This document shows, piece by piece, positions 1 through 41,593 of a stretch of 41,593 nucleotides of DNA. How positions within the stretch are numbered: the first letter of the stretch is position 1; every line of letters starts with the position of its first letter. The notes under the pieces were generated by a model, which had not been told where the DNA came from, ran no database searches, and saw only the letters and a list, made by a program, of their open reading frames with translations. The stretch is from a virus. The DNA lies in the IMG/VR virus record IMGVR_UViG_3300020202_000141, positions 1-41,593 of that record; one strand, written 5' to 3'. A program made the translations under genes and the position numbers.

Positions 1-403
1 CCTCCCCGTCCGGGGAGCGGCGCTTGCGGAACAGGGCCCACGGGTCGGCCTGCGCGTCTCGGCGGGCGAGAGCGGCGAGAGCGGCGTCAGGAAGCCCGTT
101 CACAGGGGGGGCCGGTTGTCCCACCCTGCCCGACCCCGTTTCGCCCGCCAGCGGCCCGGAAAACCGCGTCTCCGGGGAAATGAGTTGCATCCCGTCGCTG
201 CCCTCCACCGGCGGCGCGGGCGCGAGCTTCGCGGCGTAGGTGTTCGCCCACCACAGGACCGCGAACCGCTCGCCGTCGAAGCGGTAGGCCACCGGGTGCG
301 GGCCATGCGGGGAGCCGCAATGATGGATCAGCGTGACGACGCCGCCCGTGTGGCGCATGACCTCCGGGCAGGTGCCGCAGTCTTGGCAAGGCTCGTAGCT
401 CAT
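1..403 (-). CDS. Hypothetical early protein, cut by window edge
   Basis: The frame is open from an ATG at 403 to the left edge of the window, so the C-terminus is missing (134 residues visible). The start overlaps the stop of the gene at 400-579 as ATGA, the junction type used throughout this operon. The N-terminus has three closely spaced cysteines (CQDCGTC, residues 6-12) and an early His-His-Cys, so a small metal-binding fold is possible. The rest is polar and proline-rich near the edge. I do not recognise the family. Confidence 0.7.
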   Translation of the reverse strand, partial: MSYEPCQDCGTCPEVMRHTGGVVTLIHHCGSPHGPHPVAYRFDGERFAVLWWANTYAAKLAPAPPVEGSDGMQLISPETRFSGPLAGETGSGRVGQPAPPVNGLPDAALAALARRDAQADPWALFRKRRSPDGE

Positions 404-579
404 AGCCCACCCGTCCGACGGAGCCGTCCCACCACCCGCTCGGCGCTCTCGCGCATCTGATCCACCTGCCGAAGCAGGCAGTCGAGGGCGGCGGCGGTGT
501 CGGCGTGGATCTGACCCATGCCCGCCTCGGCGCGGGTGCGGTGCCATTCGGCGATGCGGCCGATCTCCTGGCGGGTCAT
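400..579 (-). CDS. Small hypothetical early protein (59 aa)
   Basis: A short, mostly helical, charged protein starting MTRQEIGRIAEWHR. An in-frame ATG exists further upstream at 624, but 579 is preferred because it overlaps the stop of the transporter gene (ATGA) and gives a normal small protein. The predicted chain is amphipathic (Asp/Glu/Arg with regularly spaced Leu and Val), suggesting a coiled-coil or helix-bundle partner protein. No family is recognised. Confidence 0.65.
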   Translation of the reverse strand: MTRQEIGRIAEWHRTRAEAGMGQIHADTAAALDCLLRQVDQMRESAERVVGRLRRTGGL

Positions 580-1109
580 TCCTGCCCCTCCATAGCGGCA
601 CGGCGGGGTCTGGCGGCCAGCCACAGGGCCACGGCGGCGGAGGCGTAGAGTTTGCCCAGCACCGTTCCGGCGGCGAACTCCAGCGCCCCGAAGGCGAGCC
701 AGACGAACAGCACGCTATCGAGCGCGGCCCCGACGATGCCGGACGCCAGCACGGCAGCCGAACGGCCCTGCCGGCGGAGGCGGTCATAGACCAGGGCGTC
801 GGCCAGTTCGGACACAGCAAAGGCGGCGGCGGAGGCCACGGCCAGCGCCGGCGGCGAGAACACAAGCGACAGGGCAGCGCCGACCAGCACGGCGGCAAGC
901 GCCCAGGCACGGCCCGCCTGCTCGTGGAGCGCGTCCCGCAGCACAAGCGCGGCACCGATCATCAGCACGCCCGAGGGGGCCATGAGGCCGAAGCCCATGG
1001 GGATGAGGCACGGGCCGCCGGGGATGCACGTCGTCCCGACATGGCCGATGAGCCAGTTGGCGGCGGGGATGGTCAGGGCAAAGGCAAGGAAGGTCAGGAG
1101 GCGCATCAC
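576..1109 (-). CDS. yhhQ: VUT/YhhQ-family transporter (7-deazaguanine precursor uptake)
   Basis: Integral membrane protein of 177 residues with about five or six hydrophobic segments. It carries the hallmarks of the VUT family (COG1738, YhhQ): an RDALHEQAG motif after the second helix, a central SELADALVY segment, and a late DSVLFVWLAFG helix. Known YhhQ proteins import queuosine precursors such as preQ0 and preQ1 across the inner membrane. It lies two genes downstream of a DpdA/TGT-like transglycosylase on the same strand, with ATGA overlaps on both sides, which supports a joint role in supplying a 7-deazaguanine base for DNA modification. The start may be either of two adjacent ATGs (1109 or 1106). 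The family call is confident; the substrate is inferred. Confidence 0.82.
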   Translation of the reverse strand: MMRLLTFLAFALTIPAANWLIGHVGTTCIPGGPCLIPMGFGLMAPSGVLMIGAALVLRDALHEQAGRAWALAAVLVGAALSLVFSPPALAVASAAAFAVSELADALVYDRLRRQGRSAAVLASGIVGAALDSVLFVWLAFGALEFAAGTVLGKLYASAAVALWLAARPRRAAMEGQE

Positions 1110-1333
1110 TCGGCCTCGATGGCCGCGCAGATCACGGCGGCGGCCTTGACGAGCATGGCCTTGGCGTCGTGGCCTTCCCGCTCGTTGCGGATCACGCCAG
1201 CCGAGGCGCGGCCGAGGTAGGCGAGCGCGATGGCGATGCGGTCGTTGCGGCTGTTTTGCCCCTCCACGGCCTGCACGTCTGGGCGGGCGGCCTGGTGAGC
1301 GAGTTCGGCTTGGATCAAGTCAAGAGCGGTCAT
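1106..1333 (-). CDS. Small hypothetical protein (75 aa), weakly MazG-like
   Basis: 75 residues, starting at the ATG that shares one base with the stop of the DpdA-like gene. The C-terminal half (NEREGHDAKAMLVKAAAVI) resembles the tail of short phage proteins related to MazG-type nucleotide pyrophosphohydrolases, where a similar stretch reads L-V-x-V-A-A-V followed by I-E-A. The acidic metal ligands expected of an active enzyme are not evident. It sits between the transglycosylase and the transporter, so a role with the modified-base pathway is possible but unsupported. Confidence 0.6.
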   Translation of the reverse strand: MTALDLIQAELAHQAARPDVQAVEGQNSRNDRIAIALAYLGRASAGVIRNEREGHDAKAMLVKAAAVICAAIEAE

Positions 1334-2016
1334 CACACGAGCTCCATCTGAAGGGGCCGCGTTTCCCAGCGACCGGGGGTTTGTTGGGCGTTCCAGCGCC
1401 GCGCCATGGCGGGGGCGGAGTTGTGCGGGCGGTTGTGGTTCTGCGCCACGTCGGTGCTGTCGAGCGAGGCGAAGGGGTAATGGCGCCCGGCGAGTTGCAT
1501 CCCGCGCAGCATGTGGAGCCATGGAAGGCGCTTGAAGGTGCGCGCCACCTCGTTCCATGCCTCGTCCATGCGACGGCACCACGCCTCGGACAGGACCGTG
1601 GCATAGGCCCCGGAGGAGCCGACGCAGACCTTGGGCCAGCCCGCGTCGATGAGGTTGAGGAGCCGATAGACACCCTCGTGCATATGCCAGACCGGGGCGC
1701 CGCGATGCCCATGGGGCCACTCGCGGATCAGCGCATCCTGCTCCTGCCCCTCGCCCTCGATCAGGTCGGGGATGACCGCCCAGGTGGTCGGGCAGTCCAG
1801 CCAGCGGTCGGTCCACTCGTAGTAGGCCGCCCAATCCGTCGCCTTGCCGCTTTTCCATTGGCTGTAGGCGCCATTGTCGATCATCACCGACTGGCCGATC
1901 TCGTGCATCCGCGCGACCTGCTGCGGGTAGGCGTGCGAGACGCAGAAGTGCTCTCCGGCCAGTTCATAGAGCACCGACAGGGGCGTGAACGGCCCGCCAT
2001 GGTAGTGGATCGTCAC
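1333..2016 (-). CDS. dpdA: DpdA/TGT-like transglycosylase (7-deazaguanine DNA modification)
   Basis: 227 residues. The GTG start at 2016 overlaps the previous stop (GTGA). The layout matches the tRNA-guanine transglycosylase/DpdA barrel: MIDNGAYSQW with D47 near the N-terminus, VIPDLIEG (D84), a glycine loop VCVGSSG (about 131-136), and a late PFASLDSTD segment (D186, D189) preceded by LHMLRGMQ, in the place where TGT enzymes carry the nucleophilic Asp. No CxCxxC zinc cluster is present, as in some short phage DpdA families. DpdA enzymes exchange guanine in DNA for preQ0-type bases, protecting it from restriction. The linked YhhQ-type transporter strengthens the call. Substrate and activity are inferred. 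Confidence 0.72.
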   Translation of the reverse strand: MTIHYHGGPFTPLSVLYELAGEHFCVSHAYPQQVARMHEIGQSVMIDNGAYSQWKSGKATDWAAYYEWTDRWLDCPTTWAVIPDLIEGEGQEQDALIREWPHGHRGAPVWHMHEGVYRLLNLIDAGWPKVCVGSSGAYATVLSEAWCRRMDEAWNEVARTFKRLPWLHMLRGMQLAGRHYPFASLDSTDVAQNHNRPHNSAPAMARRWNAQQTPGRWETRPLQMELV

Positions 2017-2225
2017 GCGCGCCTCCACCAGCGGGACGGCAGGGTGCCGTCGCCCACGCTGCCCCAGTGCTTGGCATCCGCCTCGCGGATGCGGCCCCGA
2101 AGTCCGATGATGGCGTTCTTCCCCACGCCGTAGCGGCGGCCGATCTCGGCGCAGGTCAGGCCCTCGTCGTGAAGGGCCAGAACCTCCAGGGTCTCCTCGT
2201 CGGTCCATGTGCGCTGGTGGGTCAT
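2013..2225 (-). CDS. GcrA-like HTH regulator
   Basis: 70 residues. The N-terminus RTWTDEETLEVLALHDEGL, followed by TCAEIGRRYG and a recognition helix GKNAIIGLRGRI, matches the pattern of the GcrA cell-cycle regulator N-terminal domain (W-T-D-E, then I-A-x-x-L-G, then R-N-A-V-I-G-K). GcrA binds DNA in a manner affected by adenine methylation and recruits sigma-70 RNA polymerase in Alphaproteobacteria. This copy is far shorter than cellular GcrA and lacks its C-terminal sigma-binding part. It is coupled to both neighbours by 4-base overlaps. It may regulate phage genes or interfere with host GcrA. Confidence 0.65.
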   Translation of the reverse strand: MTHQRTWTDEETLEVLALHDEGLTCAEIGRRYGVGKNAIIGLRGRIREADAKHWGSVGDGTLPSRWWRRA

Positions 2226-2689
2226 GCGCGGCCCTCCTCGGCCGGGGCTGGGGGCGGGGGACGCAGGGCAACATGGGCGGCCCGGATCGTAGACCGCCGG
2301 CAGAACTCAGCGAACGTCAGGTCTGGGAGGCAGTCGGTCAGGCTCAGGAAGTGGCTGTAACGCGCCTTGCTGCGGCTTGTGCCGACTACCGTGGAAGGGA
2401 AACCTTCGAACGCCACATCCCATATGCGGTGCCGGTCGCCGATCTCGCGCAAGTGTTCTGCCAGCGCCGCCCTACCCGCATGGGTGACGTGGAAGAAGGT
2501 AGAGGAGCCGCTTCTTCGACCTTCGCGCCAGTGTGGTGAGGCGCGAAAATCATCGGCAAGAGGCCCATCGCCATCCGTGCTGAAGTAGTTGCGGTAGGTC
2601 TCCACCATGGGATCAACCGGACGGCCGAGGGCATGGTCAATCCGGTTCATAGCCTTGTCCTTGAGGCAGCGGTTCACTGCGTCACCCAT
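2222..2689 (-). CDS. Conserved phage hypothetical protein, winged-helix-like
   Basis: 155 residues from the ATG at 2689 (a later ATG at 2650 is possible). It has YRNYFSTD near the N-terminus, a TFFHVTHAGRAALAEHL stretch like the wing/helix end of a winged-helix domain, then a segment WDVAFEGF and a C-terminal SKARYSHFLSLTD plus LTFAEFCRRSTIRAA. This order is familiar from unannotated early proteins of temperate phages, where the last helix usually ends in a basic R-x-R-R-A. The function is unknown. It overlaps the preceding gene by 8 bases and the GcrA-like gene by 4. Confidence 0.7.
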   Translation of the reverse strand: MGDAVNRCLKDKAMNRIDHALGRPVDPMVETYRNYFSTDGDGPLADDFRASPHWREGRRSGSSTFFHVTHAGRAALAEHLREIGDRHRIWDVAFEGFPSTVVGTSRSKARYSHFLSLTDCLPDLTFAEFCRRSTIRAAHVALRPPPPAPAEEGRA

Positions 2690-3476
2690 GGGCTTCCTCC
2701 TGCGGTGCGGGCTGCGGACGCAGGGCGGCCATGCGGGCGCGCTCGGCGTCGGTGTAGGGACGCGCCACGATCTCCTCGATGCTGCGTTCCGGCGGCTTGG
2801 TGATGGCGTCCAACTCCTCGGCGGAGCGAGCCATGCGGCGATGCTGGACCGCGTGGAACCGGCGTTCGGTGAAGCCGCAGGAGTCAAGGATGCGCTGCGC
2901 CGCCAAGCGGCGGGCTTCCATCACCTCGGGCGAGATCTCCTCGCGCTTCTCGGGTTCGGGGGAACGGAAGGTCGGAGGCTCGGCTGCGGGCCCCCGATGG
3001 CAGGCGTCGAGCATCAGCCGCCGATCTGCCACCGCTTCCTCGCACACGGCCTCAAGCTCGGCCCACGACGGGAAGAAAGGCCAGGTCCGGCCGAGAAGGG
3101 CATCGCGCGCCACGTCAGCCGGGTAGGCGGCGAGGCGGCTGACATAGGCCGCCATGCGAAGTTCCTCCGTCATGTCGTCCTCTGCGCGGCGAGGGACGAG
3201 CACTGAAAGCTCCGCGATCCAGGCTTCCATCGCGCTCACCGGCGCAGGCTGCAACGCCGCCTCCACCAGGCGGGCGATGTTCGCGGCCTGGGACACGGAG
3301 CCCTTGGCGATGAAGCGCCGCTCGGACCGCTTGAACGATCCGTCAGGCTCCCGGATCGGAACCCAAGCGGCGTCTAAGCTCATTCCGAGCTGCGATGCTT
3401 GCGAGAGAAGTCGGGCGTCCACCGCCTGCGGGGGCAGCGGCGCGCCGTCCCTGCGAAGGGTCAGGTCGGTTGTCAT
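2682..3476 (-). CDS. Replication-associated protein (possible helicase-loader-like)
   Basis: 264 residues. The start at 3476 is supported by a strong Shine-Dalgarno (GGAGGG, 6 bases before the ATG), although it lies 134 bases inside the upstream gene. The centre (ELRMAAYVSRLAAYPADVA, then WPFFPSWAELEAVCEEAV) is a helical module seen in phage proteins encoded next to replication initiator-like genes. The C-terminus is proline-rich and ends in a helical, charged tail. By position and companion gene it may help load helicase or primase, but no ATPase motif is visible, so this is only a contextual guess. Confidence 0.68.
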   Translation of the reverse strand: MTTDLTLRRDGAPLPPQAVDARLLSQASQLGMSLDAAWVPIREPDGSFKRSERRFIAKGSVSQAANIARLVEAALQPAPVSAMEAWIAELSVLVPRRAEDDMTEELRMAAYVSRLAAYPADVARDALLGRTWPFFPSWAELEAVCEEAVADRRLMLDACHRGPAAEPPTFRSPEPEKREEISPEVMEARRLAAQRILDSCGFTERRFHAVQHRRMARSAEELDAITKPPERSIEEIVARPYTDAERARMAALRPQPAPQEEAHG

Positions 3477-4167
3477 AGTTGCCCTCCATGAGCTTCACGA
3501 ACGAGGATTCTTGGAGAAGGAAGTCGAAGCTGGCTTTCCAGCCCGTTGCCCGGCCTGTGCAGAAGTCGCTCGCCTCGGCCTTGGCGAGCGCGACATGCCA
3601 GCCCTCAAGCCCGCCCGCGTCGTTGAGACGGGCGCGGAGCTTGGCACGGCGCTGGTCGGTGAGTTTGTGGACTTGCCCCCAGCCGACCCGTTGAGCAGCA
3701 GCATTGAAGGCGAGGACGGCTTCGGCGATCTCGTCCACGGGCTTGACCCCGGATCGCGCGTATTCCTCACCCTCCTCTTTAATGACGGTTCCTTGACGGT
3801 TCGGGTGAACGGCGGTTCGGGGTTTAGCGTCGTTCCGTTCGGGGTTTTCCGTATTCCCCGTTTCCCATTCCCCGTTTGGCGTTCGGGGTTTGGGCGTCTC
3901 GGACGCAGCCTTGCGGACGATCCGATACAGGTTCTTGCGGCCCCGACCGCCGCCCACCTGGACCTCGACGTAGCCCCGCTCGATGAGGCGCTGGACGACC
4001 TTCTGAGCGCCCCGCTCGGTCATGCGGGCCTTCTCGCCGATCCCGGCCATGGACGGGTAGCAGGTGCCCGCGTCGTCGCAGTAGTCGGCAAGGGCGAGGA
4101 GGACGAGCAGTTCGCCCCGATCCTCGGGGCCGTTGTCCCAGACCCATGACATGACACGAATGCTCAT
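3343..4167 (-). CDS. Helix-turn-helix replication initiator-like protein
   Basis: 274 residues starting MSIRVMSWVWDNGPEDRGEL. Residues 1-85 form a winged helix-turn-helix of the type found in phage replication proteins (LVLLALADYCDDAG, then a wing with GGGRGRKNLYRI). A charged linker follows, then a C-terminal domain with VGWGQVHKLTDQRRAKLRARL and a final FDFLLQESSFVKLMEGNYDN, the usual ending of phage replication (O-like) proteins. A further 44 codons run past that point through the start of the next gene in another frame. It probably binds the phage origin; no origin iterons were seen in its coding region by eye. Confidence 0.75.
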   Translation of the reverse strand: MSIRVMSWVWDNGPEDRGELLVLLALADYCDDAGTCYPSMAGIGEKARMTERGAQKVVQRLIERGYVEVQVGGGRGRKNLYRIVRKAASETPKPRTPNGEWETGNTENPERNDAKPRTAVHPNRQGTVIKEEGEEYARSGVKPVDEIAEAVLAFNAAAQRVGWGQVHKLTDQRRAKLRARLNDAGGLEGWHVALAKAEASDFCTGRATGWKASFDFLLQESSFVKLMEGNYDNRPDPSQGRRAAAPAGGGRPTSLASIAARNELRRRLGSDPGA

Positions 4168-4307
4168 CTCCGCCTCCCGATCCCGCGCAGGCGGGCGCGC
4201 TGGTTGCGCAGGCCCTCCTCGAGGGCGGCGTTGGGGTTGCGCGGGTGCGGCGGGGGCGGCAGGGGCTCCTCCTCCGTCGGCACGGTCTGGGGCTGCGGCT
4301 GGGTCAA
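4164..4307 (-). CDS. Possible 47-aa coupled small protein, TTG start
   Basis: The space between the methyltransferase and the initiator-like gene is filled exactly by a frame starting at TTG (4307), which overlaps the methyltransferase stop, and ending in a TGA that overlaps the next ATG. The product is proline/glutamine-rich at its N-terminus and arginine-rich at its C-terminus. The perfect stop/start fit on both sides argues for translation, at least as a coupling peptide. A GTG nine codons in could be the true start. No family is recognised. Confidence 0.4.
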   Translation of the reverse strand: MTQPQPQTVPTEEEPLPPPPHPRNPNAALEEGLRNQRARLRGIGRRR

Positions 4308-5044
4308 AACAGCGCCTCCTGCACGGGCGCCGGAGGGGGCGCGGTGATGAGCAAGTCCGGCTGGGCGTAGGCTTCGGAGACGCGGCGGACGGCGATGTCG
4401 AAGTGGGCCGGATCTGCCTCCACACCGACGAAACGCCGCCCGGACATGACGCAGGCCACGCCGGTCGTCCCGCTGCCCATGAAAGGGTCGGCCACGGTGT
4501 CGCCCGGGTGCGTGAAGTCCTCCACGAAGCAGCGCACGAGGCCGAGCGGCTTCTGCGTGGGCACCAGCGCGCCACTGTGGACGGGGAAGGTCCAGACCCC
4601 TGCCCCGCCGCCCCGGTTCCAGACTTTGCGCGTGCGCCCGCTGTGGAGCACCGCCACCGTCTCAAAGCCCTGCCCTGGCCTGTCGGCACTGATCTGCGGC
4701 ATGGGGTTGGGCTTGACCCATGCCCCCAGTCGGACGAACTCCGGGCGGTCATAGAGGAGCGCCGCGTGGCGGAAGTCGCAGGTCATCACGACCCAGCCAT
4801 CGGAAGCCGCGAGGCAGGCGTCAGCGACGCGCAGGAAGGTCGGGCCAGACAGCGCGCCGAACGAGATCAACTTGCGGCCGTGCCCCGCGCCTTGATTGGT
4901 CTTTGCCATCTCGTGCGTGCGGTCGGCATACGGCGGGTCCGTCACCACCGCGTCCACCGGCCCCAGCAGCGGCAGCACCTCCAGCGCGTCGCCCTGGATG
5001 AGCCGATGAGGGCCAACGAAAACTTCCCTCTTAATCGGGGACAT
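4304..5044 (-). CDS. DNA methyltransferase, beta class (DPPY/FMGSGTTG)
   Basis: 246 residues. Catalytic motif IV is DPPY at 36-39 and the SAM-binding motif I is DPFMGSGTTG at 186-195, preceded by PTQKPLGLV. The order IV then I marks the beta group of N6-adenine or N4-cytosine DNA methyltransferases. The short region between the motifs suggests a small target-recognition part. No cognate endonuclease gene is nearby, so it is most likely an orphan phage methyltransferase that masks sites from host restriction. The start overlaps the HNH gene end by 14 bases, unlike the 4-base overlaps of its neighbours. Confidence 0.9.
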   Translation of the reverse strand: MSPIKREVFVGPHRLIQGDALEVLPLLGPVDAVVTDPPYADRTHEMAKTNQGAGHGRKLISFGALSGPTFLRVADACLAASDGWVVMTCDFRHAALLYDRPEFVRLGAWVKPNPMPQISADRPGQGFETVAVLHSGRTRKVWNRGGGAGVWTFPVHSGALVPTQKPLGLVRCFVEDFTHPGDTVADPFMGSGTTGVACVMSGRRFVGVEADPAHFDIAVRRVSEAYAQPDLLITAPPPAPVQEALF

Positions 5045-5522
5045 GAGCCCACGCCTTCCGCAGTTGGATCAAGCTGACGTTGGACTTGCTGATGCCAAAG
5101 CGCGCCGCCATTACAGCCAGTGGCTGCGCCCCCCTTAGCCGCCGGATTTCTCGGATGGCATCCGGGGTAAGCCGCGCTCTGGGATGGTCTGTGCCGCGCA
5201 AGCCGTTCCCGTGGGCTCGGCCTTTCCGGCCTTTGTCAGCCATGTTTTCAGCGTGCGTGCCTAGAAACAGATGGTCGGGATTGACGCAGCACGGCACGTC
5301 ACAACGGTGCAAGACATGCAGGCCATCTGGGAGCGGCCCGTTGGCGATCACCCAGGATACGCGATGCGCCTTCTGCTTCTGCCGCCTCACATGGAATTGG
5401 CCGTAACCGTCGCCGCAGACGTGGCCTAGCCAGATACGACAGCCGCTCGGCAGAACGTCCACCCATTTCGTGTCGAACAGGCTTACGACTTCCGGAGTTA
5501 TGCCTTGGGAAACGTGGTTCAT
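5031..5522 (-). CDS. HNH endonuclease (homing type)
   Basis: 163 residues. An N-terminal module ends in the HNH_3-type core: AHRVSWVIANGPLP, LHRCD, CCVNPDHLFLGTHAENMAD. This is followed by a basic KGRKGR stretch and a C-terminal helix-turn-helix (LAVMAARFGISKSNVSLI). This arrangement is typical of free-standing homing endonucleases of phages, which cut intron- or gene-less alleles and spread with flanking DNA. It sits between the PD-(D/E)XK nuclease and a methyltransferase. The 14-base overlap with the methyltransferase and its more relaxed codon use hint at later arrival in the operon. Confidence 0.85.
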   Translation of the reverse strand: MNHVSQGITPEVVSLFDTKWVDVLPSGCRIWLGHVCGDGYGQFHVRRQKQKAHRVSWVIANGPLPDGLHVLHRCDVPCCVNPDHLFLGTHAENMADKGRKGRAHGNGLRGTDHPRARLTPDAIREIRRLRGAQPLAVMAARFGISKSNVSLIQLRKAWAHVPD

Positions 5523-5938
5523 TGCGAGCTCTCCGCCATGAGCTCGCGCGCTAAATAGGCGAGGCCGTCCAAGTCAGTCTCTACCCACAGGTCGCAGTCG
5601 CCGGGAGCGCCCCCGAAGGCCGCGCCGATGGCTTCCATGGGCACGGAGACGCGGGTGCGGGCCTTGTCGAGGCGGAACACTACGACGGGGAACAGGTCCT
5701 CGCGCTTGGCCGCCGTTGCCGCCTGCGCCTGCCACGTCCCCAGCATCCCGTTGAGCTCGGCGGCGCGCTTGCACTCGATGGAGAAAGGCCAGGCCGGATC
5801 GTCAGGGAGGAGGTCGCAGCGGTCGCGTTGCTGCCATTGCGTGAGGTTGCGTCGGAAGGTGATCCCGGTGAGGGCGTGGAGCGCCTTGGCGATCTCCAGC
5901 TCGAACGCCGCGCCCTTGTCGCGTGACTTGGCCGTCAT
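5519..5938 (-). CDS. PD-(D/E)XK nuclease, resolvase-like
   Basis: 139 residues. The N-terminal helix KGAAFELEIAKAL (E13 in it), then D42 in DLLPDD, then IECKR (E55, K57) give the spacing of a PD-(D/E)XK active site as in Hjc/RecU-like Holliday junction resolvases and VRR-NUC-type phage nucleases. Such enzymes resolve branched DNA during phage replication and recombination. It is coupled by 4-base overlaps to the small gene upstream and the HNH gene downstream. The fold call is good; the exact substrate is uncertain. Confidence 0.7.
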   Translation of the reverse strand: MTAKSRDKGAAFELEIAKALHALTGITFRRNLTQWQQRDRCDLLPDDPAWPFSIECKRAAELNGMLGTWQAQAATAAKREDLFPVVVFRLDKARTRVSVPMEAIGAAFGGAPGDCDLWVETDLDGLAYLARELMAESSQ

Positions 5939-6126
5939 GCCCGCCTGCCCTCCCGTCTCGCCAGCGCCTCGCGCAGTTCCGCCACGTCCGCCTGCTCCTC
6001 CGCCGTCAGACGCAGCGCCGCCGCGCGCAGGGCGAGCGTCTCCTCCAGGCTCGCCACCGTCGGGCAGGCCGGGGAGTTGGGGACGTATCCGGCGAGGAGA
6101 CGGCCCAAGGGGGTGCGGGGGGTCAT
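5935..6126 (-). CDS. Small helical hypothetical protein (63 aa)
   Basis: 63 residues from the ATG at 6126, which overlaps the stop of the methyltransferase (ATGA); it ends with an ATGA overlap into the nuclease gene. The second half is a strong Ala/Leu/Glu helix (LTAEEQADVAELREAL). No known domain is recognised. Both junctions support it as a real coupled gene. Confidence 0.6.
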   Translation of the reverse strand: MTPRTPLGRLLAGYVPNSPACPTVASLEETLALRAAALRLTAEEQADVAELREALARREGRRA

Positions 6127-7337
6127 TCGGCGCTCCAAGCAAACAGACCCGCTTCGGCGGCGATGCGGGCACGGGCGATCCCGGCGTGGCCGGCGTCCAT
6201 CTCCATCAGGACAGCGCGCATCCCCTCCGCCTGTGCCGCAAGGCCCGTGGTGCCGCTGCCCGCGAAGGGGTCCAGCACCAGTCCGCCCGGAGGCGTGACG
6301 AGCCGCACGAGGTAGCGCATCAGGGCGAGGGGCTTGACCGTGGGGTGCGTGTTGCCCTCGCCGCGCTCGGAGCGGCTGGCCTTGGCGCAGTAGAAGAAGC
6401 GGGCTGCGGAGCCGGAGTCGCTACGGACGGCCAGGGGCGCGCGGTCCTGCGCGGCCCCGCCATGGAAGCCCATTCCGTGGCCCTTGGTCTTGCCATCCCG
6501 CGCATCGCTCTGCGGAAACAGCGCCACCACCTCCTCGCTGCCGTCGTGGATGAGGTTGGCAGGCCAACGGCCTTCGACGTTGACGGACTGCTGCGGGCGG
6601 TCAGCGCCATAGACGCCCGATGTCACGGTGTCGGTGCGGCCAGGGTTCTTGGCCTGAGAGATGGCGAGGTCGTCCGCGCTGGCATGGGCGATCCGGCACC
6701 CGTCGATATTCAGCGCCCCCGTTCCGTGCGCGAGCACGTTGGCGGCGACGGTGCCAGCGAGCGGCTTGCGAGCGACAGTGATCGGCTCCAGCGCGGGCTT
6801 GAGGGCCGTGCCCCAGCCTTTGAACGCCTGAGCCGCTTCTGTCGCGGGCAGATACTCCCGCGCGGCGCGGTCCACGGCATCACCGTCCGTCATCCAAGGA
6901 CGTTGCCATCCTTCCTCGCCGTCAGCGCCGCGCATCCGGCCGCGGTCAATCCATCCGGCATGGGCTACACTCTTGGGGCCGCCATAAGTCCCGCTCGCCC
7001 CCGCCGCCTTGTCGATAGCTTTGGACACGTCCAGCGACTTCGGGAAGCCCGAGCCATAGACCCACATCATCAGGTCGCGGACCTCAAAGCCTGCGTCCTC
7101 GATGCGAGTCGCCATGCGGTGCTGCGTCCGCGTGCCCGCGAAGGCGAGGAGGTGCCCGCCGGGCTTGAGCACGCGCAGGCATTCCGCCCACACGGCCACG
7201 GGCGGCACGTCACTGTCCCAGCCCTGCCCCATGAACTCCAACCCATAGGGCGGGTCGGTGACGATGCTGTCCACGCTCCCCTCCGGCATCTGCCGCAGCA
7301 GGTCCAGGCAGTCGCCCTCGCGCACGTCCACGGTCAT
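6123..7337 (-). CDS. DNA methyltransferase, beta class (DPPYGL/DPFAGSGTTG)
   Basis: 404 residues. Motif IV DPPYGLEF occurs near residue 28, after the typical opening GDCLDLLRQMPEGSVD. A long central region (about 100-330) forms the target-recognition part. The C-terminus has THPTVKPLALMRYLVRL and motif I LDPFAGSGTTGLAA. This is the beta arrangement of N6-adenine/N4-cytosine methyltransferases, of the size common in alphaproteobacterial phages. It is the second methyltransferase in the operon and has a quite different recognition region from the first, so the two should methylate different sites. No partner endonuclease is visible. Confidence 0.9.
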   Translation of the reverse strand: MTVDVREGDCLDLLRQMPEGSVDSIVTDPPYGLEFMGQGWDSDVPPVAVWAECLRVLKPGGHLLAFAGTRTQHRMATRIEDAGFEVRDLMMWVYGSGFPKSLDVSKAIDKAAGASGTYGGPKSVAHAGWIDRGRMRGADGEEGWQRPWMTDGDAVDRAAREYLPATEAAQAFKGWGTALKPALEPITVARKPLAGTVAANVLAHGTGALNIDGCRIAHASADDLAISQAKNPGRTDTVTSGVYGADRPQQSVNVEGRWPANLIHDGSEEVVALFPQSDARDGKTKGHGMGFHGGAAQDRAPLAVRSDSGSAARFFYCAKASRSERGEGNTHPTVKPLALMRYLVRLVTPPGGLVLDPFAGSGTTGLAAQAEGMRAVLMEMDAGHAGIARARIAAEAGLFAWSAE

Positions 7338-7606
7338 GGCGCGTCACCAGCGCGCCGGGGCCGGCTCTTTGCGGCCAGCCCCGACGGCCACTGCCCCCCG
7401 GCTCCTTGCCTCACGGACCGGGTTTGCGAATGGAAGGTGGCGCCGCAGGCGGGGAGAACACCCGCGGCGCCGAGGTGCCCGCCGCCAGGGAGGCAGCGGC
7501 GGGATGGGAATGAGGGTTGCGGCCCTTCCCGGCGGGGCGCCGGGCCGCGGGCGCCGAGGAGCGGGGACATGAAACCCGCCGCCGGTGTGGGATGGGGGGC
7601 GGTCAT
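7334..7606 (-). CDS. Small hypothetical protein (90 aa), low complexity
   Basis: 90 residues, rich in Gly, Pro, Ala, Arg and Ser, with two isolated cysteines. It has no recognisable domain and the composition is close to what random GC-rich DNA would give. It is listed because it fills its interval exactly, with ATGA overlaps to both the upstream HTH gene (7603-7606) and the methyltransferase (7334-7337). It could be a short regulator or a coupling frame. Confidence 0.42.
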   Translation of the reverse strand: MTAPHPTPAAGFMSPLLGARGPAPRREGPQPSFPSRRCLPGGGHLGAAGVLPACGATFHSQTRSVRQGAGGQWPSGLAAKSRPRRAGDAP

Positions 7607-8004
7607 GCCGCCTCTCCCACGAGGTCCGCGCGGCCGATGGCACGCATGGCGTCGGCACGGGTGACGCGGACGCCCGCCTTGCTGGCCTTGTCGCGGAAGC
7701 GGTCATACGCCGCGCGCTCCGCCCCGGTGATGGGAAGCCGCTGCGTCTCGACGCGGGCCTCGTGCGCCTTGGCGATGTTGCGCCGCGCGGCGTCCTTGGT
7801 CTGGGGAAGCGTGCGGCCGTGCGCGAGGTTGGCCCGCGCCTTCTCGGGGCGGCCGTCCGCGAAGGTGACGCCGTGGCGCAGCTTCCATCGGTAGAGCGTG
7901 GCCGGATGGACGCCGAGACGGGCCGCCACATGGGCCAGACACACGCCCTCGGCCGCGAGCCGCCGGGCCTCCGCCGCGAGCTCGGGCGTGATGCGGCCAG
8001 CCAT
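7603..8004 (-). CDS. HTH-domain early protein (133 aa)
   Basis: 133 residues from the ATG at 8004, which shares a base with the previous stop (TGATG). Residues 1-45 form a Hin/transposase-like helix-turn-helix (LAAEGVCLAHVAARLGVHPATLYRW). The C-terminus (PITGAERAAYDRFRDKASKAG, then DAMRAIGRADLV) matches the tail of small phage proteins with a DNA-contacting role. It is likely a DNA-binding regulator. It forms a pair with the following upstream HTH gene, which has a similar architecture. Confidence 0.72.
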   Translation of the reverse strand: MAGRITPELAAEARRLAAEGVCLAHVAARLGVHPATLYRWKLRHGVTFADGRPEKARANLAHGRTLPQTKDAARRNIAKAHEARVETQRLPITGAERAAYDRFRDKASKAGVRVTRADAMRAIGRADLVGEAA

Positions 8005-8420
8005 CAGCAATCCCCCCGCAGCTTGGCGAGCATGGCCGGGTCCGGCACCCGCCGGGCCAGGAGATCGCCCAGCCGCGCCACGCGCTGCCATTGCACCAGC
8101 CGCGTCCGCTCCGCCCGGATGCCCCGCCGCATCATCGCCTGCCGGTCATCCTCGTCCATCAGCGCGCAGGCGTTGACCGCACCGAAGCCCGCCACCTCGC
8201 CGCGCCGGATGCGGTCAAGCCACGTCCAGATCGACGCCTTGTGGACGCCCAACTGCTCCGCCGCCTGCCGCTGCGACACCCCGGACGCGATGAGCTCCAC
8301 CGCCTCGGCCAGCCACTCCGGCACCGGAGCCGAAAAAGCCGTGGAACCGGACGCCGCCGGGGGCGTTCCCGTTTTGGGAAGGTGCGCGCTGGACTCGGGA
8401 CGCAGGGCAGGCGCAGGCAT
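8004..8420 (-). CDS. HTH-domain early protein (138 aa)
   Basis: 138 residues starting MPAPALRPESS (8420; an ATG five codons earlier is also open). A disordered N-terminus is followed by a helix-turn-helix at about 40-75 (LIASGVSQRQAAEQLGVHKASIWTWLDRI), then a helical C-terminal region rich in Arg. It resembles terminase-small-subunit or transposase-type HTH modules but is too short for either and lies in the early operon. It is probably a DNA-binding protein. An 89-base gap separates it from the GIY-YIG-like gene, the longest untranslated gap in this operon; nothing is recognised there. Confidence 0.7.
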   Translation of the reverse strand: MPAPALRPESSAHLPKTGTPPAASGSTAFSAPVPEWLAEAVELIASGVSQRQAAEQLGVHKASIWTWLDRIRRGEVAGFGAVNACALMDEDDRQAMMRRGIRAERTRLVQWQRVARLGDLLARRVPDPAMLAKLRGDC

Positions 8421-8509
8421 GACGGGGCACCTCACGGGACTTGCGGCGATGGGGAAGGCTGCTCGGGCCTCGGTTTCTTATGGGCGGGCGGCGGATCGGG
8501 CCGGGATGG

Positions 8510-9061
8510 TCAGGCGGCGGCCCTCCGCTTTCCGAACACCAGCGCGCGGCTGAACTCCTCGGGGATGCCATCCATGACGCGGATGTCCTCGACGCCGTAG
8601 CCCGCCGCGATGCGGGCGCGGACCACGGCGGCGTCATAGTCGCCAGCCGCCCCGCGATAGCCCGACGCCTGCGCCGCCTGCGCGCCCACTTGAAGGCGAA
8701 GCGCATTGACCCGCGCGGTGGCGCCATCGGACACCCTGCGGCCTTTGCCCTTGTAGATGCGGTGCGCGAAGTCCCCGGTCACGTCGCGACCGGGGCAAGC
8801 ATCCAAGAGCGCGTCCAGCGTGGCGTCGAGACAGACCCACTCACCACCGTCGCGGTGCGCGTTAGCCTTGGTGATGATGTGCCGCTCGTGGGCCGAGGCG
8901 TCCCGCACGTCGTCAAAGCGGAACACGCGGCGGAACCGGATGGTGAATGGGTTGGCTGCGGCAAACGTCATCAGTCGTTGCATCGGATCAACGCCGATGC
9001 CGATCTTGGCGAGGGGCGCCCCGACCATCTCGACCACGTAAAGGAAGTGGGGGCGCATCAT
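8510..9061 (-). CDS. GIY-YIG-like protein (T5orf172/Mug113 type)
   Basis: 183 residues. The N-terminal 90 residues match the T5orf172/Mug113 variant of the GIY-YIG fold: FLYVVEMVG, AKIGIGVDPMQRL, a conserved His-Glu in AHERHI, and GEWVCLDATL. The C-terminal half is a helical region of unknown type that ends in FGKRRAAA. Such proteins are common early in phage operons; some are nucleases, and for many no activity is known. The ATG at 9061 overlaps the Cro-like gene stop. It is the second gene read from the leftward early promoter. Confidence 0.7.
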   Translation of the reverse strand: MMRPHFLYVVEMVGAPLAKIGIGVDPMQRLMTFAAANPFTIRFRRVFRFDDVRDASAHERHIITKANAHRDGGEWVCLDATLDALLDACPGRDVTGDFAHRIYKGKGRRVSDGATARVNALRLQVGAQAAQASGYRGAAGDYDAAVVRARIAAGYGVEDIRVMDGIPEEFSRALVFGKRRAAA

Positions 9062-9285
9062 GCCGCCCTCCGGCGCCTGCGCACCTGCGCGGCCTCCGAG
9101 AACCACGACTCCACCGGGACGGCGCCCTTGGTGAGCACCGCCATGCGCTCGATCAGGTCCTTGCCGGGCTGCGACTTGCCGCGCCGGATCAGGTTGAAGT
9201 GCGGGCGCGAGGTTCCAAAGAACTCAGCCCATTCCGTATCGGTCCGGTGGGGCTGCGATGCGATATATGCGTTGAGGGCTTCCAT
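9058..9285 (-). CDS. Cro-like HTH repressor
   Basis: 75 residues starting MEALNAYIASQPHRTDTEW. The helix-turn-helix runs through WAEFFGTSRPHFNLIRRGKS, of the Cro/YdaS type, followed by LIERMAVLTKGAVPVESWF. It is the first gene of the leftward early operon and lies opposite the CI-like repressor, so by layout it is the Cro equivalent. The predicted -10 element lies about nine bases before the ATG, so its own transcript may be leaderless. Codons upstream of 9285 in the same frame cross the operator and are unlikely to be translated. Confidence 0.75.
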   Translation of the reverse strand: MEALNAYIASQPHRTDTEWAEFFGTSRPHFNLIRRGKSQPGKDLIERMAVLTKGAVPVESWFSEAAQVRRRRRAA

Positions 9286-9290
9286 GGGTC

Positions 9291-9321
9291 TTGATGTTGC
9301 ACATAGCAACACACAGGTCAA
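9291..9321 (-). promoter_or_regulatory. Leftward early promoter with operator
   Basis: Read on the minus strand: a -35 TTGACC (9316-9321), four bases, then a perfect palindrome TGTTGC-N5-GCAACA (9295-9311), the last bases of which form a weak -10 CAACAT. A repressor on this palindrome would cover the whole -35/-10 spacer. The same -35, four-base spacing and palindrome recur at 10005-10032 in the opposite direction. A further half site TGTTGC lies at 9340-9345. Confidence 0.65.
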
Positions 9322-9391
9322 GGGCGCCATGTATGTCGATGTTGCAAAATCCTGCCGTGACGGCATCCCCTGGGGAACATACCTTTCCCGC

Positions 9392-9688
9392 ATGGGGCTG
9401 CGGATTAGAGAGTTGCGGAAAAAGCGGGGGCTCACTCAGGTTCAACTGAGTGACAAGGCGGGCCTGTCCCGCCCGCTGCTGGCGCAGATCGAGTCCGGCT
9501 CCCGGCCAGCGAACACGCTGCGCCTCGCCTCCATTGCCAAGGCCCTGGAGGTCGCGGTCGAGGATCTGTTCGAAGTCGAGGACGAGGAGGGCTATCGCCG
9601 CCTGATCCTCGACCTCATGCGCAGCATGACACCCGAGGATCGGGCCGCCGTGCTTCGTGTAGCGCAAGGGCTTGCCCGGAACGACTAG
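9392..9688 (+). CDS. CI-like repressor, Xre family
   Basis: 98 residues. Residues 1-60 are a classic Xre/Cro-CI helix-turn-helix: LRIRELRKKRGLTQVQLSDK, then AGLSRPLLAQIESGSR and LRLASIAKALEV. A short acidic C-terminus (VEDEEGYRRLILDLM) replaces the protease-like dimer domain of LexA/lambda-type repressors, so it lacks a self-cleavage switch. An earlier in-frame ATG at 9329 has a better-placed purine run, but the codons from 9329 to 9391 have poor GC3 and overlap the promoter, so 9392 is preferred. It is transcribed away from the Cro-like gene and is the likely lysogeny repressor binding TGTTGC-N5-GCAACA. Confidence 0.82.
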   Translation: MGLRIRELRKKRGLTQVQLSDKAGLSRPLLAQIESGSRPANTLRLASIAKALEVAVEDLFEVEDEEGYRRLILDLMRSMTPEDRAAVLRVAQGLARND

Positions 9689-9879
9689 CCGGACTGACGC
9701 GGGCTCCGATCACGCGGCATCCTGACGGATAGGGTCGGAGCCCTCGTGGTGCCCTTCTGGGCCTCGCGAACGTGACTCAGCGCCAGCGTGAACGCCGCCA
9801 GCTTCACAAGCTGCGGCCTTCCCATTGTCTCCATGAGCCGGGACAGATGCGCCGAATCAGGTGGGGTGCTGCTACCCAT
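9685..9879 (-). CDS. Small hypothetical protein converging on the repressor
   Basis: 64 residues from the ATG at 9879, with a GGAG Shine-Dalgarno nine bases before it. It ends tail-to-tail with the repressor gene (4-base overlap of the stops). A helix (HLSRLMETMGRPQLVKLAAF) is followed by a basic C-terminus. Its transcript would be antisense to the repressor 3' end if it read through. It lies inside the immunity region between the two operator clusters, so a role in the lysis-lysogeny decision is possible. No family is recognised. Confidence 0.55.
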   Translation of the reverse strand: MGSSTPPDSAHLSRLMETMGRPQLVKLAAFTLALSHVREAQKGTTRAPTLSVRMPRDRSPRQSG

Positions 9880-9970
9880 GGCAACATTCTCCGCTGCTCA
9901 CCTCAAGTCTAGTGTTCGCGGAAAGTTCCGCCAAGCGCCATCTTGAGGCTGGGGTTAGAGAAACACCCTG

Positions 9971-9987
9971 TGTTGCTTCCTTCAACA
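9971..9987. promoter_or_regulatory. Auxiliary operator (TGTTGC-N5-TCAACA)
   Basis: A 17-bp near-palindrome with one mismatch to the two perfect operator copies. It has no TTGACC element at the standard spacing, so it is probably an accessory repressor site upstream of the rightward promoter, 44 bases before the perfect copy at 10015. Confidence 0.5.
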
Positions 9988-10004
9988 TTTTGACGGCCTC
10001 CTAC

Positions 10005-10032
10005 TTGACCGCCGTGTTGCTCTGTGCAACAT
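10005..10032 (+). promoter_or_regulatory. Rightward promoter with operator
   Basis: TTGACC (10005-10010), four bases, then the perfect palindrome TGTTGC-N5-GCAACA (10015-10031) running into a weak -10 CAACAT (10027-10032, 16-bp spacer). This is the same module as the leftward promoter at 9291-9321 with identical spacing. It should drive the plus-strand recombination/integration operon beginning at 10298 after a leader of roughly 260 bases. That leader holds a short GC hairpin (about 10042-10058) and the palindrome at 10222-10239. Confidence 0.6.
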
Positions 10033-10221
10033 ATCCTTCAAGCCGCCACTGTCGGCGGGGAGGTCCCAGCCCATGCTCCACCCTCACATATCAGAGCGCA
10101 CCCGTGGCCGGGCTCTGCTCGCTTCACCAGTTGCCCCGTGCCGCCTCTGCGTGCGGCCTGTGGTGCCACGCTCAACCTCCGCGCGAGCCCTGTCAAGATT
10201 ACCCTACGTCGCACCTGCGCT

Positions 10222-10239
10222 CTTTGACGCAGGTCAAAG
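10222..10239. promoter_or_regulatory. Crp/Fnr-type box, candidate
   Basis: A perfect 7-bp inverted repeat CTTTGAC-GCAG-GTCAAAG. The core TTGAC-N4-GTCAA matches the form of Fnr/FnrL/Dnr sites in Alphaproteobacteria. It lies 58 bases before the first plus-strand gene. No convincing -10 element follows, so its regulatory role is uncertain. Confidence 0.4.
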
Positions 10240-10297
10240 ACCGGCCGGGCTGTGACCCGCGCCGTCCCCCGCTGACCCCTCACAGAGGACCCCTGCC

Positions 10298-10429
10298 ATG
10301 CGCCCGCCTCTATTCGTCTCCCCCTCCGGCTGGATCTCCCCCAGCCTGCGCCAGTCCACGGTCCGCGCCATGGCGGAGCGGGTGCTGCGCGTGAGCCTCA
10401 AGCCCGCGCTTGAGGGGCGGAGGTTCTGA
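10298..10429 (+). CDS. Small hypothetical protein (43 aa)
   Basis: The first frame of the plus-strand operon: ATG after CAGAGGACCCCTGCC, with AGAGG as a fair Shine-Dalgarno. The chain begins MRPPLFVSPSGWISPSL and ends in a basic helix. The stop overlaps the next ATG (TGATG). No family is recognised; the junction supports translation. Confidence 0.5.
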   Translation: MRPPLFVSPSGWISPSLRQSTVRAMAERVLRVSLKPALEGRRF

Positions 10430-10548
10430 TGGACGCCGACGACCTCGCCACGCTCCTGACCATCCTTGTGGTCTGTCTGCTGATCTCGGTCGGCGTGGGC
10501 CTCATGGGCTCCCTGCTGTCCCCCCTGACGGAGGTTCTGCCCCGATGA
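10429..10548 (+). CDS. Small single-span membrane protein (39 aa)
   Basis: 39 residues made almost entirely of one transmembrane helix (LATLLTILVVCLLISVGVG) with an acidic N-terminus (MDADD). It is joined to both neighbours by stop/start overlaps (10427-10431 and 10545-10548). Small membrane peptides of this sort are common in early temperate-phage operons and are sometimes involved in exclusion. The function is unknown. Confidence 0.55.
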   Translation: MDADDLATLLTILVVCLLISVGVGLMGSLLSPLTEVLPR

Positions 10549-10778
10549 ACGCCCGTGACCTGATCGCGCTCCGTGATGCCCGCGCCGACCTGCCGACCGT
10601 TGAGGCGGTGAAGAAGCGCGCCGAGAGGATCATCCGCGAGGCCCGCCTGGCAGACCCCGGCAATGTCCTCATGCTGATCTGCTCGCCGCCGGGTTTCGTG
10701 GACTGGCCCATCGACACCTCGGACGGGCTGGCGGTGTTCGGCCTGCCCGGCGGCGTCGTGCCGGAGGAGCGGGCATGA
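10545..10778 (+). CDS. Hypothetical protein (77 aa)
   Basis: 77 residues starting MNARDLIALRDARADLP. A helical N-terminus (VEAVKKRAERIIREARL) is followed by a beta-rich end with VLMLICSPPGFVDW. It overlaps by ATGA at both ends. No known family is recognised. Confidence 0.65.
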   Translation: MNARDLIALRDARADLPTVEAVKKRAERIIREARLADPGNVLMLICSPPGFVDWPIDTSDGLAVFGLPGGVVPEERA

Positions 10779-11155
10779 GCCGAGCCGAGGCGCTGCGCGA
10801 CCTTCTTGCGCATGGGGAGGCGGGCCGGTTTCCAGAACCCGCGCAGGTCCCGCTGGACCTTTGGGTGTGGCCCAGCGAGGGCTTCATGGGGCACGCCGTG
10901 GACGCCTTTGACGGCTCCCTCGATGCCGTGGCGCGGCTGGAGGCCCCGCTGCGGGAGAGGGGGTGGCGGCTGCCCGTCCTTAGCCCTCCGGAGCGGCAGA
11001 ATGGCGGAAACCCGCACTGGATGGTTCGCATGAGCGCACCCTGGATACCAGGTGGCCGTCCCAGAAAGTTCGCTGTGAACGCCCCCACCGAGGCTCGCAC
11101 CCGCCTGCTCGCCGTCCTGCGCGCCCTGCTGCACGAAGCGGAGCAAGCCCCATGA
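10775..11155 (+). CDS. Phage ABA-sandwich-like protein
   Basis: 126 residues. The order is a conserved HAVDAFDGSLDAVARLE helix, a RERGWRLPV strand, a HWMVRMSAP strand and a C-terminal TRLLAVLRALLHEAE helix. This fits the small alpha-beta-alpha sandwich domain seen in many phage accessory proteins (S-x-D-x-x-A-A-x-x-V, then G-W, then W-x-V, then A-x-x-A-A-L). The role of that domain is unknown. It is coupled to the previous and next genes by 4-base overlaps. Confidence 0.65.
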   Translation: MSRAEALRDLLAHGEAGRFPEPAQVPLDLWVWPSEGFMGHAVDAFDGSLDAVARLEAPLRERGWRLPVLSPPERQNGGNPHWMVRMSAPWIPGGRPRKFAVNAPTEARTRLLAVLRALLHEAEQAP

Positions 11156-11484
11156 CCTACCCCGTCACCCGCGAGACCGAAGGCCCGGACGGCTCCGTCC
11201 TCGTCCTGCATTTCGACGTGTCGCTGGCCTACGAGGACGGCGACCCGAACCCCGCCGGCAACGGCTGGCGGGCCACGGCCACGCTCACCGGCGGCGTCTA
11301 TGCGCCGGACGACGGCCCCGCCATCCCGCTCAACCGCAGCACGGCCGAGTTGCTGCTGGACCTCGCGGGGCAGGACCCCGCGCGCGTCATCGCCTCCGTG
11401 GAAGCGGAGCAGGCCGAGGAAGCGGAGCAGCACTTGCCCACGCGCGGCTGCGAGCGGGCGCATGAACGGATGGAGGCGTGGTAG
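11152..11484 (+). CDS. Hypothetical protein (110 aa)
   Basis: 110 residues. A beta-rich N-terminal half (SVLVLHFDVSLAYEDGD, then GWRATATLTGGVY) is followed by an Ala/Glu-rich helical tail with RVIASVEAEQAEEAEQH. It is cytoplasmic and acidic. It overlaps the previous gene by 4 bases and abuts the next gene exactly. No family is recognised. Confidence 0.65.
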   Translation: MTYPVTRETEGPDGSVLVLHFDVSLAYEDGDPNPAGNGWRATATLTGGVYAPDDGPAIPLNRSTAELLLDLAGQDPARVIASVEAEQAEEAEQHLPTRGCERAHERMEAW

Positions 11485-11673
11485 ATGACCCGCTTTGACA
11501 GCATCCCCCTGCCCCACGACCGCCCGACGGTGGCGTGGCGCGTCCTGATGGGCCCCGCCCCGGCCGAGCGCATGGCTGCGCCCAAGCGCCATTTGGCGTC
11601 TGGCTGGTGGATCATGCCATTTGCGCTGGCGGGTGCCGCGATCTGGGGGCTGATCCTGTGGGTGCTCGCATGA
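11485..11673 (+). CDS. Small membrane-anchored protein (62 aa)
   Basis: 62 residues with a basic, proline-rich N-terminus and one C-terminal transmembrane helix (WWIMPFALAGAAIWGLILW). The ATG lies directly after the previous TAG. A membrane role is clear from the sequence; its function is not. Confidence 0.6.
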   Translation: MTRFDSIPLPHDRPTVAWRVLMGPAPAERMAAPKRHLASGWWIMPFALAGAAIWGLILWVLA

Positions 11674-11927
11674 CGTGGCAGCCCATTGAAACGGCACCGA
11701 AGGATGGGACGTGGATCATCCTCGGCAAGCCCGACTGGTCGGTGTTTCTAAAGGCCAGATGGGTCGATGTGGACGGGGATGATGGCCCGTTCAAAGCCTG
11801 GGTATTTCAATACGACGGCATCTGCTTGGGCGTCGATGACGGGGTTCTCGGCTGGCAGGAGGACCATGACGACGGCGCCATGCCAACCCACTGGATGCCC
11901 CTCCCCTCTCCCCCGGAGGCCCCATGA
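11670..11927 (+). CDS. DUF551-like phage protein
   Basis: 85 residues opening MTWQPIETAPKDGTWIIL and closing THWMPLPSPPEAP, the two signature ends of the DUF551 family found in many temperate phages. Between them lies a Trp- and Asp-rich beta region. The family has no established function. It is coupled by ATGA overlaps to both neighbours. Confidence 0.82.
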   Translation: MTWQPIETAPKDGTWIILGKPDWSVFLKARWVDVDGDDGPFKAWVFQYDGICLGVDDGVLGWQEDHDDGAMPTHWMPLPSPPEAP

Positions 11928-12049
11928 ACCCCGCCCTCGCCGTCGTCCTCACCCTCGCCGCCCTCGCCATAGGCCCCGCGCTCTACAAGGCCCATGCGGA
12001 GGGCGCCCCGGATCGCGCGGCCGTCCTGCGCGCCGTGGAGGGCGGGTGA
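11924..12049 (+). CDS. Small protein with N-terminal membrane helix (41 aa)
   Basis: 41 residues: MNPALAVVLTLAALAIGPAL forms a signal-anchor-like helix followed by a short charged tail. The ATG overlaps the DUF551 stop. It was found by reading the gap between the neighbouring genes. No family is recognised. Confidence 0.5.
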   Translation: MNPALAVVLTLAALAIGPALYKAHAEGAPDRAAVLRAVEGG

Positions 12050-12050
12050 C

Positions 12051-12206
12051 ATGCCGCTTCACGGGGGAGACTACGCCTCGATGCGCGCCGCCTGGCTGCG
12101 GCTCCGGCACGAGGCGCGCACAGCCACAGGCATGGAGCGCGAATGGCGGCTCCGGGCCGCGCGGCAGATCGGCCGCATCATGTTTCAGCAGGAGGCGTGG
12201 CGATGA
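12051..12206 (+). CDS. Small basic helical protein (51 aa)
   Basis: 51 residues, Arg- and Ala-rich and helical (MRAAWLRLRHEARTATG, then EWRLRAARQIGRIMF). It starts one base after the previous stop and overlaps the Rad52-like gene by ATGA. It may bind nucleic acid or the annealing protein; this is a guess from charge and position. Confidence 0.55.
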   Translation: MPLHGGDYASMRAAWLRLRHEARTATGMEREWRLRAARQIGRIMFQQEAWR

Positions 12207-13027
12207 ACCTAGAGAGATTGCGGGAGCCGTTCCCCCGTGAGGCCGTCCATTGGCGCGCTCAAGGCACCCCGACCGAGAAGAACGGCAAGTTCGTCGCCAT
12301 GGCGCTGGCGTATCTGGACGCCCGCGACGTGATGGACCGGCTGGACGACGTGTGCGGCCCCGGCGGCTGGCAGGCGGAGTTCACCGAAACGCCCAAGGGA
12401 CGCGTCCTGTGCCGCCTCGGCATCCACACCCCGAACGGCTGGGTGTGGAAGTCGGACGGCGCGGGCGACACCGACGTGGAAGGCGAGAAGGGCGGGATCA
12501 GCGATGCCCTCAAACGCGCGGCGGTCCATTGGGGGATCGGCCGATACCTCTACAGGCTGGATAGCCCGTGGCTCGAATGCGAGGCGAAGAAGGCGCAGAA
12601 CGGCAAGGTCTACTGGAAGCGGTGGACACAGGACCCGTGGTCCAAGGTGCGCGAAGGAGGCTACCAGCCGACGCTTCCGCCCGAGGAACCCGCCGCCCCG
12701 GCGTCCGACCCCCGCCCCCTCATCGAGCGAGCCGGGCCGATGCCGTCCGCGCAGGAGCCCGTTCCGCCCCGCGACCCGGCCAAGGTGGCGGCCTCCCTGA
12801 TGCGCCTCGTCGGCATGGCGACGACCAAGGACGAACTCGACCATACGCTTGCCCGACCGAAGTTTGACGAGGCGTGGGAATGGACCAGCCTGGAGAGCCC
12901 CAAGCACGCCGCGCTGATTAAGGAGGCGGTGGAAGCCGCCCGGGAACGCATTGAAGCCGCCTCCCGGGCCCCGCTGTCCCCCCAGATTGAAGATGCGATG
13001 AACGATGATCTCCGGGGCGTCCTATGA
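12203..13027 (+). CDS. Rad52/Rad22-family single-strand annealing protein
   Basis: 274 residues. The N-terminal 130 residues carry the Rad52 core: FVAMALAYLDARDVMDRLDD, then GPGGWQAEF, then DGAGDTDVEGEKGGISDALK, then RAAVHWGIGRYLYRL. The rest is a proline-rich linker and a helical C-terminus. Such proteins anneal complementary single strands in phage recombination, in the role of lambda Beta. No partner exonuclease is visible next to it, but a NinB gene follows with a 4-base overlap, completing a recombination pair. Confidence 0.9.
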   Translation: MNLERLREPFPREAVHWRAQGTPTEKNGKFVAMALAYLDARDVMDRLDDVCGPGGWQAEFTETPKGRVLCRLGIHTPNGWVWKSDGAGDTDVEGEKGGISDALKRAAVHWGIGRYLYRLDSPWLECEAKKAQNGKVYWKRWTQDPWSKVREGGYQPTLPPEEPAAPASDPRPLIERAGPMPSAQEPVPPRDPAKVAASLMRLVGMATTKDELDHTLARPKFDEAWEWTSLESPKHAALIKEAVEAARERIEAASRAPLSPQIEDAMNDDLRGVL

Positions 13028-13419
13028 CGCAGACCGTCCGCCTCATCGGCCCCACCCAGCGCGCCCTCGCGCAGCGCCTCATCATGGCCGCCCCCGACCG
13101 GACGGTGGTGGAACTCAAGCCCGAGACGCGAACGCTGGACCAAAATGCCAGGATGCACGCAATGTTATCCGACATTGCCCGCGCTCGGCCGGAGGGGCGC
13201 GTCTGGCCGCCCGACACATGGAAGTCGGCGTTCATGTCGGCGGCGGGCCATGAGATCCTCTGGCAGCAGGGCATCGACGGCACCCCGCCTTTCCCCGCCG
13301 GCTTCCGCTCCTCGCGTCTGACCAAGGCGCAGATGGCCTACCTCATCAGCTACATACAGGAATACGGCGACCGTCACGGCGTCCGCTGGTCCGAGCCCCC
13401 GGAGCGCAAGTCCGCATGA
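13024..13419 (+). CDS. ninB: NinB-like recombination protein
   Basis: 131 residues. It shows the NinB hallmarks: a beta-rich start, then TRTLDQNARMHAMLSDIA, WPPDTWKSAFM, and the C-terminal SRLTKAQMAYLISYIQEYG. NinB (Orf) in lambda binds single-stranded DNA and helps load or replace recombination mediators. It overlaps the Rad52-like gene, supporting a shared recombination role. Confidence 0.9.
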   Translation: MTQTVRLIGPTQRALAQRLIMAAPDRTVVELKPETRTLDQNARMHAMLSDIARARPEGRVWPPDTWKSAFMSAAGHEILWQQGIDGTPPFPAGFRSSRLTKAQMAYLISYIQEYGDRHGVRWSEPPERKSA

Positions 13420-13553
13420 CCCATCCCGAGCTCATCCTTCCCGACGAGGAGCGCCCCGGCCGCCTGCGCCGGATGCTGCGGCGCCTGGACCGCTGGCTCA
13501 TGTCGCCGCCGCCGGTGCGTCGGCCAGGAACAGAACAAGGAGAGAAGCCATGA
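13416..13553 (+). CDS. Small basic protein (45 aa)
   Basis: 45 residues found between NinB and the next gene. It overlaps the NinB stop by ATGA and ends by overlapping the next ATG. It is Arg-rich (RPGRLRRMLRRLDRWLM), probably one amphipathic helix. The function is unknown. Confidence 0.5.
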   Translation: MTHPELILPDEERPGRLRRMLRRLDRWLMSPPPVRRPGTEQGEKP

Positions 13554-13834
13554 GCCACGCCCTTGCGCGCACCAGTCGCAAGCCCGGTCCCTTCTATGGG
13601 ACCTGCATCAAGTGTGGCGCTACCAACCTCCCGCCCGATGCGGTGGACGATCCCTGCCCCGCCGATACCGTCATGTCCGATGAGGCGGCGCTGGTGGCCC
13701 TGATGGGAGAGGAGCCCGAGCCGGTGGCTACCGCCCCCGCTCGCCGCCCACTCCCGCCGGGCTGGCGGGACGTGCCGCTGGACGAGGTGATCGGTTGGCT
13801 GTCCAACCCCACCCCCACAGGAGACCGCCCATGA
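13550..13834 (+). CDS. Small CxxC protein (94 aa)
   Basis: 94 residues. GTCIKCGATNLPPDA forms one half of a zinc ribbon, with a single later Cys. The middle is acidic and proline-rich, and the C-terminus (GWRDVPLDEVIGWL) is a helix. A good Shine-Dalgarno (AAGGAGAG) precedes the ATG. It may bind nucleic acid. No family is recognised. Confidence 0.65.
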   Translation: MSHALARTSRKPGPFYGTCIKCGATNLPPDAVDDPCPADTVMSDEAALVALMGEEPEPVATAPARRPLPPGWRDVPLDEVIGWLSNPTPTGDRP

Positions 13835-14277
13835 CCGAGACACCGGAGGGGCGGCCTGTGCCTGAGAGCGGACTCGAACAGCAGGCCCGTGACCTAGTGA
13901 ACCGCCTGCGCGGACGCTACGCCCGAGGCCCGATCATGGCGAACGGCGAGCCCGAGTTTGGCTACCGCATCTTCGACCGGGTGCCAGCCATCCCTGACGC
14001 GGACGGCAGCATGGCCCGCCCGCCGATCTATGAGGAGGCCGCCAAGACCATTGAGGCGCTTCTGGCGCGTCATGTGCCCCGCCCAGGCACCATAGCCGAG
14101 GAGCCCGCAAAGCGCGTTGAGTGTGAGAAGTGCGGGGGCGCCGGTTGGCTGTGGGGGCACGAACTGGACACCTATTACCCGCCAGACCCCAGCTACGGCC
14201 CCGATGACACTCGCTATCTGTGCGACGGCGAGGCGCATACGAGTCCAGACGCAGGCGCCACAGGAGACAACTCATGA
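13831..14277 (+). CDS. Hypothetical protein with CxxCGG motif (148 aa)
   Basis: 148 residues. A helical N-terminus (LEQQARDLVNRLRGRYA) is followed by a middle beta region, YEEAAKTIEALLARH, and a C-terminal CEKCGGAGWLWG with a further Cys near the end. The C-x-x-C-G-G-x-G-W element is the DnaJ-type half-zinc motif common in small phage proteins. The function is unknown. Confidence 0.7.
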   Translation: MTETPEGRPVPESGLEQQARDLVNRLRGRYARGPIMANGEPEFGYRIFDRVPAIPDADGSMARPPIYEEAAKTIEALLARHVPRPGTIAEEPAKRVECEKCGGAGWLWGHELDTYYPPDPSYGPDDTRYLCDGEAHTSPDAGATGDNS

Positions 14278-14420
14278 CCCCCGCTGACACCCCCGCCGCT
14301 CCCCCGACCGTGCCAGCGCGGGAGCAGGTGGAGCGACTGATTGCCAACCTGCGCGCCCGGGCGGAGCGGGCGGAGGCTGCCCTCGCCCGCTTGTTCGACA
14401 CGCCCCCGGAGGAGCCATGA
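14274..14420 (+). CDS. Small helical protein (48 aa)
   Basis: 48 residues. A Thr/Pro-rich start is followed by one long amphipathic helix (REQVERLIANLRARAERAEA), likely a coiled coil. It overlaps both neighbours by ATGA. Confidence 0.55.
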   Translation: MTPADTPAAPPTVPAREQVERLIANLRARAERAEAALARLFDTPPEEP

Positions 14421-14500
14421 GCGCCGCCACCGATCAGCGCCTCGAGAAGGCGATCCTCGCCAGCGAGCGCGCGGGCAAGGTGGTCGTGGAGGCCCGATGA
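14417..14500 (+). CDS. Very short helical protein (27 aa)
   Basis: 27 residues bridging the coiled-coil protein and the excisionase-like gene with stop/start overlaps at both ends. It may act mainly as a translational coupler for the excisionase-like gene. Confidence 0.4.
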   Translation: MSAATDQRLEKAILASERAGKVVVEAR

Positions 14501-14706
14501 GAACCAAGCCGACCATCGCCTTCCTGCCGCGGCTGCTGCCAGCCCCACAGGCAGCGGCCTATCTCGGGGTGTCTGAGAGCAAGCTGCGCACGATGCCGAT
14601 CCCTCGAAAGCTGTTGGACGGGAAGCGGCTCTATGACCGACTGACGCTTGACGCCTACGCCGATGACCTCGCAACTGAGGGGACCGATCCGGCGAATGAG
14701 TGGTGA
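14497..14706 (+). CDS. Excisionase-like HTH protein
   Basis: 69 residues. A MerR/HTH_17-type fold: LLPAPQAAAYLGVSESKLRT, then a wing GKRLYDRLTLDAYADDL. Small proteins of this type directly upstream of an integrase usually act as excisionase (recombination directionality factor) or as a regulator of int. The integrase start lies inside its last codons, so the two are translationally coupled. Confidence 0.75.
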   Translation: MRTKPTIAFLPRLLPAPQAAAYLGVSESKLRTMPIPRKLLDGKRLYDRLTLDAYADDLATEGTDPANEW

Positions 14707-15799
14707 GATGCGCCTGCGCTACCCCGGCCTCGTGCGCGAGGTGCTTCCGTCCGGCACGCTCCGCTATCGCGTCCGCGTCGAAGGCGACGTGAACCGCAAG
14801 ATCCTTCTGCCCTTCGGCCCCGACCATCCCGACTTCCACCAAGCATACCGGGCGGGCCGCGCCGGGGTCCGAACGATGCTGGCGGGGGCGGAGGCGCCGT
14901 CGCAGGGCACGATGGAGTGGCTGGCGCATGGATACATTGCTCACCTCACCAAGCAGGTCAGGAACGGGAAAGCCTCCCCGTTCACACTCAAGCAGCGCGA
15001 GAACCAGCTTCGCCGCTTCCTGCTTGAGACAAGCGAGACAGGGAAAAGCGTCGGACGGATCTATGCCGGCCTGCCCATGGTCATCACGCAGAAGGAGCTC
15101 GTGGCGCTTCGTGACCGGCACGCCGACACGCCAGGCGAGATCCACAACCTCTTTAAGACCCTACGCGCCATGTATGAGTGGGCAATAGAGGCCGAACACG
15201 TCACCTCGAACCCCGCCAAGGGCGTGAAGGTCGAAAGGCCCGAAGGCGGCGGAGCGACCGCTTGGACGCTGGAGGATCTAGCAGCCTACCGGGCTCGCCA
15301 CCCACAGGGGACCATGGCGCACCTTGCCCTGTCGCTGTTCATGTTCACCGCCTGCCGGATCGGGGACGCCTACTGGCTGGGCCGGGCGCAGGAGTTCAAA
15401 CAGGCGGGCAGTCCATGGCTCCGCTGGCAGCCCACCAAGAGAGGCTCACGCGAGGTCACGCTACCGATCCTGCCGCCGCTGCTGGCTTCCATGAAGGCGC
15501 AGAAGATCGTCGGAGAAACCTACCTGCTGACGGAGCACGGCCAGCCATTCGCCAGCCGGGAAGCCCTCGCCAATCGGTTTCGGAAATGGTGCGAGCAGGC
15601 GGGCGTCAAGGGCCGCTCGCCGCACGGCATCCGAAAGGCGGCCGGGCACCTCATGGCGCTGGCCGGAGCCACGCAATACGAGATCATGGCGGTTCACGGT
15701 CATTCCAACGCGCGCACCTCAGAGGTCTATACCAAGGGCGTCGAGCGGATGCGCCTAGGGGAAATGGCGGCATCAAAGCTGGCCGGGATGGAGTGGTGA
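14696..15799 (+). CDS. int: Tyrosine site-specific integrase
   Basis: 367 residues from the ATG at 14696 (14708 is also possible). An N-terminal arm-binding region (about 1-60) and a SAM-like core-binding domain (about 65-165) are followed by the catalytic domain: R221 in TACRIGD, K248 in TKRG, H310 and R313 in HGIRK, H334 or H336 in VHGHSNAR, and the nucleophile Y345 in EVYTKG. It catalyses integration and, with the excisionase-like protein, excision. It is the last gene of the plus-strand coupled operon. The sequence just downstream is rich in repeats and probably holds attP. Confidence 0.93.
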   Translation: MSGEMRLRYPGLVREVLPSGTLRYRVRVEGDVNRKILLPFGPDHPDFHQAYRAGRAGVRTMLAGAEAPSQGTMEWLAHGYIAHLTKQVRNGKASPFTLKQRENQLRRFLLETSETGKSVGRIYAGLPMVITQKELVALRDRHADTPGEIHNLFKTLRAMYEWAIEAEHVTSNPAKGVKVERPEGGGATAWTLEDLAAYRARHPQGTMAHLALSLFMFTACRIGDAYWLGRAQEFKQAGSPWLRWQPTKRGSREVTLPILPPLLASMKAQKIVGETYLLTEHGQPFASREALANRFRKWCEQAGVKGRSPHGIRKAAGHLMALAGATQYEIMAVHGHSNARTSEVYTKGVERMRLGEMAASKLAGMEW

Positions 15800-15994
15800 T
15801 GTGGACCACGCGCTCTGAAAACGTGGTCCACAATCGAGCAAGCTGCTGAAGTGCAATAGCAATTTACCCCGGGTTATAGGCCCTCCCGGCCTACTCCCTT
15901 CAGCAGATTTCCCATTGTTTTCAACGGCAATGTGGACCACGCGCGCTGTGTTTGGCGCAAAGAATATCAACGGGTTGCAACCAAGGTGGACCAC
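15800..15994. repeat. Repeat cluster, candidate attP region
   Basis: Four copies of GTGGACCAC (itself near-palindromic) occur in 195 bases: 15801-15809, the complement form 15823-15831, 15932-15940 and 15986-15994. The first two form a perfect 11-bp inverted repeat (15800-15810 and 15822-15832) right after the int stop. TGTGGACCACGCGC is repeated directly at 15800 and 15931. A second inverted repeat CTGCTGAAG/CTTCAGCAG lies at 15843-15851 and 15898-15906. The stretch is more AT-rich than its surroundings and has no gene, as expected for an attP with integrase arm sites. The core site cannot be fixed without the host sequence. Confidence 0.55.
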
Positions 15995-16010
15995 GGAATA
16001 GGAGGCCGAG

Positions 16011-16343
16011 ATGCCGATCAGAGCCGAGGAGCGCGCCCGCTATCCGAAGGACTGGCCGGCGATAAGCCGCCGCATCCGTGAGCGCGCGGGCAATCGCTGT
16101 GAGGGCTCCCCGGCCTATCCCGACTGCCGGGCGGTGAATGGCGAGCCGCATCCGGTCACGGGCTCGCGCGTGGTGCTCACGGTCGCGCACCTCGACCACA
16201 CGCCGGAGCACGTCGAGGACGACAACCTGCGCGCCTGGTGCAACCGCTGCCACCTGACCTATGATGCCGCCCACCATGCCAGGAATGCGGCCGCGACACG
16301 CCGTGCTCGGAGAGCAAGCGGGGACCTGTTCGATGCGATCTGA
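16011..16343 (+). CDS. HNH endonuclease (110 aa)
   Basis: 110 residues, with a strong GGAGG Shine-Dalgarno. HNH layout: ERAGNRCEGSPAYPDCR, then VAHLDHTPEHVEDDNLRAWC, then NRCHLTYDA. Two pairs of cysteines are placed to bind zinc. HNH proteins of this size in siphoviruses either assist terminase at cos sites or are free-standing nucleases. This one lies beyond int and not beside terminase, so its role is open. Confidence 0.85.
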   Translation: MPIRAEERARYPKDWPAISRRIRERAGNRCEGSPAYPDCRAVNGEPHPVTGSRVVLTVAHLDHTPEHVEDDNLRAWCNRCHLTYDAAHHARNAAATRRARRASGDLFDAI

Positions 16344-16497
16344 CCCCCTCCCCATCCCCGCCTCCCCGTCCGCTCGCGCGCGCGGATGCACGTGCCCTGA
16401 CGAGCAGCCCGCGACCCCGCCGCCCTGGACCGTTGACGGCGACTGCCCGCTGCATGGGTATGGGGCCACGGGCGAGGAGCGGCAGTGGAGGGAGTGA
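16333..16497 (+). CDS. Small Cys-rich protein (54 aa)
   Basis: 54 residues overlapping the end of the HNH gene by 11 bases. GCTCPDEQP and DGDCPLHGYG give a Cys-x-Cys and a Cys-Pro-Leu-His pattern seen in small zinc-binding proteins of phages. No function is established. Confidence 0.55.
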   Translation: MRSDPLPIPASPSARARGCTCPDEQPATPPPWTVDGDCPLHGYGATGEERQWRE

Positions 16498-16567
16498 GGA
16501 GAGGATGGTGGACAAGAAAGCAGCCCCGCCCGATTCGGGATTATATACTTGAGAAAGCAGGCAACCA

Positions 16568-16762
16568 GTGTGCAATAATAGCAACCAAGTCTCCTATCTG
16601 AGGGTGACGGAGGACCAACTTCGCGAAGCCATCATGGCTGCGGTCGAGCAGTATTTTGCTTCAGAGCCGCCGTATACAGACGCTCGATTTGCGGCTCTGC
16701 CAATAGTTGCTGGCGTGCTTGATCGCGTGCTTGAACTATCCCTTCATCATAAGAAGGGATAG
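16568..16762 (+). CDS. AT-richer hypothetical protein (64 aa), GTG start
   Basis: 64 residues from GTG at 16568: a polar start, then helical LRVTEDQLREAIMAAVEQYF and VAGVLDRVLELSLHH. Codon use is clearly less GC-biased than in neighbouring genes, suggesting separate origin. A possible -10 (TATACT, 16544-16549) precedes it, with no good -35. It may be expressed independently of the int operon. No family is recognised. Confidence 0.5.
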   Translation: MCNNSNQVSYLRVTEDQLREAIMAAVEQYFASEPPYTDARFAALPIVAGVLDRVLELSLHHKKG

Positions 16763-16773
16763 AAAGGGGTTTC

Positions 16774-16986
16774 ATGAGAAACCAGTGGAGCGCAGCCGTT
16801 CTCCGGGCGCATTCGACGCCCAATTGGTTCGAGCCAGACCTGTCCCAGGACGACCGGGGCGCCCCCCGCAGTTTCGCTGCCGCCTTCTTGGAGGGCCGCC
16901 GACGTAAGGTGGGCGTGTTCCGCTGGAAAGGGGGGCGCTACCACACCAGGATGGCAGAAGAGGAAGCGAGGCGGCTGCCGGACTGA
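16774..16986 (+). CDS. Hypothetical protein (70 aa)
   Basis: 70 residues with a good Shine-Dalgarno (AAAGGGG) before the ATG. The C-terminal half (GRRRKVGVFRWKGGRYHTRM) is basic and beta-like. It is the last plus-strand gene before the convergent late-operon terminators. No family is recognised; overlapping minus-strand frames are open too, so support is moderate. Confidence 0.48.
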   Translation: MRNQWSAAVLRAHSTPNWFEPDLSQDDRGAPRSFAAAFLEGRRRKVGVFRWKGGRYHTRMAEEEARRLPD

Positions 16987-16991
16987 CCCCG

Positions 16992-17032
16992 GAAACGACA
17001 AGGCCCGGGGTTCCTCCGCTTTCCCGCCGGGC
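16992..17032 (-). terminator. Second late-operon terminator
   Basis: On the minus strand a hairpin with GCCCGG/CCGGGC arms (17027-17032 and 17003-17008) is followed by TTGTCGTTTCCGGGG. The tail is identical to that of the terminator at 17186-17220; together with adjacent stem bases this makes a 20-bp direct repeat at 16987-17006 and 17181-17200. Confidence 0.5.
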
Positions 17033-17180
17033 TCCCGCGTGGTAGCATCGGGCGTCCCCGCGCGTGGCCCGTCGCGGGATTGCTGCCACCCTGCCTCCGG
17101 GCAGGACGCAAGCGAGCACAAGTCCCGGCGCCGGGGGTTGGAGGCGGCGCACGCCGTCGAAGAAGGCTAACGGGCCGCTC
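16992..17180 (-). ncRNA. Candidate structured RNA, C4-like
   Basis: Between two terminators with identical tails lies a strongly self-complementary stretch. The outer arms are 17039-17047 and 17081-17089 (8 of 9 pairs). The nested inner arms are CCCGCG (17057-17062) and CGCGGG (17073-17078). A GC hairpin leads into the second terminator. The minus-strand translation (VAAIPRRATRGDA, then GGTPGLVVSG) recalls peptides often mis-called as Icd-like proteins over phage C4 antisense RNAs of the P1 type. No covariance check was possible, so this is tentative. Confidence 0.3.
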
Positions 17181-17185
17181 CCCCG

Positions 17186-17220
17186 GAAACGACAAGGCCC
17201 CCGGCGCGATGCCGAGGGCC
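17186..17220 (-). terminator. Late-operon terminator
   Basis: On the minus strand, 30 bases after the last late gene: GGCCCTCGGC (17220-17211), loop ATCGC, GCCGGGGGCC (17205-17196), then TTGTCGTTT. Nine of ten base pairs match. A clear intrinsic-type hairpin, with a modest U tract. Confidence 0.7.
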
Positions 17221-17249
17221 CTATGCCGTCACCTATCACTGGTTAGGGG

Positions 17250-17744
17250 TCAGGCCCCTTTCGCTCCCGCCGCGCAGGACCGCGCGCCCATGGCAATGAC
17301 CTCATCCCCTCGCAGCCAGCGGTCCTCGAACCGATGCGGCCCCGGCGCGAGAAACCAGTCGCGCAGGGCGGGCGGGTAGAAGGACGCCATGGCGCGAGCC
17401 ACCTCGTCATAATCGGCGGGCGGGATCTGTCCCTGTGCCAGCGACGGGCCGTGGAACATCATCATCGCGCCGGGCTCGACGCAGGTGGTCGAGACGCCCA
17501 GGTAGAACGTGCAGGCGGAGGCGCAGCTTCCCGCGATGCGAAGGCGCTGGCCGCGCGCCTCAAGGCGGGCAACCTCGAACATGCGCTCATGGATTGCGCC
17601 GCCGGGGTCTTGGAGGATGACGAGTTCGTCCCCCCAGACGACGTGAACGCGGGCGAGCGGCCCCTGCCATTGCGGCGCGGGGCGTGAGTCGGCAAGGACA
17701 GGCCCGCTCGCCAGGGCGAGCAGGAGGGCGGCGAGCAGGCGCAT
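17250..17744 (-). CDS. Secreted ClpP-like protein (COG3904-like)
   Basis: 164 residues with a clean signal peptide (MRLLAALLLALASGPVLADS). The body has IAGSCASACTFYLG, followed by EPGAMMMFHGPS, the Ser and His regions of the ClpP/crotonase-like fold in periplasmic proteins related to COG3904. Extra cysteines (SCASAC, TTC, and one near the C-terminus) suit a periplasmic disulphide. It is the last gene before the late terminators, behind fibre genes. It may be a cargo (moron) gene acting on the envelope, or may aid release. Enzymatic activity is not assured. Confidence 0.65.
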   Translation of the reverse strand: MRLLAALLLALASGPVLADSRPAPQWQGPLARVHVVWGDELVILQDPGGAIHERMFEVARLEARGQRLRIAGSCASACTFYLGVSTTCVEPGAMMMFHGPSLAQGQIPPADYDEVARAMASFYPPALRDWFLAPGPHRFEDRWLRGDEVIAMGARSCAAGAKGA

Positions 17745-17765
17745 TTCAGTCTCCGGGGCTGGGGG

Positions 17766-18335
17766 TCAGGGGAACAGGGCGTCGATCTGCGCGTCGGTCA
17801 GCGACTTGGCCCGCTGCATGGCGGCGACGAAGGGGCTGGCGCGGGTCAGGCGGTCGGCGGCCCAGATCCGCAGTTCCGCCCGCGTGCGGGCCGCCGTTTG
17901 CGGATAGAGTTGTTGCAGCGCCGTCGTGGCCCAGGTCGGTAGGCCCGTCTTGCGGGCGAGGGCCGTGCCTTCGGAGAGGGTCATGTGCCCCGCCTCCACG
18001 CATCGCTCGATGAAGTCGAGCACAGGGACGGACATGGCCGCGCGACGGGCGGCGGCGCGCGTGGCGGCCGTTTCGGCGCGGGCCCAGGTGACGCCCGGCG
18101 GCGGCGCCACGGGCGGCAGAAGCCCGACGCCTTGGGCCACGGTCACTTGCAGGACGCCCAACTCCCCGCGCGTGGCGCCCAGAAAGCCGGGGCAGGCGAT
18201 GGCGTCCGCCGGCAGGGCCTCGCCCTCCGCCAGCGCGCCGAGGTCGTAGGCAACCCCGTTGATGGTCAGGATGTCGCCATTGAGGCTGACGGCGTAGGTG
18301 GCGGGGTCGTTCGACGGGTCGAAGGTGATGGGCAT
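17766..18335 (-). CDS. Tail-fibre-region hypothetical protein (189 aa)
   Basis: 189 residues. A beta-rich N-terminus (MPITFDPSNDPATYAVSLNG) is followed by a helical C-terminal half (FIERCVEAGHMTLSEG, then AADRLTRASPFVAAM). It lies 4 bases downstream of the fibre-tail adaptor-like gene and is probably a structural or assembly protein for the fibre. No family is recognised. Confidence 0.65.
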   Translation of the reverse strand: MPITFDPSNDPATYAVSLNGDILTINGVAYDLGALAEGEALPADAIACPGFLGATRGELGVLQVTVAQGVGLLPPVAPPPGVTWARAETAATRAAARRAAMSVPVLDFIERCVEAGHMTLSEGTALARKTGLPTWATTALQQLYPQTAARTRAELRIWAADRLTRASPFVAAMQRAKSLTDAQIDALFP

Positions 18336-18339
18336 GGCG

Positions 18340-18633
18340 TCACCGTTGCGTCACGAGGATCAGGGCCGAGCGGTCAAGCCGCCGCCCCGCTTGGGTTGTC
18401 GCCCGGCAGGTCACGGTATAGTCGACACCCGCGCTGCCGCTCTCGACCCAGACGGACACCTTGTCGCCGTCCGTGCTGACCTCATGCGGGCCAATGCCGA
18501 GGCCCGAGGGGGAGGAGGTCAGGAACTCGGCGGACACAACCTTGTCCCCCTCGCCGATGTGCTCCAGCCATCCGCCGATGGCCCGGGTGTCGATGTCGTC
18601 CGGGTCCTTGTTGATCCAGCGCACGGGGGTCAT
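18340..18633 (-). CDS. Fibre-tail adaptor-like protein
   Basis: 97 residues, with the layout of small Ig-like phage fibre-tail adaptor proteins: WINKDPDDIDTRAIGGWLE, GDKVVSAEFLTSS, DGDKVSVWVESGSAGVDY, and TVTCRATTQAGR. Such proteins link fibres to the tail tip. It directly follows the repeat fibre gene and has an AGAGGA Shine-Dalgarno sequence upstream. Confidence 0.7.
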   Translation of the reverse strand: MTPVRWINKDPDDIDTRAIGGWLEHIGEGDKVVSAEFLTSSPSGLGIGPHEVSTDGDKVSVWVESGSAGVDYTVTCRATTQAGRRLDRSALILVTQR

Positions 18634-18645
18634 GGGGCGTCCTCT

Positions 18646-20241
18646 TTAGGCGGCGGTTCGGGTTTCGGGGGGGAGCAGCCCTGTGCGACCCTCGACGGGG
18701 AGCCAGGCGGCGCGGCGTTCCGGGGGCAGTCCGCCCAGGCGCGTTTCCGCGTCGAGGTTGGCGGTGCGCCCCTCGGGCGGCAGAAGGGCGGTGAACTCGG
18801 CGGGGGCATCGGGGATGGGCCAGCGCCGCGCGCTCGCCTCCTGGCCGAGAAGGAAGGCGCCCGCGTGTGCGGCAGTGACGAGGACAGCGGCCGTCGCGGC
18901 GGTCCCCAGCCCGAAGGCGTGCGCCCCCGCTGCCCCGATCGTGACATCGGCTGTGCCGTCCGTTCCCAGCGCAAAGGCCGGCGTGCCCGCGGCGGCGATC
19001 AGGGCGGCGGCGGAGGCCGTCGTGGCAAGGACAAAGGCGCCGCTGTGAGTGCCCGCGATGACGGGGCCGGCCGCGGCGGTCGTGTCCAGGGCGAAGGTGC
19101 CCGTGTGCGCGGCCTGCGCGCCGCTCAGGGCCGTTCCGGTGGCGGCGGTCGCCAGGGCAAAGCCGCCCGAATGGGCCGCGCCGACGCTGACGCCGGCGGC
19201 GCCCGTCTGATTGAGTGTGAAGGCGCTGGCATGGGCTGCGGACACAAGGGCGGAGGCCGTGGCCGCGGTGCCAAGGGCGAACACCCCGGCGTGGGCGGCG
19301 TCCACACGGGGGCCCGCCGCCGCCGTCTGCCCTAGCGCAAAGGCGCTGGTGTGCGTGGCGGCGATGTCGGCCGTGCCTGCGCCGGCGGTGCCAAGCGTGA
19401 AGGCCCGGCTGTGTGCCGCGCCGACGGTGGCCGCCCCGTTGGCCGCGGTGCCGAGAGCAAAGGCGCCGATATGGGCCGCAGCCACGATGGGCCCGGCGGC
19501 GGCGTTGCCGGCGAGCGCGAAGCTGCCCGCATGGGCGGCGGTCAGCGCCACCCCGGCGGCGGCGGCGGTGGAAAGGGTCAGCGGCGCGGCGAAGGCGGCC
19601 TCGAGCGACACGGTTGCCGCGCCGGACGTGCCGAGCGCAAAGGCCCCGGCGTGGCTGGCGGAGACGCCGGACAGCACCGAAGCGGTGGCCGAGGTTCCAA
19701 GCGCAAAGGCGCCGCTGTGGGAGGCGCCGACCGTCGCCGCGGCGGAGGCGGAGGTGGCGAGTGTGAAGCTGCCCGTGTGCGCCGCGCCCGCGACGGGACC
19801 GGCCGCCGCCGCCGTTGCCAGGGCAAAGCCGCCCGTGTGCGCGGCCGTGACCGTCGGGCCGCCCGCGGCCGTGGTGGCAAGGGTAAAGGCGCCCGTGTGG
19901 GCCGCATCCACGCGGGTGGCCGCGGCGGCGGTCGTAGCGAGGCTGTATGCCTGCGTCTGCGCGCCTGCGACCGTGCCGCCCGCGCTGGCGGCGGTGGCGA
20001 GCGTGAAGGCGCCGGTATGCGCGGCGGAGACAGCAACGCCCGCCGCCGCCGTCTGCGCCAGTGTGAAGCTGCCCGCGTGGCTGGCGGAGACGGTGACGGC
20101 AGCCGTGGCGGCCGTGGAAAGGGCAAAGCTGCCCGTGTGCGCCGCGTCCACCCCGCCGCCCGGGGCCGCGTCCCGCCAAACGTCGGCGTCAACCCAGACG
20201 CCCGCGTCGCTCCAGAAGCCGGTGGCGAGTATCCAGGACAC
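18646..20241 (-). CDS. Repetitive tail fibre/shaft protein (22 x 20 aa)
   Basis: 531 residues. Residues 1-30 are Trp-rich (WILATGFWSDAGVW). Residues 31-474 are 22 consecutive repeats of about 20 residues with the pattern V-x-A-A-H-x-G-x-F-x-L-x-T-x-A-x-A; two copies are 22 long through an added Ser-Gly, and copy 10 has lost the His-Gly core. Residues 475-531 contain a second short motif (P-x-E-x-R-T) used about five times. Repeats of this size with alternating hydrophobics and fixed Gly suggest a trimeric beta-spiral or solenoid shaft. The position among fibre genes supports a receptor-fibre role. It differs from its neighbours in being nearly free of charged residues. Confidence 0.75.
   Translation of the reverse strand: MSWILATGFWSDAGVWVDADVWRDAAPGGGVDAAHTGSFALSTAATAAVTVSASHAGSFTLAQTAAAGVAVSAAHTGAFTLATAASAGGTVAGAQTQAYSLATTAAAATRVDAAHTGAFTLATTAAGGPTVTAAHTGGFALATAAAAGPVAGAAHTGSFTLATSASAAATVGASHSGAFALGTSATASVLSGVSASHAGAFALGTSGAATVSLEAAFAAPLTLSTAAAAGVALTAAHAGSFALAGNAAAGPIVAAAHIGAFALGTAANGAATVGAAHSRAFTLGTAGAGTADIAATHTSAFALGQTAAAGPRVDAAHAGVFALGTAATASALVSAAHASAFTLNQTGAAGVSVGAAHSGGFALATAATGTALSGAQAAHTGTFALDTTAAAGPVIAGTHSGAFVLATTASAAALIAAAGTPAFALGTDGTADVTIGAAGAHAFGLGTAATAAVLVTAAHAGAFLLGQEASARRWPIPDAPAEFTALLPPEGRTANLDAETRLGGLPPERRAAWLPVEGRTGLLPPETRTAA
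18820..20151 (-). repeat. Coding tandem repeat, 22 units of ~60 bp
   Basis: The DNA underlying the 20-residue protein repeats. Units have diverged at the base level yet keep the codon frame; recurring blocks encode AAHTG and F-x-L-A-T. Recombination between units could change fibre length. It is not a CRISPR array: the units are contiguous coding sequence without spacers. Confidence 0.8.
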
Positions 20242-20245
20242 GGCG

Positions 20246-21187
20246 CTAGTAGTCCGTCTCGATATAGAGGCCCATCAGCGCGATCCCGATGACGGAGGAT
20301 GTGCCGCCCACGCTCATATCGCCGCGCGGAACGAGGAGCGTTGTGGCCGTCGGCACGTCCGTGCTGATCGAGCCGGTCGCCACGGCATCCGTCACGAGGT
20401 CCGTGACCTGCCAGTCCACCCGTTGCGTCGTCCCGGGCGGCGAGAACATCGCGAGCTCATAGACGTGCGCGCGATCTGCCGTGGGCACCGGGAAGGACGC
20501 GCCGAGGCTGGTCTTAGTGCAGGTGCCCGATGCGTCGTTGTGGAGGATCTGGATGTTGGCATCCGCCGCATCCCAGCCCATGCCGACACGGTTGGTCAGC
20601 GACGAGGGCTCCACGTCCGTGGCGGCCAGTGTGCTCGATGTCATGCCGACGAAGCAGCGGTTGGTGGACGTGGATACGCCGGTCGCCGGACCCCAGCGGC
20701 AGATGAAATGGAACCCGCCCAACTTGGCCGACCCGCCCCCGATGGACCATTGCCCCGTCCCGTAGCGGAAGCCGGCAATCGCGCTGGTCGATGCTGCCGT
20801 GACGAGGAAATCCACCCGCTTCATCATCGTATGCAGGTTCGTCGTGGCGATGTTGGCTGTGGTGGCCGTGCCGGTCGCGGTCAGCGCCGTTGCCCGCGCG
20901 TTCGTGGTGGCGGTGGCGTTGCTGGACGGCTCCCACATCGCCATGGCGTTCCGTCCGACATGCGGCTGGAGGGAGGTGTCCAGCCCCGACGGCCCCACTT
21001 GGGCCGCCATCATCCGCCCGCCGACCGAACGGCCGAATATTGTCAGGTTGCCGGACTCGGGCGTGGTCGGCGTCGTGGAGCGGCTGATGAGGTTGATGTC
21101 CCCGGCGTCCGTGACGGCGCCGAGGGCGGTGTTCAGCTTCGTGCGGACGCTGGCGCCGCTTTCGCCGTCAGAGATGCTTGCTGGCAT
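20246..21187 (-). CDS. Tail fibre-like protein (313 aa)
   Basis: 313 residues. The N-terminus MPASISDGESGASVRTKLNT followed by ALGAV is a common start for phage fibre or tail-spike proteins. The rest is Ser/Thr/Ala-rich beta sequence, with HFICRWGPATG and FVGMTSSTL in the middle and a C-terminal GIALMGLYIETDY typical of a fibre knob end. It is encoded 4 bases upstream of the repeat fibre gene. Probably part of the receptor-binding apparatus. Confidence 0.7.
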   Translation of the reverse strand: MPASISDGESGASVRTKLNTALGAVTDAGDINLISRSTTPTTPESGNLTIFGRSVGGRMMAAQVGPSGLDTSLQPHVGRNAMAMWEPSSNATATTNARATALTATGTATTANIATTNLHTMMKRVDFLVTAASTSAIAGFRYGTGQWSIGGGSAKLGGFHFICRWGPATGVSTSTNRCFVGMTSSTLAATDVEPSSLTNRVGMGWDAADANIQILHNDASGTCTKTSLGASFPVPTADRAHVYELAMFSPPGTTQRVDWQVTDLVTDAVATGSISTDVPTATTLLVPRGDMSVGGTSSVIGIALMGLYIETDY

Positions 21188-21221
21188 GGCGCCCCGTCTC
21201 CTTCGCTAGCTCAAGCCGTCG

Positions 21222-21602
21222 TCAGGAGATCGACTTGGTATAAGCCGTGACGGTGACGGTCTGCCCGGAGTTGATGGAGGTGTTGTTGAGCACGAGATCC
21301 GTGGATACGTTGCCGTCCTCGAGGATCGTGCCGCCCGAGGTGGAGAGCGTGTAGCAGCCCGCCGTTCCGCTGGCGGAGGCGGTGGCCGACGGCGTGCCGG
21401 AAAGCGACTTGGAGCCGGCGGCGGCGGTGGACCACGCATCGCCCGTCAGCGTGATCGTGGCGAGAAGCGTGCCGGCGGGCGCGCTGCCCAGAGAGCCCGC
21501 GACGGCGCCCGTGTAGATGCGGATGACGGCGGAGGTGCCCACGGCGGTTTCCCAAGCCTCCAGCATGGAGTTAAGCGTCGTGGTGGCGGTGCGAACGGCC
21601 AT
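21222..21602 (-). CDS. Small structural protein, beta-rich (126 aa)
   Basis: 126 residues: LNSMLEAWETAVGTSAVIRI then YTGAVAGSL, GTLLATITL, AGSKSLSGT, and a C-terminal LNNTSINSGQTVTVTAYT. This order is familiar from small virion-associated proteins encoded among phage fibre genes. The role is structural by context; no enzyme motif is visible. Confidence 0.65.
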   Translation of the reverse strand: MAVRTATTTLNSMLEAWETAVGTSAVIRIYTGAVAGSLGSAPAGTLLATITLTGDAWSTAAAGSKSLSGTPSATASASGTAGCYTLSTSGGTILEDGNVSTDLVLNNTSINSGQTVTVTAYTKSIS

Positions 21603-21629
21603 GGGGGTGTCCTTTCAGAGGGGGGGAGG

Positions 21630-21809
21630 TCAGGGGGTGTCGGTTGTCCAGGCCAGGTGCCCTCTGTGGAAAAACTCCACCAAGGCGGCGAGGACGAGGA
21701 GCCAGAGCGGGGCGTCCGGCTCAAGGGATTGGCGGCAGAGCGTCATGTCGGGACGCCCGCCGGTGAGCGCGTTCACCGCGCGGGAGGGAAAGGCCAGGAC
21801 GACCCACAT
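21630..21809 (-). CDS. Small membrane-associated protein (59 aa)
   Basis: 59 residues from the ATG at 21809, read in the gap after the holin. One hydrophobic segment (APLWLLVLAALVEFF) follows a short amphipathic start (MWVVLAFPSRAV). It begins 4 bases after the stop of another tiny membrane protein gene. It may belong to the lysis cassette (spanin or holin regulator), but no lipobox is visible. Confidence 0.5.
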   Translation of the reverse strand: MWVVLAFPSRAVNALTGGRPDMTLCRQSLEPDAPLWLLVLAALVEFFHRGHLAWTTDTP

Positions 21810-21813
21810 GGGA

Positions 21814-21903
21814 TCAGGCGCAGAGCAAAGCGATCAGCATCCACCCCGTCGCCCCCGCCATGAGGAGCCAGAGGGCACCGGCGAGGGCGTCGAGGGGGCG
21901 CAT
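21814..21903 (-). CDS. Tiny membrane protein (29 aa)
   Basis: 29 residues, essentially one transmembrane helix (LDALAGALWLLMAGATGWM, continuing LIALL). Its ATG lies 3 bases after the holin stop and it ends just before the next small gene, so all three would be co-translated. Likely part of the lysis module; function not shown. Confidence 0.45.
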   Translation of the reverse strand: MRPLDALAGALWLLMAGATGWMLIALLCA

Positions 21904-21906
21904 GGG

Positions 21907-22266
21907 TCAGGCTTTGGCCTTGGCGACCTGATACTGGCGGAAGGCCCACCAGCCGACGCTGACGAGGGTGACAGCGGCGCCGATGGCGGCCTGCGCCATG
22001 TCGCCCTGCATGACGGCGGAGCCGAACAGGGCAGAGCCGCCAGCGTTGAGGGCGATGCGGAGAACCTGCTCGAAGGGGCCGAGCTGCGCGGCGGCGGGGG
22101 TGGACATGGGAGCTTCCTTTCGGTTGTCGTGATTGGCGGTGGTGCGGAGCCCGTCCTGTTTTTTGTGACGGGGGGGCTTCGGGGGCTGGCCCTGCTGGAT
22201 CACGGTCGGGGCGGGAGCCTTGGACCGGGGCGGGCGCTTCGGGGCGGCACGGTCACGGAGGGACAT
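21907..22266 (-). CDS. Holin-like protein, possible dual start
   Basis: The long form (119 residues) has a very basic, proline-rich N-terminus. An internal ATG at 22107 with a good AAGGAAG Shine-Dalgarno gives a 66-residue form starting MSTPAAAQLGPFEQVLRI. The C-terminal part, GGSALFGSAV and AAIGAAVTLVSVGWWAF, resembles the Pam3-gp28-type holin/lysis proteins: two short hydrophobic stretches and a basic end. It is encoded close behind the amidase. The short form is the more likely holin; the long form could act as an antiholin. Confidence 0.65.
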   Translation of the reverse strand: MSLRDRAAPKRPPRSKAPAPTVIQQGQPPKPPRHKKQDGLRTTANHDNRKEAPMSTPAAAQLGPFEQVLRIALNAGGSALFGSAVMQGDMAQAAIGAAVTLVSVGWWAFRQYQVAKAKA

Positions 22267-22269
22267 GGC

Positions 22270-22458
22270 CTAGAAGCGATCCGTCCGGTTCGTCCAAGGC
22301 ACGCCCGCGCGCACGGGCCGGGGCTTGGCTGCCCGCCAGCCGCCGGGGGCCTCCTCGCGCGAGAGCGGGAAGGTTGCCGGGGCCGTGTAGGGCCAGGGCT
22401 TGCCGTCGGCGGTGGCGTAGCGCGGCGGCTCGGGGTCAAGGCGGTCGCGGGGGTTCAC
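22270..22458 (-). CDS. Small hypothetical protein (62 aa), GTG start
   Basis: 62 residues from a GTG that overlaps the amidase stop (GTGA). Proline- and Arg-rich: PRYATADGKPWPYTAPATF, ending VPWTNRTDRF. It lies between endolysin and holin. No family is recognised. Confidence 0.55.
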   Translation of the reverse strand: MNPRDRLDPEPPRYATADGKPWPYTAPATFPLSREEAPGGWRAAKPRPVRAGVPWTNRTDRF

Positions 22459-23072
22459 AGGCTGACCCGCTTGATCTGCGCCCGCAGCCGGTCGCCTACC
22501 TCGATCGGATCGCCCGGCGCGTCCATGCCGGGGAGCCAGCAGATGTCCCACTTGCCCCGCTGCTTGATGCCGAGCGTCGGCTGGATCTCCGCGTGGGTGA
22601 GCACCGAATAGCGCGTCACGGGGATGTCGAACTCGGCGCAGATGCCCTTGACCACGCGCGCCATGGCCGCCTGCTGGATCGCCCGAACCGGGAACGCCCC
22701 CGCCGTGAACGGCCGCTCCACCGCCCCCGCCATGGCGCAGAGCGACACGGCGACGGCCCCGGTGTTGGCGTTGAGCGTGTGGGCTAGCCGCGTCTCCGGC
22801 TGGTGCGCCCATTCCACCGAACCGTCGCCATGGATCAGGACGTGGTAGTGCTTGCGGTCGAGCGCCGACGGCTTGTGCGGGCCGCCCGACCAGTGAAGGT
22901 GAATGCGGGTGATCCCCGAGGCGTGGATGAACGGCAGGCCCTTCTTTCCCTGCGCATTGGCGGCCTTGGCAACGGCCTCCTGCGTGCGGCGGCCGTCCAC
23001 CCCGTCGATGGGGCCGGGGTCGAAGCCCAAGGCGGCGGCGCGGGCCTGCCGGGCGCGGACATCAATGGTCAT
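22455..23072 (-). CDS. N-acetylmuramoyl-L-alanine amidase (endolysin)
   Basis: 205 residues. Residues 1-40 look like a short peptidoglycan-binding repeat (LGFDPGPIDGVDGRRTQEAV). The amidase_2 catalytic domain follows: HLHWSGG (H58/H60), KHYHVLIHGDG, LAHTLNANTGAVAVSL, LTHAEIQP (H160) and GKWDICWLPG (D176), supplying the zinc ligands. It cleaves the lactyl-Ala bond of peptidoglycan at lysis. No signal peptide is present, so it needs the nearby holin for release. Confidence 0.85.
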   Translation of the reverse strand: MTIDVRARQARAAALGFDPGPIDGVDGRRTQEAVAKAANAQGKKGLPFIHASGITRIHLHWSGGPHKPSALDRKHYHVLIHGDGSVEWAHQPETRLAHTLNANTGAVAVSLCAMAGAVERPFTAGAFPVRAIQQAAMARVVKGICAEFDIPVTRYSVLTHAEIQPTLGIKQRGKWDICWLPGMDAPGDPIEVGDRLRAQIKRVSL

Positions 23073-23076
23073 GCGC

Positions 23077-23148
23077 TCACCCGAAGTCGGAGAAGAACAA
23101 CCGACGACGGCGGAACAGCCGACGCCAGAGAGGCGGGAGACGGGTCAT
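23077..23148 (-). CDS. Possible 23-aa basic leader peptide
   Basis: A short frame with an AGAGG Shine-Dalgarno five bases before its ATG, ending 4 bases before the amidase start. The peptide is strongly basic (WRRLFRRRRLFF). It may only couple translation into the endolysin gene. The interval 23152-23313 upstream has several GC hairpins (for example GGGGCGG/CCGCCCC) and no gene. Confidence 0.3.
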   Translation of the reverse strand: MTRLPPLWRRLFRRRRLFFSDFG

Positions 23149-23313
23149 CAGTCCTCTTGACGGTTGGGGGTGGCGGTTTAGCTGGCGCCGGGAAGCCCGG
23201 GGTGCCGGGCAGAGCACATTGCCGTCGAGGAGGACGGCCAGGGGCGGTCGGTCGCGACTTCCGCCCCGACGAACCTGGCGGGGGTGTGGGTGCGTCCCGC
23301 CCCCGTGCCGGGG

Positions 23314-24414
23314 TCAGGCGATGCCGACGCGGGCGCTGGCGACCTTGCCCAGGTCCCGGTGATGCGTGACCGAGATCAGCGCGCGGTCGCCCTGTGGAAA
23401 CCGCGAGGCCGCATAGCCATCCCGGGGGATGATCGTTCCCACGCTTTCACAGCGAAGCCCGCCCACCTGCTTGACCTGAAACTGGTGAATGTGACCGCTG
23501 TAGGCGGTGCGGAAGCGTGTCCGGCCCCAGATGGCGGCATGGTCGGCGGCGACATAGTGGGCCAACTGCTCGGGCCGCAGGCGGTCGCCGTGGTGCGTCA
23601 CGATCATGTTGAGGCCGAACTGGTGGACGTAAACCTCCCCCGCGTTCTGCACGATCTGGACGCCCGGCGTGTCCCGGTAGTGCTCAGCCAGCGCCAGCGT
23701 CACCGCATGATGGGCGTGCTCATCGTGGTTCCCCCGGCTGCCGCGATAGATGACCTTGGGATAGCGGGCCCGGAGCGCGTCGATGGCGGCCTTCATGGTC
23801 GCCACGCCGCGCCGCAGCACCTTGAAGTAGCGACCGTCAGCGTCGAGTTGGTGGTGACTGGCCGGCGTGACGTTGCGCTGGTCGTCAATGTGGAGCAAAT
23901 CGCCCAACTGTGCGAGGATCGCCGTCCCCGCGTCCGGGCTGACACTGACAAGCCGGTCGAAGGCGTCCGCGAACACCCGCCCGCTGATCTTGGCGTCCCA
24001 GTCCGCTCCCCCCTCCTCGGCGTCAGCGAGCATCCCCACATGCAGGTCGGTGACGGGAAACACTGTCAGGAATGCTGACGGCCCGTCCGGCTGTTCCATG
24101 GGCGCCGCCCGCGGCAACTCCCCCAGCCCCGCCTTGAGCGCGTCGAGGATGCCCATGGGGTCCTGCGCGGCCTTGGGGCGACGCCAAAGGATCGACGCCC
24201 CCTTGCTCTTGAGCCAGACTGCATCGGCGCCCTCGGCCCCGATCAAGGCTTCCTTGACCCGATCTGGCTCCTCTGCCTCGGCCCGCTCGGACGCCTCGGC
24301 CTTGAGAAGCATCTTGGACAGGTTGCTGATATCCACGCCCAGCCGCCGGGCTGTCTCCGTCTTGCTGCCCGTCTCCCGATAGAGCCGCAGCGCCTCCGCT
24401 TGGCGAGGGGTCAT
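23314..24414 (-). CDS. HTH-metallophosphoesterase fusion
   Basis: 366 residues. Residues 1-38 are a sigma-like/resolvase-like helix-turn-helix (TGSKTETARRLGVDISNLSK). From about 115 the chain is a calcineurin-like metallophosphoesterase with all metal motifs: D123-L-H125, G171-D172, GNHD at 228-231, H274/H275 followed by GD, and GHIH at 307-310. The enzyme half probably cleaves phosphodiesters, perhaps of nucleic acid given the HTH. It overlaps the small gene upstream by ATGA. Its place between tail-tip and lysis genes is unusual for a DNA-metabolism enzyme. Confidence 0.82.
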   Translation of the reverse strand: MTPRQAEALRLYRETGSKTETARRLGVDISNLSKMLLKAEASERAEAEEPDRVKEALIGAEGADAVWLKSKGASILWRRPKAAQDPMGILDALKAGLGELPRAAPMEQPDGPSAFLTVFPVTDLHVGMLADAEEGGADWDAKISGRVFADAFDRLVSVSPDAGTAILAQLGDLLHIDDQRNVTPASHHQLDADGRYFKVLRRGVATMKAAIDALRARYPKVIYRGSRGNHDEHAHHAVTLALAEHYRDTPGVQIVQNAGEVYVHQFGLNMIVTHHGDRLRPEQLAHYVAADHAAIWGRTRFRTAYSGHIHQFQVKQVGGLRCESVGTIIPRDGYAASRFPQGDRALISVTHHRDLGKVASARVGIA

Positions 24415-24566
24415 GGGGTCTCCCCGTCTTGGGGCGGGCGCTGCGCCGGCTTGTCGGGGAACACGCCCTCCAGGCGGCGCAGCAGCGCGGCGATGCGCTC
24501 GTCTGTGGAGGTCGGCAGGGTAAACGCGAGTCGCAGGACCTCCTTAAAGCGGTCCTGCCCGTTCAT
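24411..24566 (-). CDS. Small hypothetical protein (51 aa)
   Basis: 51 residues: MNGQDRFKEVLRLAFTLPTS, then ERIAALLRRLEGVF and a proline-rich end. Overlaps by ATGA at both ends. Helical; no family is recognised. Confidence 0.55.
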   Translation of the reverse strand: MNGQDRFKEVLRLAFTLPTSTDERIAALLRRLEGVFPDKPAQRPPQDGETP

Positions 24567-24820
24567 GTGTTGGGCCTCCGCATCTCGCCCCTGATCTCTT
24601 GCAGCAGCGCCAGGATGGTCAGCAGCTTTTCGTCCGTGCGCGTGGCGCCGATCTCCAGCGCGCGGATACGGGACTCGCGGTCGCGGGCGCCGCGCGTCAG
24701 GTCCTCCATCTGCTCCTCGACGCGCTCCAGCGCCGATTGTGTGCGGGACCATTGCCAGACGAAGGCGATGAAGCCCCCAGCGATGGTCAGCGCGTTTGCC
24801 ACGCTGAAGGTCGTATCCAT
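24563..24820 (-). CDS. Membrane-anchored coiled-coil protein (85 aa)
   Basis: 85 residues. An N-terminal transmembrane segment (LTIAGGFIAFVWQW) is followed by a long coiled coil (ALERVEEQMEDL, then RDRESRIRALE and DEKLLTILALLQEI). This is the layout of DUF2730-like or i-spanin-like phage proteins. It may take part in lysis or lie under the tail tip as an accessory protein; no lipoprotein partner gene was found. Confidence 0.65.
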   Translation of the reverse strand: MDTTFSVANALTIAGGFIAFVWQWSRTQSALERVEEQMEDLTRGARDRESRIRALEIGATRTDEKLLTILALLQEIRGEMRRPNT

Positions 24821-24841
24821 GGGCGCCTCTGTCGTTTCGCG

Positions 24842-24884
24842 GTCACTGTCCAGGCCTGCCCGGTGCGTCCCGGGTCGGGGTCGT
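24842..24884. repeat. 43-bp direct repeat, copy A
   Basis: 41 of 43 bases match copy B at 25753-25795. It lies immediately after the stop of the gene at 24885-25730 (minus strand) and before the ATG of the coiled-coil protein. With copy B it brackets that gene. Confidence 0.85.
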
Positions 24885-25730
24885 TTAGGCGGGCCGGATG
24901 GCGAGGGCGTGAGCCGTCCAGGCCGCCGTCGAGGTCACTGCCGAGCCCGTAAAGGCCGCGAAGTCCACCGCGCCGCTGGTCCAGCCCGAGTAGATCCCAA
25001 GCGCGAGCGCCATCGCGCGCTGCGAGCTTGCGTGCCCGGCCGGCGCGATCAGCGTGTCATACTGCAAGCCGGAGCCGGGCTGGCCCAGCGTGAACACCGA
25101 GCCGGGCGCGCAGGCGCCCACGCCAAAGGCCAGGACCAAGGCGCCCGATGTGGCGGGGGTGATGGCGCCGGGGTTGGGCAGGGGCGAGCTTGTGCCACCC
25201 GCCCGCACGGCCGCCACGTCCAAGGGCGTCGTGGCGTGGACGCCGCGCAGCACCACGACGATGGAGCCCTCCACCTCGTCCGAGCCAAGCGTGTTGCCGG
25301 TGATCGTGAGCGTCGTGTCAGGCGTGCCGCCCATGACCTTGTGGAACACGACGCCGTAGGCCCGCTGCGTCTGGGCGGCGGCTTGCGCGGTTTCCGTGGT
25401 CCAGCCCGGGTCGCTGGTCGTCAGCGCCAGCGTGGAGGACTGCGAGTTTGCGCCCGCGAACACGAACACCCAGTCGCCTGTCTGCGGGTCGGAGCCCGTT
25501 GTCATGCCGGTCAGGCTGACGGTGCGCGAGATGGCCGTGCGGGTCTGGAGGACGGACCGATGGCCCGCCACCGAAAGGCCCGCCGCCGCCACCGGCCCCA
25601 GCGCGTTGGAGGTGGCCGTGGCCGTGCCGCCCGCGTTGGTGGCGGTCTCGCGATAGGTGATGGTGGCGCCCACATCGTCTGCGGTCAGGACGTAACTGGT
25701 GCCCGTGGCGCCGGGAATGGCTGTCGGCAT
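24885..25730 (-). CDS. Tail protein with partial Ig-like domain (281 aa)
   Basis: 281 residues. The first 45 (IPGATGTSYVLTADDVGATI and TATNAGGTATATSNALG) are the second half of a bacterial Ig-like domain whose first half is encoded in the upstream gene. The rest is a beta-rich domain (GDWVFVFAGANS, VEGSIVVVLRGVH, SGALVLAFGVGA, TAAWTAHALAIRPA) typical of phage tail-tip/fibre proteins. The gene is bracketed by 43-bp direct repeats. Probably structural, with a role in host recognition. Confidence 0.7.
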   Translation of the reverse strand: MPTAIPGATGTSYVLTADDVGATITYRETATNAGGTATATSNALGPVAAAGLSVAGHRSVLQTRTAISRTVSLTGMTTGSDPQTGDWVFVFAGANSQSSTLALTTSDPGWTTETAQAAAQTQRAYGVVFHKVMGGTPDTTLTITGNTLGSDEVEGSIVVVLRGVHATTPLDVAAVRAGGTSSPLPNPGAITPATSGALVLAFGVGACAPGSVFTLGQPGSGLQYDTLIAPAGHASSQRAMALALGIYSGWTSGAVDFAAFTGSAVTSTAAWTAHALAIRPA

Positions 25731-25752
25731 GGAGGCTCCTATGGATCACGCT

Positions 25753-25795
25753 GTCACTGTCCAGGCCCGCCCGGTGTGTCCCGGGTCGGGGTCGT
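25753..25795. repeat. 43-bp direct repeat, copy B
   Basis: Near-identical to copy A (two mismatches). It starts at the stop codon of the gene at 25795-26409 and ends 22 bases before the next ATG, the same placement as copy A after its gene. Confidence 0.85.
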
Positions 25796-26409
25796 CAGGG
25801 GATGGTGAAGGTCTTGGTCTCCAGCGCCGACCAGGCGGGGATGGAGGAGTGCGTCACCACGTCTGTCCACGGCCCGGACGTGCTAGAGCCGGACTGGATG
25901 GTGATGGACGAGGCGGTGAGGTTGGTGTTGCTGGAGTTGGTGATCGCCAGTTCCACCGGGGTGCGCCCTGTGGCGAAGCCGTAGCCGACCGCGTGCGGGT
26001 AGCCCGCGCCGTCCGACTGCCAGTTCGTGCCGGTGTCGCCGTCGAAGGCGTTGGCGGCCACGTTGGTGGAGGACACGGAGGTGGCAAAGGCGGTGCCGCC
26101 CGAATGCGTTTCCGGCACGCCCGCGGCCATGCGGAACTGCACCTCGGACACCTGCCAGAACAGGAAGGAGCCATGGCTGTTGGTGTTGGCCCGAACGCGC
26201 CAGTGGGTCGGGGCCGAGGGCGCCGCCCCCGGCTCCCGATACCACTGCCCCGTCACCGTCGGGCTGCCCGTCCAGACCGCGGGCGCCGTCACCGTGAGCG
26301 TCTGCCCCTGCGTCGCCGTGCCGCTGATGACCGGCGCCGACACAAGCCCCGGCGGGCTCACCGGCCCCGCGATCTGCGGCGACGGCAGGCGAAGGCCCCG
26401 GAACAGCAT
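25795..26409 (-). CDS. Tail protein with discoidin-like domain (204 aa)
   Basis: 204 residues. Residues 20-60 form the first half of an Ig-like domain (PVISGTATQGQTLTVTAPA, then GQWYRE). The remainder is an F5/8-type discoidin-like beta sandwich: FLFWQVSEVQFR, AANAFDGDTGTNWQSD, YPHAVGYGFATG, SITIQSGSSTSGPWTDV, and a closing ETKTFTIP. Such domains bind carbohydrates, fitting a receptor-binding tail protein. The start shares a base with the previous stop. Confidence 0.72.
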   Translation of the reverse strand: MLFRGLRLPSPQIAGPVSPPGLVSAPVISGTATQGQTLTVTAPAVWTGSPTVTGQWYREPGAAPSAPTHWRVRANTNSHGSFLFWQVSEVQFRMAAGVPETHSGGTAFATSVSSTNVAANAFDGDTGTNWQSDGAGYPHAVGYGFATGRTPVELAITNSSNTNLTASSITIQSGSSTSGPWTDVVTHSSIPAWSALETKTFTIP

Positions 26410-27338
26410 CAGCGATACCCGTAGGCGGCCACGAGGCCGGAGGTGAAGTTGCCCGTGCTCCACATCAGGCGGACGCTCTGATGCTGGCCGGTGGCGTTGC
26501 GCCCCCCGGAGGCGCTTGCCATGCCGAAGGTGCTCGTGATGCTGTTCTCGTAGGCCGCATGGGATGTCACCTGCGTCCGGGTGGCGGCATCCTGAGACCC
26601 CAGGACCATCGCGCGCCCCGATATGCCGGCGCCCGCCGCGCTGGAGACCCCGCCCGCCAGCAACACGGCGGACATGCCGCCCACTGCGTTTGCAATCGGC
26701 GAGGAGTCCCGCACCCATTGATAGGACCCGTCGTAATCGCTGGCCCCCGCGTCCATCACGCCCGAGCCGTTGCCCAGGCGCAGCCACAGGTTCGCCCCAT
26801 CGGTCGCCGGCACGAGGTTGTGGAAATGCAGCTCCACCGAGCGATAGGCCGTGCCGAACACCACGTCCACCGCCGAGGTGCCCGCCGATACCGTCGTGGC
26901 CGACAGCGGCACCATGCCGGACTGCGCGTCGAGGTAGCCCTGCGACGGCGGCACCACAAAGGCCGTGCCGTTGTAGATCGCCCCGGTGATCTGCCCGGAC
27001 GTGATCCAGCCCGCCGGAAGCGCCGCCCCCGCGGGCGTCACCGCTGACACCGCGCCGATGCCGTCGAGGTTGATGGTCGTCGCGGCGGTGTTCGCGGCCG
27101 TTGCCACCCACGCCGCCGACTGCCCCGCCACCAGGGCCGTGAGGCTGAGACCCGAGGTCAGGGTGATGGCATTGGCGCTCCCGCCCGCCGTGCAGAACGG
27201 CGCGCCGGGTCCATAGGCGACCATCGCAGCGTTGATCTCGTTCCGAAGCGTCGGGAAGGCGCCCAGGAAGTTGTTCGCGTTGGTCTCAAAGTTCGGGTCG
27301 CCCGTGTAGGGCGGGACGGGAAGCTGGCTGATCGGCAT
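26409..27338 (-). CDS. Tail fibre protein (309 aa)
   Basis: 309 residues. The N-terminus PPYTGDPNFETNANNFLGAF is a typical fibre start found in many siphoviruses. The centre is a beta region (GSANAITLTSGLSLTA, then TINLDGIG). The C-terminal domain (SVELHFHNLVPATDGANLWL, then DYDGSYQW and VRLMWSTGNF) is a common fibre end module. It shares single bases with the genes on both sides (TGATG junctions). Confidence 0.8.
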   Translation of the reverse strand: MPISQLPVPPYTGDPNFETNANNFLGAFPTLRNEINAAMVAYGPGAPFCTAGGSANAITLTSGLSLTALVAGQSAAWVATAANTAATTINLDGIGAVSAVTPAGAALPAGWITSGQITGAIYNGTAFVVPPSQGYLDAQSGMVPLSATTVSAGTSAVDVVFGTAYRSVELHFHNLVPATDGANLWLRLGNGSGVMDAGASDYDGSYQWVRDSSPIANAVGGMSAVLLAGGVSSAAGAGISGRAMVLGSQDAATRTQVTSHAAYENSITSTFGMASASGGRNATGQHQSVRLMWSTGNFTSGLVAAYGYR

Positions 27339-28420
27339 CAGAGGCCCTCGATTTCAAGGCTGGCGATGTGAGCCCCGGCCGCCTCGAGCGGCACGCGCAG
27401 CCCGGCGGTGACGAAGCCGTAAACGGTGGCGGCGCGGTCGGTGATGGACGCGCCCGCGAACCAGACGGCCGGACGGGACTCAAGCTGCGCGATGACGCGC
27501 TTGACGCGGCGCATGTCGGTCACGGGCGCGACCGCGAAGCGGAAGGTCACGGTGTCGGAGTAGACGCGGGGAACAAGGATCGCGTTGCCCCAATCGTCCC
27601 GGTCCTTGCGGCTGTAGCTGTTGAAGCCGATTTCGGTCCCGGCCAGCGTCGCGCCGAGTTGCGTGACATAGCCCAGGGCGATCTCGCCCACGCGCACGCG
27701 CGAGCCGGTCAGCGTGATCTCGATGGTGTAGCCGACGGCGGCGGCGAAGCCGGTCAGCAGAACCTCGCTGTCCTGATCCTCGTCCACCGAGTTGGACGGC
27801 GTATAGCTGAAATACTCCAGCCAACTGTCGATCACGTTGACCACGCCGGAGCCGGTCGAGTAGGACCACACGGTCACGCCGCCGTCCTTGACGACCACGG
27901 AGATCGCCTCGGCCTCGAGGTTGAGGAGCGCAAGGCCCGTGCAGAGCGACGGCGCCGTGAGCGTGTAGCTCAAGCTGCCGGTGGCCGTGGCCTGCTGGGT
28001 TACGGACTCGTTGAACGCCGCCCACTTGTTCGTGGAGCCGACGCGGGTCCAGACCGGGCTTGTGGCGAACACGTCGGAGGCGGGATTGACCCCTGCCCCG
28101 GCCACGCCGGTGGCCTCATAGACGGCATGAACGGCCACGCTGCCCGTCGTGGTGCCGGGGCCGGCAAGGGTCGCCACGCGGCCGATGAAGGCCGATCCGA
28201 TGATGGTCGTGGTGGCCCGCGCCAGCGCGGCGTTCCAGTAGACCTTGGACCCGACGGACCACGTTTCGGCCGAGGACTTGGGCAGGGTCGTCGTGGTCAG
28301 GATCACGCGGTCGCCTGCGGCGTAGGCCGAGCCGGAGGACCAGGCCGCGTAATCGGTTTCCGCCAGCGAGGAGGCGGTCAGGACGGCATCGGTCACGTCG
28401 GCGGGGACGAGGACATACAT
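27338..28420 (-). CDS. Tail tip protein (360 aa)
   Basis: 360 residues from the ATG that shares a base with the tape-measure stop. Residues 20-40 (DYAAWSSGSAYAAGDRVIL) resemble a carbohydrate-binding (CBM5/12-like) element. Residues 50-100 (GSKVYWNAALARATTTI, then TTTGSVAVHA) resemble the DUF2190 decoration protein encoded at 34386. The remainder is beta-rich with VWSYSTGSGVVNVIDSWLEY. By position directly after the tape measure it should form part of the distal tail or tip. Confidence 0.7.
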   Translation of the reverse strand: MYVLVPADVTDAVLTASSLAETDYAAWSSGSAYAAGDRVILTTTTLPKSSAETWSVGSKVYWNAALARATTTIIGSAFIGRVATLAGPGTTTGSVAVHAVYEATGVAGAGVNPASDVFATSPVWTRVGSTNKWAAFNESVTQQATATGSLSYTLTAPSLCTGLALLNLEAEAISVVVKDGGVTVWSYSTGSGVVNVIDSWLEYFSYTPSNSVDEDQDSEVLLTGFAAAVGYTIEITLTGSRVRVGEIALGYVTQLGATLAGTEIGFNSYSRKDRDDWGNAILVPRVYSDTVTFRFAVAPVTDMRRVKRVIAQLESRPAVWFAGASITDRAATVYGFVTAGLRVPLEAAGAHIASLEIEGL

Positions 28421-31400
28421 CAGGCGGCCCTCGGCTGCGGCATTCCGATGCGCTCCCACAACTCGAGGACGCGGCTGGTCTTGAAGGAGCTCTGCTCGAT
28501 CTTGAGCCCGAGTTGCGTCTGCTTGTCGTCCATGGCGGCGATGGCCTCTGCGATCTGTGCCGAGGTCGCCACCGTGCTCCCGGGCACACGCGCGGCGGCG
28601 TTACGGGCCAAGCCCTGCGCCCGCTCGAACTCGAACCGGGACGCGAAGTCATTGCGGTCGAGGCTGTCGGCGAGCGCGTCCGCGGCCTCTTGGATCTCCT
28701 GGAAGATCGGCGCGAGCTTGATGAGCCCGCCGGCCTCCGTCATCTTCCCGGCGGCGGCGAGGCTGTCCACCAGCGCGCGGAACTCGGCCTCGGTCTGCGG
28801 CACGGCCGTGAGGCCCAGGTCCGCGATGCCCTCGCCCAGACGGCGCTGCGCGTCGGCCAGTTGCTCGGCCTGGCTGTAGAAGTTCTCGAAATAGAACCCC
28901 GTCGCCTGCGCCATGGCGTCGATGGAGCCGAACACGTCCACGAACTTGGCCGCCGCCGCCGCGCCCTCGACGGAGGAGGCATAGACGGCGAACCCCAGCG
29001 ACTTGAACGCCGCGTTGGTGGCAAGGAGCGAGGAGGACAGGCGCTTGAGCGTGTCGGCCGCCCCCTCCCCCAGCTTGGCGAACTGCTTGATGGTGGGGAC
29101 CAGGCGCAGCGCCATGGCGTCCGACAGCTTGCCCATCTCCGCCTCGATGGCGCGGGCCTTCTGCTCGTCCGTCATGCCCTTCAGGGACACGCTGAACTTG
29201 TAGGAGAAGTTCTCCAGCCGCAGGGCCGAGGCGCCCAGCACCTTGCCCATGTCCACCGCGCTTTCGCGCAGGGCCGTGTAGGCGTCTTGGATCGGGTTGG
29301 CGATCTCCGGCGAGGCGGCGCGCGTCTTGGTCGAGGTGTTGGACACAAGCCCGAAGAACCGCGAGGTCTTGACCTTGGAGAAGGTCCGCACGAGGGCGTC
29401 CATGCCCTTGATCGTGACCCGCAGCCCGCTGTCGAGGAGTTCGGTTTTCTTGCGGAAGGCCGCAAAGATGCCGCCCACGATGGCAAGCGGCGCGGCGATG
29501 GCGCCGAGCGCCGTGGCGAAGCCGCCCAGGCCCGAGGTGATACCGCCCAACGCCGTCTTGATCGCGCCGAACGCCCCGCCGAAGCCGCCGGACGCGAAGC
29601 CGGAGAACACCGAGCCGAAGCCGGACCCGAAGGCACCGAAGGCGCGGCCGATAGAGCCCATGATGCCGCTGCCCGGCCCGGTCGCAGGGAGCGGGCCGCC
29701 GCTCGCGCCCATCTGAATGGGGATCATGATGCGGTTGCGGAGCGCCATGGCGAGAAGCTGCTTGAGCGTGTCCGCGAACAGATCCTTGATCGTGTCGAAG
29801 CCGCCTTTGAAGCCGTCCACCATCCAGTCAACGATGCCGTCGGACAGGCCGGTCCAGATAGCCTTGACCCGCTCGGCGGTGTCCTCGGCGGCCTCGATGG
29901 CGGCGCGGCCGGCGGGCGAGTCGGCGATCTGCTGCGCTGTGAGGCCCGCGAGAGTGGCCTGCCCCTCGGCGGCCGACAAGAGACCTGCGGCGACGGCCTC
30001 CGCAACGATTTTCTGCGCGCTCGCGAACTCCAAGGACGCCGCGGTGGCCGGGTCCAGGGAGCCTTGAAGGCGGAGCAGTTCGTTGCGAAGGCGTTCAACC
30101 TTTCTGGCCGCTTCCCTGGCGTCGTCGGCCCGCAGGCTTTCGGCGAACTGCGCCATGATGGCCGCGCCTTCCTCGGCCGTGATATTGCCGCGGTCGATGT
30201 TCTCTTGAACGATCCTCTGAGCGTCCGCGAGTTTCTTGGCTTCCGTCGCGGCCTCATCTGTCGCCGCCACGACTTGCCGCAGAGCCTCCTGCGCCTTGGC
30301 ATTGCCAGCGATGAATGCCTCCGCCACCCGCACGTTGGCACGGCGCCCTTCGAGAAGCTGCGCCTCCTCCTCCGTGGTTGCCGCGACGGTCCCCGCATAG
30401 GCGGCCAGCAGGCCCTCGGCGCGGGTGATGTGCCCGCCCATCTGCTCCGCCACCTTGACCGCAGCGCCGCCGGGCGTGCCCCCGTTACTGAAATCCGAGG
30501 CCCTGGTGTTGTTTGGGTTGCCGGTCAGAATGGCCGCGTAGATCCGCAGCAGCCCGTCCCCGGACTGAATGCCGGCCTCACGCAGATACCGTTCGGCGGC
30601 GGCAACCTGCTCCTCGATGGAGGACTGCGCGTTGACGCGATAGCGTTGCTGATTGGCGGGGCTGAACTGGATGAGCCCGGTGTGGCCCGTCGGGTTGGTG
30701 ATGTCGGTGCGGAAGGTGCCGCCCGTCTCGAAAGACATGACGGTGAGCAGATCCTTGACGGACACCCCAAGCCGCTCGGCCGCCACAGTGGCCGCACGAA
30801 CCAGCCGCTCCGTCTCGGAGCCGCGCGGGGTGCCTGCGGCCAGGGCGTAGGCTTGCTCGAAGTCACCTGCGTCAAGGCCGTCCGCGATATTGTTCACGAG
30901 GCCGAGAAACTGCTGCGCCCGCCCGATCAGCCCGTCAAAGCCGGAGGTGATCCCGACCAGGCTGCTGTCGTCCAGCAGGCCGACCTTCTCGGCCGCGTCG
31001 ATCATCAGATCCGCGAAGGTGCCAGCTTGCCGACCGGCGCCCTGTAGCGCGTCCGTCAACTGGCGGCGGGTTGCTGCGGCAGCGTCGGTGGCCGATCCCT
31101 TGAGGGTGGTAAGCTGCCCCTCGAGAACCTCGATGGCCTGGCCGACCTCCAGCGGGATCTCGCGACCCTGATACATTTTAATCAGGGCGTCATAGGTTGC
31201 CTGGAGGGCGGCCTGGACATCTTCCAGACTGCCTTCGCTGCTCGCGGCGAGGTCCGCGAACAACTGGTCAAGTTGGCGAACCTGCGAGGTGCTTATGCCG
31301 GTGGTGCGATTGAAGTCCGCCAGCGCCCGCGTTGCGGCTTGGACGCGGGTGAACAGAATGTCCCTGGCATTGCGGTCCTGCCCTTGCGACCGCTCGTAAG

Positions 31401-32112
31401 CCTCAAAGGCTTCATTGTATTCGTCCAGCACGCTCAGGGTGGCGGAGAGCTGGCCCCGGAGATTGGAGCCGACGCCCGCCACGGACTGAATGGCGTTGCT
31501 GGCTGTCACCCGCAGCATCTCGCGGGCTTGGGCCTTCACGCTTTCCGCGTAGACCCCGAACTCCTTACGCAACTCCTCCGTGGACTGCTGCGCGATGGCC
31601 GCATATGCGCGATACGCTTGCAGGGATTTGGAGAACTCAGCCGTGGCGTTTTCCGCGTCACTGGCGGCGTCCTCGGCCGAGAATGCAGAGATGGCCCATT
31701 GCCCGAGAGCCGCCACACCGGCTGTCAGGCCAATCGTCACAAGCGTGACGGGACTGAGAAGCGAGCCAAAGGCGGTTGTCAGCATCCCGACGGCGCCAGC
31801 TGCGCCGGTGTTCCCGAGCACCTGCGCGATCTGCGAGCCCTGCTGCACCGCGAGGATGAGCGGGTTCTGCCCGGACGCGATCATCACGGCGATGTCGTTG
31901 AACTGCGCCGCGAGGTTCGCGGTGTCCGCGGCGGCGGCATTGGACTGCTTGCCCAGGCGCGTGACGGTCTGCCCAGCGGTCGCGATCTGGCGGCCCGTGC
32001 CCTCAAACGAACCCCCGAGAGCGCGGATCTCCTTTTGCAGCCGCTCGAACTCAGCCAACGCCTGCACCGCGTTGGCGGTCAGACGGATGCCAAGTTCCGA
32101 TTGCTGGGTCAT
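28420..32112 (-). CDS. Tail tape measure protein with lysozyme-like domain
   Basis: 1230 residues, the largest gene. N-terminal coiled coil (LTANAVQALAEFERLQKEI), then hydrophobic segments at about 105-145 (AVGMLTTAFGSLLSPVTLV) and 850-930 (Gly/Ala-rich, GSVFSGFASGGFGGAFG) typical of tape measures. Residues about 440-560 hold a transglycosylase-like module: LLTVMSFETGG (E462 the likely catalytic acid), NPTGHTGLIQFSP, and AAERYLREAGI. Tape measures set tail length; such inserts open peptidoglycan during DNA entry. It follows the frameshifted tail chaperone, the standard order. Confidence 0.92.
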   Translation of the reverse strand: MTQQSELGIRLTANAVQALAEFERLQKEIRALGGSFEGTGRQIATAGQTVTRLGKQSNAAAADTANLAAQFNDIAVMIASGQNPLILAVQQGSQIAQVLGNTGAAGAVGMLTTAFGSLLSPVTLVTIGLTAGVAALGQWAISAFSAEDAASDAENATAEFSKSLQAYRAYAAIAQQSTEELRKEFGVYAESVKAQAREMLRVTASNAIQSVAGVGSNLRGQLSATLSVLDEYNEAFEAYERSQGQDRNARDILFTRVQAATRALADFNRTTGISTSQVRQLDQLFADLAASSEGSLEDVQAALQATYDALIKMYQGREIPLEVGQAIEVLEGQLTTLKGSATDAAAATRRQLTDALQGAGRQAGTFADLMIDAAEKVGLLDDSSLVGITSGFDGLIGRAQQFLGLVNNIADGLDAGDFEQAYALAAGTPRGSETERLVRAATVAAERLGVSVKDLLTVMSFETGGTFRTDITNPTGHTGLIQFSPANQQRYRVNAQSSIEEQVAAAERYLREAGIQSGDGLLRIYAAILTGNPNNTRASDFSNGGTPGGAAVKVAEQMGGHITRAEGLLAAYAGTVAATTEEEAQLLEGRRANVRVAEAFIAGNAKAQEALRQVVAATDEAATEAKKLADAQRIVQENIDRGNITAEEGAAIMAQFAESLRADDAREAARKVERLRNELLRLQGSLDPATAASLEFASAQKIVAEAVAAGLLSAAEGQATLAGLTAQQIADSPAGRAAIEAAEDTAERVKAIWTGLSDGIVDWMVDGFKGGFDTIKDLFADTLKQLLAMALRNRIMIPIQMGASGGPLPATGPGSGIMGSIGRAFGAFGSGFGSVFSGFASGGFGGAFGAIKTALGGITSGLGGFATALGAIAAPLAIVGGIFAAFRKKTELLDSGLRVTIKGMDALVRTFSKVKTSRFFGLVSNTSTKTRAASPEIANPIQDAYTALRESAVDMGKVLGASALRLENFSYKFSVSLKGMTDEQKARAIEAEMGKLSDAMALRLVPTIKQFAKLGEGAADTLKRLSSSLLATNAAFKSLGFAVYASSVEGAAAAAKFVDVFGSIDAMAQATGFYFENFYSQAEQLADAQRRLGEGIADLGLTAVPQTEAEFRALVDSLAAAGKMTEAGGLIKLAPIFQEIQEAADALADSLDRNDFASRFEFERAQGLARNAAARVPGSTVATSAQIAEAIAAMDDKQTQLGLKIEQSSFKTSRVLELWERIGMPQPRAA

Positions 32113-32191
32113 GGGGACCTCTCAGGCCGCGAAGGGCTTGCGTGAGCATCCGCGCGCCGCCACCTTCCCCCTAGGTCAGGGGGAGGACGGC

Positions 32192-32497
32192 ATGGCGAGT
32201 CGGCTGAACACGATATTTCTGGGGGTGATTGCCGCAGCCGCTTTAGGCGCGGCGGCGGGCCTAGCCTGGTGGGGCTGGGTGGGATGGCAGACCGCGCAAC
32301 TGCGGAGTGCAGCCATTCCCCCGCCCGACCAGCAGGCGCAGTCGCAGCCGGATCATCTCGATGAGTGCCGAAACTACGTTGCCGCCTGGGAGAGTGGCGA
32401 CAGCGCAGCCCGGGGCGGCATCGTTCGCCGGTTTGGTGCAGAAACGGAAGCGGTTCTGGGAAGCTGCCGGACGATCATCCAACTGTCAGATCCCTAG
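32192..32497 (+). CDS. Plus-strand small membrane protein (moron candidate)
   Basis: 101 residues on the strand opposite to all surrounding late genes. The Shine-Dalgarno is very strong (GGGGGAGGA, 4 bases before the ATG) but lies in a hairpin CCCCCT-N5-AGGGGG (32167-32183). The protein has an N-terminal transmembrane helix (TIFLGVIAAAALGAAAGLAW) and an exported tail with two Cys residues (DECRNYV and GSCRTII). Its stop overlaps the tail-chaperone stop (shared CTAG). A cargo gene expressed in the lysogen is likely, perhaps affecting the envelope. No family is recognised. Confidence 0.68.
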   Translation: MASRLNTIFLGVIAAAALGAAAGLAWWGWVGWQTAQLRSAAIPPPDQQAQSQPDHLDECRNYVAAWESGDSAARGGIVRRFGAETEAVLGSCRTIIQLSDP

Positions 32498-33143
32498 CCC
32501 TTCGCCCGCTTCGCTCGCGCTTTCAGATACTCGCGCAGCCGGATCGCGTCGGCCTCCGGGTTGCGGGGCTTGTCCGCCTGCCCGGTCGGCTCGAACGCCG
32601 GCATCTTCTTCGGGTCATGGTAGGCAAAGGCCACCAGCCCGGCGAGGTGATGGTTGAGCGCGCGGCGCTCGTCCCATTCCCGCAGCCGCCGCTTGGCCTC
32701 GGCCTCGAGGATGCGGCAGACCTCCCGGGGCGTCAGATCCCAGAAGGCCAGGTAATCCCGGCCAGCGGTGAGCCACTGGCCGAGCAGGATGTCTATGGGG
32801 TCGCCTTCTTGGGCTTCCCCGCGCTCCCGTTTCCCCCCGCTTGGGCCTCGGGGAAGGCCAAACGGAACGCCTCGCCGATGAGGCGGGCCGCCTCATGGAG
32901 CCCGAGGGCGTCCATCAGGTCGCCGGCCTTCTCCTCGGTCATGCCGGGGATGTGCGACAGCCCCGCCCAGACGATGCGCCGCAGCCGCCGCAGATCGTCG
33001 GGCTCCTTCTGGAGCGCGGCCACGGCCCGCAGCAGGCTTTCGCCCGCCGCGTCCTGATAGCGCACCTGGGCGTTGGTGGTGAGGCGGAGGACGTAGCTCT
33101 CCCCCTCCACCTCGAACGGGACGGCGCCGCGCGTGCTGTTCAT
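32494..33143 (-). CDS. Tail assembly chaperone, long form by -1 frameshift
   Basis: The second frame (about 100 codons, IDILLGQWLTAGRDYLAF to YLKARAKRAKG) has no usable start codon of its own, but joins the upstream chaperone frame at GGGAAAC (32829-32835), a perfect X-XXY-YYZ slippery site in the correct phase. A -1 shift gives one continuous protein of about 216 residues. This mirrors lambda gpG/gpGT. The extension contains EVCRILEAEAKRRLREWDE and FAYHDPKK, consistent with a tape-measure-binding T domain. Confidence 0.8.
32793..33143 (-). CDS. Tail assembly chaperone, short form (TAC_11-like)
   Basis: 116 residues. The N-terminal beta part (GESYVLRLTTNAQVRYQDA) and helical centre (LRRLRRIVWAGLSHIPGMTE, then DALGLHEAARLIGEAF) match the TAC_11/GTA gp11-like chaperone family that coats the tape measure before tail-tube assembly. 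It starts at the base where the tail-tube gene stops. The slippery heptamer lies near codon 104. Confidence 0.85.
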   Translation of the reverse strand: MNSTRGAVPFEVEGESYVLRLTTNAQVRYQDAAGESLLRAVAALQKEPDDLRRLRRIVWAGLSHIPGMTEEKAGDLMDALGLHEAARLIGEAFRLAFPEAQAGGNGSAGKPKKATP

Positions 33144-33586
33144 CAGACGACCGCCGCGCCTTCAGCCCAGGTCACGTCGCCCGAGATGCGGACGTTGATG
33201 GACATGGACACCTTGCCGCCCACATCGCCCGCGTCCACGGCCACGGTGATGTAGCCCGCGAAGGTGAACACGTCGCCCGCCGACTGGTCCGGCGCCGGGG
33301 CCAGGGTCACGCGGAAATGGGCCAGATCGCCCGAGTTCTGATAGGCCACGAGGGTCTGGTAGCCGTTGTGCGTGTAGTTGGCCGGGATCGTGAGGTTGCC
33401 CGCGTCCTTGAGGCCGGGGATGTATTCGCGGTAGCCGTTCGGGCTGTCCAGCGAGGTCACGTCCACATAATCCGTTTCCGTGGCCGGAACGGGGATGCCG
33501 GTGATCTCGGGGATCTCGGCCCAGCCGGTCGTGCCGTTGGCGGACAGTTCTACGGATGCCCCGTAGGCGATGATGGCGCTCGTCAT
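33143..33586 (-). CDS. Major tail tube protein
   Basis: 147 residues, lambda gpV-like: an opening GASVELSANGTTGWAEIPEI, then YVDVTSLDSPNGYREYIPGL, DAGNLTIPANY, and a late VFTFAGYITVAVDAG. This is the tail-tube fold of long-tailed phages. The late order (terminator, tube, chaperone, tape measure) is standard. A good GGAG Shine-Dalgarno precedes it. Confidence 0.9.
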   Translation of the reverse strand: MTSAIIAYGASVELSANGTTGWAEIPEITGIPVPATETDYVDVTSLDSPNGYREYIPGLKDAGNLTIPANYTHNGYQTLVAYQNSGDLAHFRVTLAPAPDQSAGDVFTFAGYITVAVDAGDVGGKVSMSINVRISGDVTWAEGAAVV

Positions 33587-33650
33587 AGGAGCCTCCGTTT
33601 AGGTGGTGGGGTTGAGGAAAGCCGCGGAAGCGGCGGGTCTGGGAAGGCCG

Positions 33651-34055
33651 TCAGGCCCTCATCAGCACGGTGGTGGCGTAATCGTCGGCCCAGCACGCCA
33701 GGCCGTCCTTGTCCGCGAGCTCGCCGCCCACGAAGTCGAGGGGCATTCCGGCCCCGGGCGGGGTCCAGCCTGCGAGCGCCGCGCGAAGCTCGGCCAGCGC
33801 ATCGTCCATCTGCTCGGCTGGGCCTTCGCCGAACACGTTGTCCTGTCGGCGCTCGACCACGACAAAGACGCGCACCGTCCAGCGCGTCGTCTGGCCGCTG
33901 CGCTGGAGGGTGCGGTTGGGCTCGGCCTGGATGCGCGCCACGGCCACGAAGGCGCAGGGATAGGCGTTCTGCGCCGCCGAGGTCAGCGCGTGATCCACCT
34001 GCTTGAAGGCCGGGCATTGCGCCTTGATGCGCGCGAGGATGTCGGCGGTCCTCAT
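33651..34055 (-). CDS. Tail terminator-like protein
   Basis: 134 residues. MRTADILARIKAQCP, then VDHALTSAAQNAYPCAFVAV, RWTVRVFVVVERR and DDALAELRAALAGW follow the Phage gp37/tail-terminator pattern. It caps the tail tube and joins it to the head. The ATG overlaps the connector gene stop. Confidence 0.78.
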   Translation of the reverse strand: MRTADILARIKAQCPAFKQVDHALTSAAQNAYPCAFVAVARIQAEPNRTLQRSGQTTRWTVRVFVVVERRQDNVFGEGPAEQMDDALAELRAALAGWTPPGAGMPLDFVGGELADKDGLACWADDYATTVLMRA

Positions 34056-34378
34056 TCCACGCGCTCCAGTTCGGCCACCATGAAAGCGTCGGTGGCAGGG
34101 GAACGGTCGGCGTAGACGCCGAGCACGCGGAACGACACGCCCGGGTGGGACGCCGCCGTCACGATGGCACCCTTGGCGAGCGCATCGGGAATGGGCTTGT
34201 TCACCTGCAAGGTGGGCGTATCCACCCAATGCGGGCGGCCGGCGTTGTCCATGACCTCGCGCGGGTTCTCCCGCAGGATGGCCTGGACGGTCGCCGGGAG
34301 CCCACGCTCGGGCGTGATAGTCACGGGGGCGCCGAAGATGGTCGCCAGCGCCCCCGCAAGGCCGTCAAAGACGGACAT
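34052..34378 (-). CDS. Head-tail connector (gpFII-like)
   Basis: 108 residues. FDGLAGALATIFGAPVTI, then LRENPREVMDNAGRP, PTLQVNKPIPDALAKGAIV and VSFRVLGVYAD match the lambda FII-type attachment family. It joins the head-completed portal to the tail. It lies 7 bases after the decoration gene. Confidence 0.75.
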   Translation of the reverse strand: MSVFDGLAGALATIFGAPVTITPERGLPATVQAILRENPREVMDNAGRPHWVDTPTLQVNKPIPDALAKGAIVTAASHPGVSFRVLGVYADRSPATDAFMVAELERVE

Positions 34379-34385
34379 GGGGCGA

Positions 34386-34715
34386 TCAGCCGTTGAGCCG
34401 AACGGTGCCGGTGGTGTCGCCAGCGCCGCCCGCGACGGCGGCCATGGCCTTGCCGACGAGCGTGTTGCTCGTGGAGGTCGTGGTCAGCACCTTGGCGCTG
34501 TTGTCCCAATAGATCGCAGCGCCCTGCGTCCAGGCTTGGGAGCCGGCCTTGGCGTGGGTGAACACGCCAGTGGTGGCAATCTCCACGGCCGCGCCGGAGG
34601 CGGCGTCGTGGGCCGCGAAGCCGAACAGGGTGCCGACGAGGACGCCGCCGCCGGAGGTGACAGTGTAGGGCGCGGTGACGGACACCACGTCGCCCGGTTG
34701 GACGAAGTTCTTCAT
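34386..34715 (-). CDS. Capsid decoration protein (DUF2190)
   Basis: 109 residues, starting MKNFVQPGDVVSVTAPYTV, with GGVLVGTLFGFAAHDA, GAAIYWDNSAKVLTTT and GDTTGTVRLNG: the DUF2190 family, small cement proteins that stabilise expanded capsids. It lies between capsid and connector genes as usual. Part of it resembles residues 50-100 of the tail tip protein. Confidence 0.85.
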   Translation of the reverse strand: MKNFVQPGDVVSVTAPYTVTSGGGVLVGTLFGFAAHDAASGAAVEIATTGVFTHAKAGSQAWTQGAAIYWDNSAKVLTTTSTSNTLVGKAMAAVAGGAGDTTGTVRLNG

Positions 34716-34782
34716 GGGTGTGGTCCTTGAGGGAGGGGGTGGGGCCGGGCTCAGTCAGCCCGGCCGGTCAGGATCAGGAGGT

Positions 34783-36849
34783 CTAAGCCCCGATGTTCTT
34801 GTAGGTGCCGCGGTAGTCCATCGCGCCGGTGCCGAAGTCGTGCTCGACGGTGAGCTTCATGCCCTGCGTGCCGAAGGGCTCCTCCATCCGCACACGAGGC
34901 GCGGCGGCGCCGTCGAGGTAGCCGTAGACGAAGCAGGCTCCGCCGGCCCGGCCCGGATCGGCGAACAGATACCAGGTGTTCCCGGTGATCTGGGCCGACA
35001 CGACGATGCGCAGCGTGCCCGAGAACGGGTTCACGTTGCCGGCCGACTGCGCCTGGATTGGCGCGACGAGTTGCATCGCCTCGATCTCCTTGTCGGGGCC
35101 GACGAGGAGAATGGAGGGGGCCAGGTTCATCTTGAGCCCGTCCACCGTGGTCTGCTTGCGCATCGCCGCCTTGCCCGCAGCCAGGGCGGCCACGGTGATC
35201 GCGGTGCCGGAGCCCGCGAGGTTGCTGTGCGAGGCGTGCCAGACGGCGGTGCTGTCCGAGGCGAGCGTGGCCGAGGCCATGAACGTGTAGAACGTCTGCT
35301 CCTCGAAGTCCGACACCATGGAGCCGTAGTCGGCCATCACGTCGTCAATGGCGCCGAGGTCGTCGTTCACGAGCATCTGCCGCGAGATGCCGATGCCGAC
35401 GCCGTAGCTCGACAGAACGGCCGTTTCCTTCTTCTCGCCGAAGGTGCCAAACTTGATCTCGCCGTTCTCGCCGATGCTCTGGAGGCGCGGGAAGTCACCG
35501 GCGCGCACCATCGGGTGAGCGCGGAAGTCGGTGAAGGTCTTGGACCGCGCGATCTCGCGATAGGTGGGCTGGGCCACCGTGTAGCGTTCGAGGAGCGACT
35601 TGTTCAGCGCGTTCTCGAAGATGCCCGGGAAGTCCGAGGTCGCGTGCGCGGCGGCCATGAACACGTTGAGCTTGTCGCCCACCGAGCGGACCGGGCCGCG
35701 GTAGTCGGCGCAGGCAGCCGCCATGTCCACGAGGCTCAGTCCCATGTAGGGACGGGCCATGTCGGTTTCCGGGTCGCGGCGGCGCATCTGCGCCACGAGC
35801 GCCTGCGCCATGCCGGCGCGGCGGGTGTCGCGCTCGTCGCGGACGATCTGGGTGCGGGCGCCAAGCGCCAGGGGGTCGGACATCTGGGTGGCCTCCTTGC
35901 GGCGGGCGAGGATGAGGGGAATGGCGGCTTCCACGGAAACGCCGCGGTCGATCAGGTCGTCGGCCACCGCGACGGGGAGGTTCGCGGCCTCCGCCATGGC
36001 GCGGAGGTTCTTGGCGCGGGCGCGCTCGGCCGCCGTCGCGGCTTGCGCCGTGGCGGTCATGTCCGGGGCTTGCGCGTCGGGGGCGGTCTCGGCCGTCGCC
36101 GCGTCACGCGTCTCCGGCTCGGTCACGTCATCGGCCACGGCGGGAACCTCCGCAGCCGTCTCTTGGTCAGCCATCAGAGGCTCCTGTGGGTGGGGGCGGG
36201 GCGAACCCGCGAGGGCGGCCATGGACGGCCGGGGGCCCTTGGGCGAGCCAAGGGATTGCGAAGCCTCGCGCAGATGCGCGGGCGCGTTGGCGTAAAGGCG
36301 ATAGTCGAAGCGGGCGGCGGCCACGGCCGCCAGTTCCTCGCGCTCGGTGGCGAAGCCCTGCGCGACGGCCGCCTCCCCGTCGAGGTAGGTTTCCGACCTC
36401 ATCACGCGGCGGGCCTCCTCACGGGAGACGCCCGCGCGAGCCGCGTAGACATCGGCGTAGGCGTCGGCGAGGACGGCCAGCGCGTCGGCCGTGGCCCGGT
36501 GGTCCTCCTCGGTCCCTCGCCCGTCGGTGAACATCTGCGCCGGGTCGTGGATCATCACGATCCCGCCCATGCGAACGGTGCGGCGGTCGCCGGCCATGAA
36601 GATCAGCGAAGCCGCCGACATCGCGACGGCATCGCAGACGGTGTGAACCTCGCCTTTGGTGGCGGCGTAATCCCGCAGCATCGTGTAGATGGCCTGCCCT
36701 TCCCAGGCGAGGCCGCCGCCCGAGTTGAGGCGAACCGTCAGCGGGCCGGTCTTGTCAGCCAGCGCCTGCCGCACGGTGGCGGCGGAGAAGAACTCCTCAT
36801 CCCACCACGAGGCGCCGACGCTGCCATAAAGGACGATCTCATTCGTCAT
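34783..36849 (-). CDS. Prohead protease/scaffold/major capsid fusion
   Basis: 688 residues. Residues 1-185 form a ClpP-like prohead protease: LNSGGG (42-46), S78 in AVAMSAAS, H101 in VMIHDP. Residues 190-330 are Ala/Glu-rich and scaffold-like. The capsid part follows: YRGPVRSVGDKLNVFMAAA, GVGIGISRQMLVNDDL and FADPGRAGGACFVYGYLDG (gpT/HK97-like). Two internal ATGs have good Shine-Dalgarno sequences: 36174 (AGGAG, 6 bases) and 35883 (AAGGAGG, 8 bases), so free scaffold-capsid (463 aa) and capsid (366 aa) may also be made. The gene overlaps the portal gene by 11 bases. Confidence 0.9.
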   Translation of the reverse strand: MTNEIVLYGSVGASWWDEEFFSAATVRQALADKTGPLTVRLNSGGGLAWEGQAIYTMLRDYAATKGEVHTVCDAVAMSAASLIFMAGDRRTVRMGGIVMIHDPAQMFTDGRGTEEDHRATADALAVLADAYADVYAARAGVSREEARRVMRSETYLDGEAAVAQGFATEREELAAVAAARFDYRLYANAPAHLREASQSLGSPKGPRPSMAALAGSPRPHPQEPLMADQETAAEVPAVADDVTEPETRDAATAETAPDAQAPDMTATAQAATAAERARAKNLRAMAEAANLPVAVADDLIDRGVSVEAAIPLILARRKEATQMSDPLALGARTQIVRDERDTRRAGMAQALVAQMRRRDPETDMARPYMGLSLVDMAAACADYRGPVRSVGDKLNVFMAAAHATSDFPGIFENALNKSLLERYTVAQPTYREIARSKTFTDFRAHPMVRAGDFPRLQSIGENGEIKFGTFGEKKETAVLSSYGVGIGISRQMLVNDDLGAIDDVMADYGSMVSDFEEQTFYTFMASATLASDSTAVWHASHSNLAGSGTAITVAALAAGKAAMRKQTTVDGLKMNLAPSILLVGPDKEIEAMQLVAPIQAQSAGNVNPFSGTLRIVVSAQITGNTWYLFADPGRAGGACFVYGYLDGAAAPRVRMEEPFGTQGMKLTVEHDFGTGAMDYRGTYKNIGA

Positions 36850-38290
36850 TGTCGGGCTCCTGTGTGGGGATGGGGCCGTTCACCGGCACGCGGCCATCCG
36901 ACGAAAAGGCGAAGCGGTTGGCGTCGGCGAGCGCCTGATCGGCGGCGTGCTCCTCGGCCAGGCGCTCGGGGTCCTGCCCGAGGGAGCGGACCGTTCCCTG
37001 CCAGGAGGCGAGGCCCGCGCGGATGGCGTCCCGCATGGCGGGGATCTCGCGGGCCGGGTCCACGATGACCCGCGCGGGCGGCACCCAATCGAGCGACAGA
37101 CCCGGCGCGCGGTTGCCGCGGGTGATGTTGAAGTCGCTCACGGCCCGGCGGGCGAGCGGCTGGAGCATCTGCGGCACCAGCATGAGCCACTGCCAGGACG
37201 AGATATTCCGGTCCATCTCCATGCGGCCCATGCGGGCGGAGGAGAAGTTGACCCGCGACAGGTCGCCGGTCAGCGCCTCGTAGGTGATGCCCATGCCGGC
37301 TGCGACGGCACGCAGCACGTTCTGCGTGAACTCGTCGTAACCCGTGACGCCCGGCGGCTCGGCGAACTTGATGTCCTCGCCTGGCGCAAGCGTCTGGATG
37401 CGGCCGGGAACCAGCGAGGAAAGCCCGGCGGGATCGTCCACATCGACCGGATCGCCCTGCAAGTTGGTCCGAAACGCCGCGAAGCAGGCGGCAATCTTCT
37501 GACGGAGAAGTTGCGCCTCCTGATGGTCGGCCATGTCCTGCAACTGAAGGGCGATGGGGGCGAACCACGACACGCCCCGCTGCTGTCCGGGCCTGTCCTG
37601 CCGATAGACGTGGATGATCTCGGTCGCGGGCACGAAGCGGCTTTCGCGGCGCAGGCGCCAGCCGGTCGCGCCGGGGTGGTCGTAGTAGAGCCAATACCCT
37701 TGGCGGCGCCCGATGGCGTCATATTGGATGCCGTCGCGGATCTGCCCGTCCCGGCTGGTCATGTCCCGGCCCGTGTCGAGGTAATCAGGCTCGAGGACTT
37801 CCAACTGGAACGGCAGCGCGAGCCCGTCCTCCGCATCGCGGTCGCGGACACGCACCAGCGCCTCGCCCGCGTCCACGACGGTGTTCATCACGAGGCGCTG
37901 GAGGCCGTATAGGTTCTGCCGGCCGTGCACGTCGATGTCGGTGGTGTCGAAGTGCCGCTCGATGGCGGCGAGCATGGCCGCCCGGCTGGTGGCCGAGCCG
38001 CCCTTCACCTTGGGGATGATGCCGTCGCCCACGACGTTGGCGGCGATGACCTGTTGCGCCCGCAGCGCGAAGGGCGTGTTGCGCACCATGTCGCGAGCGA
38101 TGAAGGCGAGGCGCTGGCGCTGGGCCGCCGCCGCGTCCGCGTCCCCCGAGCGGGCGCGCAGCGAGGCCGTGCGGTTGGTGCCCGCCGCCGCGTCATAGCG
38201 CATCAGGGTCGCGTGGACCGCGCGAGCGCGGGCGCGCGAGGCGGCCCAGCCCGGGGCAAGCCCCAGGATTGCGCGGTCGAGAAGGTTCAT
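36839..38290 (-). CDS. Portal protein (lambda gpB type)
   Basis: 483 residues. ILGLAPGWAASRARAR, then RSGDADAAAAQRQRLAFIAR, DMVRNTPFALRAQQVIAANV, YDDEFTQ-like capsid-contacting helices, and RHFDTTDIDVHG match the lambda gpB/Phage_portal_2 family. Twelve copies form the DNA entry ring. The acidic C-terminus (TQEPDNDE) is typical. It lies 4 bases after the gpW-like gene. Confidence 0.92.
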   Translation of the reverse strand: MNLLDRAILGLAPGWAASRARARAVHATLMRYDAAAGTNRTASLRARSGDADAAAAQRQRLAFIARDMVRNTPFALRAQQVIAANVVGDGIIPKVKGGSATSRAAMLAAIERHFDTTDIDVHGRQNLYGLQRLVMNTVVDAGEALVRVRDRDAEDGLALPFQLEVLEPDYLDTGRDMTSRDGQIRDGIQYDAIGRRQGYWLYYDHPGATGWRLRRESRFVPATEIIHVYRQDRPGQQRGVSWFAPIALQLQDMADHQEAQLLRQKIAACFAAFRTNLQGDPVDVDDPAGLSSLVPGRIQTLAPGEDIKFAEPPGVTGYDEFTQNVLRAVAAGMGITYEALTGDLSRVNFSSARMGRMEMDRNISSWQWLMLVPQMLQPLARRAVSDFNITRGNRAPGLSLDWVPPARVIVDPAREIPAMRDAIRAGLASWQGTVRSLGQDPERLAEEHAADQALADANRFAFSSDGRVPVNGPIPTQEPDNDE

Positions 38291-38294
38291 CGGT

Positions 38295-38495
38295 TCAGAG
38301 CCCCCGGTCGAAGGTCGGGTTGACGTATGGGCTGCGCGACGCGCCGGAGACTTCGGCCTTCACGACGGAACGGGCTTGGAGCAGTTCCGACATGGGGCGG
38401 TAGACGATCTGCTCGTTGTTGGCGTTTCGGACAGACTGCGCCGGGTTCGCAATCGCAGCGTCGAGCGCGGCTTCCTGTTCAGGCGTGATGCTCAT
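38295..38495 (-). CDS. gpW-like head-tail joining protein
   Basis: 66 residues (lambda gpW is 68). TPEQEAALDAAIANPAQSV, then EQIVYRPMSELLQARSV and a disordered end YVNPTFDRGL fit the helix-beta hairpin-helix gpW fold. It is encoded between terminase and portal exactly as in lambda, and overlaps the TerL stop (ATGA). Confidence 0.82.
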   Translation of the reverse strand: MSITPEQEAALDAAIANPAQSVRNANNEQIVYRPMSELLQARSVVKAEVSGASRSPYVNPTFDRGL

Positions 38496-40279
38496 AGCCA
38501 GTTGTCCCTTACGTTGAGCCAGCCGCCGTCGGCGGGCTTCGGCTTCGGCCGGATTGTCGCCGGGTCCGCCACACTCAGTTCCGCCGCCCGCTGCGCCCAA
38601 TCCATCGCCGAGAGCGCCGCCCGTGCCGCCATGGCGTAGACCGTGCCGTCCAGCGCCTCGGCCGCACGTCCGGGGATTCGGTCATACCGATGTTCCGGCT
38701 GCCCTCGGGAGTAGCGCACCACGCGCCGCTCGGAGGTCAGTTGGTTGAACCAGGCCGGCGTCAGGCGGTTGGAGAACCGCACCGCGTCCGGGCGGCGCAG
38801 AAGCCCGAACAGGCGGTCCTTGCCGGTATCCACGCCCACGAGCCAAAGCCGGTCCTTGTTCTTCGACCGCTCCATCAGGTTGCGCTTGAACCCCGGCATC
38901 CCCTTGATCGCCATGACGCGCCGCCGCGCCCGCGGGCCGCAGAAGGCCATCACATGCGGGGTGTGCGTGCCGCTGCCGCTGTCCACCGCCACCGCGTCGA
39001 ACCCAATAGTTCCGCCCCGCCGGTGGGTGAAGCGGCTGACGATCAGCCGGTCGAGATCCAGCCATGTGTCGGCGTCGTCATACGCGCCGTCGATGACCTC
39101 ATGGCCCAGAACGAGCATCTGCCCGCTGTCCGTCCAGCCCACGGCCGTGGCTTCGAGCCGGTCGTCCTGCACGTCCACGCCCAGCGTGAGGGCCAGCACC
39201 TCCTCGGGCACGTCCTCGAGGCTCCACGCCTCCGCCCTCGCCTGGAGCGAGGCTTCATCCAGTTCCTCGCCCTCGGCCCGCCATCCCTGCCCCAGGATGG
39301 TGTTCACAAAGGTCTGGAGGTTCGTCGGGTCGTTCTTGGCGGCCAGGAACTCGGTCGCGAGTTTGGCCCAGGAGGCGTTCGCGTGGAGCGAGATCAGCGC
39401 GTTCATGCGGAAGCCCGCGTGCCCCACGACCTCGGGCCGGGTGGCCCGCCAGCGTCCGGCCTCGACCATTGCCCCCTTGTGGCGCTCCTGCACGACGGAG
39501 CCGCAGGAGGGGCAGCACCAGTAGGCCGTCTCCGGCTTGCCCTCGTCCCAGCGGATCGCGCCCCACTGGAGCTCGTGGAAGTCGCCGCACTCGGGGCACG
39601 GGACCTCGTAGATGCGCTGGTCCGACTGCCCGTAGGCGCGCAGGACGTGGGAGGTGTCCTCGTGAACCGGCGTGGAGCCCAGGACGATCTTGCGGTCCGG
39701 GAAGGAAAGCGTCCGCTTTTCCGCCAGAAGGATGGGCGAGCCTTCCGCCGTCACCTCCATGCCGTCCACCTCGTCCATGAACAGGATGCGGACGTTGTGG
39801 CGGCGCAGGTTGCGCGGGCTCTTGGCGGCCCTGATCTTGAGGCTGCCGCCCGCAAAGCGGCGCGACAGAATGGTGTTGCGCTCTCCTTCCTCCTGATCGT
39901 CAGCGAGGGCGCGGGCCAGCGCGGGGGTGGCCCCGAAGATGGGCTCCACGTCCGACACCATGTAATCCCGGCAGTCGTCGTCGGTGGGCAGCACCGCGAG
40001 GATGGGCGCCGGGTCGTTCGCCACGAAGGAGGCGAGCGCCGAGGTCAGCAGCGTCGTGAAGCCCACGCGGACCGGCTTGACGAGGCTGACACGCTCGATG
40101 GCCGGGTCGCCGATGGCGTCTGCGATCTCCCGCTGGAACGGCCAAAGCCGAACCGGGCCGGGGAGCGCCGACACACCGTCGGGCAGCACCACCGTGGACT
40201 CGATCCATTCCGACAGTTTGAGCCGCGGCGGCGGTGTCCAGGCCCGCTTGGCACGGGCCAGGGCAATCTCAGGCGTCAT
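38492..40279 (-). CDS. Terminase large subunit (GpA family)
   Basis: 595 residues. An N-terminal ATPase domain with a Walker A-like KPVRVGFTT (68-76) and Walker B ILFMDE (D169, E170); two Cys pairs (C228/C231 and C256/C259) as in GpA proteins; and a nuclease domain with the first catalytic Asp D369 in LGVDVQDDRLE. It packages DNA and cuts it, usually at cos sites. It overlaps the small subunit gene by 11 bases. Confidence 0.95.
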   Translation of the reverse strand: MTPEIALARAKRAWTPPPRLKLSEWIESTVVLPDGVSALPGPVRLWPFQREIADAIGDPAIERVSLVKPVRVGFTTLLTSALASFVANDPAPILAVLPTDDDCRDYMVSDVEPIFGATPALARALADDQEEGERNTILSRRFAGGSLKIRAAKSPRNLRRHNVRILFMDEVDGMEVTAEGSPILLAEKRTLSFPDRKIVLGSTPVHEDTSHVLRAYGQSDQRIYEVPCPECGDFHELQWGAIRWDEGKPETAYWCCPSCGSVVQERHKGAMVEAGRWRATRPEVVGHAGFRMNALISLHANASWAKLATEFLAAKNDPTNLQTFVNTILGQGWRAEGEELDEASLQARAEAWSLEDVPEEVLALTLGVDVQDDRLEATAVGWTDSGQMLVLGHEVIDGAYDDADTWLDLDRLIVSRFTHRRGGTIGFDAVAVDSGSGTHTPHVMAFCGPRARRRVMAIKGMPGFKRNLMERSKNKDRLWLVGVDTGKDRLFGLLRRPDAVRFSNRLTPAWFNQLTSERRVVRYSRGQPEHRYDRIPGRAAEALDGTVYAMAARAALSAMDWAQRAAELSVADPATIRPKPKPADGGWLNVRDNWL

Positions 40280-40724
40280 CGTCGTCCGCCTGGCCCAAAG
40301 CCGTCAGCGCGTCCCGCAGTTCGCGGTCAATGACGCGGGTTTCCATCTCCCCGATATGGCCGAGAACCTGCCGGATGCGCGACGGCACCGCGAGGATGGC
40401 CGAGCGCGCCTTGCGGATGTGGTCCGACCACACGCGCTGCGCGTCCTCCGCCCGGATCAGTTCGCCGCGCAGAAGCCCGTTCTTCATCTCCTGCGCGTCG
40501 GCCTGATGTGCCGCGAGCCGCGCCCGCTCTGCCGTCAGGTCGCGCACCTGATCCGCGCCGCCTCGCCCCGCCGCCACGCTGCGGATGTGCTCGCAGTAGC
40601 ATTGGACGCTGGCCTTGAGGTCAAAGCCCTTGCCGTCCCGCACCAGCACGTCGAGGTGCTTGTCGAGGGCGCGGGCCGACACGCCGAGCCAGGTGGCGAG
40701 TTCCGCCTTGGTCACGCCGGTCAT
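40269..40724 (-). CDS. Terminase small subunit (Nu1-like)
   Basis: 151 residues. An N-terminal winged HTH (VTKAELATWLGVSARALDKH), a spacer, then a helical C-terminus (VWSDHIRKARSAILAVPSRI, then EMETRVIDRELRDAL) that contacts TerL, as in lambda Nu1. It recognises the packaging site. Coupled to its upstream neighbour by an ATGA overlap. Confidence 0.88.
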   Translation of the reverse strand: MTGVTKAELATWLGVSARALDKHLDVLVRDGKGFDLKASVQCYCEHIRSVAAGRGGADQVRDLTAERARLAAHQADAQEMKNGLLRGELIRAEDAQRVWSDHIRKARSAILAVPSRIRQVLGHIGEMETRVIDRELRDALTALGQADDDDA

Positions 40725-41512
40725 CGCGGCAGCGTGTCCCTTGAGACAGGCTCGGGCAGACCCTTGCCCCGGAAGCCGGCCGTCGCCCAGGCCCAATCGA
40801 CGTGGGCCTTGAAGATGGGGCCAAAGCGCGCCGCCGCCGTGGCCTGCGCCACCTCGAAGAAGCGGAAGCGCGGGCGGTAGACCGCAGGGCCCTTGGTCAG
40901 GAACAGCAGCACGAGTTCGATGCCCAGGCCGCGCCGCTCGTAGACGCCGGGTGTCAGGCCGCCCTCGCCCGAGCGGGAGGGGCGCGGCACGAAGTAGCCC
41001 ACCCGCCGCTTGGCGCGCTTGCGGCTGCGCTCCGTTTCGTTCGACAGGCTGTCGCGCTGCACCTTGAGCACGGACAGGATGCGGTTGCGCTGCGAGGGCC
41101 GGAGGTTGCCGTAGCGGTCGATCTGCGCCGCCGGGGTCGGGATCATAGCGAACATCGGGCCCGCCCACCGCTGCGAGATCAGCCGCTCCGTCCCGGTCAT
41201 CGGGCGCGGGCCGCCGGCTTCTTCGACCTCGAGGTAGCGGTTGCGGCTGCGGATGTCCTTGTGGCTGACCTCGGCCACGAGGCTGTCCTTGCGGGCGGGC
41301 ATCACGCGAAAGGCGTTCAACGTGTAAGGCGTCGGCCGGTCAAAGACCTCGTTCATGTGCTTTCGCTCGGCCGAGCGGACCTCATGGGCGAGCGAGGTGA
41401 GCGCGCCGGCCAGGGCGAAGGGGAGTTGCCGACCGGCGCTGCGGATGCGCTCCTCGACGGCCGCGGCGTCGGTGTCGAAGTCAACCGTGATGCCGCCGAA
41501 CTGCGAAGCCAT
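40721..41512 (-). CDS. Virion-associated protein upstream of terminase (263 aa)
   Basis: 263 residues. FALAGALTSLAHEVRSAERK, then FDRPTPYTLNAFRV, HKDIRSRNRYLEVEEAGGPR and RRGLGIELVLLFLTKGP. The order resembles tail completion proteins of the gpZ/gp10 kind, but here the gene precedes the small terminase, an unusual place. It is the first gene of the late operon; 81 bases remain before the window end, with an AT-rich tract (41551-41560) that may hold the late promoter. Confidence 0.65.
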   Translation of the reverse strand: MASQFGGITVDFDTDAAAVEERIRSAGRQLPFALAGALTSLAHEVRSAERKHMNEVFDRPTPYTLNAFRVMPARKDSLVAEVSHKDIRSRNRYLEVEEAGGPRPMTGTERLISQRWAGPMFAMIPTPAAQIDRYGNLRPSQRNRILSVLKVQRDSLSNETERSRKRAKRRVGYFVPRPSRSGEGGLTPGVYERRGLGIELVLLFLTKGPAVYRPRFRFFEVAQATAAARFGPIFKAHVDWAWATAGFRGKGLPEPVSRDTLPR

Positions 41513-41593
41513 GGGGTGCTTTCCGGGCCCTGTGGCTACAGGACCCCCTTATGATTTTTTGCACGGACTGAGTTGTCGGGCTGCGAATCCCCA

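What the first reader, a model, noticed from the sequence alone, without database searches (positions are those of the whole stretch)
576..2016. Phage-encoded 7-deazaguanine DNA modification: DpdA-like enzyme with its own precursor transporter
The 227-aa protein has the TGT/DpdA order of active-site segments (D47, D84, VGSSG loop, D186/D189) and lies two genes from a clear VUT/YhhQ-type transporter. Known DpdA enzymes insert preQ0-type bases in phage DNA, and YhhQ imports such bases. No biosynthesis genes (folE, queD, queE, queC) are visible, so the phage may rely on host-made or imported precursor. This is a minimal system, and here it lies in a temperate phage.
Basis: partly seen in the sequence, partly recalled or inferred. 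Interest (0 to 1): 0.82.

Follow-up and report, generated by a model that had tools for sequence, protein, structure and literature searches.

The report
Phage base-exchange enzyme with its importer
A temperate phage carries a compact enzyme that probably swaps guanine for a queuosine-type base in DNA, next to a membrane protein that probably imports that base; hundreds of related phages carry the enzyme and about half of those examined pair it with the importer, so the pairing is a real module and not a one-off.

Summary
Window 1333-2016(-) encodes a 227-aa member of the phage DpdA/TGT-like family phrog_887 (E=6e-45). It is 40% identical to MED16 gp38 and 32% to the 7-11 homologue; both phages lack preQ0-synthesis genes and have 7-deazaguanine (dADG) in virion DNA by published mass spectrometry. 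Window 576-1106(-) encodes a VUT/YhhQ-type transporter (PF02592, E=7.5e-12). The genes lie in a tightly overlapping operon, and no FolE, QueD, QueE or QueC was found. D47, D84, GS133-134 and D186 are invariant in the family; D189 is not.
Searching from the transporter alone, 16/18 loci have a TGT-like neighbour from three families, including "unknown" phrog_15826. Other phages carry mini-QueD with or without QueE instead, never with VUT (0 of 113 non-redundant loci have both). The closest cellular VUTs found (53-61% identical) sit beside queC in alphaproteobacteria.
Best reading: a two-part "import base, exchange into DNA" module. DpdA-only phages and phage YhhQ were already known; the tight pairing was not found described in the papers held. 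DNA as target and import as direction remain inferred.

The parts
1333..2016 (-). DpdA/TGT-like base-exchange enzyme, 227 aa, GTG start
   Evidence: phrog_887 E=5.9e-45; 40% identical to MED16 gp38; AlphaFold pLDDT 92 with fold matches to phage queuine tRNA-ribosyltransferases; invariant D47-N-G, PD84, GS133-134, D186
576..1106 (-). VUT/YhhQ-type transporter, 176 aa, several hydrophobic segments
   Evidence: PF02592 E=7.5e-12 and phrog_4899 E=2.3e-37; hydropathy; 53-61% identical to chromosomal VUTs beside queC
1106..1333 (-). 75-aa protein of unknown function between enzyme and transporter; no recurrent family in the related loci corresponds to it
   Evidence: open frame with overlapping stop/start on both sides; only a weak phrog_2831 hit
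2013..2225 (-). 70-aa GcrA-like helix-turn-helix protein, overlaps the dpdA start
   Evidence: GcrA E=6e-5, below the curated cut-off; 4-bp overlap
400..579 (-). 59-aa ORF after the transporter, unknown
   Evidence: ATGA overlap with the VUT stop; only insignificant family hits to the 53-aa part tested

Best explanation
A two-component phage module. The VUT/YhhQ-like protein imports a 7-deazaguanine base (preQ0 or a close relative) made by other cells or shed from tRNA. The compact DpdA/TGT-like enzyme breaks the N-glycosidic bond of selected guanines in phage DNA and puts the imported base in place, with D186 the likely nucleophile and D47 the likely general acid/base, by analogy with TGT. 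The rare modified guanines would shield the DNA from restriction or mark it. Shown here: family membership, fold class, invariant candidate catalytic residues, operon, recurrent pairing, mutual exclusion with biosynthesis genes, and kinship of the transporter with queC-linked chromosomal VUTs. Inferred: DNA rather than tRNA as target, which base, import rather than export, and protection.
For: Enzyme family with dADG found in DNA of two phages, MED16 and 7-11, that have this enzyme and no synthesis genes (PMC8306585, PMC6884629). Fold. Transporter: PF02592. Pairing: 35/80 IMG/VR loci within 300 bp, all same strand, 20 downstream and 15 upstream, none elsewhere in the flanks, 0 in 84 control loci of 975 kb; 15 of 40 genome loci. 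From the transporter alone, 16/18 loci (about 13 of 14 after removing near-identical copies) have a TGT-like neighbour of one of three families. VUT and QueD/QueE never occur together: 53 and 20 of 113 non-redundant loci, overlap 0, with at least 19 and 15 changes of state on the tree. Alphaproteobacterial VUTs beside queC are 53-61% identical to the phage one.
Against: No direct hit of Pfam TGT or DpdA models; PDB fold search gives only generic TIM barrels; a small TGT profile did not align. The TGT zinc-binding C-terminal segment is absent. dADG levels in MED16 and 7-11 are very low and no knock-out was reported in the passages read. Phylogeny-corrected test of mutual exclusion is underpowered. 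Some relatives have neither transporter nor synthesis genes in the stretch examined.
Confidence: 0.66

Rival explanations
1. The enzyme is a small TGT that modifies tRNA (phage-directed queuosine-type modification during infection), and the transporter supplies the base for that.
For: TGT superfamily; PHROG annotation 'queuine tRNA-ribosyltransferase'; YhhQ normally serves tRNA Q salvage (PMC5372724).
Against: dADG was measured in DNA of two family members; 32 of 33 host genomes searched already have a TGT match; the enzyme lacks the zinc-binding tail of tRNA TGT; it recurs in diverse phages, often next to DNA-metabolism genes.
Confidence: 0.17
2. The transporter works as an exporter or for another vitamin-like substrate, and lies near the enzyme only because both are mobile accessory genes.
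For: VUT is annotated 'putative vitamin uptake transporter'; direction and substrate not tested; accessory regions gather unrelated genes.
Against: Adjacency within 300 bp on either side in dozens of loci and 0 of 84 control loci; pairing with three different TGT-like families; queC linkage of closest cellular relatives.
Confidence: 0.08
3. The enzyme acts on DNA but as a sparse sequence-specific mark (regulation, packaging or self-recognition) rather than protection against restriction.
For: MED16 DNA with dADG was still cut by most enzymes with G in their sites (PMC8306585); modification was about 0.1% of G.
Against: Low levels may reflect limiting precursor in the laboratory; richer DpdA phages are protected (PMC6884629).
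Confidence: 0.09

Closest known systems
DpdA/TGT_1 group: Pantoea phage MED16 gp38 and Salmonella phages SW9, SEN1 and 7-11
   Same: Same enzyme family (40% to MED16, 32% to 7-11), same invariant DNGA, PD, H-LR, DS motifs, no preQ0 synthesis genes in the phage; MED16 and 7-11 DNA carries dADG.
   Different: The window enzyme is shorter at the C-terminus and sits in an operon with a VUT transporter; no VUT is annotated near the gene in MED16, SW9 or 7-11.
YhhQ / QPTR / COG1738 preQ0 transporter of E. coli
   Same: Same Pfam family (Vut_1); closest cellular relatives found sit beside queC.
   Different: Shorter (176 aa), Pfam match limited to the second half, phage-borne, paired with a DNA-type base exchanger rather than tRNA TGT.
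Bacterial dpd islands and DpdA PF23859 phages (for example phiLM21 p025)
   Same: Base exchange into DNA with preQ0-type bases; some carry VUT (about 9% of dpd islands per PMC11888242; phiLM21, L106, L108 here).
   Different: Different DpdA family (no PF23859 hit for the window), no DpdB/DpdC or restriction operon recognised among the window genes examined.

Membership tests
phrog_887 / DpdA-TGT_1 phage enzyme family | Significant profile match and the shared invariant motif set | tested here: met
   E=5.9e-45; invariant columns
phrog_887 / DpdA-TGT_1 phage enzyme family | 7-deazaguanine base in virion DNA that depends on the gene | not testable with these tools
   dADG reported for relatives MED16 and 7-11 only
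Pfam DpdA PF23859 (phiLM21 type) | Match above the curated cut-off | tested here: not met
   0 hits in G000; phiLM21 p025 hits at 2.4e-43
tRNA-guanine transglycosylase PF01702 | Match above the curated cut-off | tested here: not met
   0 hits in G000 with all 14 control genomes positive
tRNA-guanine transglycosylase PF01702 | C-terminal zinc site CxCxxC...H (defining feature from own knowledge) | tested here: not met
   no such cysteine cluster in the translation
tRNA-guanine transglycosylase PF01702 | TGT-type TIM-barrel fold | tested here: inconclusive
   window model: generic TIM barrels in PDB, phage queuine tRNA-ribosyltransferases in the viral library; related phrog_15826 model matches solved TGTs at probability about 1.0 but E about 4e-3
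VUT / YhhQ transporter (PF02592) | Match above the curated cut-off and polytopic membrane protein | tested here: met
   46.3 bits against cut-off 27.2; several hydrophobic segments
VUT / YhhQ transporter (PF02592) | Uptake of preQ0/preQ1 | not testable with these tools
   inferred from queC neighbourhood of 53-61% identical relatives

The most novel reading that the evidence does not exclude
Phages with compact DpdA enzymes plug in one of alternative supply modules: a VUT importer, which would free DNA modification from the host's own pathway, or a mini-QueD with or without QueE but no FolE or QueC, which might make 7-carboxy-7-deazaguanine (or feed host QueC). phrog_15826, now listed as unknown, is a further base-exchange family using the same importer, and an 85-aa protein (phrog_37496) is an extra component. 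VUT carriers may favour hosts that cannot make preQ0: 5 of 15 VUT+ hosts against 0 of 18 VUT- hosts lack QueC (p=0.013), but all five are metagenome-assembled.
Probability: 0.35. Interest if true: 0.75.

Novelty: new variant of a known kind. Interest (0 to 1): 0.57.

Why it matters
In 2019 phage YhhQ homologues were reported to show no correlation with any group of phages (PMC6884629). Here the transporter is tightly and repeatedly joined to three families of base-exchange enzymes and never occurs with the synthesis genes. If right, it explains how DpdA-only phages get their base, makes the unknown family phrog_15826 testable as a base exchanger, and suggests that DNA modification in these phages depends on a nutrient taken from the surroundings. 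Laboratory MED16 and 7-11 DNA may look nearly unmodified because precursor was scarce.

Tried and rejected
phmmer and profile search against the PDB gave nothing meaningful. Pfam scan of 17 family members gave no family. hhalign to six bacterial TGTs gave no alignment (the TGT set was shallow and no secondary structure was used). Foldseek against PDB for the window enzyme gave tryptophan-synthase-type TIM barrels and the like, no TGT in the top 50. Rfam scan for a preQ1 riboswitch: none at the gathering threshold. Control scans with the Erf protein and a methyltransferase as queries returned only two loci each, so the terminase set makes up most of the control. The independent-pairs test for exclusion had 0 to 4 informative pairs and could not reach significance.

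Full report
WHAT IS THERE. The window is a 41,593-base IMG/VR virus record. 1333-2016(-) encodes 227 aa. 576-1109(-) encodes the transporter; the natural start is probably ATG at 1106. HTH (2013-2225), dpdA-like (1333-2016), a 75-aa gene (1106-1333), VUT (576-1106) and a 59-aa gene (400-579) overlap each other by a few bases, which indicates one coupled operon. An integrase hit (14648-15799+) and lambda-type terminase and portal genes support a temperate tailed phage. No FolE, QueC or QueD was found in the record, nor QueE by a profile built here.

WHAT THE ENZYME IS. Pfam gives nothing, but PHROGs gives phrog_887 'queuine tRNA-ribosyltransferase' at 5.9e-45. tblastn finds 102 phage records, and a profile-guided scan of IMG/VR finds at least 559 relatives. 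The family includes Pantoea phage MED16 gp38 (40% identity over 199 aa, E=2e-44) and the Salmonella phage 7-11 homologue (32%, E=3e-27). Both phages lack preQ0 synthesis genes, and dADG was measured in their DNA (PMC8306585 and PMC6884629), at low level (about 0.13% of G in MED16; 50 per million nucleotides in 7-11). The MED16 authors' HHpred search matched T. maritima TGT at 99.2%. AlphaFold2 on 42 aligned relatives gives pLDDT 91.8 and pTM 0.88. Foldseek against viral models gives 28 matches at E<=0.001; those with a functional name are queuine or queuosine tRNA-ribosyltransferases, and Vibrio phage nt-1 R9TGF0 follows at probability 0.98. Against the PDB only generic TIM barrels appear. H4, H6, D47-N-G, PD84, H111, GS133-134, H168 and D186 are invariant in 42 members. 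By TGT analogy (own knowledge) D186 would be the nucleophile and D47 the acid/base. D189 is not conserved, and the TGT zinc site is missing.

WHAT THE TRANSPORTER IS. It matches PF02592 at 46 bits against a cut-off of 27. Chromosomal VUTs that lie next to queC in seven alphaproteobacterial genomes, among them Bosea, Devosia, Ensifer and Microvirga, are 53-61% identical to it. YhhQ of E. coli is a tested preQ0 transporter (PMC5372724).

ARE THEY A PAIR? Among the 80 IMG/VR loci brought in by the enzyme alone, 35 carry VUT. All 35 are on the same strand, all within 293 bp of the enzyme, 20 downstream and 15 upstream, and none elsewhere in the flanks. In 84 control loci (975 kb, nearly all brought in by the window's terminase) there are none. 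In bacterial genomes 15 of 40 loci carry VUT beside the enzyme. Starting from the transporter alone, 18 IMG/VR loci were fetched. Sixteen have a TGT-like neighbour: six of the window type, two PF23859 DpdA and eight phrog_15826 (four of the eight were run against PHROGs, the rest assigned by the profile built from them). One is cut off by the contig end and one has none seen. Some are near-identical copies, about 14 distinct. Sinorhizobium phage phiLM21 also pairs VUT with a PF23859 DpdA. phrog_15826 is listed as unknown; its profile aligns with the window family (probability 94%, E=1e-7), and its AlphaFold model matches solved TGT structures among other TIM barrels (probability 1.00, E 4e-3).

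WHERE THE BASE COMES FROM. Other members of the enzyme family carry a small QueD-like protein (20 of 103 loci), half of them with QueE. FolE and QueC were not found in 53 longer records. VUT and QueD/QueE never co-occur: 0 of 103 loci (hypergeometric 5e-7, relatedness ignored) and 0 of 113 after 90% clustering, which includes the genome loci (53 VUT, 20 QueD/E). On the tree VUT changes at least 19 times and QueD/E at least 15 times, so the pattern is not one clade; but the pairwise test corrected for relatedness had too few informative pairs. Among 33 host genomes, five of 15 with a VUT-bearing prophage lack a real QueC match and none of 18 without VUT do (Fisher p=0.013). All five are metagenome-assembled, so incompleteness may explain it, although each has TGT.

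CONCLUSION. DpdA-only phages and phage YhhQ homologues were reported in 2019, with the statement that YhhQ showed no correlation with any group (PMC6884629). YhhQ was later counted in about 9% of bacterial dpd islands (PMC11888242). No held paper was found that describes the tight pairing, the alternative QueD/QueE supply, or phrog_15826 as a base exchanger; two later papers on the subject (a 2023 NAR article and a 2024 MMBR review) were not held, so priority is not fully checked. That DNA is the target, which base is used, and that the flow is inward are inferences.

Noticed in passing
L103, L104, L107, L110, L111, L112, L114, L115 next to VUT: phrog_15826, listed as unknown function, looks like a TGT/DpdA-type base-exchange family by profile, fold and neighbourhood.
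   Followed up: partly
for example L061:2068-2313, L101:5666-5995, L114:2072-2371: An approximately 85-aa protein family (phrog_37496, ending AHHHGVxIETVR) recurs beside the enzyme in 32 of 103 loci, sometimes with VUT; function unknown, absent from the window.
   Followed up: partly
L005, L009, L038, L042, L043, L044, L047, L049, L053 and others: Phages with mini-QueD (and often QueE) but no FolE and no QueC found; may supply CDG or depend on host QueC.
   Followed up: partly
L156-L162 (Bosea, Ensifer, Microvirga and other alphaproteobacteria): Chromosomal VUT genes adjacent to queC, highly similar to the phage transporter.
   Followed up: partly
L162, L163 and G050:C26: A second, weak TGT-like gene (open frame about 435-445 aa) lies within a few kb of queC, in two of three cases also near VUT, on alphaproteobacterial and Massilia chromosomes.
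   Followed up: no
window 4304-5044(-), 6123-7337(-), 5031-5522(-): Two DNA methyltransferases and an HNH endonuclease upstream in the same direction; the phage may carry more than one kind of DNA modification.
   Followed up: no
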